DNA of 64,000 nt, from positions 1-64,000 of the forward strand of contig JAJCYP010000050.1 of the NCBI GenBank assembly GCA_029262855.1, read 5' to 3'. A program made the translations under genes and the position numbers. Below are positions 1 through 64,000 of this stretch, one piece after another. This DNA comes from Bacteroidota bacterium (GTDB taxonomy: Bacteria; Bacteroidota; Rhodothermia; Rhodothermales; UBA10348). Positions within the stretch are counted from its first letter, which is position 1. The number at the start of each line of letters is the position of its first letter. The notes under the pieces were generated by a model, which saw only the letters and a program-made list of their open reading frames with translations, did not search any database and had not been told where the DNA came from.

Positions 1-140
1 GATCAGGCCCCCACACCTCAGCCGTAGCACGCGAAAAACCCCTACCAAATCGCCCCATACGGCGTCCAAACGGCACGTGCGACCCCCTCAGCTACGCCCC
101 GTATGCTGGCCCTACCCGCGAAACGGTGCGGAAAACGAGG
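1..140. other. window edge, no gene seen
   Basis: This stretch lies downstream of hflX on the minus strand. I see no convincing coding sequence, RNA gene or terminator hairpin in it. It may be the 3' flank of a gene lying outside the window. Confidence 0.5.
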
Positions 141-1448
141 CTAGCCGGCGGCCCCAATGCCCTGACCGGCGTCGATGATGCCTTTCAGTCCGCGGGAATG
201 CTTTCGTGCGAGCCGGATTCGCATCCGGGCAATGGGCACGGCCTCGTTGGGCGCCTCGGAGAGGTACTCCTCTTCCAGGATGTCGGCGACACGCCTCACG
301 TGGGCAATCGCGCCGGCGTTTGTCACGGGGATGCGGACCTCGGTCTCCACGTAGTCGGCCTCCACCAGCAAAACCACTTCTTCGCGCAGCGCTGCCAGGC
401 CTATGCCCCGCGACGCCGATACGAACACCGCCTCGGGATGCTCAGAGCGGAGGCGCTGGATGAACTCGGTCGACTCGACGGCGTCCACCTTGTTGAACAC
501 GAGCAGCGTCGGCTTCTCGGCGGCCCCGAGTTCCTTGAGCGTGGCATTGACCACCTTGATCTGATCCTCAAACCGCGGGTGCGAGCAATCCACGACGTGC
601 ATCAAGGCGTCACTCTCCCGGACTTCATCCAGTGTGCTCTTGAAACTCTCGATCAGCCGGTGAGGCAACTTCCGGATGAACCCGACGGTGTCGGACAGCA
701 AGACCTCCTTGTTTCCGCTGATTCGGACGAGTCGGGTCGTGGCGTCGAGGGTTGCGAAGAGCCTGTTTTCGGCCAGCACAGAGGTGTCGGCCAGCGCATT
801 CATCAAGGTGGACTTACCGGCGTTTGTGTAGCCTACCAGGGAGATCCGCGCAAACTCGCCACGCCCCTTCCGTTGAGTGGTCCGCTGCTTGTCGATCTTG
901 TCCAGACGCTCCTTGAGCGTCGCGATGCGATGTCCGATCAGGCGGCGGTCCGTCTCAATCTGCGTCTCTCCCGGACCCTTGGTTCCGATTCCACCGCTCT
1001 GTCTCGAGAGATGGGTCCAGTGCCGGGTCAGTCGCGTGCGCAGGTATTCAAGCTGGGCCAGCTCGACCTGGGTCTTGGCGATGGCCGACCGGGCGTTACG
1101 AGCGAAGATGTCCAGAATGAGCGCCGATCTGTCAATGAGCTTGCACTTGATGGTGCGCTCCAGATTTCGCAGTTGGTTCGGGCTCAGGTCATCGTCGAAA
1201 ATCACAAGGTCTGCCTTGTGCTGGTCCACCATCTCCTTGAGTTCCTCCACCTTGCCGGAGCCCACGTACGTCGCGGGGTTTATCCCCCGAACACGTTGCA
1301 TCAGGGTGTCGGCCGTGTCCGCGCCGGCCGTGTCGGCCAGCAGTTCTAATTCCTTGAGGGAGTCTTCGACTTCCCAGGGCTGAACGCCCTGAGTCACGAC
1401 ACCGACAAGCACGGCCGTCTCCCGCCGATCGTTCTGGGTAATACTCAA
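141..1448 (-). CDS. hflX: GTPase HflX
   Basis: Ribosome-associated GTPase that in other bacteria splits stalled or stressed 70S ribosomes. The 435-residue product has the N-terminal HflX domain, the family signature [17 protein letters not shown] at about 153-169, then a G domain with G1 GYTNAGKST (206-214), G3 DTVG (253-256) and G4 NKVD (319-322). Length is normal for the family. The start is a TTG nine bases after the preceding gene; the next in-frame Met is residue 50, inside the conserved domain, so the TTG is the sensible choice. It is the last gene of a three-gene minus-strand run. Identification is secure; only the exact start is uncertain. Confidence 0.96.
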
Positions 1449-1457
1449 TTGGTAGGC

Positions 1458-2009
1458 CTAGCTGGCTGCGCGGGGGCCGCGCACCCGTTCGGCCGGTTTG
1501 ATTTGACGCTGTTCGAGTCTCTCCGCAACAAGAAGGCGGAAGCGCTCCAGATGAACGGCGGGAACGGGGACATCCAGACGCATGGTCTCTGTCTGCCCGC
1601 TGCTCTGGTAGAGGAATACGAACTGCGTTTTGTGCCCGGACTGAGCCTCGAAATAGTCTGTCACCTGGCACCAGGGGAGCGCGGATTCTCGACGGCCGAG
1701 GCCGGCCACGAGGCCATGTCGCGAGACAATAACGGTGGCGCCGACGACCACCGAGGCAAACCAAAGGCCACCGCCGGTCACGTAGCCAAGGAAAACCCAT
1801 CCAGGAACACTGCTGCCCGTATTGACTGCATACAGGGCCAGAAGGCCAATCATGCCGACAAAGGTGACCGGCCAGGCCGCCGTCACGGAGACCGAATGCC
1901 ACGACAGCAATGGATCGGCCACCCGGATCCGCTGGTACACGGTCAGGAGAAAGAGTGCGGCGGTCACCGAAAGAAACGCCGCTACCAGTATCGTGTGAAA
2001 AAGGGGCAT
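1458..2009 (-). CDS. small membrane protein, unknown function
   Basis: A 183-residue protein I do not recognise. The N-terminal half holds three hydrophobic segments (about 3-24, 42-62 and 68-93). The rest looks like a soluble domain of beta strands, perhaps a membrane-anchored PH-like fold, but that is a guess. The ATG at 2009 was chosen because the open frame upstream overlaps the preceding gene and has no hydrophobic or conserved character. It sits 25 bases after the BatA-like gene and 9 bases before hflX, so the three are probably co-transcribed. Confidence 0.7.
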   Translation of the reverse strand: MPLFHTILVAAFLSVTAALFLLTVYQRIRVADPLLSWHSVSVTAAWPVTFVGMIGLLALYAVNTGSSVPGWVFLGYVTGGGLWFASVVVGATVIVSRHGLVAGLGRRESALPWCQVTDYFEAQSGHKTQFVFLYQSSGQTETMRLDVPVPAVHLERFRLLVAERLEQRQIKPAERVRGPRAAS

Positions 2010-2034
2010 GATGGGTTGAGGTGAGAGGGGTCGA

Positions 2035-4125
2035 CTAGGATGCCGTTTCAGGCTTCCATTGTCTGGCGACCACCATCTCCGCCGCCAGAAAAAGCAACGC
2101 AAGCGCCAGAAACACGTTCCAGAGGTCCGCTCCGCGACGGGCGTCCGCCACCCTGTCCGCAATCGGACCCGCACCGCCCACTTCCAATGCCGTGACTGTG
2201 GCATCGGAGCGTTGCGAGAGCATTGAGGCGGCCTCAGTCGGAGACGCCAACTGCAGATCTGACTCGCGTGGCGCGTTGTTCACAGCCACCAGCCGCTGGG
2301 TCTCCCCGTTGACCAAGACCCTGTAGAGCCCAGCCTCCTCGAGCAGGCCACCCAGGTTTACCAGCGTTCCGCCAACACCCGATCGCGTCAGGGGAGCCGA
2401 CTCCAGCCCGCCTGGGGAATTGACGAGAATCGTTGCCGACTCGTCAATGCCGGCCAGCAGCACTTCGCCCGATTCTCCCACGTTAAACGTGTCCCCCGTG
2501 GTTGTGCCGCTGGCAGACAGCAAGAACATCGAACGGTAGACAAGCGGGATGAACAGACCCCGTGTCGGGAGATCCGACCACGTCGGATCAGGTGCAACCG
2601 CCATCAGCAGCATGCTGCCACGGCGATGCCGGATTTCCTGGAGAAACGGAGCGCCCGATGACATCTCCATCACCGAAGCCTCTGCCCCGGCGCCCGGAGT
2701 GTATATCATCCTCTGATATATGGTGGGTCGTTCCAGTCCTCCGGAAGAGGCGTCCAGAACACCGCTGAAGAGCGGGTGCTCCAGATCCACCCTGTCGATC
2801 GCGTCGACGGTCGTGCCATCGCCACCCGAGGGGAGGCTCGATACACGCCCTCCACCAACGGCGGACAGGAGTCCATTGTAGTCCTCGATCCGCGCCGAGG
2901 CCGAGGGGAAGAAGAGCACGCCTCCTCCAGCCCCCACGTACGTGGCGACCCGGTCGATCTCTCCGGACGTGAGCGTCCGCGGTGATGCCAGAATCACAGC
3001 ATCGTATGCCGAGAGGTCCAGGGACGCCAGGTCGCGTTCAGGGACAGTCCTGATGGAGAGCGAGATTCGGGGATCCGCCCTCAGTGCCGCGCCCAGATAC
3101 CGGATATCCTGTCCGTCGCCTGCCACGACCAGCACCTGACGCTGGTCCGGCACCCGGAGCGCGAAATACGCCTTGTTGTCGTCAGGGAAGACATCGTCCT
3201 CCGTCTCCACGACGCCCGCCAGCCAACCACGCTCGGTGGGCGATACGCTGAACTCGACCGTTGTCGCGGCACCCGCGGAGAGATCGGAGGTGGACTGCGC
3301 CACCCTCACCCCTTCCAGATAAACGCTGGTCACATAGGAGGCCGCGGCAGCGCCGCCGTAATTCGTCAGGGTCGCCGCAAGTTGAACAGGCTGGTCGGCC
3401 TCGACAATGCGGGATCGCAACTCCACCTCTGCCACGCCTACGTTGTCGGGACTGCCCGAACCGACGGGAACGAGATACACGGGCGAGGTGTCTGCAATGC
3501 GCGTGCCCGCCGTATCGACCAGCGTCGAGGCCTGAAGGTCGCTGATGAAGTAGATCTCCCTGTTCTGACTCGCAACCCGCCCCATGCCTTCTGCCGCCGT
3601 GGCGAGCGCCTCCAAACCGGTTCGGGCCGAAGCACTGACCGACAGCGCGTCCAGGCGCCTGAGGGCGGCTTCCCCGCCAGGCCCGATGGAGACTGGACCG
3701 CTGGCCCCCAAGCCGACAATGGCGACTTCGTCGCGCGAGTCGGTGTCCGCGAGAATCCCTCGCGCCAGAGCCGTCGCCTGATCGATGTAAGCGCCCCGCG
3801 AATCCCGCTGCGTCATCGACGGGGACGTGTCCACGACGACCGCCACTCCTACCGGCGCGGCCCCTGCAAACGCTCCAGCGAGTTGTCCCGTCAAGGTTGG
3901 ACGCGCGAACGCAATCACCATCGCGGCGATGGCCAGCGTCCGAAGCACGAGCAGCAACCACTGCTTGATGCGGACGCGCTGCATGGTCGAACGCTCGACC
4001 TCCCTCAGAAACGCCAACGAAGAGAAGTCTACTTTCTTCGGCTTCCGAAAATTGAATAGATGGATGATCAGCGGCACGCCGGCTGCGATCAAGCCAATCA
4101 GAATGAGGGGGTTCAGGAACGTCAT
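2035..4125 (-). CDS. BatA-type membrane protein with VWA domain
   Basis: A 696-residue protein beginning with a BatA (aerotolerance-type) N-terminal module. It has a first membrane segment at about 4-24, the basic linker HLFNFRKPKK, and a second segment at about 55-75. A von Willebrand A domain follows with the metal-site motif DTSPS at 99-103. After it come a region resembling a CARDB/beta-sandwich module and a domain like a class-I amidotransferase fold. A final membrane helix and a short basic tail close the protein. Such proteins are common in Bacteroidota and their relatives, often near MoxR ATPases, though no moxR is seen here. The ATG at 4125 is preferred because the BatA motif starts exactly there. 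The precise function is unknown. Confidence 0.85.
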   Translation of the reverse strand: MTFLNPLILIGLIAAGVPLIIHLFNFRKPKKVDFSSLAFLREVERSTMQRVRIKQWLLLVLRTLAIAAMVIAFARPTLTGQLAGAFAGAAPVGVAVVVDTSPSMTQRDSRGAYIDQATALARGILADTDSRDEVAIVGLGASGPVSIGPGGEAALRRLDALSVSASARTGLEALATAAEGMGRVASQNREIYFISDLQASTLVDTAGTRIADTSPVYLVPVGSGSPDNVGVAEVELRSRIVEADQPVQLAATLTNYGGAAAASYVTSVYLEGVRVAQSTSDLSAGAATTVEFSVSPTERGWLAGVVETEDDVFPDDNKAYFALRVPDQRQVLVVAGDGQDIRYLGAALRADPRISLSIRTVPERDLASLDLSAYDAVILASPRTLTSGEIDRVATYVGAGGGVLFFPSASARIEDYNGLLSAVGGGRVSSLPSGGDGTTVDAIDRVDLEHPLFSGVLDASSGGLERPTIYQRMIYTPGAGAEASVMEMSSGAPFLQEIRHRRGSMLLMAVAPDPTWSDLPTRGLFIPLVYRSMFLLSASGTTTGDTFNVGESGEVLLAGIDESATILVNSPGGLESAPLTRSGVGGTLVNLGGLLEEAGLYRVLVNGETQRLVAVNNAPRESDLQLASPTEAASMLSQRSDATVTALEVGGAGPIADRVADARRGADLWNVFLALALLFLAAEMVVARQWKPETAS

Positions 4126-4245
4126 GAGCCCGCATACAACGAGGCGTGGGGGGGGCCGTTCCGAAGGGGTTCCGGAGTGCATACCTGTGTGTGATCCCAA
4201 CCGCCGGCCGCGCGTACAAGGCTGTCTTTGTTTTTTCAGCGTCTC

Positions 4246-7077
4246 ATGCCCAAGCCTTCCAAGCGGTCAATCACAATCAGGGGTGCCCGCCAGCACAATC
4301 TGAAGGGGATTGATATAGACATCCCCCGAGGCAAACTGGTGGTGTTCACCGGACCGTCTGGTTCCGGCAAGTCATCACTGGCGTTCGATACCATTTACGC
4401 CGAGGGACAGCGGCGTTATGTGGAAAGCCTGAGCGCCTACGCCCGGCAGTTCCTGGAGCGAATGGACAAGCCGGACGTGGATGTGATCACGGGTCTTGCG
4501 CCGGCGATTGCCATCGAGCAGAAGACCACCAGCCGAAATCCCCGGTCTACCGTGGCGACGCAAACGGAGATTTACGACCATCTCCGTCTCCTCTTTGCCC
4601 GCATCGGTATCACGTATTCGCCGGTCTCCGGCGAGCCCGTCACGAGCGACACACCGCGCTCGGTCGCGACGACGCTCACCGATGAACTGGAGGACGGCGC
4701 CCGATTCTATCTGGGATTCAGGTTGCCCGAGCGGAAGGGCATCACCCTGGTCCGCGAACTCGATTCACTGAAGCGACGGGGTTTCTTCCGCCTCCTGATT
4801 TCCTCCGCCAAGGGCGAGAAGATCGTTGACCTGAATGAGACGGAGCCGGCCAAGGTGAAGGCTGCCCGGAAGCGAATCTTGGTCATCGCCGATCGGCTGT
4901 CTGTTCGAAAAGGGGAGGAGAGCGCGTTGGCCAGGCTGTCGGACTCCGTCGAGATGGCCTTTCGCGAGGGAGGAGGGCGCGCCGTTGCCCGCGTGGCGGA
5001 TTCCAGGGAAGAGTTCGAGTTCAGCGAGTTCTTTGAGCGGGATGGCCTCCGGTTTGAGGAGCCGTCGCCCAACCTCTTCTCGTTCAACTCCCCCCTGGGT
5101 GCCTGTCCCGAGTGCCAGGGATTTGGCCGGGTGACCGGCCTGGATCCGGACCTGATCATCCCGAAGCCCCAGTTGTCCATTCGGCAGGGGGCCGTGGCGC
5201 CCTTTCGAACCGATCAGTGGAGCCAGTACTTCCGGGACCTGATCCGGGCGGCTGCGGATGCGCGGATCTCCATTGATGTCCCCTACGCGGCGCTCAATGA
5301 GGAAGAACGAAGGTTGGTGTGGGAAGGGGCCGGCGAGTACGCGGGCATCAACGGCTTCTTCGCCATGCTGGAGAAGCAGAACTACAAGATGCACTACCGC
5401 ATCCTGCATGCGCGGTACAGAGGGTACACCGAGTGTCCGGAGTGCAAGGGTTACCGCCTGCGAAAGGAGGCCCGCTACGTTCGCATCCGTGATACTCACA
5501 TCGGTCAGGCGGGTGAGCTGACGGTCGGAGAGGCTCGGGATTTCTTCGAACAGCTGGAGCTCACGCCACACGAATCCGACGTGGCCGGACGTGTGATTCA
5601 CGAGGTCCGGAAGCGGCTACGCTTTCTGGATGACGTGGGTTTGGACTACCTCACCCTGAACCGGTTGAGCCAAACGTTGTCCGGCGGGGAAAGCCAGCGT
5701 ATCCACCTCGCCACATCACTGGGCTCCGCGCTCGTGGGCTCGCTCTACGTCCTGGATGAGCCCTCCATTGGACTGCACCCGCGGGACTCGGACCGCCTCA
5801 TTTCCATCCTTGAGAACCTCCGCGACATCGGCAACACCGTGATTGTTGTCGAACACGAGGAGGCGATGATGCGCCGGGCAGACTACTTGGTCGACTTCGG
5901 CCCGGGGGCCGGTCGGCACGGTGGTACCATTGTCTCGGAGGGCAATCCGGAACACGTGCTCGCGGACCCGGCGTCGTTGACGGGCGCGTACCTCTCCGGC
6001 ACGAAGCGTATCGAAGTCCCCGCCACTCGCCGGTCCGTGGATGCGCGGGACGTGATCATGGTTGAAAAGGCGAGGCAGCACAATCTGAAGCACGTGGATG
6101 TGCAAATCCCGCTTGGGATTGTGACCTGCGTCACGGGCGTTTCCGGATCCGGCAAGTCGACACTGATGCACGACATCGTGTACCTCGGCCTCGCAAGGCT
6201 CCTGGGTTTGGAGGTTTCGGACGAAAAGGTCGGCGCACACGATTCCATTCGTGGTCATCGCCTGATTGACCACGTTGAGCTGGTCGATCAGAACCCCATC
6301 GGGCGTTCGCCCCGCTCGAACCCCATCACCTACATCAAGGCCTTTGACCAGATCAGGCAGCTGTTCGCCAACACCCATCAGGCGCAGGTGCGAGGCCTGA
6401 AGCCGGGCTACTTCTCCTTCAACGTGCCCGGCGGGCGATGCGAGACTTGCCAGGGCGAGGGACAGGTGAAGGTGGAAATGCAGTTTCTTGCCGATCTCTA
6501 TCTGGAATGTGAGGCCTGCAGGGGCACGCGGTACAAGCAGGAAGCCCGGGAGATGCACTATCAGGGGCGGAGCATCGATCAGGTGCTCGCCATGACGGTG
6601 GACGAGGCCCTCGAGTTCTTCTCCGATCAGGGACAGCTCACGAGGAAGCTCCAGGTGCTCAGCGAGATCGGGCTGGGGTATATCTCGCTCGGCCAGCCCT
6701 CAAACACGCTTTCGGGTGGCGAGGCCCAGCGCATCAAGCTGGCGGGCCACCTGGCCAAGACCAGCAAGCAGCGGATCCTGTACCTCTTTGATGAGCCCAC
6801 CACCGGGCTTCATTTTGACGATATCCAGAAACTCCTCGGAGCCTTTGACCGCCTGGTCAGGAGCGGGCACTCGGTCGTGATTATCGAGCACAACCTGGAC
6901 GTCATCAAATGCGCGGACCACGTCATCGACCTCGGACCCGAAGGCGGCGTGAGAGGTGGATTCGTGGTTGCCGCGGGGACCCCGGAGGAGATAGCCGGCA
7001 ACCCGGAGAGCCACACGGGCCGATTCCTCCGGACCGTATTGCCGGAATTCGCGGATGCCCCTCAAGAACCTGTCTAA
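4246..7077 (+). CDS. uvrA: excinuclease ABC subunit A
   Basis: DNA-damage recognition ATPase of nucleotide excision repair, working with UvrB and UvrC. The 943-residue product has two ABC modules: Walker A GPSGSGKS at 36-43 and GVSGSGKS near 631, ABC signatures LSGGESQR and LSGGEAQR, and zinc-finger cysteine pairs (CPECQG, CPECKG, CETCQG with CEACRG). Length and order match UvrA. I start at the ATG at 4246; a TTG 18 bases upstream is in frame but adds nothing conserved. It is divergent from the BatA-like gene, with 120 bases between them. mfd, which recruits UvrA, is about 10 kb away. Confidence 0.98.
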
Positions 7078-7199
7078 TTGAACCGTAACCAAACAGGAGC
7101 GACGGTCACACACCAGCCTCGACATCCCGCCCTCCTCTGAGCCTGACCAACATCTACCCCATATCATCCGTAGCCGACTCCGGGACTGACACCGCGGTC

Positions 7200-8402
7200 G
7201 TGAGCCCAGTAACGTCCCGGGCGCAGGCCTCGGCCGTTTCAGCCGGACGTCTCGCGGGCAAGCGCATTGCTCTGTTCACGGGCGCGTACAACCATATCGC
7301 CGATGGGGTATCGCTGACGCTCAACCGCCTGGTGCGACACCTCGAACAGGAGGGCGCCGTTGTCAAGGTGTATGCCCCGACCGTCGAGGAGGCAGTACTC
7401 GAGCACGCCGGGATGCTGGAGCCCGTGCGCTCGATCGCCATGCCGGGGAGACCGGAGTACCGGATTTCGCTGACCATGACGCGCAGGCAGATCAAATCGA
7501 TCGAAGAATTTGCGCCTGATCTTGTCCACCTCGCGACGCCAGACATACCTGGAGGACAGGCGCTCCGCTGGGCGCTGAAGCACGGAGTCCCGGTGGTTGG
7601 GTCCTACCACACCCACTTTACCTCCTATCTGGGCTTTTACGGGCTCGGCTGGGCCGAGCGTTACCTGTGGCATCGCCTCCGCAAGTTCTACGGTCGCTGT
7701 CTACACACGTACGTGCCGTCCCAATCCATGGCCGAGGTTCTGGCTGAGCACGGCATCGCGGACGGCGTTCGGCTCTGGAGGCGCGGCGTTGAATTGCAGC
7801 GTTTCGACCCGGCCAAGCGCGACCTGGCCTGGCGGCGGGATCTGGGCTTTGCCGACGATGATGTCGTGGTCACTCTGATCAGTCGCCTGGTAGTCGAGAA
7901 AGGACTCACGACATTCGCCAAGACCATTCGGCTCCTTCTGGATCGCGGCATTCCTGTCCGCTGTCTGATCGTGGGCAAGGGTCCCGGGCGGGAAATGCTG
8001 GAGGCCGAGCTTCCCGAAGCCGTCTTCCTGGGGCACCGAAAAGGCAAGGAGCTGTCCCGTGCCTACGCCTCGTCTGACATTTTCGTCTTCCCGAGTTTTA
8101 CCGAGACCTTTGGCAACGTGACGCTGGAGGCCATGGCCTCGGGCCTGCCGGCTGTATGTGCCGATGCGACCGGGAGCCGGTCACTGGTCATTCCAGGCCG
8201 AACAGGATTCTTGGCACCACCGGATAACGCCGAGGTGTTCGCCGCCCATGTCGAGCGATTGGTGACCGACAAGGCCCTCCGGTCCTCGATGTCTGAGGCC
8301 GCGCGCGAGGAGGCCGCCACGTACGCCTGGCCGAGAGTTCTGGGAAGCATCGTCGGGTACTATCTCGAAGTCCTGCCCGAGCGCGAGATGTCCGGGGCCT
8401 GA
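7200..8402 (+). CDS. GT4-family glycosyltransferase
   Basis: GT-B fold retaining glycosyltransferase of about 400 residues, resembling the alpha-mannosyl or sulfoquinovosyl transferases that act on glycolipids. N-terminal motif GAYNHIADGVSLTLNRL is the acceptor-side glycine/asparagine loop. The C-terminal domain has the sugar-nucleotide motif FPSFTETFGNVTLEAMASGLP with the E-x7-E pattern. The annotated start is GTG at 7200, but the frame stays open upstream with no ATG, so the N-terminus is uncertain. The next gene, also a GT4 enzyme, starts one base after the stop, so the two are translationally coupled and probably add successive sugars to one product. Donor and acceptor cannot be read from sequence. 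Confidence 0.85.
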   Translation: MSPVTSRAQASAVSAGRLAGKRIALFTGAYNHIADGVSLTLNRLVRHLEQEGAVVKVYAPTVEEAVLEHAGMLEPVRSIAMPGRPEYRISLTMTRRQIKSIEEFAPDLVHLATPDIPGGQALRWALKHGVPVVGSYHTHFTSYLGFYGLGWAERYLWHRLRKFYGRCLHTYVPSQSMAEVLAEHGIADGVRLWRRGVELQRFDPAKRDLAWRRDLGFADDDVVVTLISRLVVEKGLTTFAKTIRLLLDRGIPVRCLIVGKGPGREMLEAELPEAVFLGHRKGKELSRAYASSDIFVFPSFTETFGNVTLEAMASGLPAVCADATGSRSLVIPGRTGFLAPPDNAEVFAAHVERLVTDKALRSSMSEAAREEAATYAWPRVLGSIVGYYLEVLPEREMSGA

Positions 8403-8403
8403 G

Positions 8404-9576
8404 ATGATGCGCCTGCTGTTTGTCTCGCACTCCTTGCCACCGAAAGACAGGCCGCTGGACAATCTTGGTGGAATGCAGCGGGTGGCACTCGAACTGGATG
8501 CGGCGCTCCGGGATAGCCCCGGCGTTTCGTACCATACCCGCTTCCTCCGGGCACCGTGGAGGACCATCCATATCCAGTCCGCAGCCTTTCTCCTGAGATC
8601 CCTCCCGGCATTGGCCGCGGTGGCGCGACGACGCGAGGTCGATGTCATTCTCTTTTCCTCGATGGTCACCGCGGCCCTCACCGTGTTTTTGCGTCCCGTG
8701 TTTCGGCGAAATGGAGTCATGACGGCCGCCATCGTTCACGGGCTCGACGTCACCACTCCGGCCAGGCCTTATCAGTGGTTCGTGCCGAAAGTGTTCGCAT
8801 CGCTGGACCTTGTGATGCCAGTATCAGCCGCTACGGGCGAGGAGTGCGTCAAACGTGGATTGGACCGCAACCGTCTGCGACCGGTCCGGAACGGCGTCGA
8901 TACCGACCGCTTCGAGGAGCCCGGTTTCGAACGAGGGGTACGGGGGAAGGCCCTCGCTGCCATCGACGGCGCAGACGCGCTCCCTGACGGCGCAGTCGTG
9001 CTCGCCAGCGTGGGCCGGCAGGTCGAGCGCAAGGGCTTCAGCTGGTTCGTGCGCGAAGTCATGCCGGGCCTGCCCGACCACATCCACTACTGGCTGGCCG
9101 GTAACGGACCCGAGCATTCCGCCATCCGGGAGAGCATCGATTCGGCCGGACTCACGCATCGTGTGCGGCTGCTGGGCCGGGTCTCCGAAGAAGAGCTGGC
9201 CGCCCTCTATCGCGGTGCCGACCTGTTCGTGATGCCGAATGTCCCCGTCCCCGGAGACATGGAGGGGTTCGGCGTGGTAATGCTGGAGGCCGGCCTGAGT
9301 GGGCTGCCCACGGTCGGGGCCCGTCTGGAGGGCATTGCCGAAGTGATCACCAACAACCGCAATGGACGGTTGGTAGAGTCAGGCGACGCGGCCGCCTTCT
9401 CCAGGGCAATTCGCCACTATGTCGATGACCCGGCCGTTCTGCTACAGGCATCACGAGATGCCTATCGGCACACGCGCAGCCATTTCTCGTGGACAAGCGT
9501 CGGGGCCGAATACGTGGACGTGCTCAAAGCGCGTCTCGCGACTCGAGGTACGACAGCAGCGCCGGCAGGAAAATGA
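8404..9576 (+). CDS. GT4-family glycosyltransferase
   Basis: A second GT-B glycosyltransferase (390 residues) directly after the first. The N-terminus, MMRLLFVSHSLPP, and the early NLGGMQRVALEL segment are typical of the acceptor domain. The C-terminal domain has a VGRQVERKGFSWFV loop and the donor-site motif with the GFGVVMLEAGLSGLP segment. The last 53 bases overlap the 3' end of the convergent exporter gene. Substrate unknown; pairing with the upstream GT4 gene suggests glycolipid or surface polysaccharide assembly. Confidence 0.85.
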   Translation: MMRLLFVSHSLPPKDRPLDNLGGMQRVALELDAALRDSPGVSYHTRFLRAPWRTIHIQSAAFLLRSLPALAAVARRREVDVILFSSMVTAALTVFLRPVFRRNGVMTAAIVHGLDVTTPARPYQWFVPKVFASLDLVMPVSAATGEECVKRGLDRNRLRPVRNGVDTDRFEEPGFERGVRGKALAAIDGADALPDGAVVLASVGRQVERKGFSWFVREVMPGLPDHIHYWLAGNGPEHSAIRESIDSAGLTHRVRLLGRVSEEELAALYRGADLFVMPNVPVPGDMEGFGVVMLEAGLSGLPTVGARLEGIAEVITNNRNGRLVESGDAAAFSRAIRHYVDDPAVLLQASRDAYRHTRSHFSWTSVGAEYVDVLKARLATRGTTAAPAGK

Positions 9577-12043
9577 GCGCGGCGGCGAGCGTGGCTCCGA
9601 TTCCAACCACGGCCAGTGACCCGATGCTGTTCAGCCCGGGATGGAAGCTCAGGAGCAGCCCCCCAAACCCAACCATCGTGGTCAGCGAACCCATGGTGAC
9701 ATGCTCGCCGGTTGAGCGGAGAACTCGCCGAATGGAGCCGGGCCCCAACTCGCGGTAGCGGCTCACCAGGTGAACCCCCGCGTCGTTTCCAATCCCCAGC
9801 ACTGCGGGAAGGACAATCAGATTGTAGAAATTCAGCTTGAGACCCAGGACCTCGACCAGCATCAGCATCCAGAGGATTCCGACAATGAGTGGCAGCAGTG
9901 CCAATGCGGCATAGCGAATGCTCCCGAAGGTCAGCCACATGAGGAGAACGACCATGAACAGCGTGGCAAGCACCATCCAGGGAGCCTCACGCTGCATGAG
10001 CTTGAGCATGTCGGCAGCCACCAGCGAACTGGAACCCGCGTGATAGACCGAGCCCTCCTCCGTCTCGATACGTCCTACGTCTTCCGAGAAGGCAATCGAC
10101 TGGCGCCCGTCCGAGAGGCCAACCGATGGGTAGATGATGACGAAATTGCCCAGCTCCCCGGTCTTGGATGTGAAACGCTCCACGAGGAACTGCGGCACTT
10201 CAGAGAGCGAGATAGGGCGATCGGTGCCGGCGGCGCGGCGCAGTCGCTGCATGTCCTCTGAATCATCCTCCTGAAGGAAGGAATCCTGAAGAGTCAGCCG
10301 GACACGGGCCAATCGACCCAGGCGCCTTCGCTGGGCAGCGGGCGACTGCGGAAATCTCTCCTGGAGGGTTTCGACCCGATCGATGGTCGGCGACAGCGAA
10401 TCGGCCAGCATGTGCGCCTTCAGCGCCGCGACTACCGGCGCAACCTCCGAGCTGTCGTCCAGCACTACATAGGCCGGGTTACGATTGCGTCCGTCGTTGT
10501 ACACCCGCCGCATCACGTCGGCCCTGGCGTTGTACGCCTCGTAGGTCGGCTCCAACTCGCCGAACCGATACTCGAAGCCCACCCGACCCAGAGCGAGGAC
10601 GGCCACGGCAATGGCCACCACGGAAAGGGCCAGGATGGTCCTGGCTCCACGAATCGAGGAGCGTACCCGGACCGCGGCGGGCTCTCGCAGTCCAGGGTCA
10701 AGGCCGCTGTCGAAATTCAGGAGTCGGAAACGCTCAAAGAGAACGAGTAGCGCCGGCATGACCAGCATCATGGCCAAGAGCGCGAACAGGATTCCGCTGC
10801 CGGCCATCGCCCCGAACTGGCTGAATCCCCGAAAATCTGCGACGACCAGAATCAGGAGTGCGGCGGCCGTGCTGACGGCGCCGACGGCAATCGCCATACC
10901 GGTGGAGACAAACGTGGTCTCGGCGGCCTCTGCGGGTGCGTGTCCATCCGCGCGTTCTTCCGAGTACCGCGCGTAGAAGTGAATTCCAAAGTCGATGCCC
11001 AATCCAAACAGCACCAGACCCAAGGTCGACGTCATCAGGTTCAGGGACCCGAACAGGACGCTTGCCAGGCCAAACGTCCACGAGAGGCTCATTGCGAGGG
11101 GAATCCCGATAACCAGCGCGAGTACCGGGGTCCGAAGCAAGAGACCCACCAAAAGGTGGGGACGAAACGAGCCGCCGGAGCGCGCTCGGTACGACTTGTA
11201 CGAGAAGTAGGCCAGCACCAGAAGCAGTACGGCCAACGCGCCGGCGCCAAACGATCCGATGACGTCCCGCTGGATGGTCTCCACCTCGATCATGCTGCGC
11301 TGCAGGCGTCCGGCCAGTACCACCTCCATGTCGCCGTGGTACCCCGCGGGATCGAGTTCGTCCACGAGGGCCTGGAGATCCACATACAGCGCTCGCGTCA
11401 CGCTGATGTTCGTCTGCGACCCGGATGGGTAGAATTTGAGCACCATGGTGGTGCTGTCATCCGACACGGGAAAGTCCTTGGCTACGATGCTGTCGTAGAT
11501 CTCTTCCAGTTCCTGGGCCACCGAGTCCGGCTCCTCCTCCTCGTCATCCAGATCAAAGAAGAACGGATTCGCCTCCAGACGGGAGTCTTCAATCTTGCCG
11601 GCCAGCCAGAACTCGAGCAGGTCCAGTTCCGCTTCGGTGGCGAAATAGAGGGCGTTCGACTTCAGGAATTCCGTATCCGAGCGGTAGTCGACATGGGTCA
11701 GATAGGGCTCTCCCGTCTGCGGGTTGGTTATCGCCAGGGCTCGCGGAATCAACGCCTCGGCGAACGCCCGATTGGCGGCGAACGACGGGCTGACGATTCC
11801 GACCGACGCCTCAGATTCTCCGCCGACGGTATCCCTGAGGCGCTCGAGCGCGACCTTGCTCGGGTAGTCGTCCGGAATCAGGTTGGCGATGTCCGTGTCT
11901 ATGCGCAGACTGCGCGCAGACATGACAGCAGCGGCCGACAGAAGCAACGCCAGCACGATAACCGTCACCGGGTGGGCAACGACGGCGCGAATGACCGGCC
12001 GCAGGCGCTCAAACGCCCGAACCATGGGACCGGGTTGACTCAT
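9524..12043 (-). CDS. RND superfamily (MMPL-type) exporter
   Basis: An 839-residue inner-membrane protein with the duplicated RND layout. There is an initial helix at about 28-48, a large extracytoplasmic loop (including an acidic stretch around DLDDEEEEPD), and a bundle of helices with LGLVLFGLGIDFGIHFYARY. A second helix follows with its own large loop, then a final bundle with VLGIGNDAGVHLVSRY. Those GxDxxxH-type motifs are the proton-relay region of MMPL/HpnN-like transporters, which move lipids or hydrophobic compounds. The ATG at 12043 (MSQPGP) fits best; the frame's earlier start adds an unconserved leader. Cargo is unknown; the neighbouring glycosyltransferases hint at lipids. Confidence 0.85.
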   Translation of the reverse strand: MSQPGPMVRAFERLRPVIRAVVAHPVTVIVLALLLSAAAVMSARSLRIDTDIANLIPDDYPSKVALERLRDTVGGESEASVGIVSPSFAANRAFAEALIPRALAITNPQTGEPYLTHVDYRSDTEFLKSNALYFATEAELDLLEFWLAGKIEDSRLEANPFFFDLDDEEEEPDSVAQELEEIYDSIVAKDFPVSDDSTTMVLKFYPSGSQTNISVTRALYVDLQALVDELDPAGYHGDMEVVLAGRLQRSMIEVETIQRDVIGSFGAGALAVLLLVLAYFSYKSYRARSGGSFRPHLLVGLLLRTPVLALVIGIPLAMSLSWTFGLASVLFGSLNLMTSTLGLVLFGLGIDFGIHFYARYSEERADGHAPAEAAETTFVSTGMAIAVGAVSTAAALLILVVADFRGFSQFGAMAGSGILFALLAMMLVMPALLVLFERFRLLNFDSGLDPGLREPAAVRVRSSIRGARTILALSVVAIAVAVLALGRVGFEYRFGELEPTYEAYNARADVMRRVYNDGRNRNPAYVVLDDSSEVAPVVAALKAHMLADSLSPTIDRVETLQERFPQSPAAQRRRLGRLARVRLTLQDSFLQEDDSEDMQRLRRAAGTDRPISLSEVPQFLVERFTSKTGELGNFVIIYPSVGLSDGRQSIAFSEDVGRIETEEGSVYHAGSSSLVAADMLKLMQREAPWMVLATLFMVVLLMWLTFGSIRYAALALLPLIVGILWMLMLVEVLGLKLNFYNLIVLPAVLGIGNDAGVHLVSRYRELGPGSIRRVLRSTGEHVTMGSLTTMVGFGGLLLSFHPGLNSIGSLAVVGIGATLAAALIFLPALLSYLESRDAL

Positions 12044-12186
12044 TTTGGATCGCCCATCAGTGTTTCCGAAAGCCCCCCAACCCTGAACGATAGGCATTGG
12101 TGCCTGCAGCGGGTTGATTTGTCTTTCTTAACTTGCGCCATTCGCGTGCGGCTGCCCCCCGGACCTGCGCCACCAGCCTTTACCCT

Positions 12187-12615
12187 ATGAATGACAATAC
12201 CTACGACGCCCTGGAAGTCGGACAGACTTTCACCATCGATCGCCACATCACCGCGGAGGATGTTCAGACGTTCGCGGATGTAACCGGGGACGATAATCCT
12301 CTTCACGTCGACGAAGCCTTCGCGGCCGGAACACGCTTTGGCAAGCCCATTGCCCACGGTGTCCTGCTCCTGGGCATCATCTCGAAAGTGCTTGGCCGCG
12401 ATTTCCCGGGACCCGGGAGCATCGCTGTCTCGATCTCTTCCAAGTTCCTGCGACCCGTTCCGGTTGGCTCCACCATCACGGTCGAGGTCCGGGTGGCCGA
12501 GAAGCTGGAGAAGTACCGACACATCAAGATGAAGGTCTACGTCTACATGGGCAAGAAAATGTCGCTCGCAGGGGAGGCGACCTTGATCCCGCCGCCCCCT
12601 CCGGAAGAAGGCTGA
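12187..12615 (+). CDS. MaoC-like hot-dog hydratase
   Basis: A 142-residue hot-dog fold protein of the MaoC/(R)-specific enoyl-CoA hydratase family, which adds water across 2-enoyl-CoA thioesters. The hydratase signature GDDNPLHVDEAFA (residues 34-46) supplies the usual catalytic Asp and His, followed by FGKPIAHGVLLLG. The ATG at 12187 gives the typical short N-terminus. The C-terminus ends in a run of five prolines. The gene stands alone between two minus-strand genes, so its pathway cannot be inferred from context. Confidence 0.88.
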   Translation: MNDNTYDALEVGQTFTIDRHITAEDVQTFADVTGDDNPLHVDEAFAAGTRFGKPIAHGVLLLGIISKVLGRDFPGPGSIAVSISSKFLRPVPVGSTITVEVRVAEKLEKYRHIKMKVYVYMGKKMSLAGEATLIPPPPPEEG

Positions 12616-12664
12616 ATTTCGCTGCCGTTCGCGAGCAAGGTGCCCGTCCACCAGTGCCTGCCGG

Positions 12665-14182
12665 TCAGTTGATGAGTTTAACCGTGCGGCCGGCCGGAAT
12701 CTGATCGTTCAGTTCGACCTGGTTCAGAATGGCCAATTCCTGAGCCGAGAACCCTGCGGCTCCGTTCGCGGGGACGAGCGATTGAAACGTGGTGGTGCGC
12801 GCCACGGGTCGCACCTGAATATGGGCAGGTTGGACATTCAGTATGGCCGGATCCCGCAGTGGGGCGAAGCCCTGCATGGCCCGGATGAAGCCCGACTCCC
12901 GCTGACTGTAGTTGGCCTGCGCGGCCAGGCCGAGGAATGCGTACACCTGGTTGTTGTACTGCACGAAGTGCGCACGGGCTCGCGTGGTATTCCCTTGGCC
13001 GTCAGCCGCATCCACGATGACGAACTGGGCCGGCAGCCCGTAGGCACTGCCCAATCCCGACTGAACCACAACGATTCCATCCTGAGCCGCAAACCGCTCG
13101 GCGGCCTCGCGCGCCGTGGACACGCCGGACTCAAGATAGAATCGGATTGCAGAAGCCTGGTCGCTGGCGATCATCACGACCTGTGCGCGCTGATTGATCA
13201 ACTGGTATCCCTCAGGTACCGGAAACTGAAAGGCCAGCCCCGGATGGTAGAACACCCCGTCCTGGGTGAACCCGTTGCGCGGGTCTTCGCCTGCGATCAT
13301 GCCGTCGAGGCGTGCGAGGTACTCCGCGCGCTCGACCTTGCCGACCCCGTGGCTCTGCTCCCACTCGGCCGCCATGCGGTGAATCGTGGCCTCCCGCTCC
13401 CCGGGATCCGGGTGCGTAGACATGAAGGATGGGATCGAGCCCCCTGAGTTTTCACTCATTCGCTTCAGGGAGCGGAAAAATTCTGCCGCCTCATCCACGG
13501 CATACCCGGCCTGAGCGCTGTATTTCAATCCAAGGTCATCCGACTCCCGCTCGTCGTCACGGCCATAAGAGAGGAAGGCGAGCTGGGCCACCTGGCTTCC
13601 GCCTTGCAGGATGGAGGATGCCGCATCACCCCCCAGCAATACCTGTCCGCCAACCGCGCCCCCCAGAAGGAGCGCTTGGCCGAAGGTCTGGGTTGCCGCG
13701 CGGATGGAGGAGTGACGGCCCACAACGTGCCCAATTTCGTGGCCCACTACTACCGCCAACTGCGCCTCGTTTTCGAGGTGTGCCATCAGCCCGCGCGTCA
13801 CGTAGACGAATCCACCCGGAAGGGCGAAGGCATTGACCACCGGGCTGTCCAGTAGTCGAAAGTAGAACGGTGTCTGGCGTACCTCGGCGGGGGCACTTGG
13901 CCCGCGCGCCTCACTGTACTGAACGAGCTCCTGACCGAGCTGATCGACGTAGTTCGCCAGGGCCGGGTTGTCATATAGACCGTACTCGGCAATGATGGCG
14001 GCATCATTCTCCTGACCGAGCTGGACCTCCTGGGCCCACGTATATCCATAGGCCCGCGTCCGGCCAGTCACCAGACTCTTGTCGGTGGTCACGCAGCCTG
14101 TCAATTCCAGGACCCCCGTGATAAGGATGAGAATTACCATGGCCTGGCGCGCGGCCGCGCGGAGTGACAATGTCTGAATCAT
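12665..14182 (-). CDS. M48-family metalloprotease lipoprotein
   Basis: A 505-residue periplasmic zinc protease anchored as a lipoprotein: a hydrophobic signal ends in lipobox LTGC (27-30). The peptidase M48 domain has the zinc motif HEIGH (148-152) and a likely third ligand, Glu213, in the segment RDDERESDDLG. Members resemble BepA/LoiP, which handle outer-membrane protein quality control. A C-terminal region of about 200 residues ends in a short LysM-like segment (FQSLVPANG through IPAGRTVKLIN). recF ends 17 bases upstream on the same strand. Confidence 0.92.
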   Translation of the reverse strand: MIQTLSLRAAARQAMVILILITGVLELTGCVTTDKSLVTGRTRAYGYTWAQEVQLGQENDAAIIAEYGLYDNPALANYVDQLGQELVQYSEARGPSAPAEVRQTPFYFRLLDSPVVNAFALPGGFVYVTRGLMAHLENEAQLAVVVGHEIGHVVGRHSSIRAATQTFGQALLLGGAVGGQVLLGGDAASSILQGGSQVAQLAFLSYGRDDERESDDLGLKYSAQAGYAVDEAAEFFRSLKRMSENSGGSIPSFMSTHPDPGEREATIHRMAAEWEQSHGVGKVERAEYLARLDGMIAGEDPRNGFTQDGVFYHPGLAFQFPVPEGYQLINQRAQVVMIASDQASAIRFYLESGVSTAREAAERFAAQDGIVVVQSGLGSAYGLPAQFVIVDAADGQGNTTRARAHFVQYNNQVYAFLGLAAQANYSQRESGFIRAMQGFAPLRDPAILNVQPAHIQVRPVARTTTFQSLVPANGAAGFSAQELAILNQVELNDQIPAGRTVKLIN

Positions 14183-14199
14183 TTGGATCGGGCGCTTAC

Positions 14200-15336
14200 T
14201 TATTGGGCGACGGGCAATTTTTCCGTCCGGGTTTTGACGTCGATGGCGCTTGTGGAGGTCCCGTCGAATGGTAGAACCTCTGCAAATACGTCGTGGCGGG
14301 CGGCAGTTACCAGGGTCTGACCGACAGCCTCGCCTGCCAGCAGGTCAGAAATGGTGGCCATCCGTTCCGGATCCAGCGTGTCGAAGACGTCATCCAGCAG
14401 GAGCAGTGGGCGCTCGCCAAGCCGCTCCTTCAGGTAGAAATACTGCGCGAGTTTGAGGCCCATTACAAATGTGCGGTGCTGACCCTGCGATGCATAGCGT
14501 CGCACCAGCAACTCGTCCAGGCTAAAAATCAGGTCGTCGCGATGGGGCCCGATCAGGGTGACGCCCCGCTGGCACTCATCCCCGAAACGGCGGGCCAGCA
14601 AGTCCGTGTAGGAAAGCTGCAGCGTCTCCTCGGTCACTTCCGTAGCGTCCGGGACAAACGTTCTGTACGCGATTGAGGGGCGCTCTGTGGTCTCGGCCAT
14701 GAGGGCATAGGCGCTGTCCAGATGCCGGCAGAATTCGCTGACGAACCGCGCTCGCCGCACGACCAGGCGGCTGCCATGTCTCGTGAGGGCTTCGTCATAG
14801 GAGGCGAGCATCTCGCGGCGCATCCCGGCCCGCCTGGCCAGCAGCTCGTTCCGCTGTTTGAGCACCCTGCGATACGCTACCAACGCGGAGAGGTAGGCCG
14901 GCGAGGCCTGGCACAGCAGGGTATCGAGAAAGCGGCGGCGTTCGTCCGGACCCTCCTCGGTCAGCCTGTGGTCCGAGGGCGCAAGCACCACGATGGGAAA
15001 GCGTCCAACCACGTCGATGAGCCGTTCCAGTGGAGAGCCGTTCACGAACAGTCGCTTCGGATTCCCCAGTACATAGATGAAGCGAATCTTCTCCTCGCCC
15101 CGCCGGTCCGTGTGGACCTCGGCATCAATCTGCATCCGGCCGGCGCCCATCTGAAGCGCGTACCGGTCCGAGCTCACCAGGAAACTCTTGGCCAGGCAGG
15201 TGTAGTGAACCGCCTCGAGAATGTTCGTCTTGCCCGCGCCATTGGGTCCATGCAGGAGATTGACACCCGGCGTAAACGCGTAGGTCGAATCCGTGTGTGA
15301 CCGAAGTCCCTGAATGTGAAGTGACCGAATCTCCAT
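14200..15336 (-). CDS. recF: DNA replication and repair protein RecF
   Basis: SMC-like ATPase that with RecO and RecR loads RecA at gaps. The 378-residue product starts with the family's MEIRSLHIQGLRSH. It has Walker A GPNGAGKT (30-37), the ABC-like signature region around GQHRTFVMGLKLAQ, and Walker B LLLLDDVFDTLD. In many bacteria recF lies in the dnaA-dnaN-recF cluster; here neither dnaA nor dnaN is adjacent. It is divergent from murQ, with 74 bases between the starts. Confidence 0.96.
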   Translation of the reverse strand: MEIRSLHIQGLRSHTDSTYAFTPGVNLLHGPNGAGKTNILEAVHYTCLAKSFLVSSDRYALQMGAGRMQIDAEVHTDRRGEEKIRFIYVLGNPKRLFVNGSPLERLIDVVGRFPIVVLAPSDHRLTEEGPDERRRFLDTLLCQASPAYLSALVAYRRVLKQRNELLARRAGMRREMLASYDEALTRHGSRLVVRRARFVSEFCRHLDSAYALMAETTERPSIAYRTFVPDATEVTEETLQLSYTDLLARRFGDECQRGVTLIGPHRDDLIFSLDELLVRRYASQGQHRTFVMGLKLAQYFYLKERLGERPLLLLDDVFDTLDPERMATISDLLAGEAVGQTLVTAARHDVFAEVLPFDGTSTSAIDVKTRTEKLPVAQ

Positions 15337-15410
15337 TGACGCGCAGTAGATGACGGAGAACGCGATGCGAGTCGATTCGTTCGGAGGATCTCAACCCGAA
15401 CCGACCCACC

Positions 15411-16352
15411 ATGGATGATAACGCCCGCCTTTTCGCCGAACTCAAAGACCTGGCGACGGAGCAGCGAAATCCGGCCTCCGAGGGCCTCGACGCCCTCGAC
15501 ACAGCCGGCATCCTCGAGGTCATCAATCAGGAGGATCGGCGAGTGGCTGAGGCCGTGGGTACACAACTCCCCTACATCACCCAGGCAGTGGACCTGATCG
15601 TGGCGGCCTTCCAGAAAGGCGGACGCCTGATTTATGTCGGGGCAGGGACCTCCGGCAGACTCGGTATCCTGGATGCCTCCGAGTGTCCGCCTACCTATGG
15701 AACGCCGCCGGAAATGGTTCAGGGGCTGATCGCGGGTGGCCTCGAGGCGGTTTTCCGTTCCCAGGAGGGCGCCGAGGACCGAAGGGAAGATGGCGAGCGC
15801 GACTTGCTGGCGATTGACCTGAGTCCGGATGATGTCGTCTGCGGGATCGCAGCCAGCCGTCGCACTCCCTATGTGGTGGGCGCCGTGGAGTTCGCCCGGT
15901 CCCTGGGCTGCGCGACGCTCTTCATTACGTGCACGCCCCGCTCAAATTTCAACATTCCCGTCGACGTCGCCATCTGCCCAGTTGTCGGTCCTGAAGTCAT
16001 CATGGGGTCCACACGCATGAAGAGTGGGACGGCCCAGAAGTTGGTGCTCAACATGTTGACCACGGCCTCAATGGTGCGTATCGGAAAGGTCTACGAGAAC
16101 ATGATGGTGGACCTCCAGATGACCAGCAAGAAGCTGGTCGAACGTTCCAAGCGGACCGTCATGCAGGTAACCGGATTGGACTACGAAGCCGCCTCGGCTG
16201 TCCTGGCTCAGACGGGGGGACACGTCAAGACCGCGCTCGTGATGGTGTTGGCCGAAGTGGATCTAGCGGAGGCAATCCGTAGACTGGAGGCCGCGAGCGG
16301 CTTCGTCAGGCCGGCCGTGAATGGGACCCCCTACAGTCTACGGGAGGGTTGA
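15411..16352 (+). CDS. murQ: N-acetylmuramic acid 6-phosphate etherase
   Basis: Cleaves the lactyl ether of MurNAc 6-phosphate to GlcNAc 6-phosphate and D-lactate in peptidoglycan recycling. The 313-residue protein has an SIS sugar-isomerase fold with YVGAGTSGRLGILDASECPPT near 74-94, the GLIAGG segment, and the family segment GPEVIMGSTRMKSGTAQK. Length is typical. No other amino-sugar recycling gene is adjacent. It is followed after 101 bases by mfd on the same strand. Confidence 0.96.
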   Translation: MDDNARLFAELKDLATEQRNPASEGLDALDTAGILEVINQEDRRVAEAVGTQLPYITQAVDLIVAAFQKGGRLIYVGAGTSGRLGILDASECPPTYGTPPEMVQGLIAGGLEAVFRSQEGAEDRREDGERDLLAIDLSPDDVVCGIAASRRTPYVVGAVEFARSLGCATLFITCTPRSNFNIPVDVAICPVVGPEVIMGSTRMKSGTAQKLVLNMLTTASMVRIGKVYENMMVDLQMTSKKLVERSKRTVMQVTGLDYEAASAVLAQTGGHVKTALVMVLAEVDLAEAIRRLEAASGFVRPAVNGTPYSLREG

Positions 16353-16453
16353 TGGTGTCCGGGGTAGTGGTTGTCCAGCAGTGGGTGTCCCGCAGTGGGC
16401 TTCCCGGGCAGTGCTCCCGGCTCGTTGGCATCTGAAAAACGCATCTGACTCCA

Positions 16454-19400
16454 GTGTCGCTTAGAACCGCATATGACCGTATTCGCGAGTCGGCCGCTGC
16501 CGGGCGACTCGCCGCCTGGGGACGAGGCGATGCCGGCGACGGGACCCTTGAGATCCGTACCGCGGCCGGCTCCTCGGTGGCGTTCCTTCTGTCCCATCTG
16601 GTTGAATCCGGCAAGAGCCTTCTGTGCCTCCTTCCGGATCATGACCAGGCCGCCTACCTTCAAAGCGACTTCCAGCAGATACTGAAGGGAGATGAGCGGG
16701 TTCAGCTGTTGCCGCCGTCGGACCATCGACCGTTCGACCCCGAGCACGTAGCCGACCCGGCGCCGGCCATTCAACGAGCCGATGTTCTGGAGCAACTGCT
16801 TGGGGGATGGGAAGGAGTCGTTGTATCCGGGATAGAGGCCTTCCTGGAGAAGGTGCCGGCCTCCGAGTCGCTGGCCGAGTCTACCATCACGCTGACGACG
16901 GGAGACAACGCGCCTCCCCAGGCGCTGATTGAGAAACTGGTCTCCAGCGGATTCGACCATGTAGAGTTTGTCGAACAACCGGGCGAGTTGGCGCTCCGGG
17001 GTGGCATCCTGGACGTTTTTCCATTTGTGGGCGATTACCCGATTCGGCTTGAGTACTTCGGCGATGAGGTGGACTCGATCCGGGAGTTTGACATCCATAC
17101 CCAACGGTCGGTGAGTCGTCTGTCGCAGGCCAGGTTGGTACCGAATCTTGACGCTTCCACCACGGGCAACCGAAGCCCCGTCTCGGACTACCTGCCGGAT
17201 GATCTGATTCTGGTCCTGTTCGACCCGGCAGAGATCCAGGAGAAGGCCTTGGCGCTGGCCAAGGAATGGGCCGACGACTTCGCCGCATCAGGCGGCGAGG
17301 AAGCACCCCCTCCTCCCGGTTTCTGGTACCTGGAGACGGGTGAACTGGAGGGCACGCTGGCTTTGTACAGACGCATTTTGACGGGCTCGTTTCTCGGTGA
17401 GGGGGGAGAGACCTCGGTCGAGCTGGGAGCCACGCCACAGCCGATCTTCAACGGCGCGTTGAGCGAGCTCAGAAAGCAGCTGGCCCGAAACCGTCGCGCG
17501 GGCCTGCATACGACGATTGTCTGCGACTCTCGCGGACAGGAATCGCGCCTGAAGGAGTTGCTGGAGGATGATCTCGAGGCCATGGGGGTGGAACTGACTG
17601 TCGAGAGTCTGCATGCGGGTTTTGAGATACCCGAATTGGACCTGGCACTCTACACCGACCACCAGATCTTCAACCGGTATCACCGCCCCACGGCCAGGAA
17701 GGCCAAGGCCCGATATGGAGGCATCAGTCTTCGGGAATTGCACCAGCTCATCCCGGGCGATTTCGTCGTGCATATCGACTACGGCATCGGGCGGTTTGCG
17801 GGGATGGAGCAGATCGAGGTGCGCGGCCGCCAGCAGGAATCGGTTCGCCTGATCTACCACAACGGCGATGTTCTCTTTGTGAACGTCAATGCCCTTCACA
17901 AGCTGCACAAATACAAGGGCAAGGAGGGTCATCAGCCGCAGCTCACCAAGCTCGGCTCGGGGCAGTGGGAGAAGAAGAAGGCCAGGGCCAAGAGTCGGGT
18001 CAAGGACATTGCCCGGGATTTGATCAAGCTCTACGCCAAGCGAAAGGCGTCTCAGGGCTACGCGTTTTCACCCGACAGCATCTGGCAGCGTGAGCTCGAA
18101 GCCAACTTCGAATTCGAAGACACTCCTGACCAGGGCTCTGCCGCGCAGGCCGTGAAGGAGGACATGGAAGACGAGCAGCCCATGGATCGCCTTGTGTGCG
18201 GCGACGTGGGGTTTGGCAAGACCGAGGTGGCCGTACGGGCGGCCTTCAAGGCCGTTCAGGATGGGAAGCAGGTCGCGGTACTTGTTCCAACGACTATTCT
18301 CGCCGCACAGCACGAGCGGACGTTTCTGCGCAGGCTCAAGCAGTTTCCGGTTCGCGTGGCCCAACTCTCCCGGTTCCGCTCCGCGGCTGAGCAGAAAGTG
18401 GTCCTCGCGGATCTTGCCGCGGGCAAGGTGGACATCGTAGTGGGCACCCATCGACTCATCTCCAAGGACGTCAAGTTCAAGGATCTTGGTCTGCTCATCG
18501 TCGATGAGGAGCAGCGCTTTGGCGTGGGCGCGAAGGAGAAGCTTCGGGAGATGCGCGTGAGTGTCGACACGCTTACGCTGACGGCCACGCCCATCCCCCG
18601 GACCCTGCAGTTCTCTCTGATGGGTGCGCGGGACCTCTCGATCATCGCCACTGCGCCTCCGAACAGACAGCCGATTATCACCGAGATTCACACCTTCAGC
18701 AAGGACCTCATTCGGGATGCCATCCTGCACGAAGTCAGTCGGCAGGGACAGGTGTTCTTCATTCACAACCGCGTCCAGTCTATCTATGAGGTGTCGGATA
18801 TGCTCCGGGCCATCATACCGGATATCCGGGTCGTTGTCGGCCACGGGCAGATGAAGGGCCCCGAGCTGGAGCGGGTGATGCGGCAGTTCATCGAGAAGAA
18901 GGCGGACGTGCTCGTGTCGACCAGTATCATCGAGAACGGTCTCGACATTGCCAATGCCAACACCATCATCATCGATCGCGCCAATCATTTTGGCCTCGCC
19001 GAACTTCACCAGCTGCGAGGGCGAGTCGGACGGTCTGACCGGAAGGCATTCTGCTATCTGCTGGTCCCGTCCATCCACGGCCTCACCCGGGAGGCCCGGC
19101 AGCGCCTGCAAGCGGTCGAAGAGCTCTCGGAGCTGGGCTCCGGTTTTCAGATTGCGATGCGCGATCTGGATATCCGGGGGGCGGGCAACCTGCTCGGGGC
19201 CGAGCAATCCGGCATCATCGAGGACGTTGGCTTCGAGACCTACCATCGCATTCTTGACGAGGCCGTCGCGGAATTGCGTCACGACGAGTTCGGCGAGCTA
19301 TTTGACGAAAAGCAGGCGCCCCGAGCCGGTGAAACGACGGTCGAGGTCGACCTGGATGCCTTTATACCCGAGGCCTATTTGCCGAACCGGGTTGAGCGTC

Positions 19401-19801
19401 TCAACATTTATCGGCGCATCGCCGAGGCGTCGGATGAAGACGCGTTGTCGGGCATTCTGGCTGAGTTGGAGGACCGGTTTGGGCCCATCTCCGACCCCAT
19501 TCAGGGCTTGTTCGACTCTGCGCTTCTCAAGCTTATCGGCGAGCGCATTCGACTACCGCGGGTGGTCTTCAAGAATCGCCGACTGTTCCTGGGTATCCCC
19601 GGTGACAAGGAGGATCCGTACTTCTTCGAGCATGTTTTTCAGCCGTTGCTTGCGGAGCTGAACGGCATCGGCAACCGGGTGGCCCCGAAGGAGAGCAAGT
19701 CCGGCAAGTTGAGAGCCATCATCCAGGACGTGACTGATCTCGATACGGCCACCGCCCTCCTGCGGAGTCTGGCGAAAAGCGTGAGCGTGGCCGAAACGTA
19801 G
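16454..19801 (+). CDS. mfd: transcription-repair coupling factor
   Basis: ATP-dependent translocase that removes RNA polymerase stalled at lesions and recruits UvrA. The 1115-residue product has the UvrB-like N-terminal region and a CarD-type polymerase-interaction domain (GDFVVHIDYGIGRFAGMEQIE). The RecG-like translocase has Walker A GDVGFGKTE near 582, DEEQRFG near 683 and TATPIPRTLQ, followed by a TRCF C-terminal domain. The start is GTG at 16454, which leaves a short but plausible N-terminus. Size and domain order are normal. Confidence 0.98.
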   Translation: MSLRTAYDRIRESAAAGRLAAWGRGDAGDGTLEIRTAAGSSVAFLLSHLVESGKSLLCLLPDHDQAAYLQSDFQQILKGDERVQLLPPSDHRPFDPEHVADPAPAIQRADVLEQLLGGWEGVVVSGIEAFLEKVPASESLAESTITLTTGDNAPPQALIEKLVSSGFDHVEFVEQPGELALRGGILDVFPFVGDYPIRLEYFGDEVDSIREFDIHTQRSVSRLSQARLVPNLDASTTGNRSPVSDYLPDDLILVLFDPAEIQEKALALAKEWADDFAASGGEEAPPPPGFWYLETGELEGTLALYRRILTGSFLGEGGETSVELGATPQPIFNGALSELRKQLARNRRAGLHTTIVCDSRGQESRLKELLEDDLEAMGVELTVESLHAGFEIPELDLALYTDHQIFNRYHRPTARKAKARYGGISLRELHQLIPGDFVVHIDYGIGRFAGMEQIEVRGRQQESVRLIYHNGDVLFVNVNALHKLHKYKGKEGHQPQLTKLGSGQWEKKKARAKSRVKDIARDLIKLYAKRKASQGYAFSPDSIWQRELEANFEFEDTPDQGSAAQAVKEDMEDEQPMDRLVCGDVGFGKTEVAVRAAFKAVQDGKQVAVLVPTTILAAQHERTFLRRLKQFPVRVAQLSRFRSAAEQKVVLADLAAGKVDIVVGTHRLISKDVKFKDLGLLIVDEEQRFGVGAKEKLREMRVSVDTLTLTATPIPRTLQFSLMGARDLSIIATAPPNRQPIITEIHTFSKDLIRDAILHEVSRQGQVFFIHNRVQSIYEVSDMLRAIIPDIRVVVGHGQMKGPELERVMRQFIEKKADVLVSTSIIENGLDIANANTIIIDRANHFGLAELHQLRGRVGRSDRKAFCYLLVPSIHGLTREARQRLQAVEELSELGSGFQIAMRDLDIRGAGNLLGAEQSGIIEDVGFETYHRILDEAVAELRHDEFGELFDEKQAPRAGETTVEVDLDAFIPEAYLPNRVERLNIYRRIAEASDEDALSGILAELEDRFGPISDPIQGLFDSALLKLIGERIRLPRVVFKNRRLFLGIPGDKEDPYFFEHVFQPLLAELNGIGNRVAPKESKSGKLRAIIQDVTDLDTATALLRSLAKSVSVAET

Positions 19802-19880
19802 TCTAGAGGCGCGCGGTCTTTTTGGCGAGGGCGGCCTTGGCGCTCCCGGCCGCGCGCACGGCCTGCCCACCCGGCCTGAC

Positions 19881-20837
19881 TCAGGCATTGGCGACGACCA
19901 CCGCCTCAGCCATCGTCCGAAGCGCTGCTTTCAGTCCTTCGGGCTCCAGGATCTCGACTTCCGTTCCAAACCGCAGCAGCCATGCCGCCACATACTCGAG
20001 ATTGTCGAACCGGAACGTGACGGTCGTACTCCCGTCCTCCACGACCTCGGCATCCAATCGCGCCGGAATTCCCTGTTTCGCGCGGCGGTACACGTCCCCG
20101 CTGAAACGGAGCACTATTTCCCTGGTGGCCTGGCGTACGCCGCGAGCTTCGAGGTGTCTGACAAGGTCGAAACCCTCGGGTCGCTGAAACCCCTCAGACA
20201 GGACGTGCATCGTCTCGATGCGGTCCAATCGGAAGTTTCTCACCTCGCCTCGAAGGTGGTCGAATGCGATCAGATTCCAATGGTCCACATAGTAGACCAG
20301 ACCAAGCGGGTCCACGGTTCGCCGGGTGCTCTCGCCTCGTGACCCCACGAAATACGACATGATCACCTTACGCTGTCGAGCGACGGCCTCGCTCAGCCGA
20401 TACCACCTGCCCTCGTCCGCGCGGGCCTCCTCCTGAGCGGCATGTATCCAGTAGGGATCGAGTACTGTTTTTTCCCGGAGGCTATCGATATAGTCCTTGA
20501 CTTCGCGCGGCAGTACCGATCTGATCTTCAGCCCAACCTGGTCTGCGTCTGCTCGCAGCGAGGCCTCGGACTGGAGCTTCATGAACTCGGTTCCCATGAG
20601 TAGTGTGGCCGCCTCGCGGGCGGTCAGCATCAGGGGCGGGAGTTGATAGCCTTCCAGAATCTCGTACCCCCCCTCCTCGGCATAGGTCAGCGGTACGCCC
20701 GATTCGGTGAGTGCGCGCAGATCCCTGAACACCGTCCTTCGGCTGACGCCGAAGTGCTCCGCCAGATCGCGGGAGCTCATGTTGGGCTTGTTCTGGAGAA
20801 AGAGGACCAGCGCAAAGAGGCGCTCGGTCCTGTTCAT
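19881..20837 (-). CDS. WYL-domain transcriptional regulator
   Basis: A 318-residue DeoR/YafY-type regulator: an N-terminal helix-turn-helix (DLAEHFGVSRRTVFRDLRAL, about 25-44) followed by a WYL domain around 130-210 (YYVDHWNLIAFDHLRGEVRNFRLDRI) and a C-terminal WCX-type region. WYL domains sense ligands or single-stranded DNA, and relatives act in DNA-damage responses. The long upstream open frame is a shadow of rsmG: the ATG at 20837 has a clear GAGGAG ribosome site six bases before it, which decides the start. It is divergent from nothing; it follows rsmG by 59 bases on the same strand. Confidence 0.9.
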   Translation of the reverse strand: MNRTERLFALVLFLQNKPNMSSRDLAEHFGVSRRTVFRDLRALTESGVPLTYAEEGGYEILEGYQLPPLMLTAREAATLLMGTEFMKLQSEASLRADADQVGLKIRSVLPREVKDYIDSLREKTVLDPYWIHAAQEEARADEGRWYRLSEAVARQRKVIMSYFVGSRGESTRRTVDPLGLVYYVDHWNLIAFDHLRGEVRNFRLDRIETMHVLSEGFQRPEGFDLVRHLEARGVRQATREIVLRFSGDVYRRAKQGIPARLDAEVVEDGSTTVTFRFDNLEYVAAWLLRFGTEVEILEPEGLKAALRTMAEAVVVANA

Positions 20838-20843
20838 TCTCCG

Positions 20844-20849
20844 CTCCTC
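20844..20849 (-). promoter_or_regulatory. ribosome binding site deciding the WYL-regulator start
   Basis: GAGGAG on the minus strand, six bases before the ATG at 20837. It supports this start over the ATG at 20858 and over the much longer frame that overlaps rsmG. Confidence 0.7.
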
Positions 20850-20896
20850 ATTTCGCATCGGCCGGCCTGCTTGGCGTTGCTGTTTGGTGTTGCCGA

Positions 20897-21640
20897 TCAG
20901 CGCCCATCTCGACCCGGCTTGGGATCGAGCCGGGGCCTGACGTGCAGAATATACTTGTCCTCGAACCCAGTCCCCTGAACAATTGTGTCCAGGCGCCATT
21001 GCTCGACCTCCACCTTTTTCACCTGACGGATTTCCTTCGCGAGGTCCCCGCCCTTCAGGCAAATGAGGCCGGGCTCCCAGATGGAACGGGCATCGGTCGA
21101 CGGCGCGCCTCCGGCTTCCAGCTGCCCGGGCGCGCGGTCGCGGGGTGCACCGACGCCGAGCGCCCCAGCGCCTGCGCGCTTGGACCACTGCCACAATTTT
21201 CTCAGGGGAGCCGCGGCCCTCGAGACGAAGTAGGCCGCCTGGCCTTCCCAGGCCTCCGCGCGGCCGTTCCAGACCACCACGTTCTCCAGCCCGAGGCTCC
21301 GCACCATCGACTTGAGCGCCGCCGTCTTCTTAGAGGTGCTGTCGACGGCTACCACCTGGACATGCGGAAATGCGATGGCCAACGGAATGGCTGGCAATCC
21401 GCCACCCGTCCCCCAGTCGACCACCACCGCGTCGTCCGGAAAACGCCTTGCTGCCAACGACAGACAATGCGGAATGTGGCGCCAACGCACCTCGGTCACA
21501 GAACCCCGGGCAACGAGGTTGACCCGCCTGTTCCAGTCTCCGAGGGCTGACGCATAGGCGTCCAGCAGAGGGAGGCGTGACGGATCAACCCATGACTCCG
21601 GATCTGCTGGCGGCATCATCTCATGTTTCACGTGAAACAT
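20897..21640 (-). CDS. rsmG: 16S rRNA (guanine527-N7)-methyltransferase
   Basis: Methylates G527 of 16S rRNA using SAM. The 247-residue product has the class I methyltransferase glycine loop [20 protein letters not shown] and the acidic [15 protein letters not shown] segment. Between the usual VSRAA segment and the conserved [14 protein letters not shown] strand lies an unusually long glycine/alanine-rich loop ([17 protein letters not shown] and following). The chosen start, MFHVKH at 21640, overlaps the mnmG 3' end by 20 bases and is written by the parS palindrome. ATG at 21619, one base after the mnmG stop, is an equally possible start. It is the last gene of the rpmH-to-rsmG run. Confidence 0.93.
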
Positions 21641-23513
21641 CCATTTTTTTGAGCGCGACGGAGAGGACGGCAACATCAGCCGCTCGAACCCCCGAGACGC
21701 GTGAGGCTTGACCCAGGTTCTCCGGGCCAATCAGGGCCAACTTCTCCCTGGCCTCCGAAGACAGCGACTTCATTCCGGCGTAGTCAAAAGACGACGGAAT
21801 ACGCACATGCTCCATGGAGGCTACCGACTCGGCGGCAAGCCGGGCCCGCTCAACGTAGCCCTCATACTTGAGGTCGATCTCGACCAGCGCCGCCGTGTCC
21901 ACCGTTCCCGGGCAGGGCTCGATGACGTCCTCGCGAGCGTCCAGGTGATCCACCAGATCGGGTAGGGACACCTCGGGTCTCAAGGCGATGCGGGCGATCT
22001 TCTCGGGTCGCTTGATCGCGCTAGTACCCACGCCGGCCAGGTAATCGTTAACCGCCTCCGGACTGGCGGTCACGGACTCGACTGCGGCCCGGGACTTCGC
22101 AACGGCGCTCTGGCGGAGCTCTGATCGACGATACCGCTCCTCACTCGCCAAACCCAACTGGTAGCCAAGCCCCGTGAGTCTGGCATCCGCGTTGTCCTGG
22201 CGAAGAAGAATGCGATGCTCGGCGCGTGACGTAAACATCCGGTAAGGCTCGTCCGTGCCCTTGGCCACAAGGTCATCAATCAGCACACCGATGTAGGCCT
22301 GGTCACGCCGCAACACGACACCCTCCTCGCCGCGGATGCGAAGAGCAGCGTTGATACCAGCCATGAGGCCCTGGGCGGCGGCCTCCTCGTACCCTGTGGT
22401 TCCGTTGATCTGCCCTGCGAAGAAGAGGCCGGCCACGTTCTTGGTTTCCAACGTGTATCGGACCTGGTACGGCGGAAAGTAGTCGTACTCGATGGCGTAG
22501 CCCGGCCGAAGCATGTGTACGGACTCGAAACCCGGTATCTGCCGCAACGCCCGAAACTGAACGTCCTCCGGCAAGGAGGTCGAGAATCCGTTCAGATACA
22601 CTTCGTTCGTGTGGAGACCCTCTGGCTCGACAAAAAGCTGGTGGCGATCTCTATCCGCAAAACGATCGATCTTGTCCTCGATCGAAGGACAATAGCGGGG
22701 GCCCTTCCCTTCGATACGGCCGGCAAACATCGGGCTTCGATCGAACCCTTCCTTCAGCAATTCGTGGACTGCGGGATTGGTGTGGGTAAGGTGGCAACTG
22801 ATTTGGCTGACCGGTACCTGATCCGTGAGATAGGAGAAGGGGCTCGGGTTGCTGTCGCCAAACTGCTCCTCCATCCGGGCATAATCCAGGGATCGGCCAT
22901 CGAGACGCGGAGGCGTGCCCGTCTTCAACCGGCCCGACTCAAATCCCAATTCGCGCAAAGACCCGGTTATCCCAGTTGCGGCGCGCTCTCCAATCCGTCC
23001 GCCACCGAAACGCTGCTCACCGACATGGACCACCCCATTGAGAAACGTACCATTCGTCAGAACCACGCACCGGGCGCGGATTTCTTCCGCCAGTTGCGTC
23101 CGGACGCCCCGAATGCTCCCTGCTTCAGAGACAAGGGAAGTAACCGTGTCCGAGCGCAGGTAGAGCCGTGGGGTGTGGTCCAAGACTTCCCGAACGCGGG
23201 CCGCGTACAGGAGACGGTCACACTGAGCCCTTGGGCTCCACATTGCCGGACCCTTTCGACGGTTGAGCATTCGAAACTGGATGCCCGCGGCGTCCGTGAC
23301 GATACCCATCAAACCACCCAACGCGTCGATCTCCCGTGCAATCTGGCCCTTTCCGATGCCACCAATGGCCGGGTTGCAGGACATCTTCCCCACAACGTCC
23401 AAGTTCATTGAAATCAACAATGTACGCGCTCCCATCCGGGCAGCCGAGTGCGCGGCCTCCGCACCCGCGTGTCCGCCACCGACCACGATGATATCGTAGG
23501 TATCCCCGGTCAC
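21621..23513 (-). CDS. mnmG: tRNA U34 5-carboxymethylaminomethyl modification enzyme MnmG
   Basis: FAD-dependent subunit (GidA) that with MnmE modifies wobble U34 of certain tRNAs. The 630-residue product begins with the dinucleotide fold [19 protein letters not shown], then [24 protein letters not shown], and shows [11 protein letters not shown] and the conserved [17 protein letters not shown]. Length is normal. Its start overlaps the mnmE stop by four bases (ATGA type), indicating coupled translation with its partner subunit. Its stop lies inside the start of rsmG. Confidence 0.98.
21624..21639. other. parS: parS centromere site (ParB binding)
   Basis: The 16-base palindrome TGTTTCACGTGAAACA matches the consensus parS sequence of Bacillus subtilis at all positions, and the symmetry extends one base further on each side (21623-21640). 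ParB/Spo0J spreads from such sites, which cluster near the chromosomal origin. It sits inside coding sequence: it encodes the last residues of MnmG and the first of RsmG. This is the only perfect copy I noticed; parA and parB are not in the window. Confidence 0.9.
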
Positions 23514-24934
23514 TTTCCGATACAGAATCGGCCGAATATTTCGGAGAGGATGTCTTCGTTCGTGATCTCGCCAGTGATGAGCCCGATCGCTTCCAACGCC
23601 GACCTCAACTCAAAAGACAAGAGCTCGCCTCCGCTTCCGGAAGCAAGGAGTTCCGCCGTTCTACCCATGGCATCACGCGCGTCCTGCAGATGACGCTGGT
23701 GGCGCTCATTTATCATCCCATCCGAGGAATCAAAATCTCGAAGCGCGCGAGGAAGCACAGTCCGAATTCCTTCCAGCAGCGCTTCCAATTCTTCCGGACG
23801 GTCGATGGCTCTTTTGGCGGAGATGGATACCTGCGGTAGCCCCGCCACAGCACCCGTTCCCGAGATACGCGAATTACGCCCCAAAACCTCTCCCAAATCG
23901 CCCGTTAACAAATCGGCCTTGTTCGCTACCAGAAGCGTGCTGACAGGGCCGTTTTCGCCCATTTGGGCCTGAAGGAAGCTGACTTCTCGATCTCTCAGAG
24001 GCTCCGAAGAATCGAAGACGTATAGTAGCACGTCTGCGGAGGCTATGAGGGCCTCTGTTCGACGCACCCCGTCGAGCTCAATTTCGTCGCCAGAGATGCG
24101 AATCCCCGCCGTGTCGGTGAGTCGGAGCAACAATCCGTCAAGCTCCATCTGCGACTCGACGAAATCGCGAGTGGTCCCGGGGGTACTGCTTACAATAACC
24201 CGATCACTTCCAACAAGCGCATTGAGAAGTGTCGACTTCCCCGCATTGGGTCGCCCGGCCAAGACCACCAGGATTCCGTCACGCCATCGATCGGTGAGGC
24301 TCGCCGCGCCAAGCATTTCCTCGACGGTGCGTCGAAGCGTCGCGAGTAGCCGGACGATCTCCTGCCGATCGGCGAACTCTGCATCCTCCTCGCCGAAATC
24401 CAGCTCGAGTTCGACCAGACCACAGGTTTGCAGCAACTGTGCGCGCAGCTCCGCCAGCCGACGCTTGAGCCGACCCTGAAGTTGGCGAGCCGATGCGCGG
24501 TGAGCGGCCGATGAGCGAGAGTGAATGAGATCAATCACGGCCTCTGCCTGATCGAGGTCCAGCTTGCCGTTCAGGAAAGCCCGGCGTGTAAACTCCCCGG
24601 GCTCAGCAGGACTGGCTCCCGCATCGAGCAGCGCTGACAGCACGGCTGAGGGAACGGTATCGCCACCGTGACAGGTGAGTTCGACAACGTCCTCACCGGT
24701 GGATGATGTCGGAGCACGGAATACCGTAGCAACCGCCTCATCCAGAAGATGGCCACTCGCGTCCAAGACGCGCCCAAACCAAGCGGTGTGTGACTCGACC
24801 GTCCCGAGGTCCCGGGTCCCTTGGAAAACGCGAGACGCAATGTGAACCGCCTCAGGTCCCGATACCCGCACTATCGACAGTGCTGATTCTCCCCGGGCGG
24901 TGGCGATGGCGGCTATTGAGGAGCCGCCACGCAC
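23510..24934 (-). CDS. mnmE: tRNA modification GTPase MnmE
   Basis: GTPase partner of MnmG in U34 modification. The 474-residue protein has the N-terminal folate-binding domain ([20 protein letters not shown]) and a helical domain with the inserted G domain ([24 protein letters not shown]). It ends in the C-terminal CIGK motif. The GTG start at 24934 directly follows the yidC stop; a purine-rich yidC tail (GGAAGAAGAAG) provides the ribosome site. It is part of the rpmH-rnpA-yidC-mnmE-mnmG-rsmG run. Confidence 0.98.
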
Positions 24935-26728
24935 TTACTTCTTCTTCCGCTTGCCGCCTGAGCCCTTCGGGCGAGCGCGGCCAGCCTTGGTCACCTTTAC
25001 AGGTGCCAGTTCCTCAGGGTGTTTATGCAGGTTCCGGTTGATCATCTTCTGCTGCGCAGCCGAAAGCACATTGTAGCAGAGGTAATAGAGGTTGAGACCG
25101 GCAGCCAATCGGTTGAAGATCACGAAGATCATGACCGGGAAGACGTACATGAACATCTTCGCCTGAGCACCCGATGACGGGCTGGCCTGCAAACGCATCT
25201 GGACGACCATCGAGAGACCCATCAGAACGGTGAAGCCGGATACGAAATCCCCATACATCGGGATGGTGAACGGCAGACTCAGGATAACGTCGGGCGCCGA
25301 GAGGTCGGTCGCCCACAGGAATCCCTGCTGCCTTATCTCGATGGCCTGCGGGAGAAACTGCCAAAGGGCGATGATGATCGGGTACTGCAACAGCATGGGC
25401 AGACAGCCCCCAACAGGGTTCACCCCGGTCTCCTTGTACATCTTCATCATCGCCTCCTGCTGCTTGGCCGGCGAGTCGGCGTACTTGGCCTTAATGGCCT
25501 CCATACGCGGCTGTAGTTCCCGCATCTTGGCCATGCTGGTAAACGATGACTTCGTCAGCGGGTAGAGCAGCATCTTCACCAGAATGGAGAAGAGGATGAT
25601 CACCAGCCCGTAGTTCGGAATGAAGCTGGCCAGGAAGCTGAAGACCGGTGCAAAGAAGTACTTCGCCAGAGGCCGGGTGAGCTTGGCAAAGAATGACCAG
25701 CCGAAGTCTACCATGTTGTAGAGGTCCGCATCGTACCGACGAATACGGGACAACTCCATGGGGCCCATATACAACCGGAAGTTGTCGGACTCAACCGGCG
25801 GACCCATCGCCAGGCTGGCCGAGTACTGCAGACTCAGGCCCGGATCCGAAAGCTCACCAAACCGCTCGCCGATCAATTCCGCGCCGCGACCCGGCTGATC
25901 CGGAAGGATGACGGTGGTAAAGTACTTGCCCTTGATGGCCACCCAATCGACGTCTCCGCGGATGGAGTTCTCCGAATAGGTCTCGTCCATGACCTTGGCA
26001 AACTCAACCGCGCCCCCGCTCTTCGCGAAGGCACCGGTGGCACGCACCTCGTTCTCCCGGTCGATCTCGGTAAACGGAATGGCCCCGTTCCAGATAAGCT
26101 CGTAACCCGCCGGCGTCAGGAACGTCTCGGATCCGGTCATCGCCACCTCGAACCCTACCTCATAGGTATCCGGGGCGAACGTATAGACCATGGAAATCGA
26201 GCCGCTTCCCACACGCGAGGTCATCTTAACCTGCACGGGCGCACTGCCAACCTCAAGCGCGTCCCTGGACGTATCGCTCTCGAAGAAGAAGCTGCGGCTA
26301 TCGTACACCCGGTTCGAGGGTGTGGTAAACACCATCCCCAGTGCGCCTGCCTCTGACAGATCCACCAACTGCACCAGACTGGAGTCTGCGGCGTCGTGGT
26401 AGTCCTTCAACTCGAATGAAACCAGCGTCCCACCCTTCGTGGACAGGACAGCGGTATACAGCGACGATGAGATCCGAATCGTGCGCTCAACCCCGTTGGA
26501 AACCCCGGCAATGGTCGAGTCGGAGGACAATTCGTCCGGCGTTCTCAGCGATTCGCGGCCCAATTGGCGAGGGGCCTCTACTGGCTCCGGCGGCGAGATT
26601 TCCTCGACCTGGACCGTGTCCGGTGAGGACAACTCCGCAGGAGGCTGAATTGGGGGCGCCAGCCAGGTGAGCCAAACCACCATGATCAGGGCGATCAGAA
26701 TGGTGGCTGTTACGACGTTACGATCCAC
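24935..26728 (-). CDS. yidC: membrane protein insertase YidC
   Basis: Inserts proteins into the inner membrane alone or with SecYEG. The 597-residue product has an N-terminal membrane anchor (residues about 5-24), a large periplasmic beta-super-sandwich domain with low conservation, and the C-terminal 60KD_IMP core. That core carries KPLAKYFFAP-like and NPVGGCLPMLLQYPIIIALW motifs and ends in a lysine-rich tail suited to ribosome contact. Its start overlaps the rnpA 3' end by 11 bases. No yidD is present between rnpA and yidC. Confidence 0.98.
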   Translation of the reverse strand: MDRNVVTATILIALIMVVWLTWLAPPIQPPAELSSPDTVQVEEISPPEPVEAPRQLGRESLRTPDELSSDSTIAGVSNGVERTIRISSSLYTAVLSTKGGTLVSFELKDYHDAADSSLVQLVDLSEAGALGMVFTTPSNRVYDSRSFFFESDTSRDALEVGSAPVQVKMTSRVGSGSISMVYTFAPDTYEVGFEVAMTGSETFLTPAGYELIWNGAIPFTEIDRENEVRATGAFAKSGGAVEFAKVMDETYSENSIRGDVDWVAIKGKYFTTVILPDQPGRGAELIGERFGELSDPGLSLQYSASLAMGPPVESDNFRLYMGPMELSRIRRYDADLYNMVDFGWSFFAKLTRPLAKYFFAPVFSFLASFIPNYGLVIILFSILVKMLLYPLTKSSFTSMAKMRELQPRMEAIKAKYADSPAKQQEAMMKMYKETGVNPVGGCLPMLLQYPIIIALWQFLPQAIEIRQQGFLWATDLSAPDVILSLPFTIPMYGDFVSGFTVLMGLSMVVQMRLQASPSSGAQAKMFMYVFPVMIFVIFNRLAAGLNLYYLCYNVLSAAQQKMINRNLHKHPEELAPVKVTKAGRARPKGSGGKRKKK

Positions 26729-27224
26729 GAATCAATTGGTCTGGAGTGAACCCGATTCCGGGAGGAGTTGCACGGCCAAGGCGTCGAACCAATTCGACGA
26801 CCGTTCCCGACAGGTCGTGCGCCAGGCGGCTACCACGGGGGTGCCCACCCGAACCAGCGTCCAAAACCAACACGGTAACCCCAAACTCAGGGGGGACGCT
26901 GCCTTCCATTTCGGACCTCAGTTCGGGCAAAGCCTGAACGCGAAAAGCCTCCCTCAACTGCCGGCGCCGCCGGGTTCGGGAGACTCCACGAAGGTCACGC
27001 CTCGTGGCAACGCCCATCTGTACGCGGGTCCCGGGGGGCAGTTGCGCCGCCTCAACAAGGCGAGCAGCAACGGTGATAGGCCCCGTTCTTACACGGGCTA
27101 CAGCAGGATCTCCTCGACGGAAAAGCGCCCGTATCAGCGGCCGCCTCTTGAGGCGGGAGCTGCGCGGGTATCTTTTTGACTCCGGGAGTTGCCCCCCGGC
27201 GCCGGAAGTCCGGCCCGTCTGCAC
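26718..27224 (-). CDS. rnpA: ribonuclease P protein component
   Basis: Protein subunit of RNase P, which matures tRNA 5' ends. The core segment (SSRLKRRPLIRALFRRGDP, then GVATRRDLRGVSRTRRRRQLREAFR) carries the arginine-rich RNR-like motif that binds the catalytic RNA. At 168 residues it is longer than the usual 110-130, with about 45 extra C-terminal residues. The start is GTG at 27224, one base after the rpmH stop; the first 15 residues are not conserved, so a later start is possible. The position between rpmH and yidC strongly supports the call. Confidence 0.93.
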   Translation of the reverse strand: MQTGRTSGAGGQLPESKRYPRSSRLKRRPLIRALFRRGDPAVARVRTGPITVAARLVEAAQLPPGTRVQMGVATRRDLRGVSRTRRRRQLREAFRVQALPELRSEMEGSVPPEFGVTVLVLDAGSGGHPRGSRLAHDLSGTVVELVRRLGRATPPGIGFTPDQLIRGS

Positions 27225-27225
27225 G

Positions 27226-27381
27226 CTACTTCGTGGCGCGCGTGTCGTGGACCGTCAATACTTTCCGGCCCTTTGCACGGCGGCGGGCAAGCAACTTGCG
27301 TCCGTTCTTGGTGGCCATGCGCGATCGGAAACCGTGCTTGTTTGCACGCTTGCGTCGGCTAGGCTGATAGGTAGGTTTCAT
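27226..27381 (-). CDS. rpmH: 50S ribosomal protein L34
   Basis: A 51-residue, strongly basic ribosomal protein with the universal L34 pattern: [19 protein letters not shown], then [19 protein letters not shown]. The ATG at 27381 gives the family N-terminus; the longer frame upstream is not conserved. It heads the minus-strand run rpmH-rnpA-yidC-mnmE-mnmG-rsmG. In many bacteria dnaA lies divergently just upstream of rpmH; here that position is taken by a tRNA gene instead. Confidence 0.98.
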
Positions 27382-27471
27382 TGCTCTGCGTTCTCGATGG
27401 GATGGCTGCCGCCAGAAAACGGCACAGAGGGCGAAAGATAAGACCTTTTTATCGGTCTCCAACGGCCCCGG

Positions 27472-27501
27472 TTGACTATCTTGTGAATGCCGTCCTATAA
27501 T
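27472..27501 (+). promoter_or_regulatory. promoter for tRNA-Gly
   Basis: TTGACT (27472-27477), an 18-base spacer and a perfect TATAAT (27496-27501), ending 10 bases before the tRNA 5' end. This is a textbook housekeeping sigma promoter in the right place. Confidence 0.8.
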
Positions 27502-27511
27502 GGTCGGCTAG

Positions 27512-27584
27512 GCGGGAATAGCTCAGTTGGTAGAGCATCAGCTTCCCAAGCTGAGGGTCGCGGGTTCGAGTCCCGTTTCCCGCT
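27512..27584 (+). tRNA. tRNA-Gly (anticodon CCC)
   Basis: A 73-base cloverleaf. The acceptor arm GCGGGAA pairs with TTCCCGC, the D arm is AGCTCAGTTGGTAGAGC, and the anticodon stem is TCAGC/GCTGA around the loop TTCCCAA (anticodon CCC). The T arm holds GGTTCGAGTCC. No CCA is encoded. A consensus promoter stands directly upstream. Confidence 0.95.
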
Positions 27585-27662
27585 CATTCCTTGCCACAAG
27601 CGGCCTGCTAACGCATCGGTCCCCCGCCGGTTGCCGCGCCTTCGGTCTGAATCCCCACTATG

Positions 27663-27736
27663 GGGCGGTTAGCTCAGCTGGTTAGAGCACCTGCTTTACA
27701 CGCAGGGGGTCACAGGTTCGAATCCTGTACCGCCCA
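27663..27736 (+). tRNA. tRNA-Val (anticodon TAC)
   Basis: A 74-base cloverleaf. GGGCGGT pairs with ACCGCCC, the D arm is AGCTCAGCTGGTTAGAGC, and the anticodon stem CCTGC/GCAGG surrounds the loop TTTACAC (anticodon TAC). The T arm is AGGTTCGAATCCT and the discriminator base is A. It lies 78 bases after tRNA-Gly and probably shares its transcript. Confidence 0.95.
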
Positions 27737-27750
27737 CAGATTGGATCGGT

Positions 27751-27771
27751 AAGCCTGGCGAATACAGGCTT
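27751..27771. terminator. possible bidirectional terminator hairpin
   Basis: Perfect 7-base inverted repeat AAGCCTG/CAGGCTT with a 7-base loop, placed between the converging tRNA-Val and sensor-kinase genes. There is no T tract on either side, so intrinsic termination is doubtful. Confidence 0.35.
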
Positions 27772-27785
27772 GGGCTCGGTGTAGG

Positions 27786-30404
27786 CTACGTGGCCGATTC
27801 CGTCCCGTGGGTTGCCTCCTTTCGTGGCGCCTCCCCTCGAATCCCTGGCGACGCGTTCGCGGGGCGATCGGGCGCCTTGGCATGGACTCTACGTTCCTCT
27901 TCGTCGAACGTGGGAAGGTCGAGTTCCATCTCAGGTGGCGGTGGCGGGGCGATTCTGGTCTCGACCGGGGCTCCAGAACCCTCCGCTTCACCAACGCCAA
28001 GCGATGCCCGAGCGGACACGGCCTCAACAAGCGCGAGAGTCAGCTTTCCTGGCTGGAAGGGCTGTTCGATGAAACGAGAGAAGCCCGCCTCAAGCAATCT
28101 CCCGGGGTCTCTCGGAATGATCTGCGTTGCGATGGCCAAGACCCGGTTGGGACCCAACTCGCGTCCCATACGCCGCGCCGCCTCCTCAATCTCGTGAGGT
28201 GCTCCGCTATTGACATCGATAATCACGGCGTCCCATCCCCCGCCGGTGACCAATACCACGCCTTCTTTCGGTGTAGCGACCACAGATATGTCGAAATCCG
28301 AACCTCCAAGCGTCGCGAGGTATTCAGCGGCATCTGCACCGGCGCTGACCAGCAGGACCTTCTTCGCGGGCCGGGCCTCATCGTCGAACTGGTCAGCCAG
28401 GGGAAAATCAACGTACACCGTCGTGCCCACGCCTTTCTCGGATTCGATCGCGATTCTGCCGCCCAGACGATCAACCAGTTTTTTCGTCACGGCCAGCCCC
28501 AAGCCCGAACCCTCGTGCTCGCGGTTCGCATCCATGTTTTCCTGTCGAAAGTCGTCAAACAGTCGAGGCAGAAAGTCTGCTGAGATGCCCACACCCGTGT
28601 CCGCAATGGTGAGCATCGCGCGACCGTCGTGGTGCGACACCGAGACCCGGACGCCGCCTCCGTCGGTGAACTTCACGCCATTGTCCACGAGGTTGGTCAC
28701 AATCCGTTCAACACAGGCCGTGTCAAGCTCGCACCAAACGGCATGGCCTGGGTCGTCAAAGCACAGAGAAAGGCTCTTCCTTCGGGCCAGGGGCTCAAGG
28801 CCCGTGACGAGGTCACGGACCTGGTCGGCCAGGTCGACCCTCGAAATTTCAATCCCATCTTTCCCGGACTCGAGTCGCGCCAGTTCCAGTACGGAGTTGA
28901 TGGTACTCAGCAGGCGATGCGCACTCTCCTGGATCAGCCCCGTAAACTCCCGGAGTCCGGGATCAACCTCGTCGTGCAGAACCTGGGAAAATCCCATTAT
29001 TCCTGAGATCGGGGTACGAATCTCGTGCGACATGTTGGTCAGAAAGGCCGTTTTGAGGCGCGCCATGTCCTCAGCGCGGTCCCTCGCCAGGACCAACTCC
29101 TTCTCGTACAACTGACGTTCTTCATCCAGTCGGGATCGGTGGACGCCTATCGCCAGGAGGTCTGCCACGTCCCGCCCGATGCTGAAATGTTCGTCCGAAA
29201 ACGCCTGGGCCTCCAGTGACTGCATGCACAGCACACCCACTACTTCGTCGCGCACCACCATGGGGATGTCCACGTAGCTCTTTACGCCCTCAGCCAGCAA
29301 TGCCTTTTCCGTATCCAACAGCACTTCCTTGGCCTCCAGGTCGGCGCAGTGCAGGATATCGGCTACGGTCTGCACCTCGGAGAAGGGGACGTCATCGCCC
29401 ACTTTCCTTCCTTGCAGGACATCTGACTTCATCCCGACAATCCAGGCGATACCCCGGCTCATATCGCTCTCCACGAGAGTCATTCTTGAGGCGGAAACGA
29501 GTCCAATGGCCAGCTTCAGCGCCAACTCGGCCGACTCCTCAACGGACTTGCCCTCGAGCAGCGAGCGCTCCACAGCGTTCAGCAACTGAAGGCGTTCGGT
29601 GTATCGGCGGAGGGAGACTTCGGCCTTCTTCCGTACCACGACCTCGTGCTCCAGATCGGACTTCCGCTTCTCCAGATGCCGGTTCAATTCCTCGAGGTCC
29701 GCCATGGCAGACGCCATGGTGCTCTCGAACAGCGACTTGTACTTGGATTCGCTCTGCTTCAGGGACCGCTCGTTCTGCCGGTGCGACTTGACTGAAGAGT
29801 AGAGGTTGCCCGCCTGAAGGCGCACCGACTTGTGCCGCTGTTGCCACTCCTCTGCCGTGCTGCGCAGACGCTCCATTTGAAACACCCCGAAGCCGGTCCC
29901 CAGCGCGAGCAGAATGAGAAAGATTGAGAAGCCCGCCACCAACTGCCGATCCTTCTTCATGCTCGCCTCCAGCGAGCCGCGGGATAGTCCCACGAAGACC
30001 GTTGCGGCAACCCACTCATTCTGGACCACGGCCGCCGTGGCCTCCTGAAGATCCGCGTTCCTGAACGTGGCGGAGGCCTCCTCCCAGTTTGAATTGGTCT
30101 CTATGCCTGGAAATGCTGACGCGAGCACCTCGCCCCGTTCTCCGACCACCACCGCGTATACCAGATCACGCTCCAGGGTGGCCATCTCCGCCGCCTTCTG
30201 GGTGCTCGTCCTGCTCCTGCGGATTACCCCGTCACGGGCACTCTCGACCAGATACTCGGCCGTCGATCGCGCTCTGAGAGCCAACGCTTCCTCTGCCCTT
30301 CCCTGCATTTGAGGAGGGACGAATACATAGAGTGCCACCCCTGTGGCCGCCAATAGGATGGCGACGATCATTATGACTACAGTAAATCGTCGGGATTTCT
30401 TCAT
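27786..30404 (-). CDS. membrane hybrid histidine kinase with degenerate receiver
   Basis: An 872-residue two-component sensor. It has a membrane helix at about 8-30, a periplasmic region at 31-152, a second helix at 155-176, a coiled-coil linker, and a GAF-like domain at about 275-430. The HisKA domain carries MSHEIRTP with the phospho-acceptor His460, and a HATPase domain follows (TNLVDNGVKF, DTGVGIS, GSGLGLAVTKKL). From about 681 to 795 lies a receiver-like domain. It keeps an Asp at the phosphorylation position (IIDVN, about 730) but lacks the acidic pair after strand 1 and has Gln instead of the conserved Lys (EQPF). A proline-rich, charged tail ends the protein. No partner regulator is adjacent; the signal is unknown. 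Confidence 0.9.
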   Translation of the reverse strand: MKKSRRFTVVIMIVAILLAATGVALYVFVPPQMQGRAEEALALRARSTAEYLVESARDGVIRRSRTSTQKAAEMATLERDLVYAVVVGERGEVLASAFPGIETNSNWEEASATFRNADLQEATAAVVQNEWVAATVFVGLSRGSLEASMKKDRQLVAGFSIFLILLALGTGFGVFQMERLRSTAEEWQQRHKSVRLQAGNLYSSVKSHRQNERSLKQSESKYKSLFESTMASAMADLEELNRHLEKRKSDLEHEVVVRKKAEVSLRRYTERLQLLNAVERSLLEGKSVEESAELALKLAIGLVSASRMTLVESDMSRGIAWIVGMKSDVLQGRKVGDDVPFSEVQTVADILHCADLEAKEVLLDTEKALLAEGVKSYVDIPMVVRDEVVGVLCMQSLEAQAFSDEHFSIGRDVADLLAIGVHRSRLDEERQLYEKELVLARDRAEDMARLKTAFLTNMSHEIRTPISGIMGFSQVLHDEVDPGLREFTGLIQESAHRLLSTINSVLELARLESGKDGIEISRVDLADQVRDLVTGLEPLARRKSLSLCFDDPGHAVWCELDTACVERIVTNLVDNGVKFTDGGGVRVSVSHHDGRAMLTIADTGVGISADFLPRLFDDFRQENMDANREHEGSGLGLAVTKKLVDRLGGRIAIESEKGVGTTVYVDFPLADQFDDEARPAKKVLLVSAGADAAEYLATLGGSDFDISVVATPKEGVVLVTGGGWDAVIIDVNSGAPHEIEEAARRMGRELGPNRVLAIATQIIPRDPGRLLEAGFSRFIEQPFQPGKLTLALVEAVSARASLGVGEAEGSGAPVETRIAPPPPPEMELDLPTFDEEERRVHAKAPDRPANASPGIRGEAPRKEATHGTESAT

Positions 30405-30497
30405 CTACTTGGGAAGGGGCTGGCGCCTTTCCTGTATCGGCAGAGTCACGAGTACTGTTAGCGATAAAATGACAGGACCCTCAACCATTTTGCGGCA

Positions 30498-30526
30498 TTG
30501 CGGGGGCCTGAACGCCCCGCTATACT
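30498..30526 (+). promoter_or_regulatory. predicted recJ promoter
   Basis: TTGCGG (30498-30503), a 17-base spacer and TATACT (30521-30526), ending 21 bases before the recJ ATG. Good match to a housekeeping sigma promoter. The leader is short and no strong Shine-Dalgarno sequence is seen. Confidence 0.5.
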
Positions 30527-30547
30527 GCAGATAAAGCCAACGTTTAT

Positions 30548-32278
30548 ATGGGAGACTTTGATTGGGTGCTGAGACCGGTGGAATCGCCGGATCTCGTCCA
30601 GGGGCTCAGTCAGTCACTGAACGATCTTCCGGAGGCGTTGGCCAGGTCACTTTTCCTCCGTGGGGTTCGATCCTTCGACGACGCCCGCCTGTTCTTTCGC
30701 GGGTCTCACGAGGCGTTGCACGATCCGAGCCAGATGGCCGACATGGACACGGCCGCGGGCCGGGTTGCCGCCGCCATCCGGGCCAAGGAACGTGTCGTGG
30801 TTTACGGTGACTACGATGTGGACGGCACCACATCCACGGCCATGGTCACTCATTTTCTGCGGGATCGAGGCGTTCCGGCTGCGTACTTCATCCCCGACCG
30901 GTTTCGACACGGTTACGGACTATGTAACGCCGGAATCGACGAAGTGGTGGAGATGGGTGGATCCCTCCTCATCGCGATCGATTGCGGTGTGACAGCCGTA
31001 GAGGAGGTGGCCTACGCCATGGGGCGCGGCCTGGACGTGGTGATCTGTGACCACCACACCCCGCCAGCGACGCTGCCAGGCGCCATGGCGGTTCTGGATC
31101 CGAAGCGGAGCGATTGCGGGTATCCCTGCAAAGACCTATGTGGATGCGGAGTCGCCTACAAGATGATCTCGCGGACCGCAGCCCTTCTCGGCGAAGAGCC
31201 GGAGGGCGTCGAGCAATATCTTGACCTCGTGGCCCTTGCTACGGCCGCGGACGTGGTCCCCCTGCGCGGAGAAAACAGAGTCCTTCTCAGAGAGGGCCTG
31301 AAACGGCTTCGAGCGGGGTCTCGGCTGGGGATTCGGCATCTTGCCGAGGAAGGCAATGTGAACCTCGCCGAGTGCAACACGCGGGCCATCCAGTTTGCGC
31401 TGGCACCTCGGATCAACGCGGCCGGCCGCCTCGGTGATGCCAAGCGGGCCGTCAAGCTCATGCTCGCCGAAGACGCGCTGGAGGCCTCGACGCGAGCGAA
31501 AGAACTGGAGCGCGTTAACACGGAGCGGCGAGCTCTCGACCAGCAGGTCCTGGAGGAAGCCGAACGCCGAGCGCGCTTGCTTGTCGATGCCGGCCGCTCG
31601 TCTATCGTGCTGTATGATCCGGACTGGCATTTGGGCGTCCTGGGGATCGTTGCCGCGCGGCTGGTTGACCGCCTCAGGATGCCCGCTGTTCTCCTGGGAA
31701 GGGCGAACGGGGTGGCCAAGGGGTCGGCCCGCTCTACCGAAGACGTGAATGTCTACACCGCACTGGCCGCCTGCTCCAGCCTGCTGACCACGTTCGGCGG
31801 ACACGACTATGCTGCAGGCCTGGCGATGGACCCTGCCCTGGTCCCGGATTTCGAGCTGGCTTTTGAGACCGCTGTGGTCGGTGCCTCCACCGCGTCGGTA
31901 GGAAGGCGACGGCTGGATTTCGATGCCGAGCTACCCGTTTCGCAGATCGATGCGCGATTCTGGGCCGTGCTGGAGCAGTTCGAGCCGTTCGGCGCCGAGA
32001 ATGACCCTCCGGTATTTGTCAGCCGCGAAATAACCGTAGCGGGAATCCCGCGCCGGCTCGGGAAGACCGGCGATCATCTGAAGTTCAGGGTCCGCGAGGG
32101 CGATTCGCCCAGTTGTGATGTGATCGGATTCCGAATGGGCCCCCACTTTGATGTGGTTTCGGATGCCGTCAGCAATCGAACCGCCCTCGATATCGCCTAC
32201 ACCGTTACGGAGAACAACTGGAACGGAGTTCGCTCCCTTCAGCTGCAGTTGAAGGACCTGAAGCCCTCGACAAACTGA
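30548..32278 (+). CDS. recJ: single-stranded-DNA-specific exonuclease RecJ
   Basis: 5'-to-3' ssDNA exonuclease of recombination and repair. The 576-residue product has DHH-family motifs VVYGDYDVDGTTSTAMV (motif I, near 84-100), IAIDCGVTA, and the DHH signature CDHHTPP near 166-172. The DHHA1 domain has FGGHDYAAGL, and a C-terminal OB-like domain follows. Length and order match RecJ. It is divergent from the sensor kinase, with 143 bases between. Confidence 0.97.
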   Translation: MGDFDWVLRPVESPDLVQGLSQSLNDLPEALARSLFLRGVRSFDDARLFFRGSHEALHDPSQMADMDTAAGRVAAAIRAKERVVVYGDYDVDGTTSTAMVTHFLRDRGVPAAYFIPDRFRHGYGLCNAGIDEVVEMGGSLLIAIDCGVTAVEEVAYAMGRGLDVVICDHHTPPATLPGAMAVLDPKRSDCGYPCKDLCGCGVAYKMISRTAALLGEEPEGVEQYLDLVALATAADVVPLRGENRVLLREGLKRLRAGSRLGIRHLAEEGNVNLAECNTRAIQFALAPRINAAGRLGDAKRAVKLMLAEDALEASTRAKELERVNTERRALDQQVLEEAERRARLLVDAGRSSIVLYDPDWHLGVLGIVAARLVDRLRMPAVLLGRANGVAKGSARSTEDVNVYTALAACSSLLTTFGGHDYAAGLAMDPALVPDFELAFETAVVGASTASVGRRRLDFDAELPVSQIDARFWAVLEQFEPFGAENDPPVFVSREITVAGIPRRLGKTGDHLKFRVREGDSPSCDVIGFRMGPHFDVVSDAVSNRTALDIAYTVTENNWNGVRSLQLQLKDLKPSTN

Positions 32279-32304
32279 GGAGTAGGCAGGGAACGAAGCA
32301 TCGC

Positions 32305-32320
32305 GCTTGTCATTACAAGT
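32305..32320. promoter_or_regulatory. operator-like inverted repeat, plus sulfur operon
   Basis: GCTTGTCATTACAAGT: arms CTTGT and ACAAG are a perfect inverted repeat around CATT. Near-identical sequences lie at 45584 and 52097. The layout resembles operators of HutC-type GntR regulators. It overlaps the -35 element of the promoter at 32307-32335, as a repressor site would. Confidence 0.65.
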
Positions 32321-32335
32321 AAGGACATTTATATT
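32307..32335 (+). promoter_or_regulatory. predicted promoter of the plus sulfur operon
   Basis: TTGTCA (32307-32312), a 17-base spacer and TATATT (32330-32335), 55 bases before the first gene of the operon. The -35 hexamer is part of the inverted repeat at 32305-32320. Confidence 0.55.
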
Positions 32336-32390
32336 TGGTCGTCTGCTTGCGTGCTGACGATCTTTCGGTTTTCAATCAGACAGTTACCCT

Positions 32391-32948
32391 ATGTGGGACT
32401 TTATCTCCCAGCCCTGGCCCTGGTATGTGTCCGGGCCCCTGATCGGACTGGTCGTTCCGATGCTGCTTCTGGCAGGCGGGAAGCAATTCGGCGTTTCGGA
32501 AAACCTGCGCCACATCTGCGCTGCCGCTCTCCCGACCCGGGTCTCCTTCTTCCAGTATGACTGGAGGGCAGGTATCTGGAATCTGACGCTGGTGGCCGGC
32601 GTGCTGGTGGGCGGGTTCATTGCCGCAACCTTCCTGTCGTCGGGCCTGCCCATCGCACTATCGGCAGCCACGGTCGCCGATCTTCAGGCGCTTGGCGTAA
32701 ACGAGTTCGAGGGGCTGGCACCCGACGGGTTGTTCAGCATGGAGGGCCTGCTTTCCCTCAGGGGATTCCTGATCATTGTTGGCGGCGGGTTTTTGGTGGG
32801 GTTCGGCTCCAGATACGCCGGTGGCTGCACGTCCGGACACGCCATAAGCGGGCTGTCGGATCTGCAGCTCCCTTCTCTGATTGCGGTGATCGGGTTCTTT
32901 GCCGGCGGCCTGCTTGCGACCTTCTTCATCCTGCCGCTCATTCTCTGA
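32391..32948 (+). CDS. YeeE/YedE-family sulfur transport protein, first half
   Basis: A 185-residue inner-membrane protein of the YeeE/YedE family, whose members carry thiosulfate or other reduced sulfur species through the membrane along conserved cysteines. It has about four to five helices and the signature GSRYAGGCTSGHAISG, with the transport cysteine near residue 145. It is half the size of full-length YeeE and is followed eight bases later by a second half-size member, so the two probably form one transporter (PmpA/PmpB arrangement). It is the first gene of the plus-strand sulfur operon. Confidence 0.9.
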   Translation: MWDFISQPWPWYVSGPLIGLVVPMLLLAGGKQFGVSENLRHICAAALPTRVSFFQYDWRAGIWNLTLVAGVLVGGFIAATFLSSGLPIALSAATVADLQALGVNEFEGLAPDGLFSMEGLLSLRGFLIIVGGGFLVGFGSRYAGGCTSGHAISGLSDLQLPSLIAVIGFFAGGLLATFFILPLIL

Positions 32949-32955
32949 GACTGTC

Positions 32956-33393
32956 ATGAACACACCCAAAAAGTCACGGCGGCTCGGACTATACCTCCTG
33001 ATTGGAGTCTACTTCGGGATTGTCCTGTCCAAGAGCGAGGCGGTTTCCTGGTTCCGAATGCAGGAGATGTTCCGCTTTCAGGCCATCCACATGTACGGCA
33101 TGATCGGCGGCGCCATTGTCGTCGGGTTGATTGCCGTGCAGATCATCAAGCGTACCAGGGCCAAGGACCTGGACGGCGCGGACATTCACATCCCGCCCAA
33201 AGACCTGGGATCCGGCACCAGATACTGGCTAGGTGGAACCCTTTTCGGAATCGGATGGGCGCTCATCGGCGCGTGTCCCGGACCGATGTTCGCCCTGATT
33301 GGAAACGGAATCTATGTGATGATCGCCGGGCTATTCGCCGCGGTAATCGGTACCTGGACCTACGGCGCCCTCCGCCCTTACCTGCCGCACTAG
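32956..33393 (+). CDS. YeeE/YedE-family sulfur transport protein, second half
   Basis: A 145-residue membrane protein matching the other half of YeeE/YedE, with the cysteine motif GWALIGACPGPMFALIG and an N-terminal helix. The ATG at 32956 (MNTPKK) was chosen because the frame upstream overlaps the first half-transporter and is not hydrophobic. Spacing of seven bases to the preceding stop and 14 bases to the next start indicates one operon with the persulfide dioxygenase-like gene. Confidence 0.9.
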   Translation: MNTPKKSRRLGLYLLIGVYFGIVLSKSEAVSWFRMQEMFRFQAIHMYGMIGGAIVVGLIAVQIIKRTRAKDLDGADIHIPPKDLGSGTRYWLGGTLFGIGWALIGACPGPMFALIGNGIYVMIAGLFAAVIGTWTYGALRPYLPH

Positions 33394-33407
33394 ACGAAAA
33401 CACAAAC

Positions 33408-34856
33408 ATGTTCTTCCGACAAATCGCCGACGAGAAACTCGCGCAGTACGCCTACCTAGTTGGCTGCCAGAAGACGGGCGAGGCGCTGGTCATCGACCCC
33501 GAGCGTGACATTGATCGCTACATCCGCATTGCCGAGCAGAACGGCCTTGAGATTGTGGCCGTGGCCGATACCCACATCCACGCCGACTACCTGTCCGGCA
33601 CGCGCGAATTCGCCGAGCGTGGCGTACTGGTCTATGCCTCCGACGAGGGAGACGAGGACTGGAAGTATGAGTGGCTGATTAACTCAGACTACAGGTACTC
33701 GCTCCTGACGGACGGAGACACCTTCCGCGTGGGCAACATCGAGTTCCGGGCCGTATTCAGCCCCGGACACACACCCGAGCACCTGAGTTACCTCATTACC
33801 GATGTGGGCGGCGGCGCCGATCAACCGATCGGCCTGGCCTCGGGCGATTTCGTGTTTGTGGGCGACCTTGGGCGACCCGACCTCCTCGAGTCGGCCGCCG
33901 GCGTGAAGGGAGTCATGGAACCCTCAGCCAGGACCCTCTACCACTCTGTCCAGCGCTTCCTGGACATGGAAGACTACCTCCAGGTCTGGCCGGCGCATGG
34001 GGCAGGAAGTGCGTGCGGGAAGGCTCTCGGGGCCATCCCGGAGACCACCGTGGGCTACGAGAGGCGTTTCAACGCCTCCATTCAGGCTGCCCTTCGCGGC
34101 GAAGACGAGTTTGTCGCCGCCATCCTCGATGGCCAACCGGAACCGCCCATGTACTTCGCGCGCATGAAGCGCGATAACAAGATGGGTCCTGCGGTTCTGG
34201 GAGACCTCCCAAATCCACACCTCCTTTCTCTGGGAGAACTCTCCGACCTCGCCGGCCGCACCGAGGTGGCTGTGGTCGATGCCCGGCTTGATCGCGAAGG
34301 GTTCCTGAACGGGCACCTTCCAGGATCCCTTCTGGCGCCTTTCAACAAGACGTTCAACACCGTGGTGGGGTCTTTTGTGGAAGAGGACACGGACATCTAT
34401 CTGATCATTGAGGAGGTCCACGTTGGAGAGGCGGTTCGGGACCTGATTCGCATCGGACTGGACCGTATCGTTGGCTACGCAACTCCCGACATGCTCGACA
34501 TCTACCGGGACAAGGGGGGACGACTGGACACGGTGCCGCGCGCCCACATGAATGACATTCCACGGTTGAAATCCGAGGGTGTCACCATCCTGGACGTCCG
34601 AAACGCGGCCGAGTGGCAAGGCGTGCGCGTTCCCGACTCTGAAAACATCGCGTACCCCCGCCTTTGGGTACGGCGAGCCGAAATCCCGACCGGCGCCACG
34701 CTTGCGGTCCACTGCATGACGGGAGGCCGCAGCTCGGTGAGTGCCGCTCTCCTCAGGCGGCTCGGCCATGACGTTATCTTCCTTGATGGCGAATTCGAGA
34801 CCTGGTCGGCAGGCCATGAAACGGACAGCGGCATTCCGGACGCGGCTACAGCCTGA
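33408..34856 (+). CDS. persulfide dioxygenase-like MBL-fold protein with two rhodanese domains
   Basis: A 482-residue cytoplasmic protein. The N-terminal metallo-beta-lactamase domain has THIHADYLSG (HxHxDY at 56-61), FSPGHTPEHLSY and a later VGDLGRPD; these are the ligands of ETHE1-type persulfide dioxygenases. Tyr replaces the last His of HxHxDH, as I recall for the rhodanese-fused subgroup. Two rhodanese-like domains follow. The first (about 275-365) lacks the catalytic cysteine; the second (about 380-475) has an active-site loop HCMTGGRSS. Likely role: oxidising glutathione-type persulfide to sulfite, with the rhodanese handling sulfane sulfur. Operon position between the sulfur importer and a SulP exporter fits. 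Confidence 0.88.
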   Translation: MFFRQIADEKLAQYAYLVGCQKTGEALVIDPERDIDRYIRIAEQNGLEIVAVADTHIHADYLSGTREFAERGVLVYASDEGDEDWKYEWLINSDYRYSLLTDGDTFRVGNIEFRAVFSPGHTPEHLSYLITDVGGGADQPIGLASGDFVFVGDLGRPDLLESAAGVKGVMEPSARTLYHSVQRFLDMEDYLQVWPAHGAGSACGKALGAIPETTVGYERRFNASIQAALRGEDEFVAAILDGQPEPPMYFARMKRDNKMGPAVLGDLPNPHLLSLGELSDLAGRTEVAVVDARLDREGFLNGHLPGSLLAPFNKTFNTVVGSFVEEDTDIYLIIEEVHVGEAVRDLIRIGLDRIVGYATPDMLDIYRDKGGRLDTVPRAHMNDIPRLKSEGVTILDVRNAAEWQGVRVPDSENIAYPRLWVRRAEIPTGATLAVHCMTGGRSSVSAALLRRLGHDVIFLDGEFETWSAGHETDSGIPDAATA

Positions 34857-34861
34857 CGGGC

Positions 34862-36565
34862 GTGGAGTCGTCACGGCCGTCGCCTGGTCACGCCCTTTCC
34901 CTGCCGCTCATCCGCCAGCTGAAGGGGTACGACCGGACCGCCCTTCGGGCAGACATTGTCGCGGGCCTGACCGTGGGCGTGATGCTGATTCCTCAGGGAA
35001 TGGCCTATGCGCTCGTAGCCGGTTTGCCCCCGATATACGGGCTTTATGCGGGCCTGGCACCCTTGCTCGTCTATTCCCTGTTCGGGACCTCCCGGCATCT
35101 GGCTGTCGGCCCGGTGGCCATGATTTCGCTGCTCGTCGCGACCTCGGTGGCGCCCCTGGCCGGGGGAGATCCTGGGCGCTACCTGGAGTTGGCCATTCTC
35201 CTCAGTCTCCTGAGTGGAGGCTTCCTGTTCGCCTTCGGAATCATGCAGGCAGGGTTTCTGGCGAACTTTCTTTCGCACCCCGTCCTGACTGGCTTCACCG
35301 CCGCCGCCGCGGTAATCATAGGGTCCAGTCAGCTCCGGCATGTTCTGGGCGTTGACCTGCCGTCCGGCCGAGGAGCCGTGGAGACCCTCTGGAGCGCGCT
35401 GGCGCATATTCCCCAGGCAAATTACCATGCCCTCGCGTTTGCCTTCGGGGGCATACTGGTCCTCCTGCTGGCCAAGCTGTCCCGGAAGCGGCTGCCTGGA
35501 GCGTTGATCGTAGTGGTGGCAGGAACGCTTGCCTCATGGTTCTTGCGGGACTCCATGCAGGGACTCGCACTCATCGGGTCCATCCCGGCCGGCCTGCCGA
35601 AGGCAAGCCTGCCTGCGCTCTCGATCGTGGATGCCAAGGACCTGATTCCGTCCGGCTTGGTCATAGCATTGGTCGGCTACATGGAATCCATTGCCATCGC
35701 CAAGTCCATGGCCCACCGGCACGGATATCGCATCGATGCCAGTGCCGAACTCCGGGCGCTGGGCCTGGCCAACATGGCCGGCGCTTTTCTCCAGGCCTTC
35801 CCGACTACCGGAGGCCTGAGCCGCACGGCTGTTAACGAACAGGCGGGTGCCCGGTCAAACCTGGCCGGTATCGTGGCAGCGCTGGTCGTGGTTCTGGTAC
35901 TGCTTTTCCTCACGGCAAGCTTCTACTACCTGCCGAAGGCCGTTCTGGGAGCCATCATCCTCGTGGCTGTTTCCGGCCTTATTGATCTACGCGAGTTTCG
36001 CAGACTCTGGCGCGTCAGCAAACCCGAGTTCGGCCTTGCCATGCTTACGGCTGCCGCCACGCTCTTTGTCAGCGTCGAGGCCGGCATCCTCATTGGCGTT
36101 GTCGCCTCCCTCGCCATCGTCGTACAGCGGTCATCCAGACCGCACACGGCGGTCCTGGGCCGACTGCCGGGAACGTCAACGTTCCGAAACGTCGCCCGAC
36201 ACCCGGAGGCCGAGACCGTGCCGGAGATCCTCGTCTATCGGATTGATGCCTCGCTCTACTTCGCGAACATCGAGTACCTCACGGACCAGGTTCTGGAACT
36301 CCTGAATGACGCCCCCCGCGTGCGCTATCTGGTGCTCGATCTGTATGCGGTAAATCGCATCGACTCGACGGCCGAACACGGACTTGAGGAGCTGATAGCC
36401 ATCCTTTCCAGACGCAGCGTCAAGACCGTGTTTGCAGGCCTGAAAGGACCGGTACGCGATACCCTCATCGCGGCAGGCATGCTGACCGGCGGAAGGGCGC
36501 CGGACTCCTACGCGGATGTGCGATCGGCGCTCGATGCATTGACAAATGCGCCCTTACCTTCTTAA
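34862..36565 (+). CDS. SulP-family anion transporter with STAS domain
   Basis: A 567-residue inner-membrane protein with the SulP signature (DIVAGLTVGVMLIPQGMAYA, AGLPPIYGLYAG, TSRHLAVGPVAMISLL), about 10-14 helices and a C-terminal cytoplasmic STAS domain (LDLYAVNRIDSTA, about 495-507). SulP proteins move sulfate or bicarbonate. In this operon export of sulfate made by sulfite oxidation is a reasonable inference, but direction and substrate are not proven by sequence. GTG start five bases after the previous stop. Confidence 0.92.
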   Translation: MESSRPSPGHALSLPLIRQLKGYDRTALRADIVAGLTVGVMLIPQGMAYALVAGLPPIYGLYAGLAPLLVYSLFGTSRHLAVGPVAMISLLVATSVAPLAGGDPGRYLELAILLSLLSGGFLFAFGIMQAGFLANFLSHPVLTGFTAAAAVIIGSSQLRHVLGVDLPSGRGAVETLWSALAHIPQANYHALAFAFGGILVLLLAKLSRKRLPGALIVVVAGTLASWFLRDSMQGLALIGSIPAGLPKASLPALSIVDAKDLIPSGLVIALVGYMESIAIAKSMAHRHGYRIDASAELRALGLANMAGAFLQAFPTTGGLSRTAVNEQAGARSNLAGIVAALVVVLVLLFLTASFYYLPKAVLGAIILVAVSGLIDLREFRRLWRVSKPEFGLAMLTAAATLFVSVEAGILIGVVASLAIVVQRSSRPHTAVLGRLPGTSTFRNVARHPEAETVPEILVYRIDASLYFANIEYLTDQVLELLNDAPRVRYLVLDLYAVNRIDSTAEHGLEELIAILSRRSVKTVFAGLKGPVRDTLIAAGMLTGGRAPDSYADVRSALDALTNAPLPS

Positions 36566-36646
36566 TTCATATGGTGACCGTCGCACCTTTCGCATTGCGT
36601 TACGCTCTCCAGCCTATATTACTCCCCCCATCAACGCACGCAAATC

Positions 36647-37021
36647 ATGGATACCAAAGCCCACAATCGTCGGGAATTTCTGAAGCGCTTCTCCGCAGCC
36701 AGCGCGGTTGGCATCGGAGCCAGCACGGTGCTCGCCGCCTGTGGTGGCGGAGAGTCGGCCAACGAGACGGCGGCCGAAGCTCCAGCCGCGGCACCCGCAG
36801 CGACTGGCTGCATGGACACAACCGGTCTGACGGAGCAGGAAATCGCGATGCGCAATTCCCTGGCCTACGTCGACGTGACGCCCGACCCTGCAAAGAACTG
36901 CCTCAACTGCTCGCTGTACCTGGCGGCAGCCCCGGGTGCGTCTTGCGGTGGTTGCAATCTCCTGAAGGGACCCATTGCTCCCAACGGATACTGCATCTCA
37001 TGGGCACCGGCTCAGACCTGA
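36647..37021 (+). CDS. high-potential iron-sulfur protein, Tat lipoprotein
   Basis: A 124-residue electron carrier. The N-terminus is a twin-arginine signal (RREFLKR, 8-14) that ends in a lipobox, LAAC (Cys32). After an Ala-rich linker comes the HiPIP core with cluster ligands C85-x2-C88-x14-C103-x12-C116 binding one [4Fe-4S]. One extra cysteine lies at 100 in SCGGC and another at 55 in the linker. Such proteins carry electrons outside the cytoplasmic membrane to reaction centres or oxidases. A strong terminator follows directly. Its place between two SulP genes inside a sulfur-oxidation operon suggests it serves the respiratory chain that disposes of those electrons. Confidence 0.9.
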   Translation: MDTKAHNRREFLKRFSAASAVGIGASTVLAACGGGESANETAAEAPAAAPAATGCMDTTGLTEQEIAMRNSLAYVDVTPDPAKNCLNCSLYLAAAPGASCGGCNLLKGPIAPNGYCISWAPAQT

Positions 37022-37039
37022 GCCTCCCGAGTTCGATGG

Positions 37040-37077
37040 AAAGCGCCGTCCGGTTTCCGGGCGGCGCTTTTCCTTTT
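37040..37077 (+). terminator. intrinsic terminator after the HiPIP gene
   Basis: A 14-base-pair stem (one wobble pair) with arms AAAGCGCCGTCCGG (37040-37053) and CCGGGCGGCGCTTT (37057-37070), a TTT loop and a T-rich tail. It ends 11 bases before the second SulP gene, so that gene depends on read-through. Confidence 0.85.
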
Positions 37078-37088
37078 TGTGCTACTGC

Positions 37089-38774
37089 ATGTCTTTGAAT
37101 ATGGCGGGCGCTGGTTGGCTTCAGGACTATGATCGGCGGGCGCTGACGGGCGACCTCACCGCCGGACTCACGGTCGGCGTTATGCTCATCCCGCAGGCCA
37201 TGGCGTACGCCCTGCTGGCCGGCGTTCCCCCGGTGTACGGACTGTACGCTTCTCTCGTACCGCTCGGCGTTTACGCCCTCCTGGGTACGTCCAGACAGCT
37301 GGCTGTCGGCGTCGTGGCCATAGACAGCCTCATTGTCATCGCCGCCGTCGCTCCTCTGGCCGAAACCGGCAGCCAGGCGTTCGTAACCGCCGCAGTCCTG
37401 CTGGCGGCCATGACCGGCCTGATTCAGTTGGGCCTCGGCCTGGCCAGATTCGGGTTCCTCGTGGCCCTTCTCTCCCGTCCGGTAATCGCCGGTTTCGCGT
37501 CTGCAGCCGCCATTACCATCGGCCTGAGCCAGCTTCCGGGACTTCTGGGCGCTCCGTTTGCCGGGCTGCCCACTATCTGGCGACTCATCGCGGGGGCCGG
37601 CGAACTGGCCAGCGGCGCGCATCTGATTTCAGCGGTGATCGGCGTCGGAGCCGTGGTCCTGCTCCTGGTTTTCCGAAGGCTGCGACCCGGATTCCCTGCC
37701 GCTCTGGTAGCCGTAGTCCTGAGCATCCTGACTGTGTGGACGCTACGCCTGGATATCGAGGGCGTCCGGATAGTCGGCGTCATCCCGCAAGGTCTTCCAC
37801 GCCCGGAGATTCCCGCGGCGTCCTGGCCCCTTGCCAAGAGCCTCATGCCGACGGCGTTCGCGCTGGCGCTGATCCAGTTCACGACGCTGGTGTCACTGGG
37901 AAAAACCTTCGCCCGAAAACACAACTACCGAATCGACGCCAATCGCGAGTTGTTGTCCGTTGGGGCGATGAACTTCCTCGGATCGCTTTTCCAGACCATA
38001 CCGGTATCCGGGAGTTTTTCCCGGACGGCCGTGGCCGACTCCGCCGGCGCCCGCTCTCCGCTGGCGAATGTCTTTGCGATGGCCGTCATCGGACTCACGC
38101 TTCTCTTCCTGACGCCGGCGTTTTACTACCTGCCCATTCCCGTTTTCTCGGCCATCATCATGGTGGCCGCCTTTGGAATGGTGGATTGGAAGGAGATTCG
38201 AGAGCTTCTTCGCACCAAGCGTATTGATGGGTGGATTGCACTGGCAACATTCGGCGCGACTCTCTTTGTCGGCATTCTGCAGGGAGTCCTCGCCGGGATT
38301 GCCGCCTCGATTACCGCGATCATGTTCCGGATCACGCGGCCCGACATCGTCGAGCTGGGCCATCTTGAGGGCACATCGCTCTATCGTGATCTGGAGCGGC
38401 GCGCCGACACCCACCGGGTGGCCGGCGTGTACATCCTGCGTTTCGACGCCTCCTTCAGCTTCGCCAACGCCGACTATATCCGGGATCACATCCTGAATCA
38501 CCTGGAAGGCGCGCCGGATACCCAGGCCCTGATTCTGGATGCCACCAGCATCAACGATCTGGACATGACGGCGGCCGAGGTGCTGACTGATCTTCTTCGG
38601 TCGCTAGGCGAACGTGGGATTCGCCTAGCCATCGCAGGCGTCAAGGGCCGCGTGGCGGATGTGATGGGCTCTGGCGGCATTGCCCAGGATGTCGGCTCAG
38701 AGAACTTCTACCTGAGCGTGCATCATGCCGTCACCGGCATCCAGGAGCGCTGGGAGAGCGAAGCCGCGGGCTAG
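37089..38774 (+). CDS. second SulP-family anion transporter with STAS domain
   Basis: A 561-residue SulP protein similar in layout to the one at 34862: DLTAGLTVGVMLIPQAMAYA, GVPPVYGLYASL, TSRQLAVGVVAIDSLI, then helices and a C-terminal STAS domain (LDATSINDLDMTA). The two are clearly diverged paralogues. The ATG at 37089 starts just before the first conserved segment; the longer frame upstream runs through the HiPIP gene and the terminator. It converges with the chaperone gene: a single CTAG at 38771-38774 supplies both stop codons. Confidence 0.92.
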   Translation: MSLNMAGAGWLQDYDRRALTGDLTAGLTVGVMLIPQAMAYALLAGVPPVYGLYASLVPLGVYALLGTSRQLAVGVVAIDSLIVIAAVAPLAETGSQAFVTAAVLLAAMTGLIQLGLGLARFGFLVALLSRPVIAGFASAAAITIGLSQLPGLLGAPFAGLPTIWRLIAGAGELASGAHLISAVIGVGAVVLLLVFRRLRPGFPAALVAVVLSILTVWTLRLDIEGVRIVGVIPQGLPRPEIPAASWPLAKSLMPTAFALALIQFTTLVSLGKTFARKHNYRIDANRELLSVGAMNFLGSLFQTIPVSGSFSRTAVADSAGARSPLANVFAMAVIGLTLLFLTPAFYYLPIPVFSAIIMVAAFGMVDWKEIRELLRTKRIDGWIALATFGATLFVGILQGVLAGIAASITAIMFRITRPDIVELGHLEGTSLYRDLERRADTHRVAGVYILRFDASFSFANADYIRDHILNHLEGAPDTQALILDATSINDLDMTAAEVLTDLLRSLGERGIRLAIAGVKGRVADVMGSGGIAQDVGSENFYLSVHHAVTGIQERWESEAAG

Positions 38775-39694
38775 GCCACCTGGGCCTCGGCGTGGACGGC
38801 CTTCTGAATGGCCTCAAGCACGACCAACGTTCGATCCTGTCGCCGTAGCCATTCGCGGGCCGATCTGGCGAAAACGGGGTGCCGCTCTGACTCCAGGGTC
38901 CAGGCCGCCTGGTACAGGAGCACCTCCTCGCGAATGAGGCCGATTGCCTCGTCCAGCCGGTCGTACGAAGCGGCACTCTTCAGCAAGTTTCCCAGCATGA
39001 GAGCACGGCCCCCGAAGCCCCGCGGTGCCTCTACCCGTCTGGCTATACGCTGTACAGTTCCGCGGCCGAGATAGACGCCGGTGAGTGCGTGGCTGGTCAG
39101 ATACTCGGCGAGGTCCTTCACCGATGACTCGTGGCTGGCGGTCGGTACCTCTCGATCCTCGACGGCCTCCAGGGAGCGACTCGCCTCCGGATGCAGCTCA
39201 GCTACTACAATCAATACCTCCTCCAGCACCTCCACGAGGTCGGCGTAGTCTCCGCCCCCCTCACGCCGAAGTGCCAACTCCAGCGACGGAAGCCAGCCAA
39301 GCAGCCCCATCGCAAGTGAAGCCGCATCCGCCGTATTCGGTGTCGTCAGCACCAGTCCGGTCGCTCGCGTCAGCCCGGAAACATGGTCTCCGGCCGAACC
39401 CGCAGCACGGGGATCGATACCGGACTTCAGCAGCGCCTCGGCAGCCCGGGCCTCCGCGAGACCCCCTATCAGCCCATCCGGGTTTCTGAAGGCGCCGGCG
39501 TATGGAGGCACTGAAAACCCAAGCAGGCTCTCATGCCGCGCCGCCTCGTCCTCGTCCGAAGCCGGCTCCGAACCAATCCCGACCCCTGAGGCGGCAAAAC
39601 GAACGCGAATCGGCCCGGACAGCCCGAACTCGAACGCGTCTGCCAGAAGCATCAACGCCGCCGGGGCGCCCGCGAATTGGGACGGCATCGCCAT
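38771..39694 (-). CDS. TorD-like chaperone for the molybdoenzyme (probable)
   Basis: A 307-residue, mainly helical protein. Residues 62-80 (VPPYAGAFRNPDGLIGGLA) and the GDH at 102-104 follow the pattern of TorD/DmsD chaperones, where a PPYES-like segment is followed by a pDH motif. These chaperones guard folding and cofactor loading of molybdopterin enzymes. Similarity is weak, the protein is about 100 residues longer than usual TorD, and its C-terminal half (about 200-307) is not recognised. Position supports the call: its ATG follows directly on the stop of the quinone oxidoreductase in the operon carrying the SoeA-like enzyme. Confidence 0.6.
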   Translation of the reverse strand: MAMPSQFAGAPAALMLLADAFEFGLSGPIRVRFAASGVGIGSEPASDEDEAARHESLLGFSVPPYAGAFRNPDGLIGGLAEARAAEALLKSGIDPRAAGSAGDHVSGLTRATGLVLTTPNTADAASLAMGLLGWLPSLELALRREGGGDYADLVEVLEEVLIVVAELHPEASRSLEAVEDREVPTASHESSVKDLAEYLTSHALTGVYLGRGTVQRIARRVEAPRGFGGRALMLGNLLKSAASYDRLDEAIGLIREEVLLYQAAWTLESERHPVFARSAREWLRRQDRTLVVLEAIQKAVHAEAQVA

Positions 39695-40900
39695 TTACGC
39701 GCGTCCCTTCAACATGCCGTGCCAGTAGAGTTGTGGCAGGAGATAACGCTTCAGGATATACATGCTCCTCCGCTCTTTGGTGGTGTCGAACGGAAATGAC
39801 GGCATGGGTCTGTTATCGTAGTCGAATTCCGCCAGGACCAGCTTGCCGTAGCCGGTGACCAGCGGGCAGGAGGAGTATCCGTCGTAGGCCATGGCCGAAG
39901 CCTTGGCGTCCATCGTCGCCAGCATGTTTGCCACCACAACGGGAGCCTGCTTGCGAACGGCTGCTCCAGTTTTTGCATTCGGCGTTCCAGCCGAGTCGCC
40001 GAGCGAAAAGACGTTCGGGTACCGCACGTGCTGCAGCGTGCCGCGGTCCACCTCGACCCAGCCCTCCGTGTTCGCCAGCGCACTCTTCCGAACGAAATCG
40101 GGGGCACTCTGAGGCGGGACCACGTGGATCATGTCGAACGATTCCACCTGCTCGCGCTGGGCGCCGGTATCCGCATCAGTGATTCGGAAGGTCGCCTCTT
40201 TTGCCGGCCCATCGATGGCGATGAGTTCCATCTGGGTATGAAAGTCGATCCCGTACCGTGCGATGATCTTCTTCAGCGTCCGCTCAAACTCGGGGACTCC
40301 GAAGACCACGGTCCCCGGACTCATGAACTGAATGTTCGAGGACTCGAGGTACCCTTTTCGCCGAAGATGGTCGGCAGCCAGATACATGATCTTCTGCGGA
40401 GCACCACCACACTTGATGGGAGTCGAGGGCTGAGTGAAGATCAGTTTCCCGCCCTTCAGAGCTTTCAACGTCTCCCAGGTGTAGGGCACGAGGTCGTACG
40501 TGTAGTTCGAGCAGACCCCGTTCTTGCCTTTCGTTTCCTGAAGTCCGGGAATGGCCGACCAGTTCAGTTGAATGCCCGGACAGACCACCAGATACTCGTA
40601 GGTCACGAGCGCTCCCGATCCCAGCGTCACGCGATTGGCATCCGGCTCCATCTCCGCTACGTGGTCCCGGATCCAGGTCACTCCCTTGGGCATGAGCTTT
40701 CCTTCTGAACGCTCGGTCACTTCGCGCGGATAGACGCCGCCTCCGACGAGCGTCCAGAACGGCTGGTAGTAGTGCTTCTCGGACGGATCAATGACGGCAA
40801 TGTCCAGCGACGGGCGAGCCTTCCTGAGGCGGGCGGCTACGGTGATGCCGGCAGTCCCACCACCTATGATGACCACTTCGTGGTTCTTGGATTCAGACAT
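39695..40900 (-). CDS. sqr: sulfide:quinone oxidoreductase, type II
   Basis: Flavoprotein that oxidises sulfide and passes electrons to quinone, giving persulfide. The 401-residue product has the FAD motif VVIIGGGTAGITVAARL and the mitochondrial-type (type II) cysteines. Cys164 lies in PIKCGGAPQKIMYL and Cys344 in YDGYSSCPLVTGYGKLVLAEFDY-like context, matching the two redox cysteines of human SQOR. Cys130 is additional. The short type II form usually hands persulfide to a small thiol acceptor, which fits the persulfide dioxygenase-like gene in the facing operon. It lies 27 bases after the SoeA-like gene. Confidence 0.93.
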   Translation of the reverse strand: MSESKNHEVVIIGGGTAGITVAARLRKARPSLDIAVIDPSEKHYYQPFWTLVGGGVYPREVTERSEGKLMPKGVTWIRDHVAEMEPDANRVTLGSGALVTYEYLVVCPGIQLNWSAIPGLQETKGKNGVCSNYTYDLVPYTWETLKALKGGKLIFTQPSTPIKCGGAPQKIMYLAADHLRRKGYLESSNIQFMSPGTVVFGVPEFERTLKKIIARYGIDFHTQMELIAIDGPAKEATFRITDADTGAQREQVESFDMIHVVPPQSAPDFVRKSALANTEGWVEVDRGTLQHVRYPNVFSLGDSAGTPNAKTGAAVRKQAPVVVANMLATMDAKASAMAYDGYSSCPLVTGYGKLVLAEFDYDNRPMPSFPFDTTKERRSMYILKRYLLPQLYWHGMLKGRA

Positions 40901-40927
40901 CTGTCTGTTGGGTAAGCTTGTTGAAAA

Positions 40928-43900
40928 TCAAGGTTTGGGGGGTCGGCCAAAGGGCTCTTCTGGAAGCGCATAGGCCTTCAGAACGGGCTTCAGTGGCCGT
41001 TTCAGCCAGTAGGGGCGACGCGTCCCGTCAGGGGAATGGTCCACAGCGGAGCGCGTGAGCGCCGTCCACTCGTGGTAGGCTTCCATGGACTTCTTCGTGT
41101 CGACCCAGACATCGCCGTGGCGGTCTCCAGGATCGGCCTTTCGAACGTTGTACGCCTTCTGGAGCCAACAATGCGCGCCCGAAATGGGGTCGGGGTGCAC
41201 CGCATGGGTGAGATTCTGGTGGACTCCCACGTCCTCCCACCAGATGCGACTGGTGTCAGGATCGAACGAGTCCCAGGCTCCGGCTCCGTGCAGCACCTCA
41301 AGCCGGTGCGAGTCGCCGTCTTCCTCGTGAAGCTTGACTAGGTTGGACGAGCCGCGGTTCACGCCGCTCGCCTCCTCAAGGCGCCAACGGCCAAGGTGGT
41401 GACTCATCGCGATCACGCCGGGCTTGATGCCCTCGGTCACCCACACCTTGTCCACAAAGTAGCCGATCTGCGTGGTCACGCGGACCAGACCTCCCGAGGC
41501 CACCTGGAGGCGGTCGGCATCGGACGGGTGCATCCAGATCGGATTCTTGTGGCTCAGCTCGTAGAGCCACTTCGCGTTCGCACTCCGGGTATGAATCAGG
41601 GTGGGCAAACGGAAATTCGGAAGGAGGAGCATCTCCCCCTTGTCCCGATTTATGTTCGACGGGTGAACGTGGGACTTGAGGGGCCAGGGCAGCACATACT
41701 CAATCTCGGGCCAGCCCCAATCCTTGAGCGTCTGGCTGAAGAACTCGAGCTTGCGACTCGGCGTGGCGAATCCTTCGACCCGCTTGCCATCCACATCCAG
41801 GCCCACACGCTTTCCATCCCGGGAAACGCGCCGGCGGGCGTCGGCCTCCGCGGGTTCATCCGAGAGCGCCTTGGCGTACGGCGTGTAATTCTCGGCCAGG
41901 ACCTCGACAACTCCGTACTTGCGCATGTACGCCAGCGGCGCCAGGCCCTCCGCGGCTGCCTTCTCGGGCAGGCCGGGGATGGAGTTCTCGAAAATCCACT
42001 GGTAGTACTCGTCGATCGTGATGATCTCACCCTTTCGATACGGGCTTTCGAAGTGCTTCCGGATGCCCAATTCGCCATCGGGGTCCATCCGCGCGGAGAG
42101 CTCGATCCAGAACTCGTTCTCCTCCCAGACCTCTCCGGGATTGGCTTCCCAGGTGTATTTGACTGGCCTTCCCTGCCGTTCTGCGGCTACGCGCCTGACC
42201 GGCTGGCGAAATGCCACCCACTGGCCAGAGTGCGTCTCCTGACTCATCAGGTCATGCCGCTCGCCGGCGTGGCCCATGGGCAGGACGTAGTCAGCAAACC
42301 ACGCCGACTCGTTCCACGTGGGCGTCAGGGCCGCGTGACACTTCATTTTTTCCGTGTCCTTCAACGCCTTCAGCCACATGAAGCCGTCCGGGTTGATCCA
42401 CATGGGATTGTAGACCCGGGAAAAGTACATGTCGATGTCCCCTCGCCCCTCCTCCAGGAAGTGCGGAAGGAGGAAGCTCATCTCATAGAAGGCCAGCGGC
42501 CACTCGTGGGGCAGGTGCAGTTCATTCCAGGCCTCAAAGGCCGGCGGCTGGTCGAAGGGTTTCGGGACGAACTTGCTCCAGCTGTTTGCCGATGTGCCCC
42601 CCTTCGTTCCCACACTGCCGGTCAGCACGTTCAGGAAGAACAGGCAACGAGCTACCTGCCAGCCGCCCAAGTTTCCGATAGATGCGGAACGCCAAGTGTG
42701 GGACGCCAAGCGGCCTCCACATTCGGCGATGTACTCGGCGGCCTCCTTGATGCGCTCAACCGGCACCTGCGACTCGGCTGCTGCCCGCTCAAACGTAAAA
42801 TCAGCATAGAGCTGCTTCAGTAGCGACTCGAACACCTCGTAGTCTCCGGCCTCGTAGGGCTCGTCTCCACGGTCCGGAATGGCGGACAGGTCGAGCTTTT
42901 GGTCCGGGAAGGGATTGGTCCGGAGGTGATCCAGTGTCTCCTCCCAGTTCACCCACTTGCGGACAAAGTCCCGGTCGTACCGACCCGTCTGGATGAGGTG
43001 GTTGGCGATGGCCAAGAGGACGGTCTGCTCCGACCCAGGCCAGGTCGGAAGCCACACGTCGCTCTTCGCGGCCGTGTTCGACAACCGGGGATCGAACGTG
43101 ATCAGCTTGGCGCCTTTCTTCTTGGCCTCCATGATCCGCTGGGCATGCGGATTGAAGTAGTGCCCCGTCTCCAGGTGGCTGGAGATCAGAAGGATCACGC
43201 GGGCGTGGGCGTGGTCAGGACTTGGGCGGTCGAACCCGGCCCAGAACATATAGCCCGCCCGCGCGCCGCTCGAACAGATGTTGGTGTGGCTGTTGTGGCC
43301 GTCCACTCCCCAGGCCTGGACACAACGATTCGTGTACCCATCCTCGCCCGGCCGGCCGACGTGGTACATGATGCCATCCCGGCGCTTTTCCCGGCTGGCC
43401 CGCATTTTCTGGGCGATTTCGTCCAGCGCCTGGTCCCAGGAGATGCGCTTCCACTTCCCTTCTCCACGTTCGCCGACGCGTTTCAGCGGGTACAGGATGC
43501 GCTCGGGGTCATAGACCTGGTTGATCGTCGCCGGGCCCTTGGCGCAGTTGCGTCCACGGCTTCCCGGATGGACCGGATTGCCCTCAAACTTGCGGATCTG
43601 GAGGGTCTCCTTGTCCACATAGGCCAGCAGTCCACAGGCGCTTTCACAGTTGAAGCAGACCGTCGGCACCAGCGTGTAGCGGCGGGCCACCTTCTTGGGC
43701 CACTCCTTGCCATCCCACTCCACCCAATCGTCCCACTCCGAACTCGGAGGGTACTGACTCATCCGGCCATCCGGATGAACCACCTCGGTCATCTTGACCT
43801 TCTTGGGGACGGCGTCGGTTTGCGAATAAGTCGGCATCCCGAAGTCACCGGATCCCGCGACCGGCCCCTGATGGGACCCCAGGGAATCCATCAGTGCGCG

Positions 43901-43939
43901 TGCCTGCTCGGCGGCTTTCCTTGAAGAACGTCTACTCAT
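40928..43939 (-). CDS. soeA: molybdopterin oxidoreductase, SoeA-like sulfite dehydrogenase subunit
   Basis: A 1003-residue DMSO-reductase-family catalytic subunit with bis-MGD and an N-terminal [4Fe-4S] site at C95-x2-C98-x3-C102-x29-C132. The segment NCAKGPATINQVYDPERI and the following LYPLKRVGERGEGKW are typical of the cytoplasmic sulfite:quinone oxidoreductase SoeA. The likely molybdenum-side motif is SHTNICSSGARAGY. No Tat signal is present, consistent with cytoplasmic SoeA rather than exported PhsA/PsrA. The partner gene (fused iron-sulfur and membrane subunits) lies 28 bases upstream. Polysulfide or thiosulfate reductase remains an alternative; the SQR and dioxygenase context favours sulfite oxidation. 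Confidence 0.85.
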   Translation of the reverse strand: MSRRSSRKAAEQARALMDSLGSHQGPVAGSGDFGMPTYSQTDAVPKKVKMTEVVHPDGRMSQYPPSSEWDDWVEWDGKEWPKKVARRYTLVPTVCFNCESACGLLAYVDKETLQIRKFEGNPVHPGSRGRNCAKGPATINQVYDPERILYPLKRVGERGEGKWKRISWDQALDEIAQKMRASREKRRDGIMYHVGRPGEDGYTNRCVQAWGVDGHNSHTNICSSGARAGYMFWAGFDRPSPDHAHARVILLISSHLETGHYFNPHAQRIMEAKKKGAKLITFDPRLSNTAAKSDVWLPTWPGSEQTVLLAIANHLIQTGRYDRDFVRKWVNWEETLDHLRTNPFPDQKLDLSAIPDRGDEPYEAGDYEVFESLLKQLYADFTFERAAAESQVPVERIKEAAEYIAECGGRLASHTWRSASIGNLGGWQVARCLFFLNVLTGSVGTKGGTSANSWSKFVPKPFDQPPAFEAWNELHLPHEWPLAFYEMSFLLPHFLEEGRGDIDMYFSRVYNPMWINPDGFMWLKALKDTEKMKCHAALTPTWNESAWFADYVLPMGHAGERHDLMSQETHSGQWVAFRQPVRRVAAERQGRPVKYTWEANPGEVWEENEFWIELSARMDPDGELGIRKHFESPYRKGEIITIDEYYQWIFENSIPGLPEKAAAEGLAPLAYMRKYGVVEVLAENYTPYAKALSDEPAEADARRRVSRDGKRVGLDVDGKRVEGFATPSRKLEFFSQTLKDWGWPEIEYVLPWPLKSHVHPSNINRDKGEMLLLPNFRLPTLIHTRSANAKWLYELSHKNPIWMHPSDADRLQVASGGLVRVTTQIGYFVDKVWVTEGIKPGVIAMSHHLGRWRLEEASGVNRGSSNLVKLHEEDGDSHRLEVLHGAGAWDSFDPDTSRIWWEDVGVHQNLTHAVHPDPISGAHCWLQKAYNVRKADPGDRHGDVWVDTKKSMEAYHEWTALTRSAVDHSPDGTRRPYWLKRPLKPVLKAYALPEEPFGRPPKP

Positions 43940-43967
43940 GTCGGCCAGAAGAATGGGCGTTTCGGGA

Positions 43968-45557
43968 TCACGAATTCGGAATTTCCTGGGGAGCGGTCAC
44001 AAAGGCCCACTCATAGGCATACAGCCCGACCAGCACGGCCAAGCCGGCCAGGACCAACATGATGGACCCGCCTTCCAAAACCAGGACCAGCGGCAGGACA
44101 TGGCCGAGCACGATGGCCCCCAGCCAGAAGATCTTGCGATACTTCCCCCGGATGATTTCGTATGCGGCCAAGGCAGCGGTGTCCGACGCATGCGGCATCA
44201 GAACTTCGCCCAGGAAGATCACCAACAGGTCAATCACCACCGCCCAGATGAGCACCGTCGCAAAGACATCACCCGTGGCATTGCCAGGCCAGAGAACAAC
44301 GCCGAATGCGGCGCCGGCCATAACGGCCTGAACGAGCAGGTGAACCGGGAGCAGGCTGTTCTGCCAGAGGTCGCGGCCTTCCGCCTGACCAAAGAGAAAC
44401 GCCGTGTACGCCGCAGCTCCGAGTGCAAGGGGCAGACCGGCTCCCAGGATCCAGGGGCGAAGGCCTTCAGCAGCCGAGCCGTCGATCCAACCCATCAAGG
44501 CAGCGCCTTCCAGGGCCAGCCAGCCCGTTGCAAGAAGGGAGAAGGCCACCAGCAGATAGGCACCGCGGACCAGCCAGCTCTTCCACTGCGGCCTGGTCAG
44601 GATGCGCAGGAATCGCATGGGATGCTCCAGGTCAAAGACCAGAAGTGCGGTGGTGAGGCCGAGGAACACGACCGTCCAGATCCCCAGCGTCACCAGTTGG
44701 GCATCCGGAAGGGAAACCCCGATAAGGGTCCGCCATGCCGCCAGCATGAAGAGCCCCGCGGCGATGGCTTTGGTGACCAGATACGCAGGGACGGGCCAAT
44801 GCCACGGGACTTTGTGTTGCGCATTCCAGACTACCTGGACCATTTGCTCGGCCATGCGGCCTTTGCCTATATGAATCGGGCCGGCCTCCGGGAGTCCCTG
44901 CTCGGAATGACGCTTGTGGCTGCGGGCAGACGCACCGTCTCCGCCTACCGGGAGCACGTCGGCCCAGGCGAAAGTCGTCGGAGTCCGCTCGGTGGCGGTG
45001 GGGTGCATGGCGGCGTCATCGCCGCCGATGTAGAAGAGATTCGGTGCCGTGCCCTGCTCGGGCTTTCGGACGGAGACCGTGTTCTGGGCCACTTTTTGGG
45101 CGATCTCGGAATCAGGATCGTCAAGATCGCCGGCAATGATGGCGTGCTCCGGACAAATCACCACACAGGCCGGCTCCAACCCCACCTCTACGCGGTGTGC
45201 GCAGTAGTGACACTTGGCCGCGGATCCCGTCTCCGGATCGATGTAGATCGCATCGTACGGACAGGCCTGGAGGCACGCCTTGCACCCGATGCACATGTCG
45301 GGGTCGAACTCGACGATGCCGTCGTCCCGCTGATACATGGCCGTCACTGGACAGATGCGGACACACGGCGGATTCGCGCAGTGATTACAGCGAGTTACCT
45401 GAAAAGACCGGGTTACGTTGGGGTACGCGCCCGTCTCAACGCTTTTGACCCAGGTCCGATTGACCCCCAACGGAACCGAGTTCTCGCTCTTGCAGGCGGT
45501 AGAGCATGCATGACACCCGATGCAGGAGTCATTGTCAATGACGAATCCGTAATTCAC
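43968..45557 (-). CDS. soeBC: fused ferredoxin subunit and NrfD/DmsC-type membrane anchor (SoeB-SoeC like)
   Basis: A 529-residue fusion. Residues 1-190 are a four-cluster ferredoxin with all sixteen cysteines (C12, C15, C18, C22; C57, C60, C65, C69; C89, C92, C95, C99; C116, C119, C131, C135). After a charged linker of about 60 residues (HPTATERTP to GKGRMAEQMV), residues 245-520 form about eight hydrophobic helices resembling DmsC/NrfD quinone-reactive anchors. In Allochromatium SoeB and SoeC are separate proteins. The start is GTG at 45557; the first iron-sulfur motif begins at residue 12. It heads the minus-strand sulfur operon, 27 bases after the inverted repeat at 45584. Confidence 0.9.
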   Translation of the reverse strand: MNYGFVIDNDSCIGCHACSTACKSENSVPLGVNRTWVKSVETGAYPNVTRSFQVTRCNHCANPPCVRICPVTAMYQRDDGIVEFDPDMCIGCKACLQACPYDAIYIDPETGSAAKCHYCAHRVEVGLEPACVVICPEHAIIAGDLDDPDSEIAQKVAQNTVSVRKPEQGTAPNLFYIGGDDAAMHPTATERTPTTFAWADVLPVGGDGASARSHKRHSEQGLPEAGPIHIGKGRMAEQMVQVVWNAQHKVPWHWPVPAYLVTKAIAAGLFMLAAWRTLIGVSLPDAQLVTLGIWTVVFLGLTTALLVFDLEHPMRFLRILTRPQWKSWLVRGAYLLVAFSLLATGWLALEGAALMGWIDGSAAEGLRPWILGAGLPLALGAAAYTAFLFGQAEGRDLWQNSLLPVHLLVQAVMAGAAFGVVLWPGNATGDVFATVLIWAVVIDLLVIFLGEVLMPHASDTAALAAYEIIRGKYRKIFWLGAIVLGHVLPLVLVLEGGSIMLVLAGLAVLVGLYAYEWAFVTAPQEIPNS

Positions 45558-45583
45558 GGTCTGATCCTGGCTGGCAACGGGTG

Positions 45584-45599
45584 ACTTGTCATGTCAAGT
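45584..45599. promoter_or_regulatory. operator-like inverted repeat, minus sulfur operon
   Basis: ACTTGTCATGTCAAGT: a 16-base inverted repeat with one unmatched base pair. It shares CTTGTCAT and CAAGTAA with the site at 32305 in the same alignment. It lies 27 bases upstream of the fused SoeB-SoeC start. On the minus strand it contains TTGACA, but I see no good -10 at the right distance. Confidence 0.6.
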
Positions 45600-45642
45600 A
45601 ATGCCGAAGATGCGCCATGTCGCTGAGAATGGCAAACATTGG

Positions 45643-46227
45643 TCATTTGTGGGGCAGGTCTTCGAGTCGATTCACGTTGGTCAAGGCTCGATCGGGTAGC
45701 GGGACCCGAGTATGAGGCAGGTCCCTGAAAAGAGAGCGGAGCGCGTACTGGCCGTCCCGTATGGCCCGCTCCACGTTCGGTACCAGCGTGCTGCGATACA
45801 ATGCGCAGGTCGGCTCAATCATGTCCTGCCGGGTGGCCACCACGGCCGACACCTCCTCGGTGGCCGCGTCGAGAAGGCGCTGCAGGTGTGCCGACTCCAG
45901 CAGAGGAAGATCCACAGCAAGAAAGAGAACCCACCGCGTGCCCGCCGATCGAAGCGCCGCGTGCAGGCTTCCCATGGGTCCAATCCCGGCGGGCTCGTCC
46001 ACGATTACCCTGCTGGCCCTTCTCAGGGCCCTCCACGCCTGCGGTTCATCCGGATGTTCGGGGGGTAGGCCCAACGCGCTCTCGGTCGAGATCCCAGCCA
46101 CCGTCCGCATGGCGCGTTCCAGGAGCGTGTGTCCCTCCCACCGGAAGCTGGCCTTGTCCTCACCGAATCTGGAAGACCTGCCTCCGGCCGCGAGTAGACT
46201 CAGTACATCTTGGGGAGCAATCGCCAT
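45643..46227 (-). CDS. mobA: molybdenum cofactor guanylyltransferase
   Basis: Attaches GMP to molybdopterin to make the MGD cofactor used by DMSO-reductase-family enzymes. The 194-residue protein has the nucleotidyltransferase N-terminus LLAAGGRSSRFGEDKASF, GPMGSLHAAL, the metal-binding VLFLAVDLPLL, and the C-terminal TNVNRLEDL. It is divergent from the Nudix gene (48 bases) and lies 85 bases upstream of the sulfur operon on the same strand, where its product would be needed by the SoeA-like enzyme. Confidence 0.93.
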   Translation of the reverse strand: MAIAPQDVLSLLAAGGRSSRFGEDKASFRWEGHTLLERAMRTVAGISTESALGLPPEHPDEPQAWRALRRASRVIVDEPAGIGPMGSLHAALRSAGTRWVLFLAVDLPLLESAHLQRLLDAATEEVSAVVATRQDMIEPTCALYRSTLVPNVERAIRDGQYALRSLFRDLPHTRVPLPDRALTNVNRLEDLPHK

Positions 46228-46275
46228 GCTGGGTTGTTGTGCGTTCCGTCTGACCCGATCATAATAAACCCTGCG

Positions 46276-46917
46276 ATGCGCTCAAGACCGTACCTCTTCG
46301 TTCCCGTCAAGAAGATCGAGCTGAAAGAGATCGAGCGAGAGGGACTGGACGTGAAACGGGCCATGTATCCGAGCCTCAAGAAGGCCAACGCAAAGAGCCG
46401 CCGCGTCCTGATCGTGAAGCGTCGGGCGGTCGAGAAGGGAGAAGTGCGCCCCGAAGATATCCTCAATCTTCGGCCCTACCGAAGGGCTGTGTCGGTCGCA
46501 GCCGGGGGCGGTGTGCTGTTCCGGGGGCCGGTCGGCGAACTCGAAACCGTGCTGATCTTTCGGCGGGGGAAGTGGGACATCGCCAAAGGCAAACGCGACC
46601 GAGGAGAATCCAATCGGGATTGCGCCGTGCGCGAGCTGCAGGAAGAACTCGGGGTGGAAGACATTCGCCCGGTGTGGAAGATTGGGAAGACCATCCACGC
46701 GTACCGAGCCCGCCGGCGGCGCTACGTGGTCAAGACCACCCACTGGTACGCCATGAAGACCTCGGCAGAGACCTTCACGCCTCAGGCCAAGGAAAGAATC
46801 ACGGACGCGCGGTGGCTCCCGATGGCCGAGGCCATCAAGATGGTACACTTCAAGGTACTCCGGAAGCTCCTGAAGGAGGCTCGCCGGCAGGTGCGGGCAG
46901 CGGGCAGCCTGAACTAG
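46276..46917 (+). CDS. Nudix hydrolase
   Basis: A 213-residue protein. An unusual basic N-terminal region of about 70 residues (RPYLFVPVKKIELKEIEREG) precedes a Nudix domain with a perfect Nudix box at 105-127 (GKRDRGESNRDCAVRELQEELGV reading G-x5-E-x7-REUxEExGU). Nudix enzymes hydrolyse nucleoside diphosphates linked to other groups; the substrate cannot be read. The ATG at 46276 begins the conserved basic region. The 3' end converges with the M14 peptidase gene with eight bases between. Confidence 0.9.
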   Translation: MRSRPYLFVPVKKIELKEIEREGLDVKRAMYPSLKKANAKSRRVLIVKRRAVEKGEVRPEDILNLRPYRRAVSVAAGGGVLFRGPVGELETVLIFRRGKWDIAKGKRDRGESNRDCAVRELQEELGVEDIRPVWKIGKTIHAYRARRRRYVVKTTHWYAMKTSAETFTPQAKERITDARWLPMAEAIKMVHFKVLRKLLKEARRQVRAAGSLN

Positions 46918-46925
46918 TACTAGCA

Positions 46926-49466
46926 CTAGCGACCGCTGAGGAATACGGCGTTCCCGAGCAGGAGCCGGCCTTCGTACCAGAACGCCCGATACAGCGGGTC
47001 GTCCATGAGGTAGATCACCGTGCCCCGGCCCATGTCCTGAGCCGCGAAGGCCACGCTCTCGGCCACCCCGTCGTCCGCGTCCGAGCCCACGTGACCGGAG
47101 ACTCGGCTGTCGGCCTGGATCACGCCCACGTTCCACCCGTCCTTGAGATACGCGTAACCCGACGACGTGCGCCGGAGGCTGAAGTATCCGCGGCTCAAGC
47201 CGAATCCCAGAGGGTGTGTCGCGTCCACGCGTGTGCGGAATACGGCCCCGGAGACGTTGTCGGTCAGCCCCTCACGCACTCGGTCGCCGTAGGCACGAAG
47301 CGAATCGGTCGCTTCGTTCTCGTCACTGTCGTCGTCGTCATCGTCGGACTCCTTGGCCTTGATGTTGAATCCGTCCTTTGCGGCGAGCGTGCGGACCGCG
47401 CCGTCTATGGCAACGAGGCGGCCGCCGCCCCGGACCCAGGCCTGAATGTCCTTCAGGAGATCATCCCGGAGGACACTCCCATAGGATCCGGAGGGTAGAA
47501 TGATCACGTCATAGCGGTCCAGATCCAGCGAGCCGAAATCCGACGCATTGAACATGGTGACCGGGTAGCCCAACTGCTGCTCGAACCAGTGCCAGACCTG
47601 TCCCGCACTTCCCGATGAGACGGGCGAACCCGTCGCGACTCCGACCCGTGGTGCCGTCACATACCGAACCCGGCCGGATCCGAAGTCTGAACCCGAGTCC
47701 ACCCTGCCCGACTTCAGCGCGGTCAACTCGATTCCATGGTCCCGGGCGAGCTCCCGTAGTTGATGGTGAAAGTCGTCTCCGAGGGTCTCGTTGCCTGTCC
47801 GGGTGAACAAGACGGTTCCCGCGGCAAATGAAGCGCCCTCGGTCGCGAACGCCTCGGTCGCCACTCTCGCGTCTATCCCGGCCTGAAGGGCAGCGCCCAG
47901 GAAGGCCACATCCTCCGGGGAATCCCACCGGAGAGCGTACGCATAGGGAGTTGACCCAGTCGTGGACCCCGAAACACCCCCTCTTGTGCTGGGTCGGTAA
48001 GGCGCTTCCGGTCTGACGTCAGTAGTCGTGGCCACCGCATCCATCCCATACGCATAGGGTAGCGCCCAGGCCGTGATGTCGTAGGTGAGCGAGTCGGGCA
48101 GCGAGGGATCCGGCTCAAACAGCACGCGGGTCAAGACGCCCTTCGGCTGATGAACATTGATGACCAGATCGCCTGGTTCCACGCGCCCTTGGACGGACGT
48201 GCCCGAGCGGTAGTCCCGGCCCGAGAGCCGGGCGCCGCTGGAGACCGTCCCGTAGCGTATTCCGAGGTTATCCAGATGGCTGGCCAGAGCGGCAAGGCGC
48301 TGCTCTCCACTGGAGGCCTTCATCACGAACGTTCGATACGTGCCCGCCGGCCGCTCGCGGGCATCGGTGTAGAAGGCCTCGAACTCAGACAGCACGCGGC
48401 CGGCCAGACGGGACGTGGTCTCCACCGTCGAAATACCGGTGGTGTGATGATGCAGGATGCGGTCTCCAAGCGTCAATGTGTCCCCCTCGGCGGTCTCGAT
48501 GGCCAGTCCCGCTCGCCCACCACCCCCTTGCTCATATGTCATCCCAACGCCGCCGTTGAAGATGGGGTAGGTATCGCCGTAGCCCGGATAGAAGAGATCG
48601 AAGACCTCCCGCGTGAAGTAGAGCCATCCGTTGGCGTCGAAGTACCGCGCATGATTCGTGCCTACCGAATCCTGCATCGCCCGCTGCCAGTCCGTAATCG
48701 CGTCGTGATAGGGCTCGGCCGCCGGCGCGAAGTAGTACGGAGAGTTCACGCCCTGCTCGTGGAAGTCCACATGCACCTGCGGCAGCCAGGCGTTGTAGAG
48801 CTTCAGGCGTTGCTGCGACTCCTGCTGGGACTGCCAGGCCCAGTCGCGATTGAGGTCGAAGTGATAGTGGTTGGTCCGCCCCCCGGGCCAGGCCTCCCGG
48901 TGCTCGCGCGCATCAGGATTGGGGTTCGGCCGGAAGCCCACCGTCTGATTGTAGCCATTGGCATAGCGGTCGCGGCCGTCGGGGTTGATGCACGGATCGA
49001 TGACCACCAGCGTGTTTTCCAGCCACTCGCCTGAACCACCGGGCCTGACCAGCTCATGGAGCGTCGCCATCGAGGCTTCCGTGCTCACGGACTCGTTTCC
49101 ATGCACGTTGTAGGACAGCCAGACGATGGGAACGCCCGCGTCGGAAGGCACCCCGTCTGCCATGCCTGCCCGCTTCATGTTGTCCGTCCGAACAGCTTCC
49201 AGGTTCGCAATGCGATCCGCCGTCCCCACAAAGGCCACCATGAGCGGGCGACCTTCATACGTTTCGCCGTACTGTTGCAGGACCACCCGGTCGGACTGCG
49301 AGGCTACATGACGGAAATAATCCACCACCTGGTGGTGCCGGGAGAACCTGCTCCCGAGCTCGTATCCGAGGAATTCCGCAGGCGACTGCAGGCCCTGGGC
49401 GCCAACCCGTGGTGCGGCCAGGACAAAGAAGGTGACCAGTACAAGGCGCTGAATGGCTACAAGCAT
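46926..49466 (-). CDS. secreted M14-family metallocarboxypeptidase-like protein
   Basis: An 846-residue exported protein with a signal peptide (hydrophobic 6-20, cleavage near VGAQG). The M14 peptidase domain has zinc ligands in NVHGNES and HVDFHEQ and the substrate-binding LNRDWAWQS. After the peptidase domain, about 450 residues include a possible glutamine-amidotransferase-like fold (DVIILPSGSYGS). A very acidic linker, ESDDDDDDSDENE, lies near 750. It probably digests peptides outside the cytoplasm or acts in cell-wall turnover. Divergent from the CBM-like gene. Confidence 0.88.
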   Translation of the reverse strand: MLVAIQRLVLVTFFVLAAPRVGAQGLQSPAEFLGYELGSRFSRHHQVVDYFRHVASQSDRVVLQQYGETYEGRPLMVAFVGTADRIANLEAVRTDNMKRAGMADGVPSDAGVPIVWLSYNVHGNESVSTEASMATLHELVRPGGSGEWLENTLVVIDPCINPDGRDRYANGYNQTVGFRPNPNPDAREHREAWPGGRTNHYHFDLNRDWAWQSQQESQQRLKLYNAWLPQVHVDFHEQGVNSPYYFAPAAEPYHDAITDWQRAMQDSVGTNHARYFDANGWLYFTREVFDLFYPGYGDTYPIFNGGVGMTYEQGGGGRAGLAIETAEGDTLTLGDRILHHHTTGISTVETTSRLAGRVLSEFEAFYTDARERPAGTYRTFVMKASSGEQRLAALASHLDNLGIRYGTVSSGARLSGRDYRSGTSVQGRVEPGDLVINVHQPKGVLTRVLFEPDPSLPDSLTYDITAWALPYAYGMDAVATTTDVRPEAPYRPSTRGGVSGSTTGSTPYAYALRWDSPEDVAFLGAALQAGIDARVATEAFATEGASFAAGTVLFTRTGNETLGDDFHHQLRELARDHGIELTALKSGRVDSGSDFGSGRVRYVTAPRVGVATGSPVSSGSAGQVWHWFEQQLGYPVTMFNASDFGSLDLDRYDVIILPSGSYGSVLRDDLLKDIQAWVRGGGRLVAIDGAVRTLAAKDGFNIKAKESDDDDDDSDENEATDSLRAYGDRVREGLTDNVSGAVFRTRVDATHPLGFGLSRGYFSLRRTSSGYAYLKDGWNVGVIQADSRVSGHVGSDADDGVAESVAFAAQDMGRGTVIYLMDDPLYRAFWYEGRLLLGNAVFLSGR

Positions 49467-49614
49467 TATCTGTCAGGGGTGTGGCAGGAGGGCGAATCTA
49501 ACCACGGGGTCTGCGCGAGACATCTTTCCCGGGGCGGTGACCGCGAATTTCCGATTCCTGCTCGTTGATACAACTGGTGCTCCCCGGCGCCACGTCCGTG
49601 TCTCTGGACCAATC

Positions 49615-51147
49615 ATGTTTGCCCATGCTGTAGCGCAAAAAGCGTTGCCCTTCTTACTTGCCATGGCCGCCCTGCCGGGGTTCATCCGGGGTGCCACTGC
49701 TGCGTCTCCGCAGTCAGCTGACGTTCGCGTCATCTACTGGGTCGACAAGACATTCGGTGCGTCCTACGTGGCGAATGTCATGCTGACCAACATGACGCCC
49801 GATCCAATCGCGGAATGGTCGCTTGGATTTGACCTCAATCCGCCGGTGGACAACGTCCGAAACGCCCAGGTCTCGCTTGTCGGCGATCGGCATACTGTTA
49901 CGGGTGCCGGGTGGACCCACAAGATTGAGCCTGGCCAGTCGGTCTTCTTTTCGCTCGACGGGACCATCCCGGGCGACGGGGTCATGACAAACGTCAACGA
50001 CGTCCCCCGTCCTACCAGTTGCGCGTTCAACGGCCAGACATGCTCCTTTGAGGAGCAGAATGCGCCTCCTGCAGCACAACACGATACCCTGGCCGTAGAT
50101 GTCGGTTGGTGGGTTGCGAACAAAGGAGTGACGGATTTCCGGGCCCAGATTCTGCTGAAGAACGTGACCGACATTCCGGTCGATCAGTGGAAGCTGAGGT
50201 TCCGGTCCACCTCGCTCATCACCGACATTCAGCACGGCGACTGGAGCCGGAGTGGGGTCAACTATGAAGTTACCGGCCGCGGATGGACCAAGTCCATCGC
50301 ACCTGAAGAGATCATTTGGCTGACGCTCACGGGTGTTCATACGGGCCAGGTGGATACGCTCCAATCCTGCATCTTCAACGGATTCCCCTGTACGTTTGTC
50401 GATCCCGACGACTTCGTGGATCAACCGGAGGAGCCCGAGCTCACCGGCGGCCTGTGCGCCATTGTCCCGTCTGACGGTGCAGGCTCTCAGGTGGCGAATT
50501 CCAGTGACGGCATTCGGCTGGATTGGACACCGACCTCCTTTTGGCCGACCGGCTATACCTACACCATTGAGATCCTCAACGAAAGCGATGACGCGATCCG
50601 AAACTGGGAGTTGGTCTTTACGCTGCCCTCGGCCATGACGATCTCCCAAATGTGGAATGCCGACTACTCGAAATCCGGCGATCGCGTGACGGTTACACCG
50701 CTGACACACAACGCCTGCATTGAACCGGGCGCTTTCGTCCAGATCGGGTTCGAGGGTGGTCACGACGGGCTCCCGGAACCGCCCGCCAACTGCCAATTCG
50801 CCGGCGACGACTGCACATTCGTACGGATGTCTACGACGAGTACGTCCATGGAGGGCAACATGGCCGAGAAGCCCATCGACCAGTTCGATCTCTCGGCTCC
50901 CTACCCGAACCCGTTCTCGACCTCAAGCAAGATTCCTTTCAGAGTCGCCGAGACACAGGACGTGCACGTGACGCTTTGGGATATGCAGGGTCGACAAGTC
51001 GCCACCCTCTACGATGGGATCGCTGCTGCCGGTCAGATCTATGAAATCAACGTGCCCTCAGGCAGGCTGCACAGCGGATCCTACATGATTCGACTCACCG
51101 GTGAGTCGGGCGCCGGCGTCACGACACCCGTGATGCTCATCCGGTAA
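49615..51147 (+). CDS. secreted protein with three CBM2-like modules and T9SS sorting domain
   Basis: A 510-residue exported protein without a visible catalytic domain. It has a signal peptide (about 8-30) and three diverged beta-sandwich modules at about 36-145, 158-261 and 297-402. Each resembles cellulose-binding family 2 (xTNxTxxxIxxWxLxF, then GxGWT..I.PG). Each module ends in C-x-F-x-G-x-x-C-[ST]-F (C136/C143, C252/C259, C393/C400), a likely disulfide. Residues 423-510 form a type A C-terminal sorting domain (FDLSAPYPNPFSTSSKI, VTLWDMQGRQVATL, YMIRL). ATG 49615 gives the signal peptide. Likely a surface or secreted polysaccharide-binding protein. Confidence 0.8.
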   Translation: MFAHAVAQKALPFLLAMAALPGFIRGATAASPQSADVRVIYWVDKTFGASYVANVMLTNMTPDPIAEWSLGFDLNPPVDNVRNAQVSLVGDRHTVTGAGWTHKIEPGQSVFFSLDGTIPGDGVMTNVNDVPRPTSCAFNGQTCSFEEQNAPPAAQHDTLAVDVGWWVANKGVTDFRAQILLKNVTDIPVDQWKLRFRSTSLITDIQHGDWSRSGVNYEVTGRGWTKSIAPEEIIWLTLTGVHTGQVDTLQSCIFNGFPCTFVDPDDFVDQPEEPELTGGLCAIVPSDGAGSQVANSSDGIRLDWTPTSFWPTGYTYTIEILNESDDAIRNWELVFTLPSAMTISQMWNADYSKSGDRVTVTPLTHNACIEPGAFVQIGFEGGHDGLPEPPANCQFAGDDCTFVRMSTTSTSMEGNMAEKPIDQFDLSAPYPNPFSTSSKIPFRVAETQDVHVTLWDMQGRQVATLYDGIAAAGQIYEINVPSGRLHSGSYMIRLTGESGAGVTTPVMLIR

Positions 51148-51233
51148 TTGAGACCCTCCCTCGGATGTCCACGCGACGGACTGTCCGCGGAGCAGCGATG
51201 CCTCTCCCCGAGGTGCAGAACGCCGGGTTCGCT

Positions 51234-52064
51234 TCATTGCGGACCCGGCTTTTCTGGGTCCGGTTGAATCGGGCTCTGCTTGAAGACCGCCTCGAAGTCC
51301 CGGATCGGGAGCCCTCGATCGGTAGCATCGCCGGGGCGGCGGGCCAGATCGAGATCGTATGCCACCCGGTCGCTTCGATAGAACCGCTGTTGGTAGTAAA
51401 CCCGGCGCTCCGCCTCGGTCACCGATACACGCTCAATCATCAACAGGGCGCGTCCCCACGGTATGCCCAACTCCTGACTGATGTCAGCCGGCGCGTTGAT
51501 CGCCTCCATCCGGAATCGCCCCGAGACGATGGGAATCTGGTAGTCCACTTCCAGAATGTGGTAGATGGTCTCTTCCTCCAGATTCCGGCCGTTGAGGAGT
51601 TGGCCGTAAAACGGGGGTAGCCAGGTCCGGTCATAGGCAAGCGGCTCACCGTCGCCGAGTCGGATGCGATCCAGTCTCAGGACCCTCGAGCCTTCGTCCA
51701 CATGGAGTGCCCGGGATACAATCTCGGTGGCCTCCTCAACCTCGGAATGCACCACCCGGGAGGATGCATGCATACCCGCGGCCTGCATGTCCTCGGCGAA
51801 ATCCGTCAGTCTGACGAGACCCTGGTGCACCCGACTGGTGCCCACGAATGAGCCCAAGCCCTGCCGCCGGTAGATAACCCCTTCGCTCTCCAGTGTCTGG
51901 AGGGCTCGCCGGATGGTAATGCGGCTGACCGAGAACTGAGCACCCAGCTGGCTCTCCGAGGGCAGCTGGTCATCGATTGCCCAGACGCCCTGTCCGATTT
52001 GCTCCCGGAGCCACTCGCTGACCTGCGCGTGACGGGATGTTCCACTTCGCAGTTTTGAAGCCAT
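51234..52064 (-). CDS. GntR-family regulator, HutC subfamily (UTRA domain)
   Basis: A 276-residue regulator. The N-terminal winged helix (about 10-78) has QLPSESQLGAQFSVSRITIRRAL and GVIYRRQGLGSFV, typical of GntR. The C-terminal UTRA ligand domain covers about 95-245 (LRLDRIRLGDGEPLAYDRTWLP). HutC-subfamily members usually repress catabolic operons and release DNA on binding a small ligand. Its own promoter holds the inverted repeat also seen before both sulfur operons, suggesting it autoregulates and controls them. The gene follows moeA on the same strand by 57 bases. The effector is unknown. ATG at 52064. Confidence 0.92.
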   Translation of the reverse strand: MASKLRSGTSRHAQVSEWLREQIGQGVWAIDDQLPSESQLGAQFSVSRITIRRALQTLESEGVIYRRQGLGSFVGTSRVHQGLVRLTDFAEDMQAAGMHASSRVVHSEVEEATEIVSRALHVDEGSRVLRLDRIRLGDGEPLAYDRTWLPPFYGQLLNGRNLEEETIYHILEVDYQIPIVSGRFRMEAINAPADISQELGIPWGRALLMIERVSVTEAERRVYYQQRFYRSDRVAYDLDLARRPGDATDRGLPIRDFEAVFKQSPIQPDPEKPGPQ

Positions 52065-52091
52065 TTTTTTCAGTCGGGGATAATACCTTCG

Positions 52092-52120
52092 AGAATACTT
52101 GTCATTACCAGCGAATCCAA
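52092..52120 (-). promoter_or_regulatory. predicted gntR promoter
   Basis: On the minus strand TTGGAT (52115-52120), a 17-base spacer and TATTCT (52092-52097), 27 bases before the gntR ATG. The spacer contains the inverted repeat at 52097-52112. Confidence 0.5.
52097..52112. promoter_or_regulatory. operator-like inverted repeat before gntR
   Basis: ACTTGTCATTACCAGC: shares the 11 bases CTTGTCATTAC with the site at 32305; the right arm is imperfect (CCAG instead of CAAG). It sits between the -35 and -10 of the gntR promoter, as expected for autorepression. Confidence 0.55.
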
Positions 52121-52121
52121 G

Positions 52122-53321
52122 TCAGACAAACTCGATCTCCACCGTTCTCCCGGCTTCCGCCTCCGTCCAGTCGGCAGGCAGGTGAACAATGCAATTGGCT
52201 CGAACCAGCGACATCGAGATGTTTGAGCCCTGCGCTCCGGCGGGCCGCACCACCAGCTGCGGCCCAACCGATACGGCAACGCCGCGTGCAAAGACGTGGA
52301 GTCCGGGCGGTTTGGGAAATGCCCCGCCGATCCTGGCCTGCCACCTCGGGCGTCTCCGTGCCGCGCCGCCCTGCATCAGCGCCAGCGCCGGGCGGACATA
52401 CTGATCGAAGCAGAGTGCCGTCGAGACTGGATTGCCCGGCAAACCGAATACTGGACGCCCATCCAACAGTCCGAATGCCAGGGGTTTGCCCGGCCGCTGC
52501 TTCACTTTCCAGAACAGCGGCCTGAAGCCCGTCTCCTCCAGCGCCTCCTGCACGAGGTCATATTTCCCCATGGAGACCCCGCCCGAAAACACCATAACGT
52601 CGGCTTTCATCGCCTGCCTGATGACGCGCAGAATGTCCTCTTTGGTGTCGGTCGCGTGATACTCTCCCGCGACGGTTCCGCCCGCCTCGAGTACCCTGGC
52701 GGCGAGTGCTGGACCATTGCTGTTCCTTATCTGTCCCGGTCCCATGGGAACGCCAGGCGACACCAATTCGTCCCCCGTCGAGATCACCGCGACGGCCGGG
52801 CGTTTGCCCACGCTTACCTCCGAGAGGCCCCCCGTCACCAGTGCCGAGAGTTCGGACGCACCCACCAGTTCTCCGCGGGCCAGCACCACATCGCCGATCT
52901 CCAGATCCTGTCCTGCGGGCCGCACGTGCCGCCCAGACTCGACTCCCCGGTCAATGCCGACCTCGTCTCCCGCGAGGTTTGTCCACTCGACGGGGACCAC
53001 AGCGTCCGCGCCCTGAGGCATGGGAGCTCCGGTCATGATCTGCATACAGGTCCCGGGCCGGACCCCGATCTCCGGCCAAGCACCTGCCCGCACTTCCCCG
53101 ATGACCTTGAGGGCTCCGCCCGACGGCCCCAAGTCCTCGCTCACGACGGCAAAGCCGTCCATGGCCGAGTTTGCGAAGGGTGGTACCGCTTCCTTCGAAA
53201 TCACTTCGTCAAGGACCATGCGACCCAATACCTCGCTCAGCGGTACCATTTCGGGTACCGGCGCCGGCAGGGAGTCTCTAATGACTTCCCAGGCTTCCTC
53301 TGTGGAGATGAATGTTCTCAT
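52122..53321 (-). CDS. moeA: molybdopterin molybdotransferase
   Basis: Inserts molybdate into adenylylated molybdopterin. The 399-residue protein has the MoeA pattern: NSAMDGFAV, IMTGAPMPQGADAVVPVE, ISTGDELV, NSNGPAL, VFSGGVSMGKYD and FGLPGNPVSTALCF. I start at ATG 53321 (MRTFISTEEAW), where similarity begins; an in-frame TTG at 53351 is the alternative. It is divergent from pgi. With mobA at 45.6 kb it supplies the cofactor for the SoeA-like enzyme and stands directly upstream of the candidate regulator gene. Confidence 0.95.
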   Translation of the reverse strand: MRTFISTEEAWEVIRDSLPAPVPEMVPLSEVLGRMVLDEVISKEAVPPFANSAMDGFAVVSEDLGPSGGALKVIGEVRAGAWPEIGVRPGTCMQIMTGAPMPQGADAVVPVEWTNLAGDEVGIDRGVESGRHVRPAGQDLEIGDVVLARGELVGASELSALVTGGLSEVSVGKRPAVAVISTGDELVSPGVPMGPGQIRNSNGPALAARVLEAGGTVAGEYHATDTKEDILRVIRQAMKADVMVFSGGVSMGKYDLVQEALEETGFRPLFWKVKQRPGKPLAFGLLDGRPVFGLPGNPVSTALCFDQYVRPALALMQGGAARRRPRWQARIGGAFPKPPGLHVFARGVAVSVGPQLVVRPAGAQGSNISMSLVRANCIVHLPADWTEAEAGRTVEIEFV

Positions 53322-53364
53322 GGGTGAGCGCGCGACCGGAGCCACTTCCAACGAATGAATAGCG

Positions 53365-54648
53365 ATGATTTCCTTCGATTATAGTCAGTCACTCGGGTTC
53401 CTGCCGAAAGGCGCACAAGAAGCAATGCGGCCCAGGGCCCGAAAGGCGCATAGCTCACTCGTCGAGGGTACCGGCCAGGGCTCGGAATTCCTCGGATGGA
53501 GAGAACTGCTCCTCAGTCCCGATGACGCGCTCATTGGCGACATCGAACAGTTGGCCGTTCGAATCCGGGAGGAGGCGGATGTCTTCCTGTCCATCGGAAT
53601 CGGTGGATCCTACCTGGGCGCCCGCGCGGTGATTGATGCTCTGACACCCTATTTCCGAACCGAAGAGTCAGGACCCGAGATACTTTTCGCGGGCACCGAC
53701 ATGAGCGGCGCCTACCTGAAGGACCTGCTGGCCTACCTCGAAGGGAAGTCTGTCTTCGTCAACGTTATCTCGAAAAGTGGAACTACGCTCGAGCCAGCCA
53801 TCGCCTTCCGCCTCCTTAGAGAGTGGATGGAGCGCACTTTTGATGACGCCGACGATCGCATCATCATCACGACGGACCCACACAAAGGCGCACTCAACGC
53901 GCTTCTCGATACACACTCGTATCGCAAATACGTCATCCCTTCGAACGTCGGCGGGCGATTCTCGGTGATGACGCCGGTTGGCCTGCTTCCCATCGCCGTC
54001 GCAGGCATCGACATCCGAAGTTTCTTTTATGGGGCCGTAGATGCCTGTCGCGAGTATTCCAGCGCGGAGGACAATCCTTCCATTCAGTACGGTGCGCTGC
54101 GTAGCCTCTTCCTGGAGCGTGGATTCAGTACCGAGGTGCTGGCCACTTTTGAGCCGGCGCTGGATGCCATCGGGAGCTGGTGGCAGCAACTCTATGGAGA
54201 AAGCGAGGGCAAGTCTCACAACGGCCTCTTCCCCGTCTCGCTGCGCTACTCCACGGATCTCCACTCACTTGGGCAGTATGTCCAGGACGGGAAGCGCAAC
54301 ATCATCGAGACGTTTCTCCTGGTCAAGGATGATGGAGGCGATATTTCCGTGGATAACGATGAATCAAACCTGGACGGCCTCAACTACCTGGTCGGGAAGC
54401 CGCTAACCCACATCAACCGGAAGGCCTACGAGGGAACGGCGCGCGCCCATATTGAGGGTGGCGTTCCGGTGATGACCCTGGAGATCCCAGACCTGTCGGC
54501 GGACTCGCTCGGAAGGTTGCTGTATTTCTTCCAACACGGCGTTTCCGTCAGTGGGTACTTGCTGCGCATCAACCCATTTGATCAGCCCGGCGTCGAGGCG
54601 TACAAGAAGGAGATGTTCAGGCTTCTGGGCAAGCCCGGCGCCGACTAG
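53365..54648 (+). CDS. pgi: glucose-6-phosphate isomerase
   Basis: Interconverts glucose 6-phosphate and fructose 6-phosphate. The 427-residue product is of the compact bacterial type. Motifs: SIGIGGSYLGARAVIDAL, FVNVISKSGTTLEPAIAFR, GGRFSVMTPVGLLPIAVAG and the C-terminal GVSVSGYLLRINPFDQPGVEAYKK. Starts at ATG 53365, 43 bases from the divergent moeA start. The gene-free stretch after it looks like a replication origin. Confidence 0.97.
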   Translation: MISFDYSQSLGFLPKGAQEAMRPRARKAHSSLVEGTGQGSEFLGWRELLLSPDDALIGDIEQLAVRIREEADVFLSIGIGGSYLGARAVIDALTPYFRTEESGPEILFAGTDMSGAYLKDLLAYLEGKSVFVNVISKSGTTLEPAIAFRLLREWMERTFDDADDRIIITTDPHKGALNALLDTHSYRKYVIPSNVGGRFSVMTPVGLLPIAVAGIDIRSFFYGAVDACREYSSAEDNPSIQYGALRSLFLERGFSTEVLATFEPALDAIGSWWQQLYGESEGKSHNGLFPVSLRYSTDLHSLGQYVQDGKRNIIETFLLVKDDGGDISVDNDESNLDGLNYLVGKPLTHINRKAYEGTARAHIEGGVPVMTLEIPDLSADSLGRLLYFFQHGVSVSGYLLRINPFDQPGVEAYKKEMFRLLGKPGAD

Positions 54649-54932
54649 ATAAAGTGTTCCACGACGCCGTGCTTCCTGGTGTGGGTTATCCGTGGAAAAG
54701 CGCAGTTACTCCACAATGTATGGGGTCTTCCGACAGCCATTGTGTGCGAGGGTGGAGAAGGGCCCCTCTTGCACACAGTCCCCCTCGACGCTTCCCACAG
54801 CAGCCCGGACCGTGAGTAAAGAAAATTCTGGGTTCTCTTGCCCTTGAAGAAACGCAGGCAGCGACGGTCTCATCGACGTGGACTACTGCCCACAATCCGG
54901 AGGCGTGGTTGTGGAGAAGGGTGGTAATCCAC

Positions 54933-54941
54933 TTATCCACC
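54933..54941 (+). other. DnaA box next to the unwinding element
   Basis: TTATCCACC, one mismatch from TTATCCACA. It sits at the edge of the CTA-repeat and AT-rich tract. Confidence 0.6.
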
Positions 54942-54945
54942 TCCT

Positions 54946-54990
54946 CTACTACTATATCCTACTATCTATTAAACCTTTTCTATTAGATAA
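54946..54990 (+). other. DnaA-trio-like run and AT-rich unwinding element
   Basis: From 54946 the top strand reads CTACTACTA, then further TA-rich triplets including CTACTATCTA (54959-54968), and continues T/A-rich to TTAGATAA at 54990. The complementary strand read 3' to 5' gives GAT-GAT-GAT, the DnaA-trio consensus, placed four bases after the DnaA box. Confidence 0.55.
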
Positions 54991-55028
54991 GAGAGTGTGT
55001 GGATTCGCGAACAGGCGCGCCAACCGGA

Positions 55029-55057
55029 TTGTCAGTACCTGCAAGGGCCGTTACTTT
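55029..55057 (+). promoter_or_regulatory. predicted promoter of the universal stress gene
   Basis: TTGTCA (55029-55034), a 17-base spacer and TACTTT (55052-55057), 34 bases before the ATG at 55092. It lies at the right edge of the candidate origin. Confidence 0.4.
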
Positions 55058-55091
55058 GCTTCTGTCAATTGACCCACCCGACGCCTGGACG

Positions 55092-55931
55092 ATGATCAAG
55101 AAGATTCTCGTAGCCCTCGACCCTGACTCTGACACTGCAACGGCCACCCGTTACGCTGTCGAGATCGCCACTCGACACAAGGGGACCATCACCGGTCTTG
55201 CCGTGGTCGACATGGGAAGCATTGCATCCAGCACTCGCGGCGCCGGCATGGGCTCCATGTACTACGCGGGCAAGCTGAAGGACCAGCTGACTTCCGAGGC
55301 CCGGAGCAAGGCTCAGGACTTGGTCGCAGAGTTTGAAAGGTACGTTCAGGAGGCCGGAGTGGCGCACACTGAGCACCTCCAGGAAGGTGTGCCCTTCCGG
55401 AGGATCGTTGAGGACATGAAGTACCATGACCTCCTCGTGGTGGGCAAGGAACCCCACTTCTTCTACAGCCATCCGAAAGAAGCCACCGAAACGCTGGCGC
55501 GTGTGGTTAAGAAGACGGTCGGACCGACACTCATCGTCAGCAAGAAATACAGACCCATCAAGAAGGCCATCATGGCCTACGATGGAAGCGGTGCGGCCGC
55601 GTCGGCATTGCGGTCGTTCGCGCAGTCCAAGCCCTTCGGAGCTGATGTGGTCATCCGCCTGATCTCTATCTACGACGGGTCCGCTTCCGAAGCTGAATTG
55701 AAGTTGGGAATGGCCGCTGACTTCGTCCGGGCCCACGGCATGAAGGTCGAAACTCTTGCTCTGGCCGGCGACGACGTGGAAAAGGTGTTGATGGCGCAGA
55801 TAGAAGACTTCGGTGCCGACCTGGTCGTTGCCGGGGCCCACTCGAAGTCACGCATCCGATCCGTTGCCTTCGGGTCTACCACTTCTTTCCTGGTAGAGAA
55901 CTGCCCGGTTTTGCTCTACCTGGATAGCTGA
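55092..55931 (+). CDS. tandem universal stress protein
   Basis: A 279-residue cytoplasmic protein of two Usp domains (about 1-145 and 150-279). Domain 1 starts MIKKILVALDPDSDT and has DLLVVGKEPHFFYS, where the nucleotide-binding glycine motif is lost. Domain 2 starts KKAIMAYDGSGAAASAL and has VVAGAHSKSRIRSVAFGSTTSFL, close to the G-x2-G-x9-G[ST] ATP motif with Ser for one Gly. Thus one domain may bind nucleotide and the other not. The ATG at 55092 was chosen because upstream sequence lies in the candidate origin and is not Usp-like. The last 16 bases overlap comEC. Confidence 0.9.
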   Translation: MIKKILVALDPDSDTATATRYAVEIATRHKGTITGLAVVDMGSIASSTRGAGMGSMYYAGKLKDQLTSEARSKAQDLVAEFERYVQEAGVAHTEHLQEGVPFRRIVEDMKYHDLLVVGKEPHFFYSHPKEATETLARVVKKTVGPTLIVSKKYRPIKKAIMAYDGSGAAASALRSFAQSKPFGADVVIRLISIYDGSASEAELKLGMAADFVRAHGMKVETLALAGDDVEKVLMAQIEDFGADLVVAGAHSKSRIRSVAFGSTTSFLVENCPVLLYLDS

Positions 55932-58183
55932 GCGAAGGGACTGCAGGTGACGGTGCGCCCCGTGCTGCTGCACCGAATGGATCCCGTCTCGGCGGTAGAC
56001 ATGACCGAGTACCCGCTCTCCACCCAGGTATGAATGACCGATTCGTCCGGCAAGCCAAATCGGTTCTCAGCGGCCACTGAGATGATCGCGAAGCCCGTGT
56101 CTTCCGGGTCGGCCAAGCGGGAAACCAGGAAACGGTGACTACTGGTCTTGGAGCCGTGGTGGGCCACCTTTACGACGTTGGCCTTGAGTAGAGAACTCCA
56201 GGTTTCCACCAAGAACTGCTCGGTTCGCCGCTCGGCATCGCCAAAGAGAAGGAAGGTGATGTCTCCGTGCCTGATGAGAAGCACCACGGAGTCGTCGTTG
56301 GGACTTCCAGGCTGGGACGATTGGGGCGGAGCGAGCACCAGAAGGCGGAGTTCAGTATCCAGATCAATCATATCGCCCGCCTTGGGAGTTTCGAGGCTGT
56401 CTCGATTCAGGATGTTGTCTCTCACGAGAGCAGCGAGACCGCCGTCGTGGTCGCGGTGAGGGTGAGTTATCAACGCCATATCTACCTTCCTCTCCTGCAG
56501 GGCAGCCCGGATGGTCCAGTCGGCGCCCGGGGGACCGGTGTCTATCAGGAGGACCTGCCCTCCGGGAGATTCCACCAGGATGGCATCTCCTTGGCCGACG
56601 TCGAGAAACGTCACGTCCAGTGGGCGCCGTGGGGAGACGAAAGCCGGCGCGAGCACGGTAACGAACACGAGTCCCGTCGTAATGGAAAGACGGCCTGCGG
56701 CGGTTCTTGGGAGCCGGCCAATCAGGAGGACGGGCACGAGCAGAACCGCTCGAAATCCATCCACCGGAATGGACGGAGAGTGGGAAAACGCGCCGGCCCA
56801 CCACACCAGCGCCTGCGCCAGGATGTCAGCAGCCGTAGAAGCTGCCGTAGCGATGGCCGTCAAAGGAGCGAGATGGGCGAAGAGCGCCGCATACAGGACC
56901 AAAGCCGTCAGTGGACCCGCAACCAGGTTGGACAGAAGGGACACCGGAACCAGTTGCCCGAACAGACCCGCGGCGATCGGGCTCGTGAACAGAATCGCGC
57001 ACAGCGTTACCACGATGAGTCTGTGCGACCCACGCACATCCGCCAGCAGTCCGTAGACCGCCAGGACGGACATGGCGAAGCCGGCGCTGAGCATACCCTC
57101 CGGCCGAAGAACCAGGAAAGCCAGGGCCGTCAGCCCGAGGGCGTGCATTCCAATCAGCCCCCTGCGACCCAGTCCGCGTCGGCCCAGGATGATAGAGGCC
57201 ATGACAGCCGCCCGAACCGTGGAAGGAGATCCGCCTGCGGCGAAGGCAAAGAGCGAGACGATGACGATGGTGATGCACCCGCGCAGGATGACCGACCCGC
57301 GCGGCCCCAACCCACACCGTGTGCAGATCCCGCCGACCAGTACATAGAGGCCCCAGCCGATTACCCCGACGTGGAATCCGGAGATGGCCAGGAGGTGAGC
57401 CAGTCCTGCGTCCCGAAAGGCATTCTGGGTCTCTCTCGCCATTCGTCGTCGATTCCCCGTCGTCATGGCCGCGATAACCCCGTATCGGTCAAGGCCCTGG
57501 AATAGTCGCGCATGACGCCTTCGAAGCCCGTCTCGGATAGCCGACGGCCTCGCTCCCAGGAATCCCACCAGACTCGGCGATTGGTGCGAACTCAGGGTGC
57601 CACCGACCCGGTTGAGGCGGGCGAGAGCGCCGCGATCAACGAGGCCCGGTCCCCGCGGAGGGCCGCCCGGATCGAGAACCCCTTGGACACTGACCAGGCG
57701 CTGCGGCAAGTGGAGGTAGGGGCGGACGGTCACCCGGGTTACCTGCCAAGGGCCTAAACTGCGGCATCGGCCCTGGAGCACACCTTCCAGGATCTCTCCG
57801 ACGCATAGACCCTCTCCAGCCGGAACGGGGGCGGTGGGCCGGACAGAGCAGAACGCTAAGCCGGCGAAGACCATGCTGGCGAGTAGGGCCCGCTTCAGCG
57901 GAGTTGGTACGTGGAGGACCAGCCGCCCGGGTACCCAAAGGGCCAACACGCAGACCACCCCAAGAACCACCAACGCTCCCCAACCTGCGTCGAGAAACAG
58001 TGGGGACAGCAGGATTCCCGCGACCGTCCCGGCCAGGGCTGCACCGCATCGACTGGGCCCGTTTCGCATACGAAAGGAGGCACGGAGGGCGCCGTCCGCA
58101 ACACGGCCGCCCGGGGCAGTCCCCACCATGGCCAGCCCCACACAATCGCCCAATAAATTCGTCACCGGCAGATTGACCCGCAT
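55916..58183 (-). CDS. comEC: ComEC/Rec2-family DNA uptake channel protein
   Basis: A 755-residue inner-membrane protein that passes single-stranded DNA into the cell during transformation. N-terminal helices and an OB-like loop come first. The competence domain follows (HLLAISGFHVGVIGWGLYVL and GGSPSTVRAAVMASI). The C-terminal metallo-beta-lactamase-like domain has FLDVGQGDAILVESPGG, THPHRDHDGG and KVAHHGSKTSS. Size and order fit ComEC. Divergent from nusB, with 62 bases between. No other competence genes are near. Confidence 0.95.
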   Translation of the reverse strand: MRVNLPVTNLLGDCVGLAMVGTAPGGRVADGALRASFRMRNGPSRCGAALAGTVAGILLSPLFLDAGWGALVVLGVVCVLALWVPGRLVLHVPTPLKRALLASMVFAGLAFCSVRPTAPVPAGEGLCVGEILEGVLQGRCRSLGPWQVTRVTVRPYLHLPQRLVSVQGVLDPGGPPRGPGLVDRGALARLNRVGGTLSSHQSPSLVGFLGARPSAIRDGLRRRHARLFQGLDRYGVIAAMTTGNRRRMARETQNAFRDAGLAHLLAISGFHVGVIGWGLYVLVGGICTRCGLGPRGSVILRGCITIVIVSLFAFAAGGSPSTVRAAVMASIILGRRGLGRRGLIGMHALGLTALAFLVLRPEGMLSAGFAMSVLAVYGLLADVRGSHRLIVVTLCAILFTSPIAAGLFGQLVPVSLLSNLVAGPLTALVLYAALFAHLAPLTAIATAASTAADILAQALVWWAGAFSHSPSIPVDGFRAVLLVPVLLIGRLPRTAAGRLSITTGLVFVTVLAPAFVSPRRPLDVTFLDVGQGDAILVESPGGQVLLIDTGPPGADWTIRAALQERKVDMALITHPHRDHDGGLAALVRDNILNRDSLETPKAGDMIDLDTELRLLVLAPPQSSQPGSPNDDSVVLLIRHGDITFLLFGDAERRTEQFLVETWSSLLKANVVKVAHHGSKTSSHRFLVSRLADPEDTGFAIISVAAENRFGLPDESVIHTWVESGYSVMSTAETGSIRCSSTGRTVTCSPFAQLSR

Positions 58184-58245
58184 TCAATGGCCGGGTATCC
58201 TTCGAAACAACGTGTAGAAACGCACAGCTGTTATTTGAAGCCGGA

Positions 58246-58743
58246 ATGAGCACCAGACGGGAATCCAGAGAGAAGGTCATCCAGGCCCTCTACGCCTTTG
58301 AGTTGGGTGGGGGCGCAGGGGATGACATTATGACGACTCTCGTCAGGCAACCCCTCAAGGATCACGTCCAGTCTCTCCGCTTCGCCGAAAAACTGTTCCT
58401 GCGCACGCTGGACCTCACTGATACGGCTGACGAAATCATCGGGCATCACACGCAAAACTGGGACTTGTCCAGAATCGCGCTGGTCGATCGCCTGATCCTC
58501 CGCATGGCCCTCTGCGAAATGATGACCTTCGAGGACATTCCGCCCAAGGTCTCCATCAACGAAGCCATTGAGGTGGCCAAGAAGTTCAGCACCGCCCGAA
58601 GCGGTCAGTTTGTCAACGGCATTCTGGATGCCTCGCTCGAACGACTCCGCAACGAAGGGAAGCTCAACAAGAGCGGAAGAGGGTTGGTCGGCACGACCGT
58701 GACCGCGACCGAAGGCGAGAAAGACGACGAGAAAGACGCCTGA
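58246..58743 (+). CDS. nusB: transcription antitermination factor NusB
   Basis: RNA-binding factor for rRNA antitermination with NusE/S10. The 165-residue helical protein has the N-terminal REKVIQALYAFEL and the family's C-terminal PPKVSINEAIEVAKKFST and GQFVNGILDASL. A charged tail of about 30 residues follows the domain. The next gene starts two bases after its stop, so they are coupled. Confidence 0.96.
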   Translation: MSTRRESREKVIQALYAFELGGGAGDDIMTTLVRQPLKDHVQSLRFAEKLFLRTLDLTDTADEIIGHHTQNWDLSRIALVDRLILRMALCEMMTFEDIPPKVSINEAIEVAKKFSTARSGQFVNGILDASLERLRNEGKLNKSGRGLVGTTVTATEGEKDDEKDA

Positions 58744-58745
58744 CC

Positions 58746-59411
58746 ATGGGACTCGTCGCCATCGGAGATATCCACGGTTGCAGGCGGTCACTGAAGGCCC
58801 TGCTGAAGAAGCTCGATCCCAAAGCCAAAGACCACCTGGTGTTCATCGGCGATTACGTGGATCGAGGACCGGACTCCCGCGGTGTCATCGAGGATCTGAT
58901 TGAGCTGAGCAAGGACGTGGAATGCACGTTTCTACGCGGGAATCACGAGGCGCTGCTACTCGGGTACGTGGACCGAGGAGACTTCGAGACCTTTCTCCAC
59001 AACGGGGGCCACCAGACCCTCAGCAGCTACGGAATGGATGTCGGGAATCTCTTTTTCCCCGATACCCACATGCAGTTCATCAGGGAGACCAAATTGTACC
59101 TCGAGACCAGGGACGCCGTCTTCGTCCACGCCGGCCTCCGCCCGGGGATTACCGTCGCCGAGAATCTGGCTCGGGGCGACGAGATGATCTACCTGTGGGA
59201 GCGCAGCCACATACGCTGCTCCAACGAAGAGTTGGCCTGGGAGAAGACCGTTGTCTGTGGCCACACGCCCGTGGTACGGCCCATCAACCTGCCCAAGCTC
59301 ATCAACATCGACACTGGCTGCGTCTTCGGGCCCCGGCGACCGGAATTCGGCCGACTCACGGCCGTCCGTTTTCCCGAGCGCCACTTCGTCAGCGTCGACT
59401 ATTCCGAATAA
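58746..59411 (+). CDS. PPP-family serine/threonine phosphatase-like metallophosphoesterase
   Basis: A 221-residue enzyme with all three PPP signatures: GDIHG (7-11), GDYVDRG (36-42) and GNHE (about 66-69), plus the later metal-binding His in FVHAGLRP and VVCGHTPV. It resembles bacterial PrpA/ApaH-like phosphatases. Substrates could be phosphoproteins or dinucleotides. It is coupled to nusB. The 3' end converges with a small outer-membrane protein gene four bases away. Confidence 0.92.
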   Translation: MGLVAIGDIHGCRRSLKALLKKLDPKAKDHLVFIGDYVDRGPDSRGVIEDLIELSKDVECTFLRGNHEALLLGYVDRGDFETFLHNGGHQTLSSYGMDVGNLFFPDTHMQFIRETKLYLETRDAVFVHAGLRPGITVAENLARGDEMIYLWERSHIRCSNEELAWEKTVVCGHTPVVRPINLPKLINIDTGCVFGPRRPEFGRLTAVRFPERHFVSVDYSE

Positions 59412-59415
59412 GGGC

Positions 59416-59961
59416 TCAGAACGGAAGCCAGACCGCGGCCCTCAGGGCGGGGCGGTGAATGCCGAGTTCCAGAGAGAACAGGGCTCGGGACTGCAGCGCG
59501 ATGCGGACAAACGGATCACCCACCAGCGTAAAGCGCTTGTTCTTTTCGATGGCCGTTTCCTCGAAACGAAAGAGAATCGCCGGCCCAAGTCGAAATCCAA
59601 TGTCCAGGTCCAGCGAGCCCCTCGGATTACCAATAACCGTTTGGCGTGCGCCAAGGAGCCTGATTGCCCCGCCCACTGTGCCGACGGCACGAACACTTCC
59701 TTCCCGAGAGGACCTGTAGCCCACGGAGAGAGAGGCTTCCCGAGTCACAAACCGGCCGACTCCAACGGAGGAGACGGTGATACCTGCTCCCGGTAGCGCT
59801 GCCGGACCTACCAGCAGGTACGCGCCGGGCAAAGCCTGGCCGCGCACGGGCGCCGCGAGCAGCACCCCCACACAAAGTCCGAGAAACAAACCTCGGAGCC
59901 CGGGATATTGGGGCCGCCCTCGAAAACTGCCCGCCCTGCGGACTTCGGACCAAGAGCTCAT
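59416..59961 (-). CDS. predicted exported beta-barrel-like protein
   Basis: A 181-residue product with a signal sequence (core [16 protein letters not shown], cleavage near VRGQA) followed by alternating short strands ending in a terminal aromatic/Phe (AAVWLPF), as in small outer-membrane barrels. Family not recognised. The ATG at 59961 overlaps the ychF start codon on the other strand. It leaves a long basic leader before the signal core, so a start further in, such as a TTG, cannot be excluded. Confidence 0.65.
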
Positions 59962-61054
59962 GCCGCTTCGCTGTGGAATTGTCGGACTCCCCAACGTGGG
60001 CAAGTCAACGTTGTTCAACGCCCTGTCTGGTGCGGGTGCAGAGAACGCAAACTACCCCTTTTGCACCATCGATCCGAATGTGGGGATTGTCCCGGTGCCT
60101 GATGTGCGGTTGGAAACCATCGCCGAAATGGCCAAATCGGCCAAGGTGATTCCGACCGTCATCGAGTTCGTGGACATCGCCGGCCTCGTAGCCGGAGCGT
60201 CCAAGGGCGAGGGTCTGGGCAACCAGTTCCTGGGCCACATTCGGGAGGTGGATGCCATCGTCCATGTGGTCCGATGCTTTACGGATGAGAACGTGGTTCA
60301 TGTCTCCGGCAAGGTAGATCCCGCCTCGGACATCGAGATCATCGAGACCGAACTCCTGCTGAAGGACCTGGATTCGATCGAGAAGCGAATCGAGCGCACC
60401 AAGAAGGCGGCCCGTGGCGGCGACAAGAGGCTTAAAGAGGAAGCAGAGTTCTACGAGCGAATCCGCGACTATGTGGCAGACGGAAAGCCGGTTCGCGGGT
60501 TCAAGGTCAAGGATGGCGAAGAGGATTGGCTGGAATCGCTGTTTCTGCTGTCCGACAAGCCGGTGCTTTACGCCGCCAACGTGGGCGAGGCGGACCTGCC
60601 CGACGGCAATGACTACGTGCGAGAGGTAGAACGCATCGCCGCCGAGGAGGGCGCCCGCGTTGTGATTGTGTCGGCCGAATTGGAGGCGCAGGTCGCAGAG
60701 CTCGAGGACCATGAGCGCGCAGAGTTTCTCGAGGACCTTGGCCTGAAGGGGTCTGGCCTGGAGCGCCTGATCCAGAACACGTACACACTCTTGAAGCTGG
60801 AGACCTTCTTCACGGTGGGCCCCAAGGAGGCACGTGCCTGGACCATCGAGCACGGCACCAAAGCGCCCGCCGCGGCCGGGACCATCCACAGCGACTTCGA
60901 GCGTGGATTCATTCGCGCCGAGACCATCAAGTACGCCGATTTCCTGACCCACGGCGGGGAAACGGGAGCCCGCGGCGCCGGGGCGATGCGGTCCGAGGGC
61001 AAGGAGTACACAGTCAAGGACGGCGACATCATGCTCTTCCGCTTCAACGTTTAG
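59960..61054 (+). CDS. ychF: ribosome-binding ATPase/GTPase YchF
   Basis: Obg-family P-loop NTPase (OLA1 homologue) that binds ribosomes and prefers ATP. The 364-residue product has GLPNVGKS (9-16), [39 protein letters not shown], and the C-terminal TGS domain ending [13 protein letters not shown]. The ATG at 59960 is fixed by the family N-terminus MPLRCGIVG. Its ribosome site, if any, lies inside the divergent gene. Confidence 0.97.
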
Positions 61055-61088
61055 CTTTAGCGGTTGCCTGACCGCCCGGCGGCGCCCG

Positions 61089-61796
61089 CTACCAGAGACG
61101 CCCGAAGTAGACGATGATCTGGGGGGTTCCGAAGAACTTCTGGGGCTCCTTGACACCGGACTCGAGGAGTTCGACACCCTCGGAGAACCGGGTGAACGAG
61201 TAGCCCAGCCGAACGCCCTGCGTCATGCCCCGGCCCTTTCCGAAGTGGGCCCCGATGGAGATCATCCCGCCGATACCAGGCTTCAGGCTCCCCTTTGGAA
61301 TAGAGGAAATCGCATCGTAGGTCCGCTCCTCCGAATCCAGGATTCCGTTTTCGTTGTCATCGTCGAAGTAGGGGTACTCCCACCCGAACGTGGGCCCGCC
61401 GGATATGGCGACGAAGGGCCTGAAATCGTCCTCGATGCTGCCGGCGAACAGGCGACGCTCGAGTCCAACGTGGAGCGGCACCATCAACAGGTAGTTGGCC
61501 TTGTTGAGGACGTCGCGTCGACCGAAGCGGTCAAACAGCGCTACTTCCCGCGCGTCCTTTCCTGCACCGAGGCTGATTTCGCCGAGCAGGGAGAACGGGC
61601 CGACGGCCTTACGGACGTGTCCACCGAGACCGAAGCCACTGTTCGTGAGGATGATCTGGCCGCCGATGCTCTGGGCAAATCGAGGCTGCTGGGCGTCCTC
61701 CTCCATCACCGTTTGGGCGCGCGCCCGCCCGATGGTGAGGCACGCCAGCAGCACCATCATCCATACCGCTCTATGTTGCGATGTAATCCAGCGCAT
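61089..61796 (-). CDS. outer-membrane beta-barrel protein with EF-hand-like loop
   Basis: A 235-residue exported protein: signal peptide (hydrophobic 11-22, cleavage near RARAQ), then amphipathic strands and a C-terminal aromatic residue (YFGRLW), as in OmpA/OprF-like eight-stranded barrels. Residues 146-157 (DDNENGILDSEE) follow the 12-residue EF-hand calcium loop D-x-N-x-N-G-x-L-D-x-x-E, probably in an exposed loop. Function unknown. Divergent from the lipoprotein gene, with 65 bases between. Confidence 0.8.
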   Translation of the reverse strand: MRWITSQHRAVWMMVLLACLTIGRARAQTVMEEDAQQPRFAQSIGGQIILTNSGFGLGGHVRKAVGPFSLLGEISLGAGKDAREVALFDRFGRRDVLNKANYLLMVPLHVGLERRLFAGSIEDDFRPFVAISGGPTFGWEYPYFDDDNENGILDSEERTYDAISSIPKGSLKPGIGGMISIGAHFGKGRGMTQGVRLGYSFTRFSEGVELLESGVKEPQKFFGTPQIIVYFGRLW

Positions 61797-61861
61797 ATCT
61801 GTCGAAACCGGCGCTCATGGCCTTTGTTCTTGTCCCTCAATAGTCAATACGGAGTGAAGCG

Positions 61862-62641
61862 GTGAAATCGCATTATCTGGTCCTGTCCTTTCTGCTTTTA
61901 GCGGCCTGCCAGCCGGCCGCGCCGCCGGTGGAGCCCGAGGCCATGGAGTCCATGCTTCCGCCGCTGACCACGCGTGCAGATTCGCTTGCGTTCAAGGTTC
62001 TGGAGATGTCGGGCGGTGAGAAGGCGCTCCGCAGCGTGCCCTACCTTCGCTTCGATTTCGGCACCCGCGAGCCCGCGTCCCGGAGCCACCTCTGGGATCG
62101 AATGACCGGTGACTACCGGGTGGAGTACCTGAGGGACGACACCACCTATGTCGTGCTCTTCAATACCCAGACACGCGAGGGCTCCGCCTACAAGAACGGA
62201 GCACCGGCCGCGAATTCAGCGGAACTGGTGGAGCGTGCCTACGGCGCATTCATCAACGACACATACTGGCTCATGATGCCGGCCAAGATGCTGGACCCCG
62301 GCGTGTCCCGCGCCATGGTGCCGGATTCGAGCGATGCCACACACGAGGTGATTCGGCTTTCGTTCGACAACGTGGGGCTGACTCCCGGGGACAACTACTA
62401 CGTCTGGGTCAACCGCGAAACAGGTTGGGCCGACCGCTGGCACTACGTGCTCCAGTCGGGCGGAGAGCAGCGCTGCGAGTGGACCGACTACACCGAACTC
62501 GAGGGTCCGGCGGGCCCGATCTGGCTGTCCAAGACCAAGGTCTGTTCGCGCTTCACGATGCGCACTGACGCACTCGAGACGCCTCTTGAGGTGCCCGAGG
62601 GGACCTTTGTCAATCCTGCTCCGATGATGCAGGGGACCTGA
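61862..62641 (+). CDS. predicted lipoprotein, unknown function
   Basis: A 259-residue lipoprotein: signal and lipobox LAAC with Cys16. The mature part (MSGGEKALRSVPYLRFDF, then DRMTGDYRVEYL and WVNRETGWADRWHYVL) reads like the half-barrel of LolA/LolB-type or outer-membrane lipoprotein-sorting-like proteins, though I could not assign a family. GTG start at 61862. It ends four bases before the LolC/E permease gene and is likely translationally coupled to it, which fits a link with lipoprotein handling. Confidence 0.75.
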   Translation: MKSHYLVLSFLLLAACQPAAPPVEPEAMESMLPPLTTRADSLAFKVLEMSGGEKALRSVPYLRFDFGTREPASRSHLWDRMTGDYRVEYLRDDTTYVVLFNTQTREGSAYKNGAPAANSAELVERAYGAFINDTYWLMMPAKMLDPGVSRAMVPDSSDATHEVIRLSFDNVGLTPGDNYYVWVNRETGWADRWHYVLQSGGEQRCEWTDYTELEGPAGPIWLSKTKVCSRFTMRTDALETPLEVPEGTFVNPAPMMQGT

Positions 62642-62645
62642 GCGC

Positions 62646-63911
62646 GTGGACTTTAGGCTCCTCATCGCGCGGAGGTACCTGACGGGTCGCCGTTCCTTCT
62701 CGCTGATTACCAAGATCACCGGCATTTCCGTGGCCGGTGTGGCAATCGGCGTGGCGGCGCTCATCGTGGTCCTGTCGGTGATGAACGGCTTCTTTACGTT
62801 CGTCCGGGACATGCTGGTCTCGCTGGATCCCCACGTTCGGGTGGTGAGCGCCACGCCCGAGGGGATGGAGGCCCGCGACAGCCTGCTGGTGGATATCGAG
62901 GGGGTCCCCGGCGTGGTCAGCGCGTCTGCGTTTGTGGAGGGCAAGGCGCTCCTGGCCTACGAACGGGACGAGGGCTTCAATAAAGTGGTGGTGGTTCGAG
63001 GCGTCGATTCGGAGCGCGATCAGACCCTGGGCTCGGCCGTGGCGGCCACGGGCTTCGGGACCAACAACCTCTCCCGCGTGAACGGACGCCCGGGCGTAGT
63101 ACTGGGTCGTCGCCTTGGAGAGCGGCTGGTGCTCACGCCTGCCGGCGGGACTCGGGAGGCGAGTCGGGTCTCCTTGCTCTCGGCGCCCGCCCTGGAGCGA
63201 AGTCTGACCCGGGTCTTGGGGCCGCCGCGAGTGGCGGCGTTCGAGGTTCGCGGGCTGTACGAGTTGGAGGCTGTCTATGACGAGAGCTTCGTCTTCGTGG
63301 ATCTGGCCGAGGGGCAACGGATGTTCAGGATGGGCCGGAAGGTCCACGGCATCGATGTCCGGCTGGACGACATCGAGCGAGCCGGCGAGGTGCAGGCGAC
63401 GCTGAGAGAGCGGCTGGACCCGGGACAGTTCACCGTGCTGACGTGGTACGACCTGCAGGAGTCCCTCTATGCCGTGATGCGGCTGGAGAAATGGGGGGCG
63501 ATGGCCGTTCTGGCTTTGATTATCGTGGTTGCGGCCTTCAACATTGTCGGGTCTTTGACCATGATCGTGGTGGAGAAGCGCCGAGATATCGGGGTATTGC
63601 GTGCGATGGGGGTGTCGGCCGCCGACATCAGGAAGATCTTTTTGGCGGACGGACTGCTGATTGGTCTGGCCGGCGGAGGGATTGGGCTGGCGCTGGGATT
63701 GGGCCTGTCCTTGATGCAGCAGCGGTTTCAGATTGTGTCCATGATGGGATCGGACTCGTTCCTCATTGATGCCTATCCCGTGTCCGTTCAGGCACCTGAT
63801 GTGGCGGCCATTGCGCTGATCGCTATTGCGCTATGCGTGCTGGCGTCCATCTATCCGGCGACTCGGGCTTCGTCTATTGAGCCCGCAAGAGCGGTGGCCA
63901 TGGAAGGATGA
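62646..63911 (+). CDS. lolC: LolC/LolE-family lipoprotein-releasing permease
   Basis: A 421-residue inner-membrane protein of the LolC/E (FtsX-type MacB_PCD) family. It extracts lipoproteins from the inner membrane with the ATPase LolD. Helix 1 follows IARRYLTGRRSFSLITKITGISVAGVAIGVAAL, residues about 45-270 form the periplasmic domain, and three C-terminal helices contain ALIIVVAAFNIVGSLTMIV and KRRDIGVLRAMG. The start is GTG at 62646. No lolD is seen before the window ends. LolC versus LolE cannot be decided in a phylum with a single permease gene. Confidence 0.92.
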   Translation: MDFRLLIARRYLTGRRSFSLITKITGISVAGVAIGVAALIVVLSVMNGFFTFVRDMLVSLDPHVRVVSATPEGMEARDSLLVDIEGVPGVVSASAFVEGKALLAYERDEGFNKVVVVRGVDSERDQTLGSAVAATGFGTNNLSRVNGRPGVVLGRRLGERLVLTPAGGTREASRVSLLSAPALERSLTRVLGPPRVAAFEVRGLYELEAVYDESFVFVDLAEGQRMFRMGRKVHGIDVRLDDIERAGEVQATLRERLDPGQFTVLTWYDLQESLYAVMRLEKWGAMAVLALIIVVAAFNIVGSLTMIVVEKRRDIGVLRAMGVSAADIRKIFLADGLLIGLAGGGIGLALGLGLSLMQQRFQIVSMMGSDSFLIDAYPVSVQAPDVAAIALIAIALCVLASIYPATRASSIEPARAVAMEG

Positions 63912-63966
63912 GCGCCGCTGCGGCCAGTCTTCGGGCGGCCGGCCGGTGGTGACCTTCACGAATTCT

Positions 63967-63985
63967 ACCGCGGCTTCGCGGTTTT
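63967..63985 (+). terminator. likely terminator after the LolC/E gene
   Basis: ACCGCG (63967-63972), loop GCTT, CGCGGT (63977-63982) followed by TTTA. Short but perfect 6-base-pair stem with a T tail. Confidence 0.55.
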
Positions 63986-64000
63986 ATGAGTGGATCTATT

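Follow-up and report, generated by a model that had tools for sequence, protein, structure and literature searches.

The closest described system is the BUS of the Bacillus subtilis oriC (PMC6669920; survey PMC8287927), in which tandem DnaA boxes, a short GC-rich spacer, CTA trios (3'-GAT-5') and an AT tract follow each other. In B. subtilis DnaA, the middle adenine of a trio is read by Asn187 (PMC10721633). DoriC and Ori-Finder origins (PMC6323995, PMC10225481) are predicted from skew and boxes, and show a skew minimum together with clustered DnaA boxes between genes. Nothing direct was found in the open literature on a described oriC in Rhodothermus or Salinibacter, or on Bacteroidota with two dnaA genes. 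Here we analysed a window of 64,000 nucleotides from a Rhodothermales bacterium, taken from a 74.7-kb contig (C50) of a 4.74-Mb assembly in 146 contigs. The 443-bp gap between the pgi stop and the usp start is predicted with high confidence to be the chromosomal oriC of this bacterium, with a trio-type unwinding unit that is detached from dnaA (Table 1). The prediction is based on the anatomy of the element, its uniqueness in the genome, its conservation and synteny, and the coincidence with a skew switch in relatives. The first-pass annotation had proposed a candidate replication origin here, which is now supported by the skew in relatives and by conservation of the module across the order. 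Its placement between pgi and a universal stress gene agrees with the coordinates and with the Pfam domains of both genes.

Table 1. Features of the predicted origin region and its flanking genes (window coordinates; n/9, matches to the DnaA-box consensus)
Feature	Position	Strand	Remarks
pgi (phosphoglucose isomerase)	53365–54648	+	Left flank; Pfam PF00342 PGI, E 3.5e-24; synteny
Predicted oriC-bearing intergenic region	54649–55091		Box enrichment; unique whole-genome profile match inside
Distal DnaA-box-like site TAACCCACA	54680–54688	-	7/9
Distal DnaA-box-like site TTTTCCACG	54691–54699	-	7/9
DnaA-box-like site TACTCCACA	54707–54715	+	7/9
DnaA-box-like site TTCTCCACC	54751–54759	-	7/9
DnaA box TTCTCCACA	54910–54918	-	8/9
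Tandem DnaA boxes TAATCCACT / TTATCCACC	54925–54941	+	7/9 and 8/9; 8-bp phase; putative platform of the unwinding unit
Spacer TCCT	54942–54945	+	4 bp, as in 33/35 loci
DnaA-trios CTACTACTA	54946–54954	+	3'-GAT-5' x3 on the other strand
Putative AT-rich unwinding tract	54955–54990		Second CTACTA inside; lowest GC of the contig
Convergent DnaA box GAATCCACA	54998–55006	-	+52 relative to the trio start, beyond the AT tract
Putative usp promoter	55029–55058	+	TTG 55029–55031, TACTTTG 55052–55058; apart from the origin core
usp (universal stress protein)	55092–55931	+	Right flank; ATG at 55092; Pfam PF00582 Usp, E 5.9e-19
comEC-like competence protein	55916–58183	-	Next conserved neighbour; Pfam PF03772, E 2.1e-37; synteny

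Eight 9-mers in the gap match TTATCCACA at 7/9 or better, where 1.01 are expected, and none of 1000 dinucleotide-preserving shuffles of the gap reached this number. Two of them match at 8/9 or better, against 0.08 expected. The gap is also the densest 443-bp stretch of the window in TCCAC/GTGGA. The several box-like 9-mers reported at first pass thus form a cluster beyond chance. Box positions recur across the order. The sites TAACCCACA and TTTTCCACG lie near a zone at -280 to -251 from the trios, where about 25–40% of relatives carry reverse boxes, and TACTCCACA lies near a forward box that recurs in relatives at about -220 to -240. In 37% of them a reverse box, comparable to TTCTCCACA, is found at -40 to -31.

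The unwinding unit itself begins with two tandem boxes that share one base, the second of which, TTATCCACC, occupies 54933–54941. The order described earlier, with this box followed four bases on by CTACTACTA and then by an AT-rich tract, was reproduced together with its coordinates. Measured against the definition of a DnaA-trio unit (boxes with at most two mismatches, a spacer of 0–16 bp, at least three trios 3'-NAN-5'), TTATCCACC has one mismatch and its tandem partner two, the spacer has 4 bp and three CTA are consecutive. To be noted, the platform boxes are imperfect here, which counts against the origin reading. The 60-mers with the lowest GC content of the whole contig (30%) begin at 54931–54945, so that an AT-rich element lies beside the boxes. 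The combination of box, spacer and three CTA occurs once in the contig. The first-pass claim that this gap is the only large gene-free stretch did not hold, since longer candidate gaps remain after gene calling with a crude hexamer method. These rough calls leave stretches without a clear gene, for example at 23514–24934, 26729–27785 (two tRNAs) and 45558–46209. A search against Rfam returned two tRNAs and nothing else.

Among the named relatives, metagenome bins of Rhodothermales come closest; Rhodothermus and Roseithermus are more distant. Nearly all relatives share the string of tandem box, 4 bp, CTACTA(CTA) and AT tract upstream of usp, and the tandem arrangement of the boxes is present in nearly all of them. 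The trio core CTAnTA is invariant in an alignment of 22 relatives. A sequence-only profile built from 22 relatives, with the window left out, gives a single match in the 4.74-Mb genome (54927–54976, 29.6 bits, E 2.6e-6). The same profile matches 50 of 60 relatives, mostly once each, and 70 of 296 genomes of a phylum-wide draw, most of them of the same class. The gene order across the order is moeA–pgi–element–usp–comEC–nusB–apaH–ychF, with pgi as the conserved neighbour throughout Rhodothermales and the element situated either ahead of usp or behind pgi. In five relatives (G058, G032 (Roseithermus), G007, G017 and G020) usp is absent beside the element, which still lies directly behind pgi. 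Conservation of the gap, a check named in the first-pass annotation, was thus examined in relatives, and the order as a whole keeps the boxes, the 4-bp spacer, the trios and the AT tract. In Balneolaceae of the same class, a module with tandem boxes, 4-bp spacer and trios is found at another gene locus (L277–L289), in most loci read with dtd on one side and a DinB-like gene and then purM on the other. The occurrence of the same module at a different gene locus is what one would expect of an origin, and not of an element that regulates a gene.

GC skew, another check named there, was taken from contiguous stretches and genome-wide samples of relatives, as the assembly of the host is too fragmented. 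The cumulative skew minimum lies 284 bp from the element in G028 (Rhodothermus-like), 1063 bp in G058 and 3050 bp in G001 (same genus). In G028, 9/9 samples to the right of the element are positive and 12/12 to the left are negative; in G058, 9/10 samples on each side of the element have the corresponding sign. The switch between leading and lagging strand is therefore found at the site in these relatives. The skew of G036 and G032 is noisy around the element, and its best sampled split falls at a distance of about 0.1 Mb or more, which is a coarse agreement. The opposite switch is found about half a chromosome from the element in G028, G032 and G058. Counting against the origin reading, the cumulative minimum of the host contig itself lies at 60075, 5 kb from the gap.

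DnaA regulates genes in other bacteria, and the boxes might tie the transcription of usp (or pgi) to the cell cycle instead of marking an origin. In most relatives the module immediately precedes usp, which would fit such a role. However, the element is not tied to the presence of usp. It outlives this gene, staying beside pgi where usp is lost and, in the various Rhodothermales families, keeping its place between pgi and comEC, so it is not a usp promoter. A separate promoter-like block lies nearer to usp, and in an alignment of the genus a TTTACTTT-like block is conserved there. Its TTG and TACTTTG elements presumably represent a promoter of the Bacteroidota type, and this block is putatively usp's own promoter. 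Together with the skew switch at the element and the other neighbours of the module in Balneolaceae, this makes a regulatory role in place of an origin very unlikely.

A DnaA-titrating or -reactivating site (datA/DARS-like) near the origin, but not at it, would equally show a box cluster distant from dnaA. We consider this still less probable, as trios and AT tract are the anatomy of unwinding, no other such site exists in the genome, and the skew minimum falls within 0.3–3 kb in three relatives. That box-like words have gathered in the gap by chance could be argued from their degeneracy and from the shortness of 443 bp, but the shuffles and the order-wide conservation leave this explanation with hardly any credibility. 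A plasmid-like origin was also considered and rejected, with no match among 72,556 plasmid records. The chromosomal oriC thus remains the preferred reading.

A further box facing the trios is found across the AT tract. A reverse box of at least 7/9, located 38–78 bp beyond the trio start, is present in 30 of 35 distinct Rhodothermales loci, while a forward box occurs in the same stretch in 2/35 and in the control window in 1/35. Within the genus, the sequence TAAGAGAGTsTGTGGATTC at this box is nearly invariant. In Balneolaceae the convergent box is found in 13/13 loci at 47–50 bp with 8–9 of 9 matches, where several of the loci are near-identical and reverse boxes are commoner further out too (control 7/13). 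The offsets cluster at 47–52, with few at 60–62 and one at 70. The larger offsets would correspond to one or two additional helical turns, a pattern that is suggestive only, because related rows were counted and three ambiguous loci had been excluded from the tally by hand. The counts do not support a further trio unit facing inward from the convergent box, as the mean number of CTA there is 0.27 compared with 2.60 on the forward side. That such a box recurs some 50 bp past the trios in two orders and at two gene loci was unexpected.

Consistent with the first-pass remark that no dnaA adjoins the gap, both dnaA genes of the host are located on other contigs; a dnaA-linked origin would have dnaA directly adjacent. 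They encode two full-length DnaA proteins, on contigs C33 (L002) and C65 (L003). Where dnaA and element are on one contig, their distance is usually 12–110 kb and overall 12–230 kb, with the second module of G051 excepted (12 kb in G038, 31 kb in G028, 35 kb in G001, 70 kb in G036, about 150 kb in G034 and 230 kb in Roseithermus). In G051 a divergent dnaA lies directly beside a second trio-type module (C1:2418–3894), with the usual pgi–usp locus also present; this module possibly belongs to a second replicon or to contamination. The two full-length DnaA paralogs are, unexpectedly, fixed across the host's Rhodothermales family. Extra dnaA copies are observed in some other families too. In a tree with some long branches, the 24 rows of the second DnaA from across the family group as a single clade with 100/100 support, and this paralog is therefore old and vertically inherited. 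The helix-turn-helix signature GGRDHSTV is found in both proteins, and their alignment with the solved B. subtilis DnaA (8btg) extends through the helix-turn-helix. In this alignment, Asn187 corresponds to Thr in DnaA1 and to Asn in DnaA2, and neither protein keeps Arg202.

By analogy with the work on B. subtilis (PMC6669920, PMC10721633), DnaA would fill the distal box array, and the tandem pair would serve as a platform for a DnaA-ATP filament reaching across the 4-bp spacer onto the trios. The filament would capture the 3'-GAT-5' strand and melt the AT tract, where the helicase would be loaded. The convergent box at 54998 would then mark the far edge of the melted tract. It may bind further DnaA, which would bound or stabilise the bubble or help to load a second helicase. 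More speculatively, the origins of this class might be bracketed, with the unwinding tract held between the trio platform and a convergent box some 50 bp away, or further by one or two turns. DnaA may close the bubble on both sides and load two helicases asymmetrically, and in this family the two ancient DnaA paralogs may share the work, one per side. We regard this extended scheme as a tentative and rather doubtful proposal.

The predicted origin of a large, mostly uncultured order is hereby placed without reference to dnaA. Growth-rate (peak-to-trough) estimates from metagenomes and the orientation of genomes can thus be anchored at pgi–oriC–comEC. The gene locus of the trio-type unwinding unit differs between two orders of the same class, and two features come to light, the convergent box on the other side of the putative melted tract and the two fixed DnaA paralogs that face a single origin. 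The element is of an ordinary kind in an informative place, a predicted oriC with a trio-type unit. It resembles the DoriC and Ori-Finder origins in its skew minimum and intergenic box cluster, but it was found via conservation of the module and not via the presence of dnaA. The origin-like module of Balneolaceae has the same tandem boxes, 4-bp spacer, trios and a convergent box at +47 to +50, whereas its context is dtd/DinB-like/purM and not pgi–comEC. Compared with the B. subtilis BUS, the order and orientation of the elements are identical, as judged here from the sequence. In contrast to B. subtilis, the unit lies away from dnaA, between pgi and comEC in Rhodothermales, and the BUS as defined (PMC8287927) is without the convergent box that is found here about 50 bp beyond the trios.
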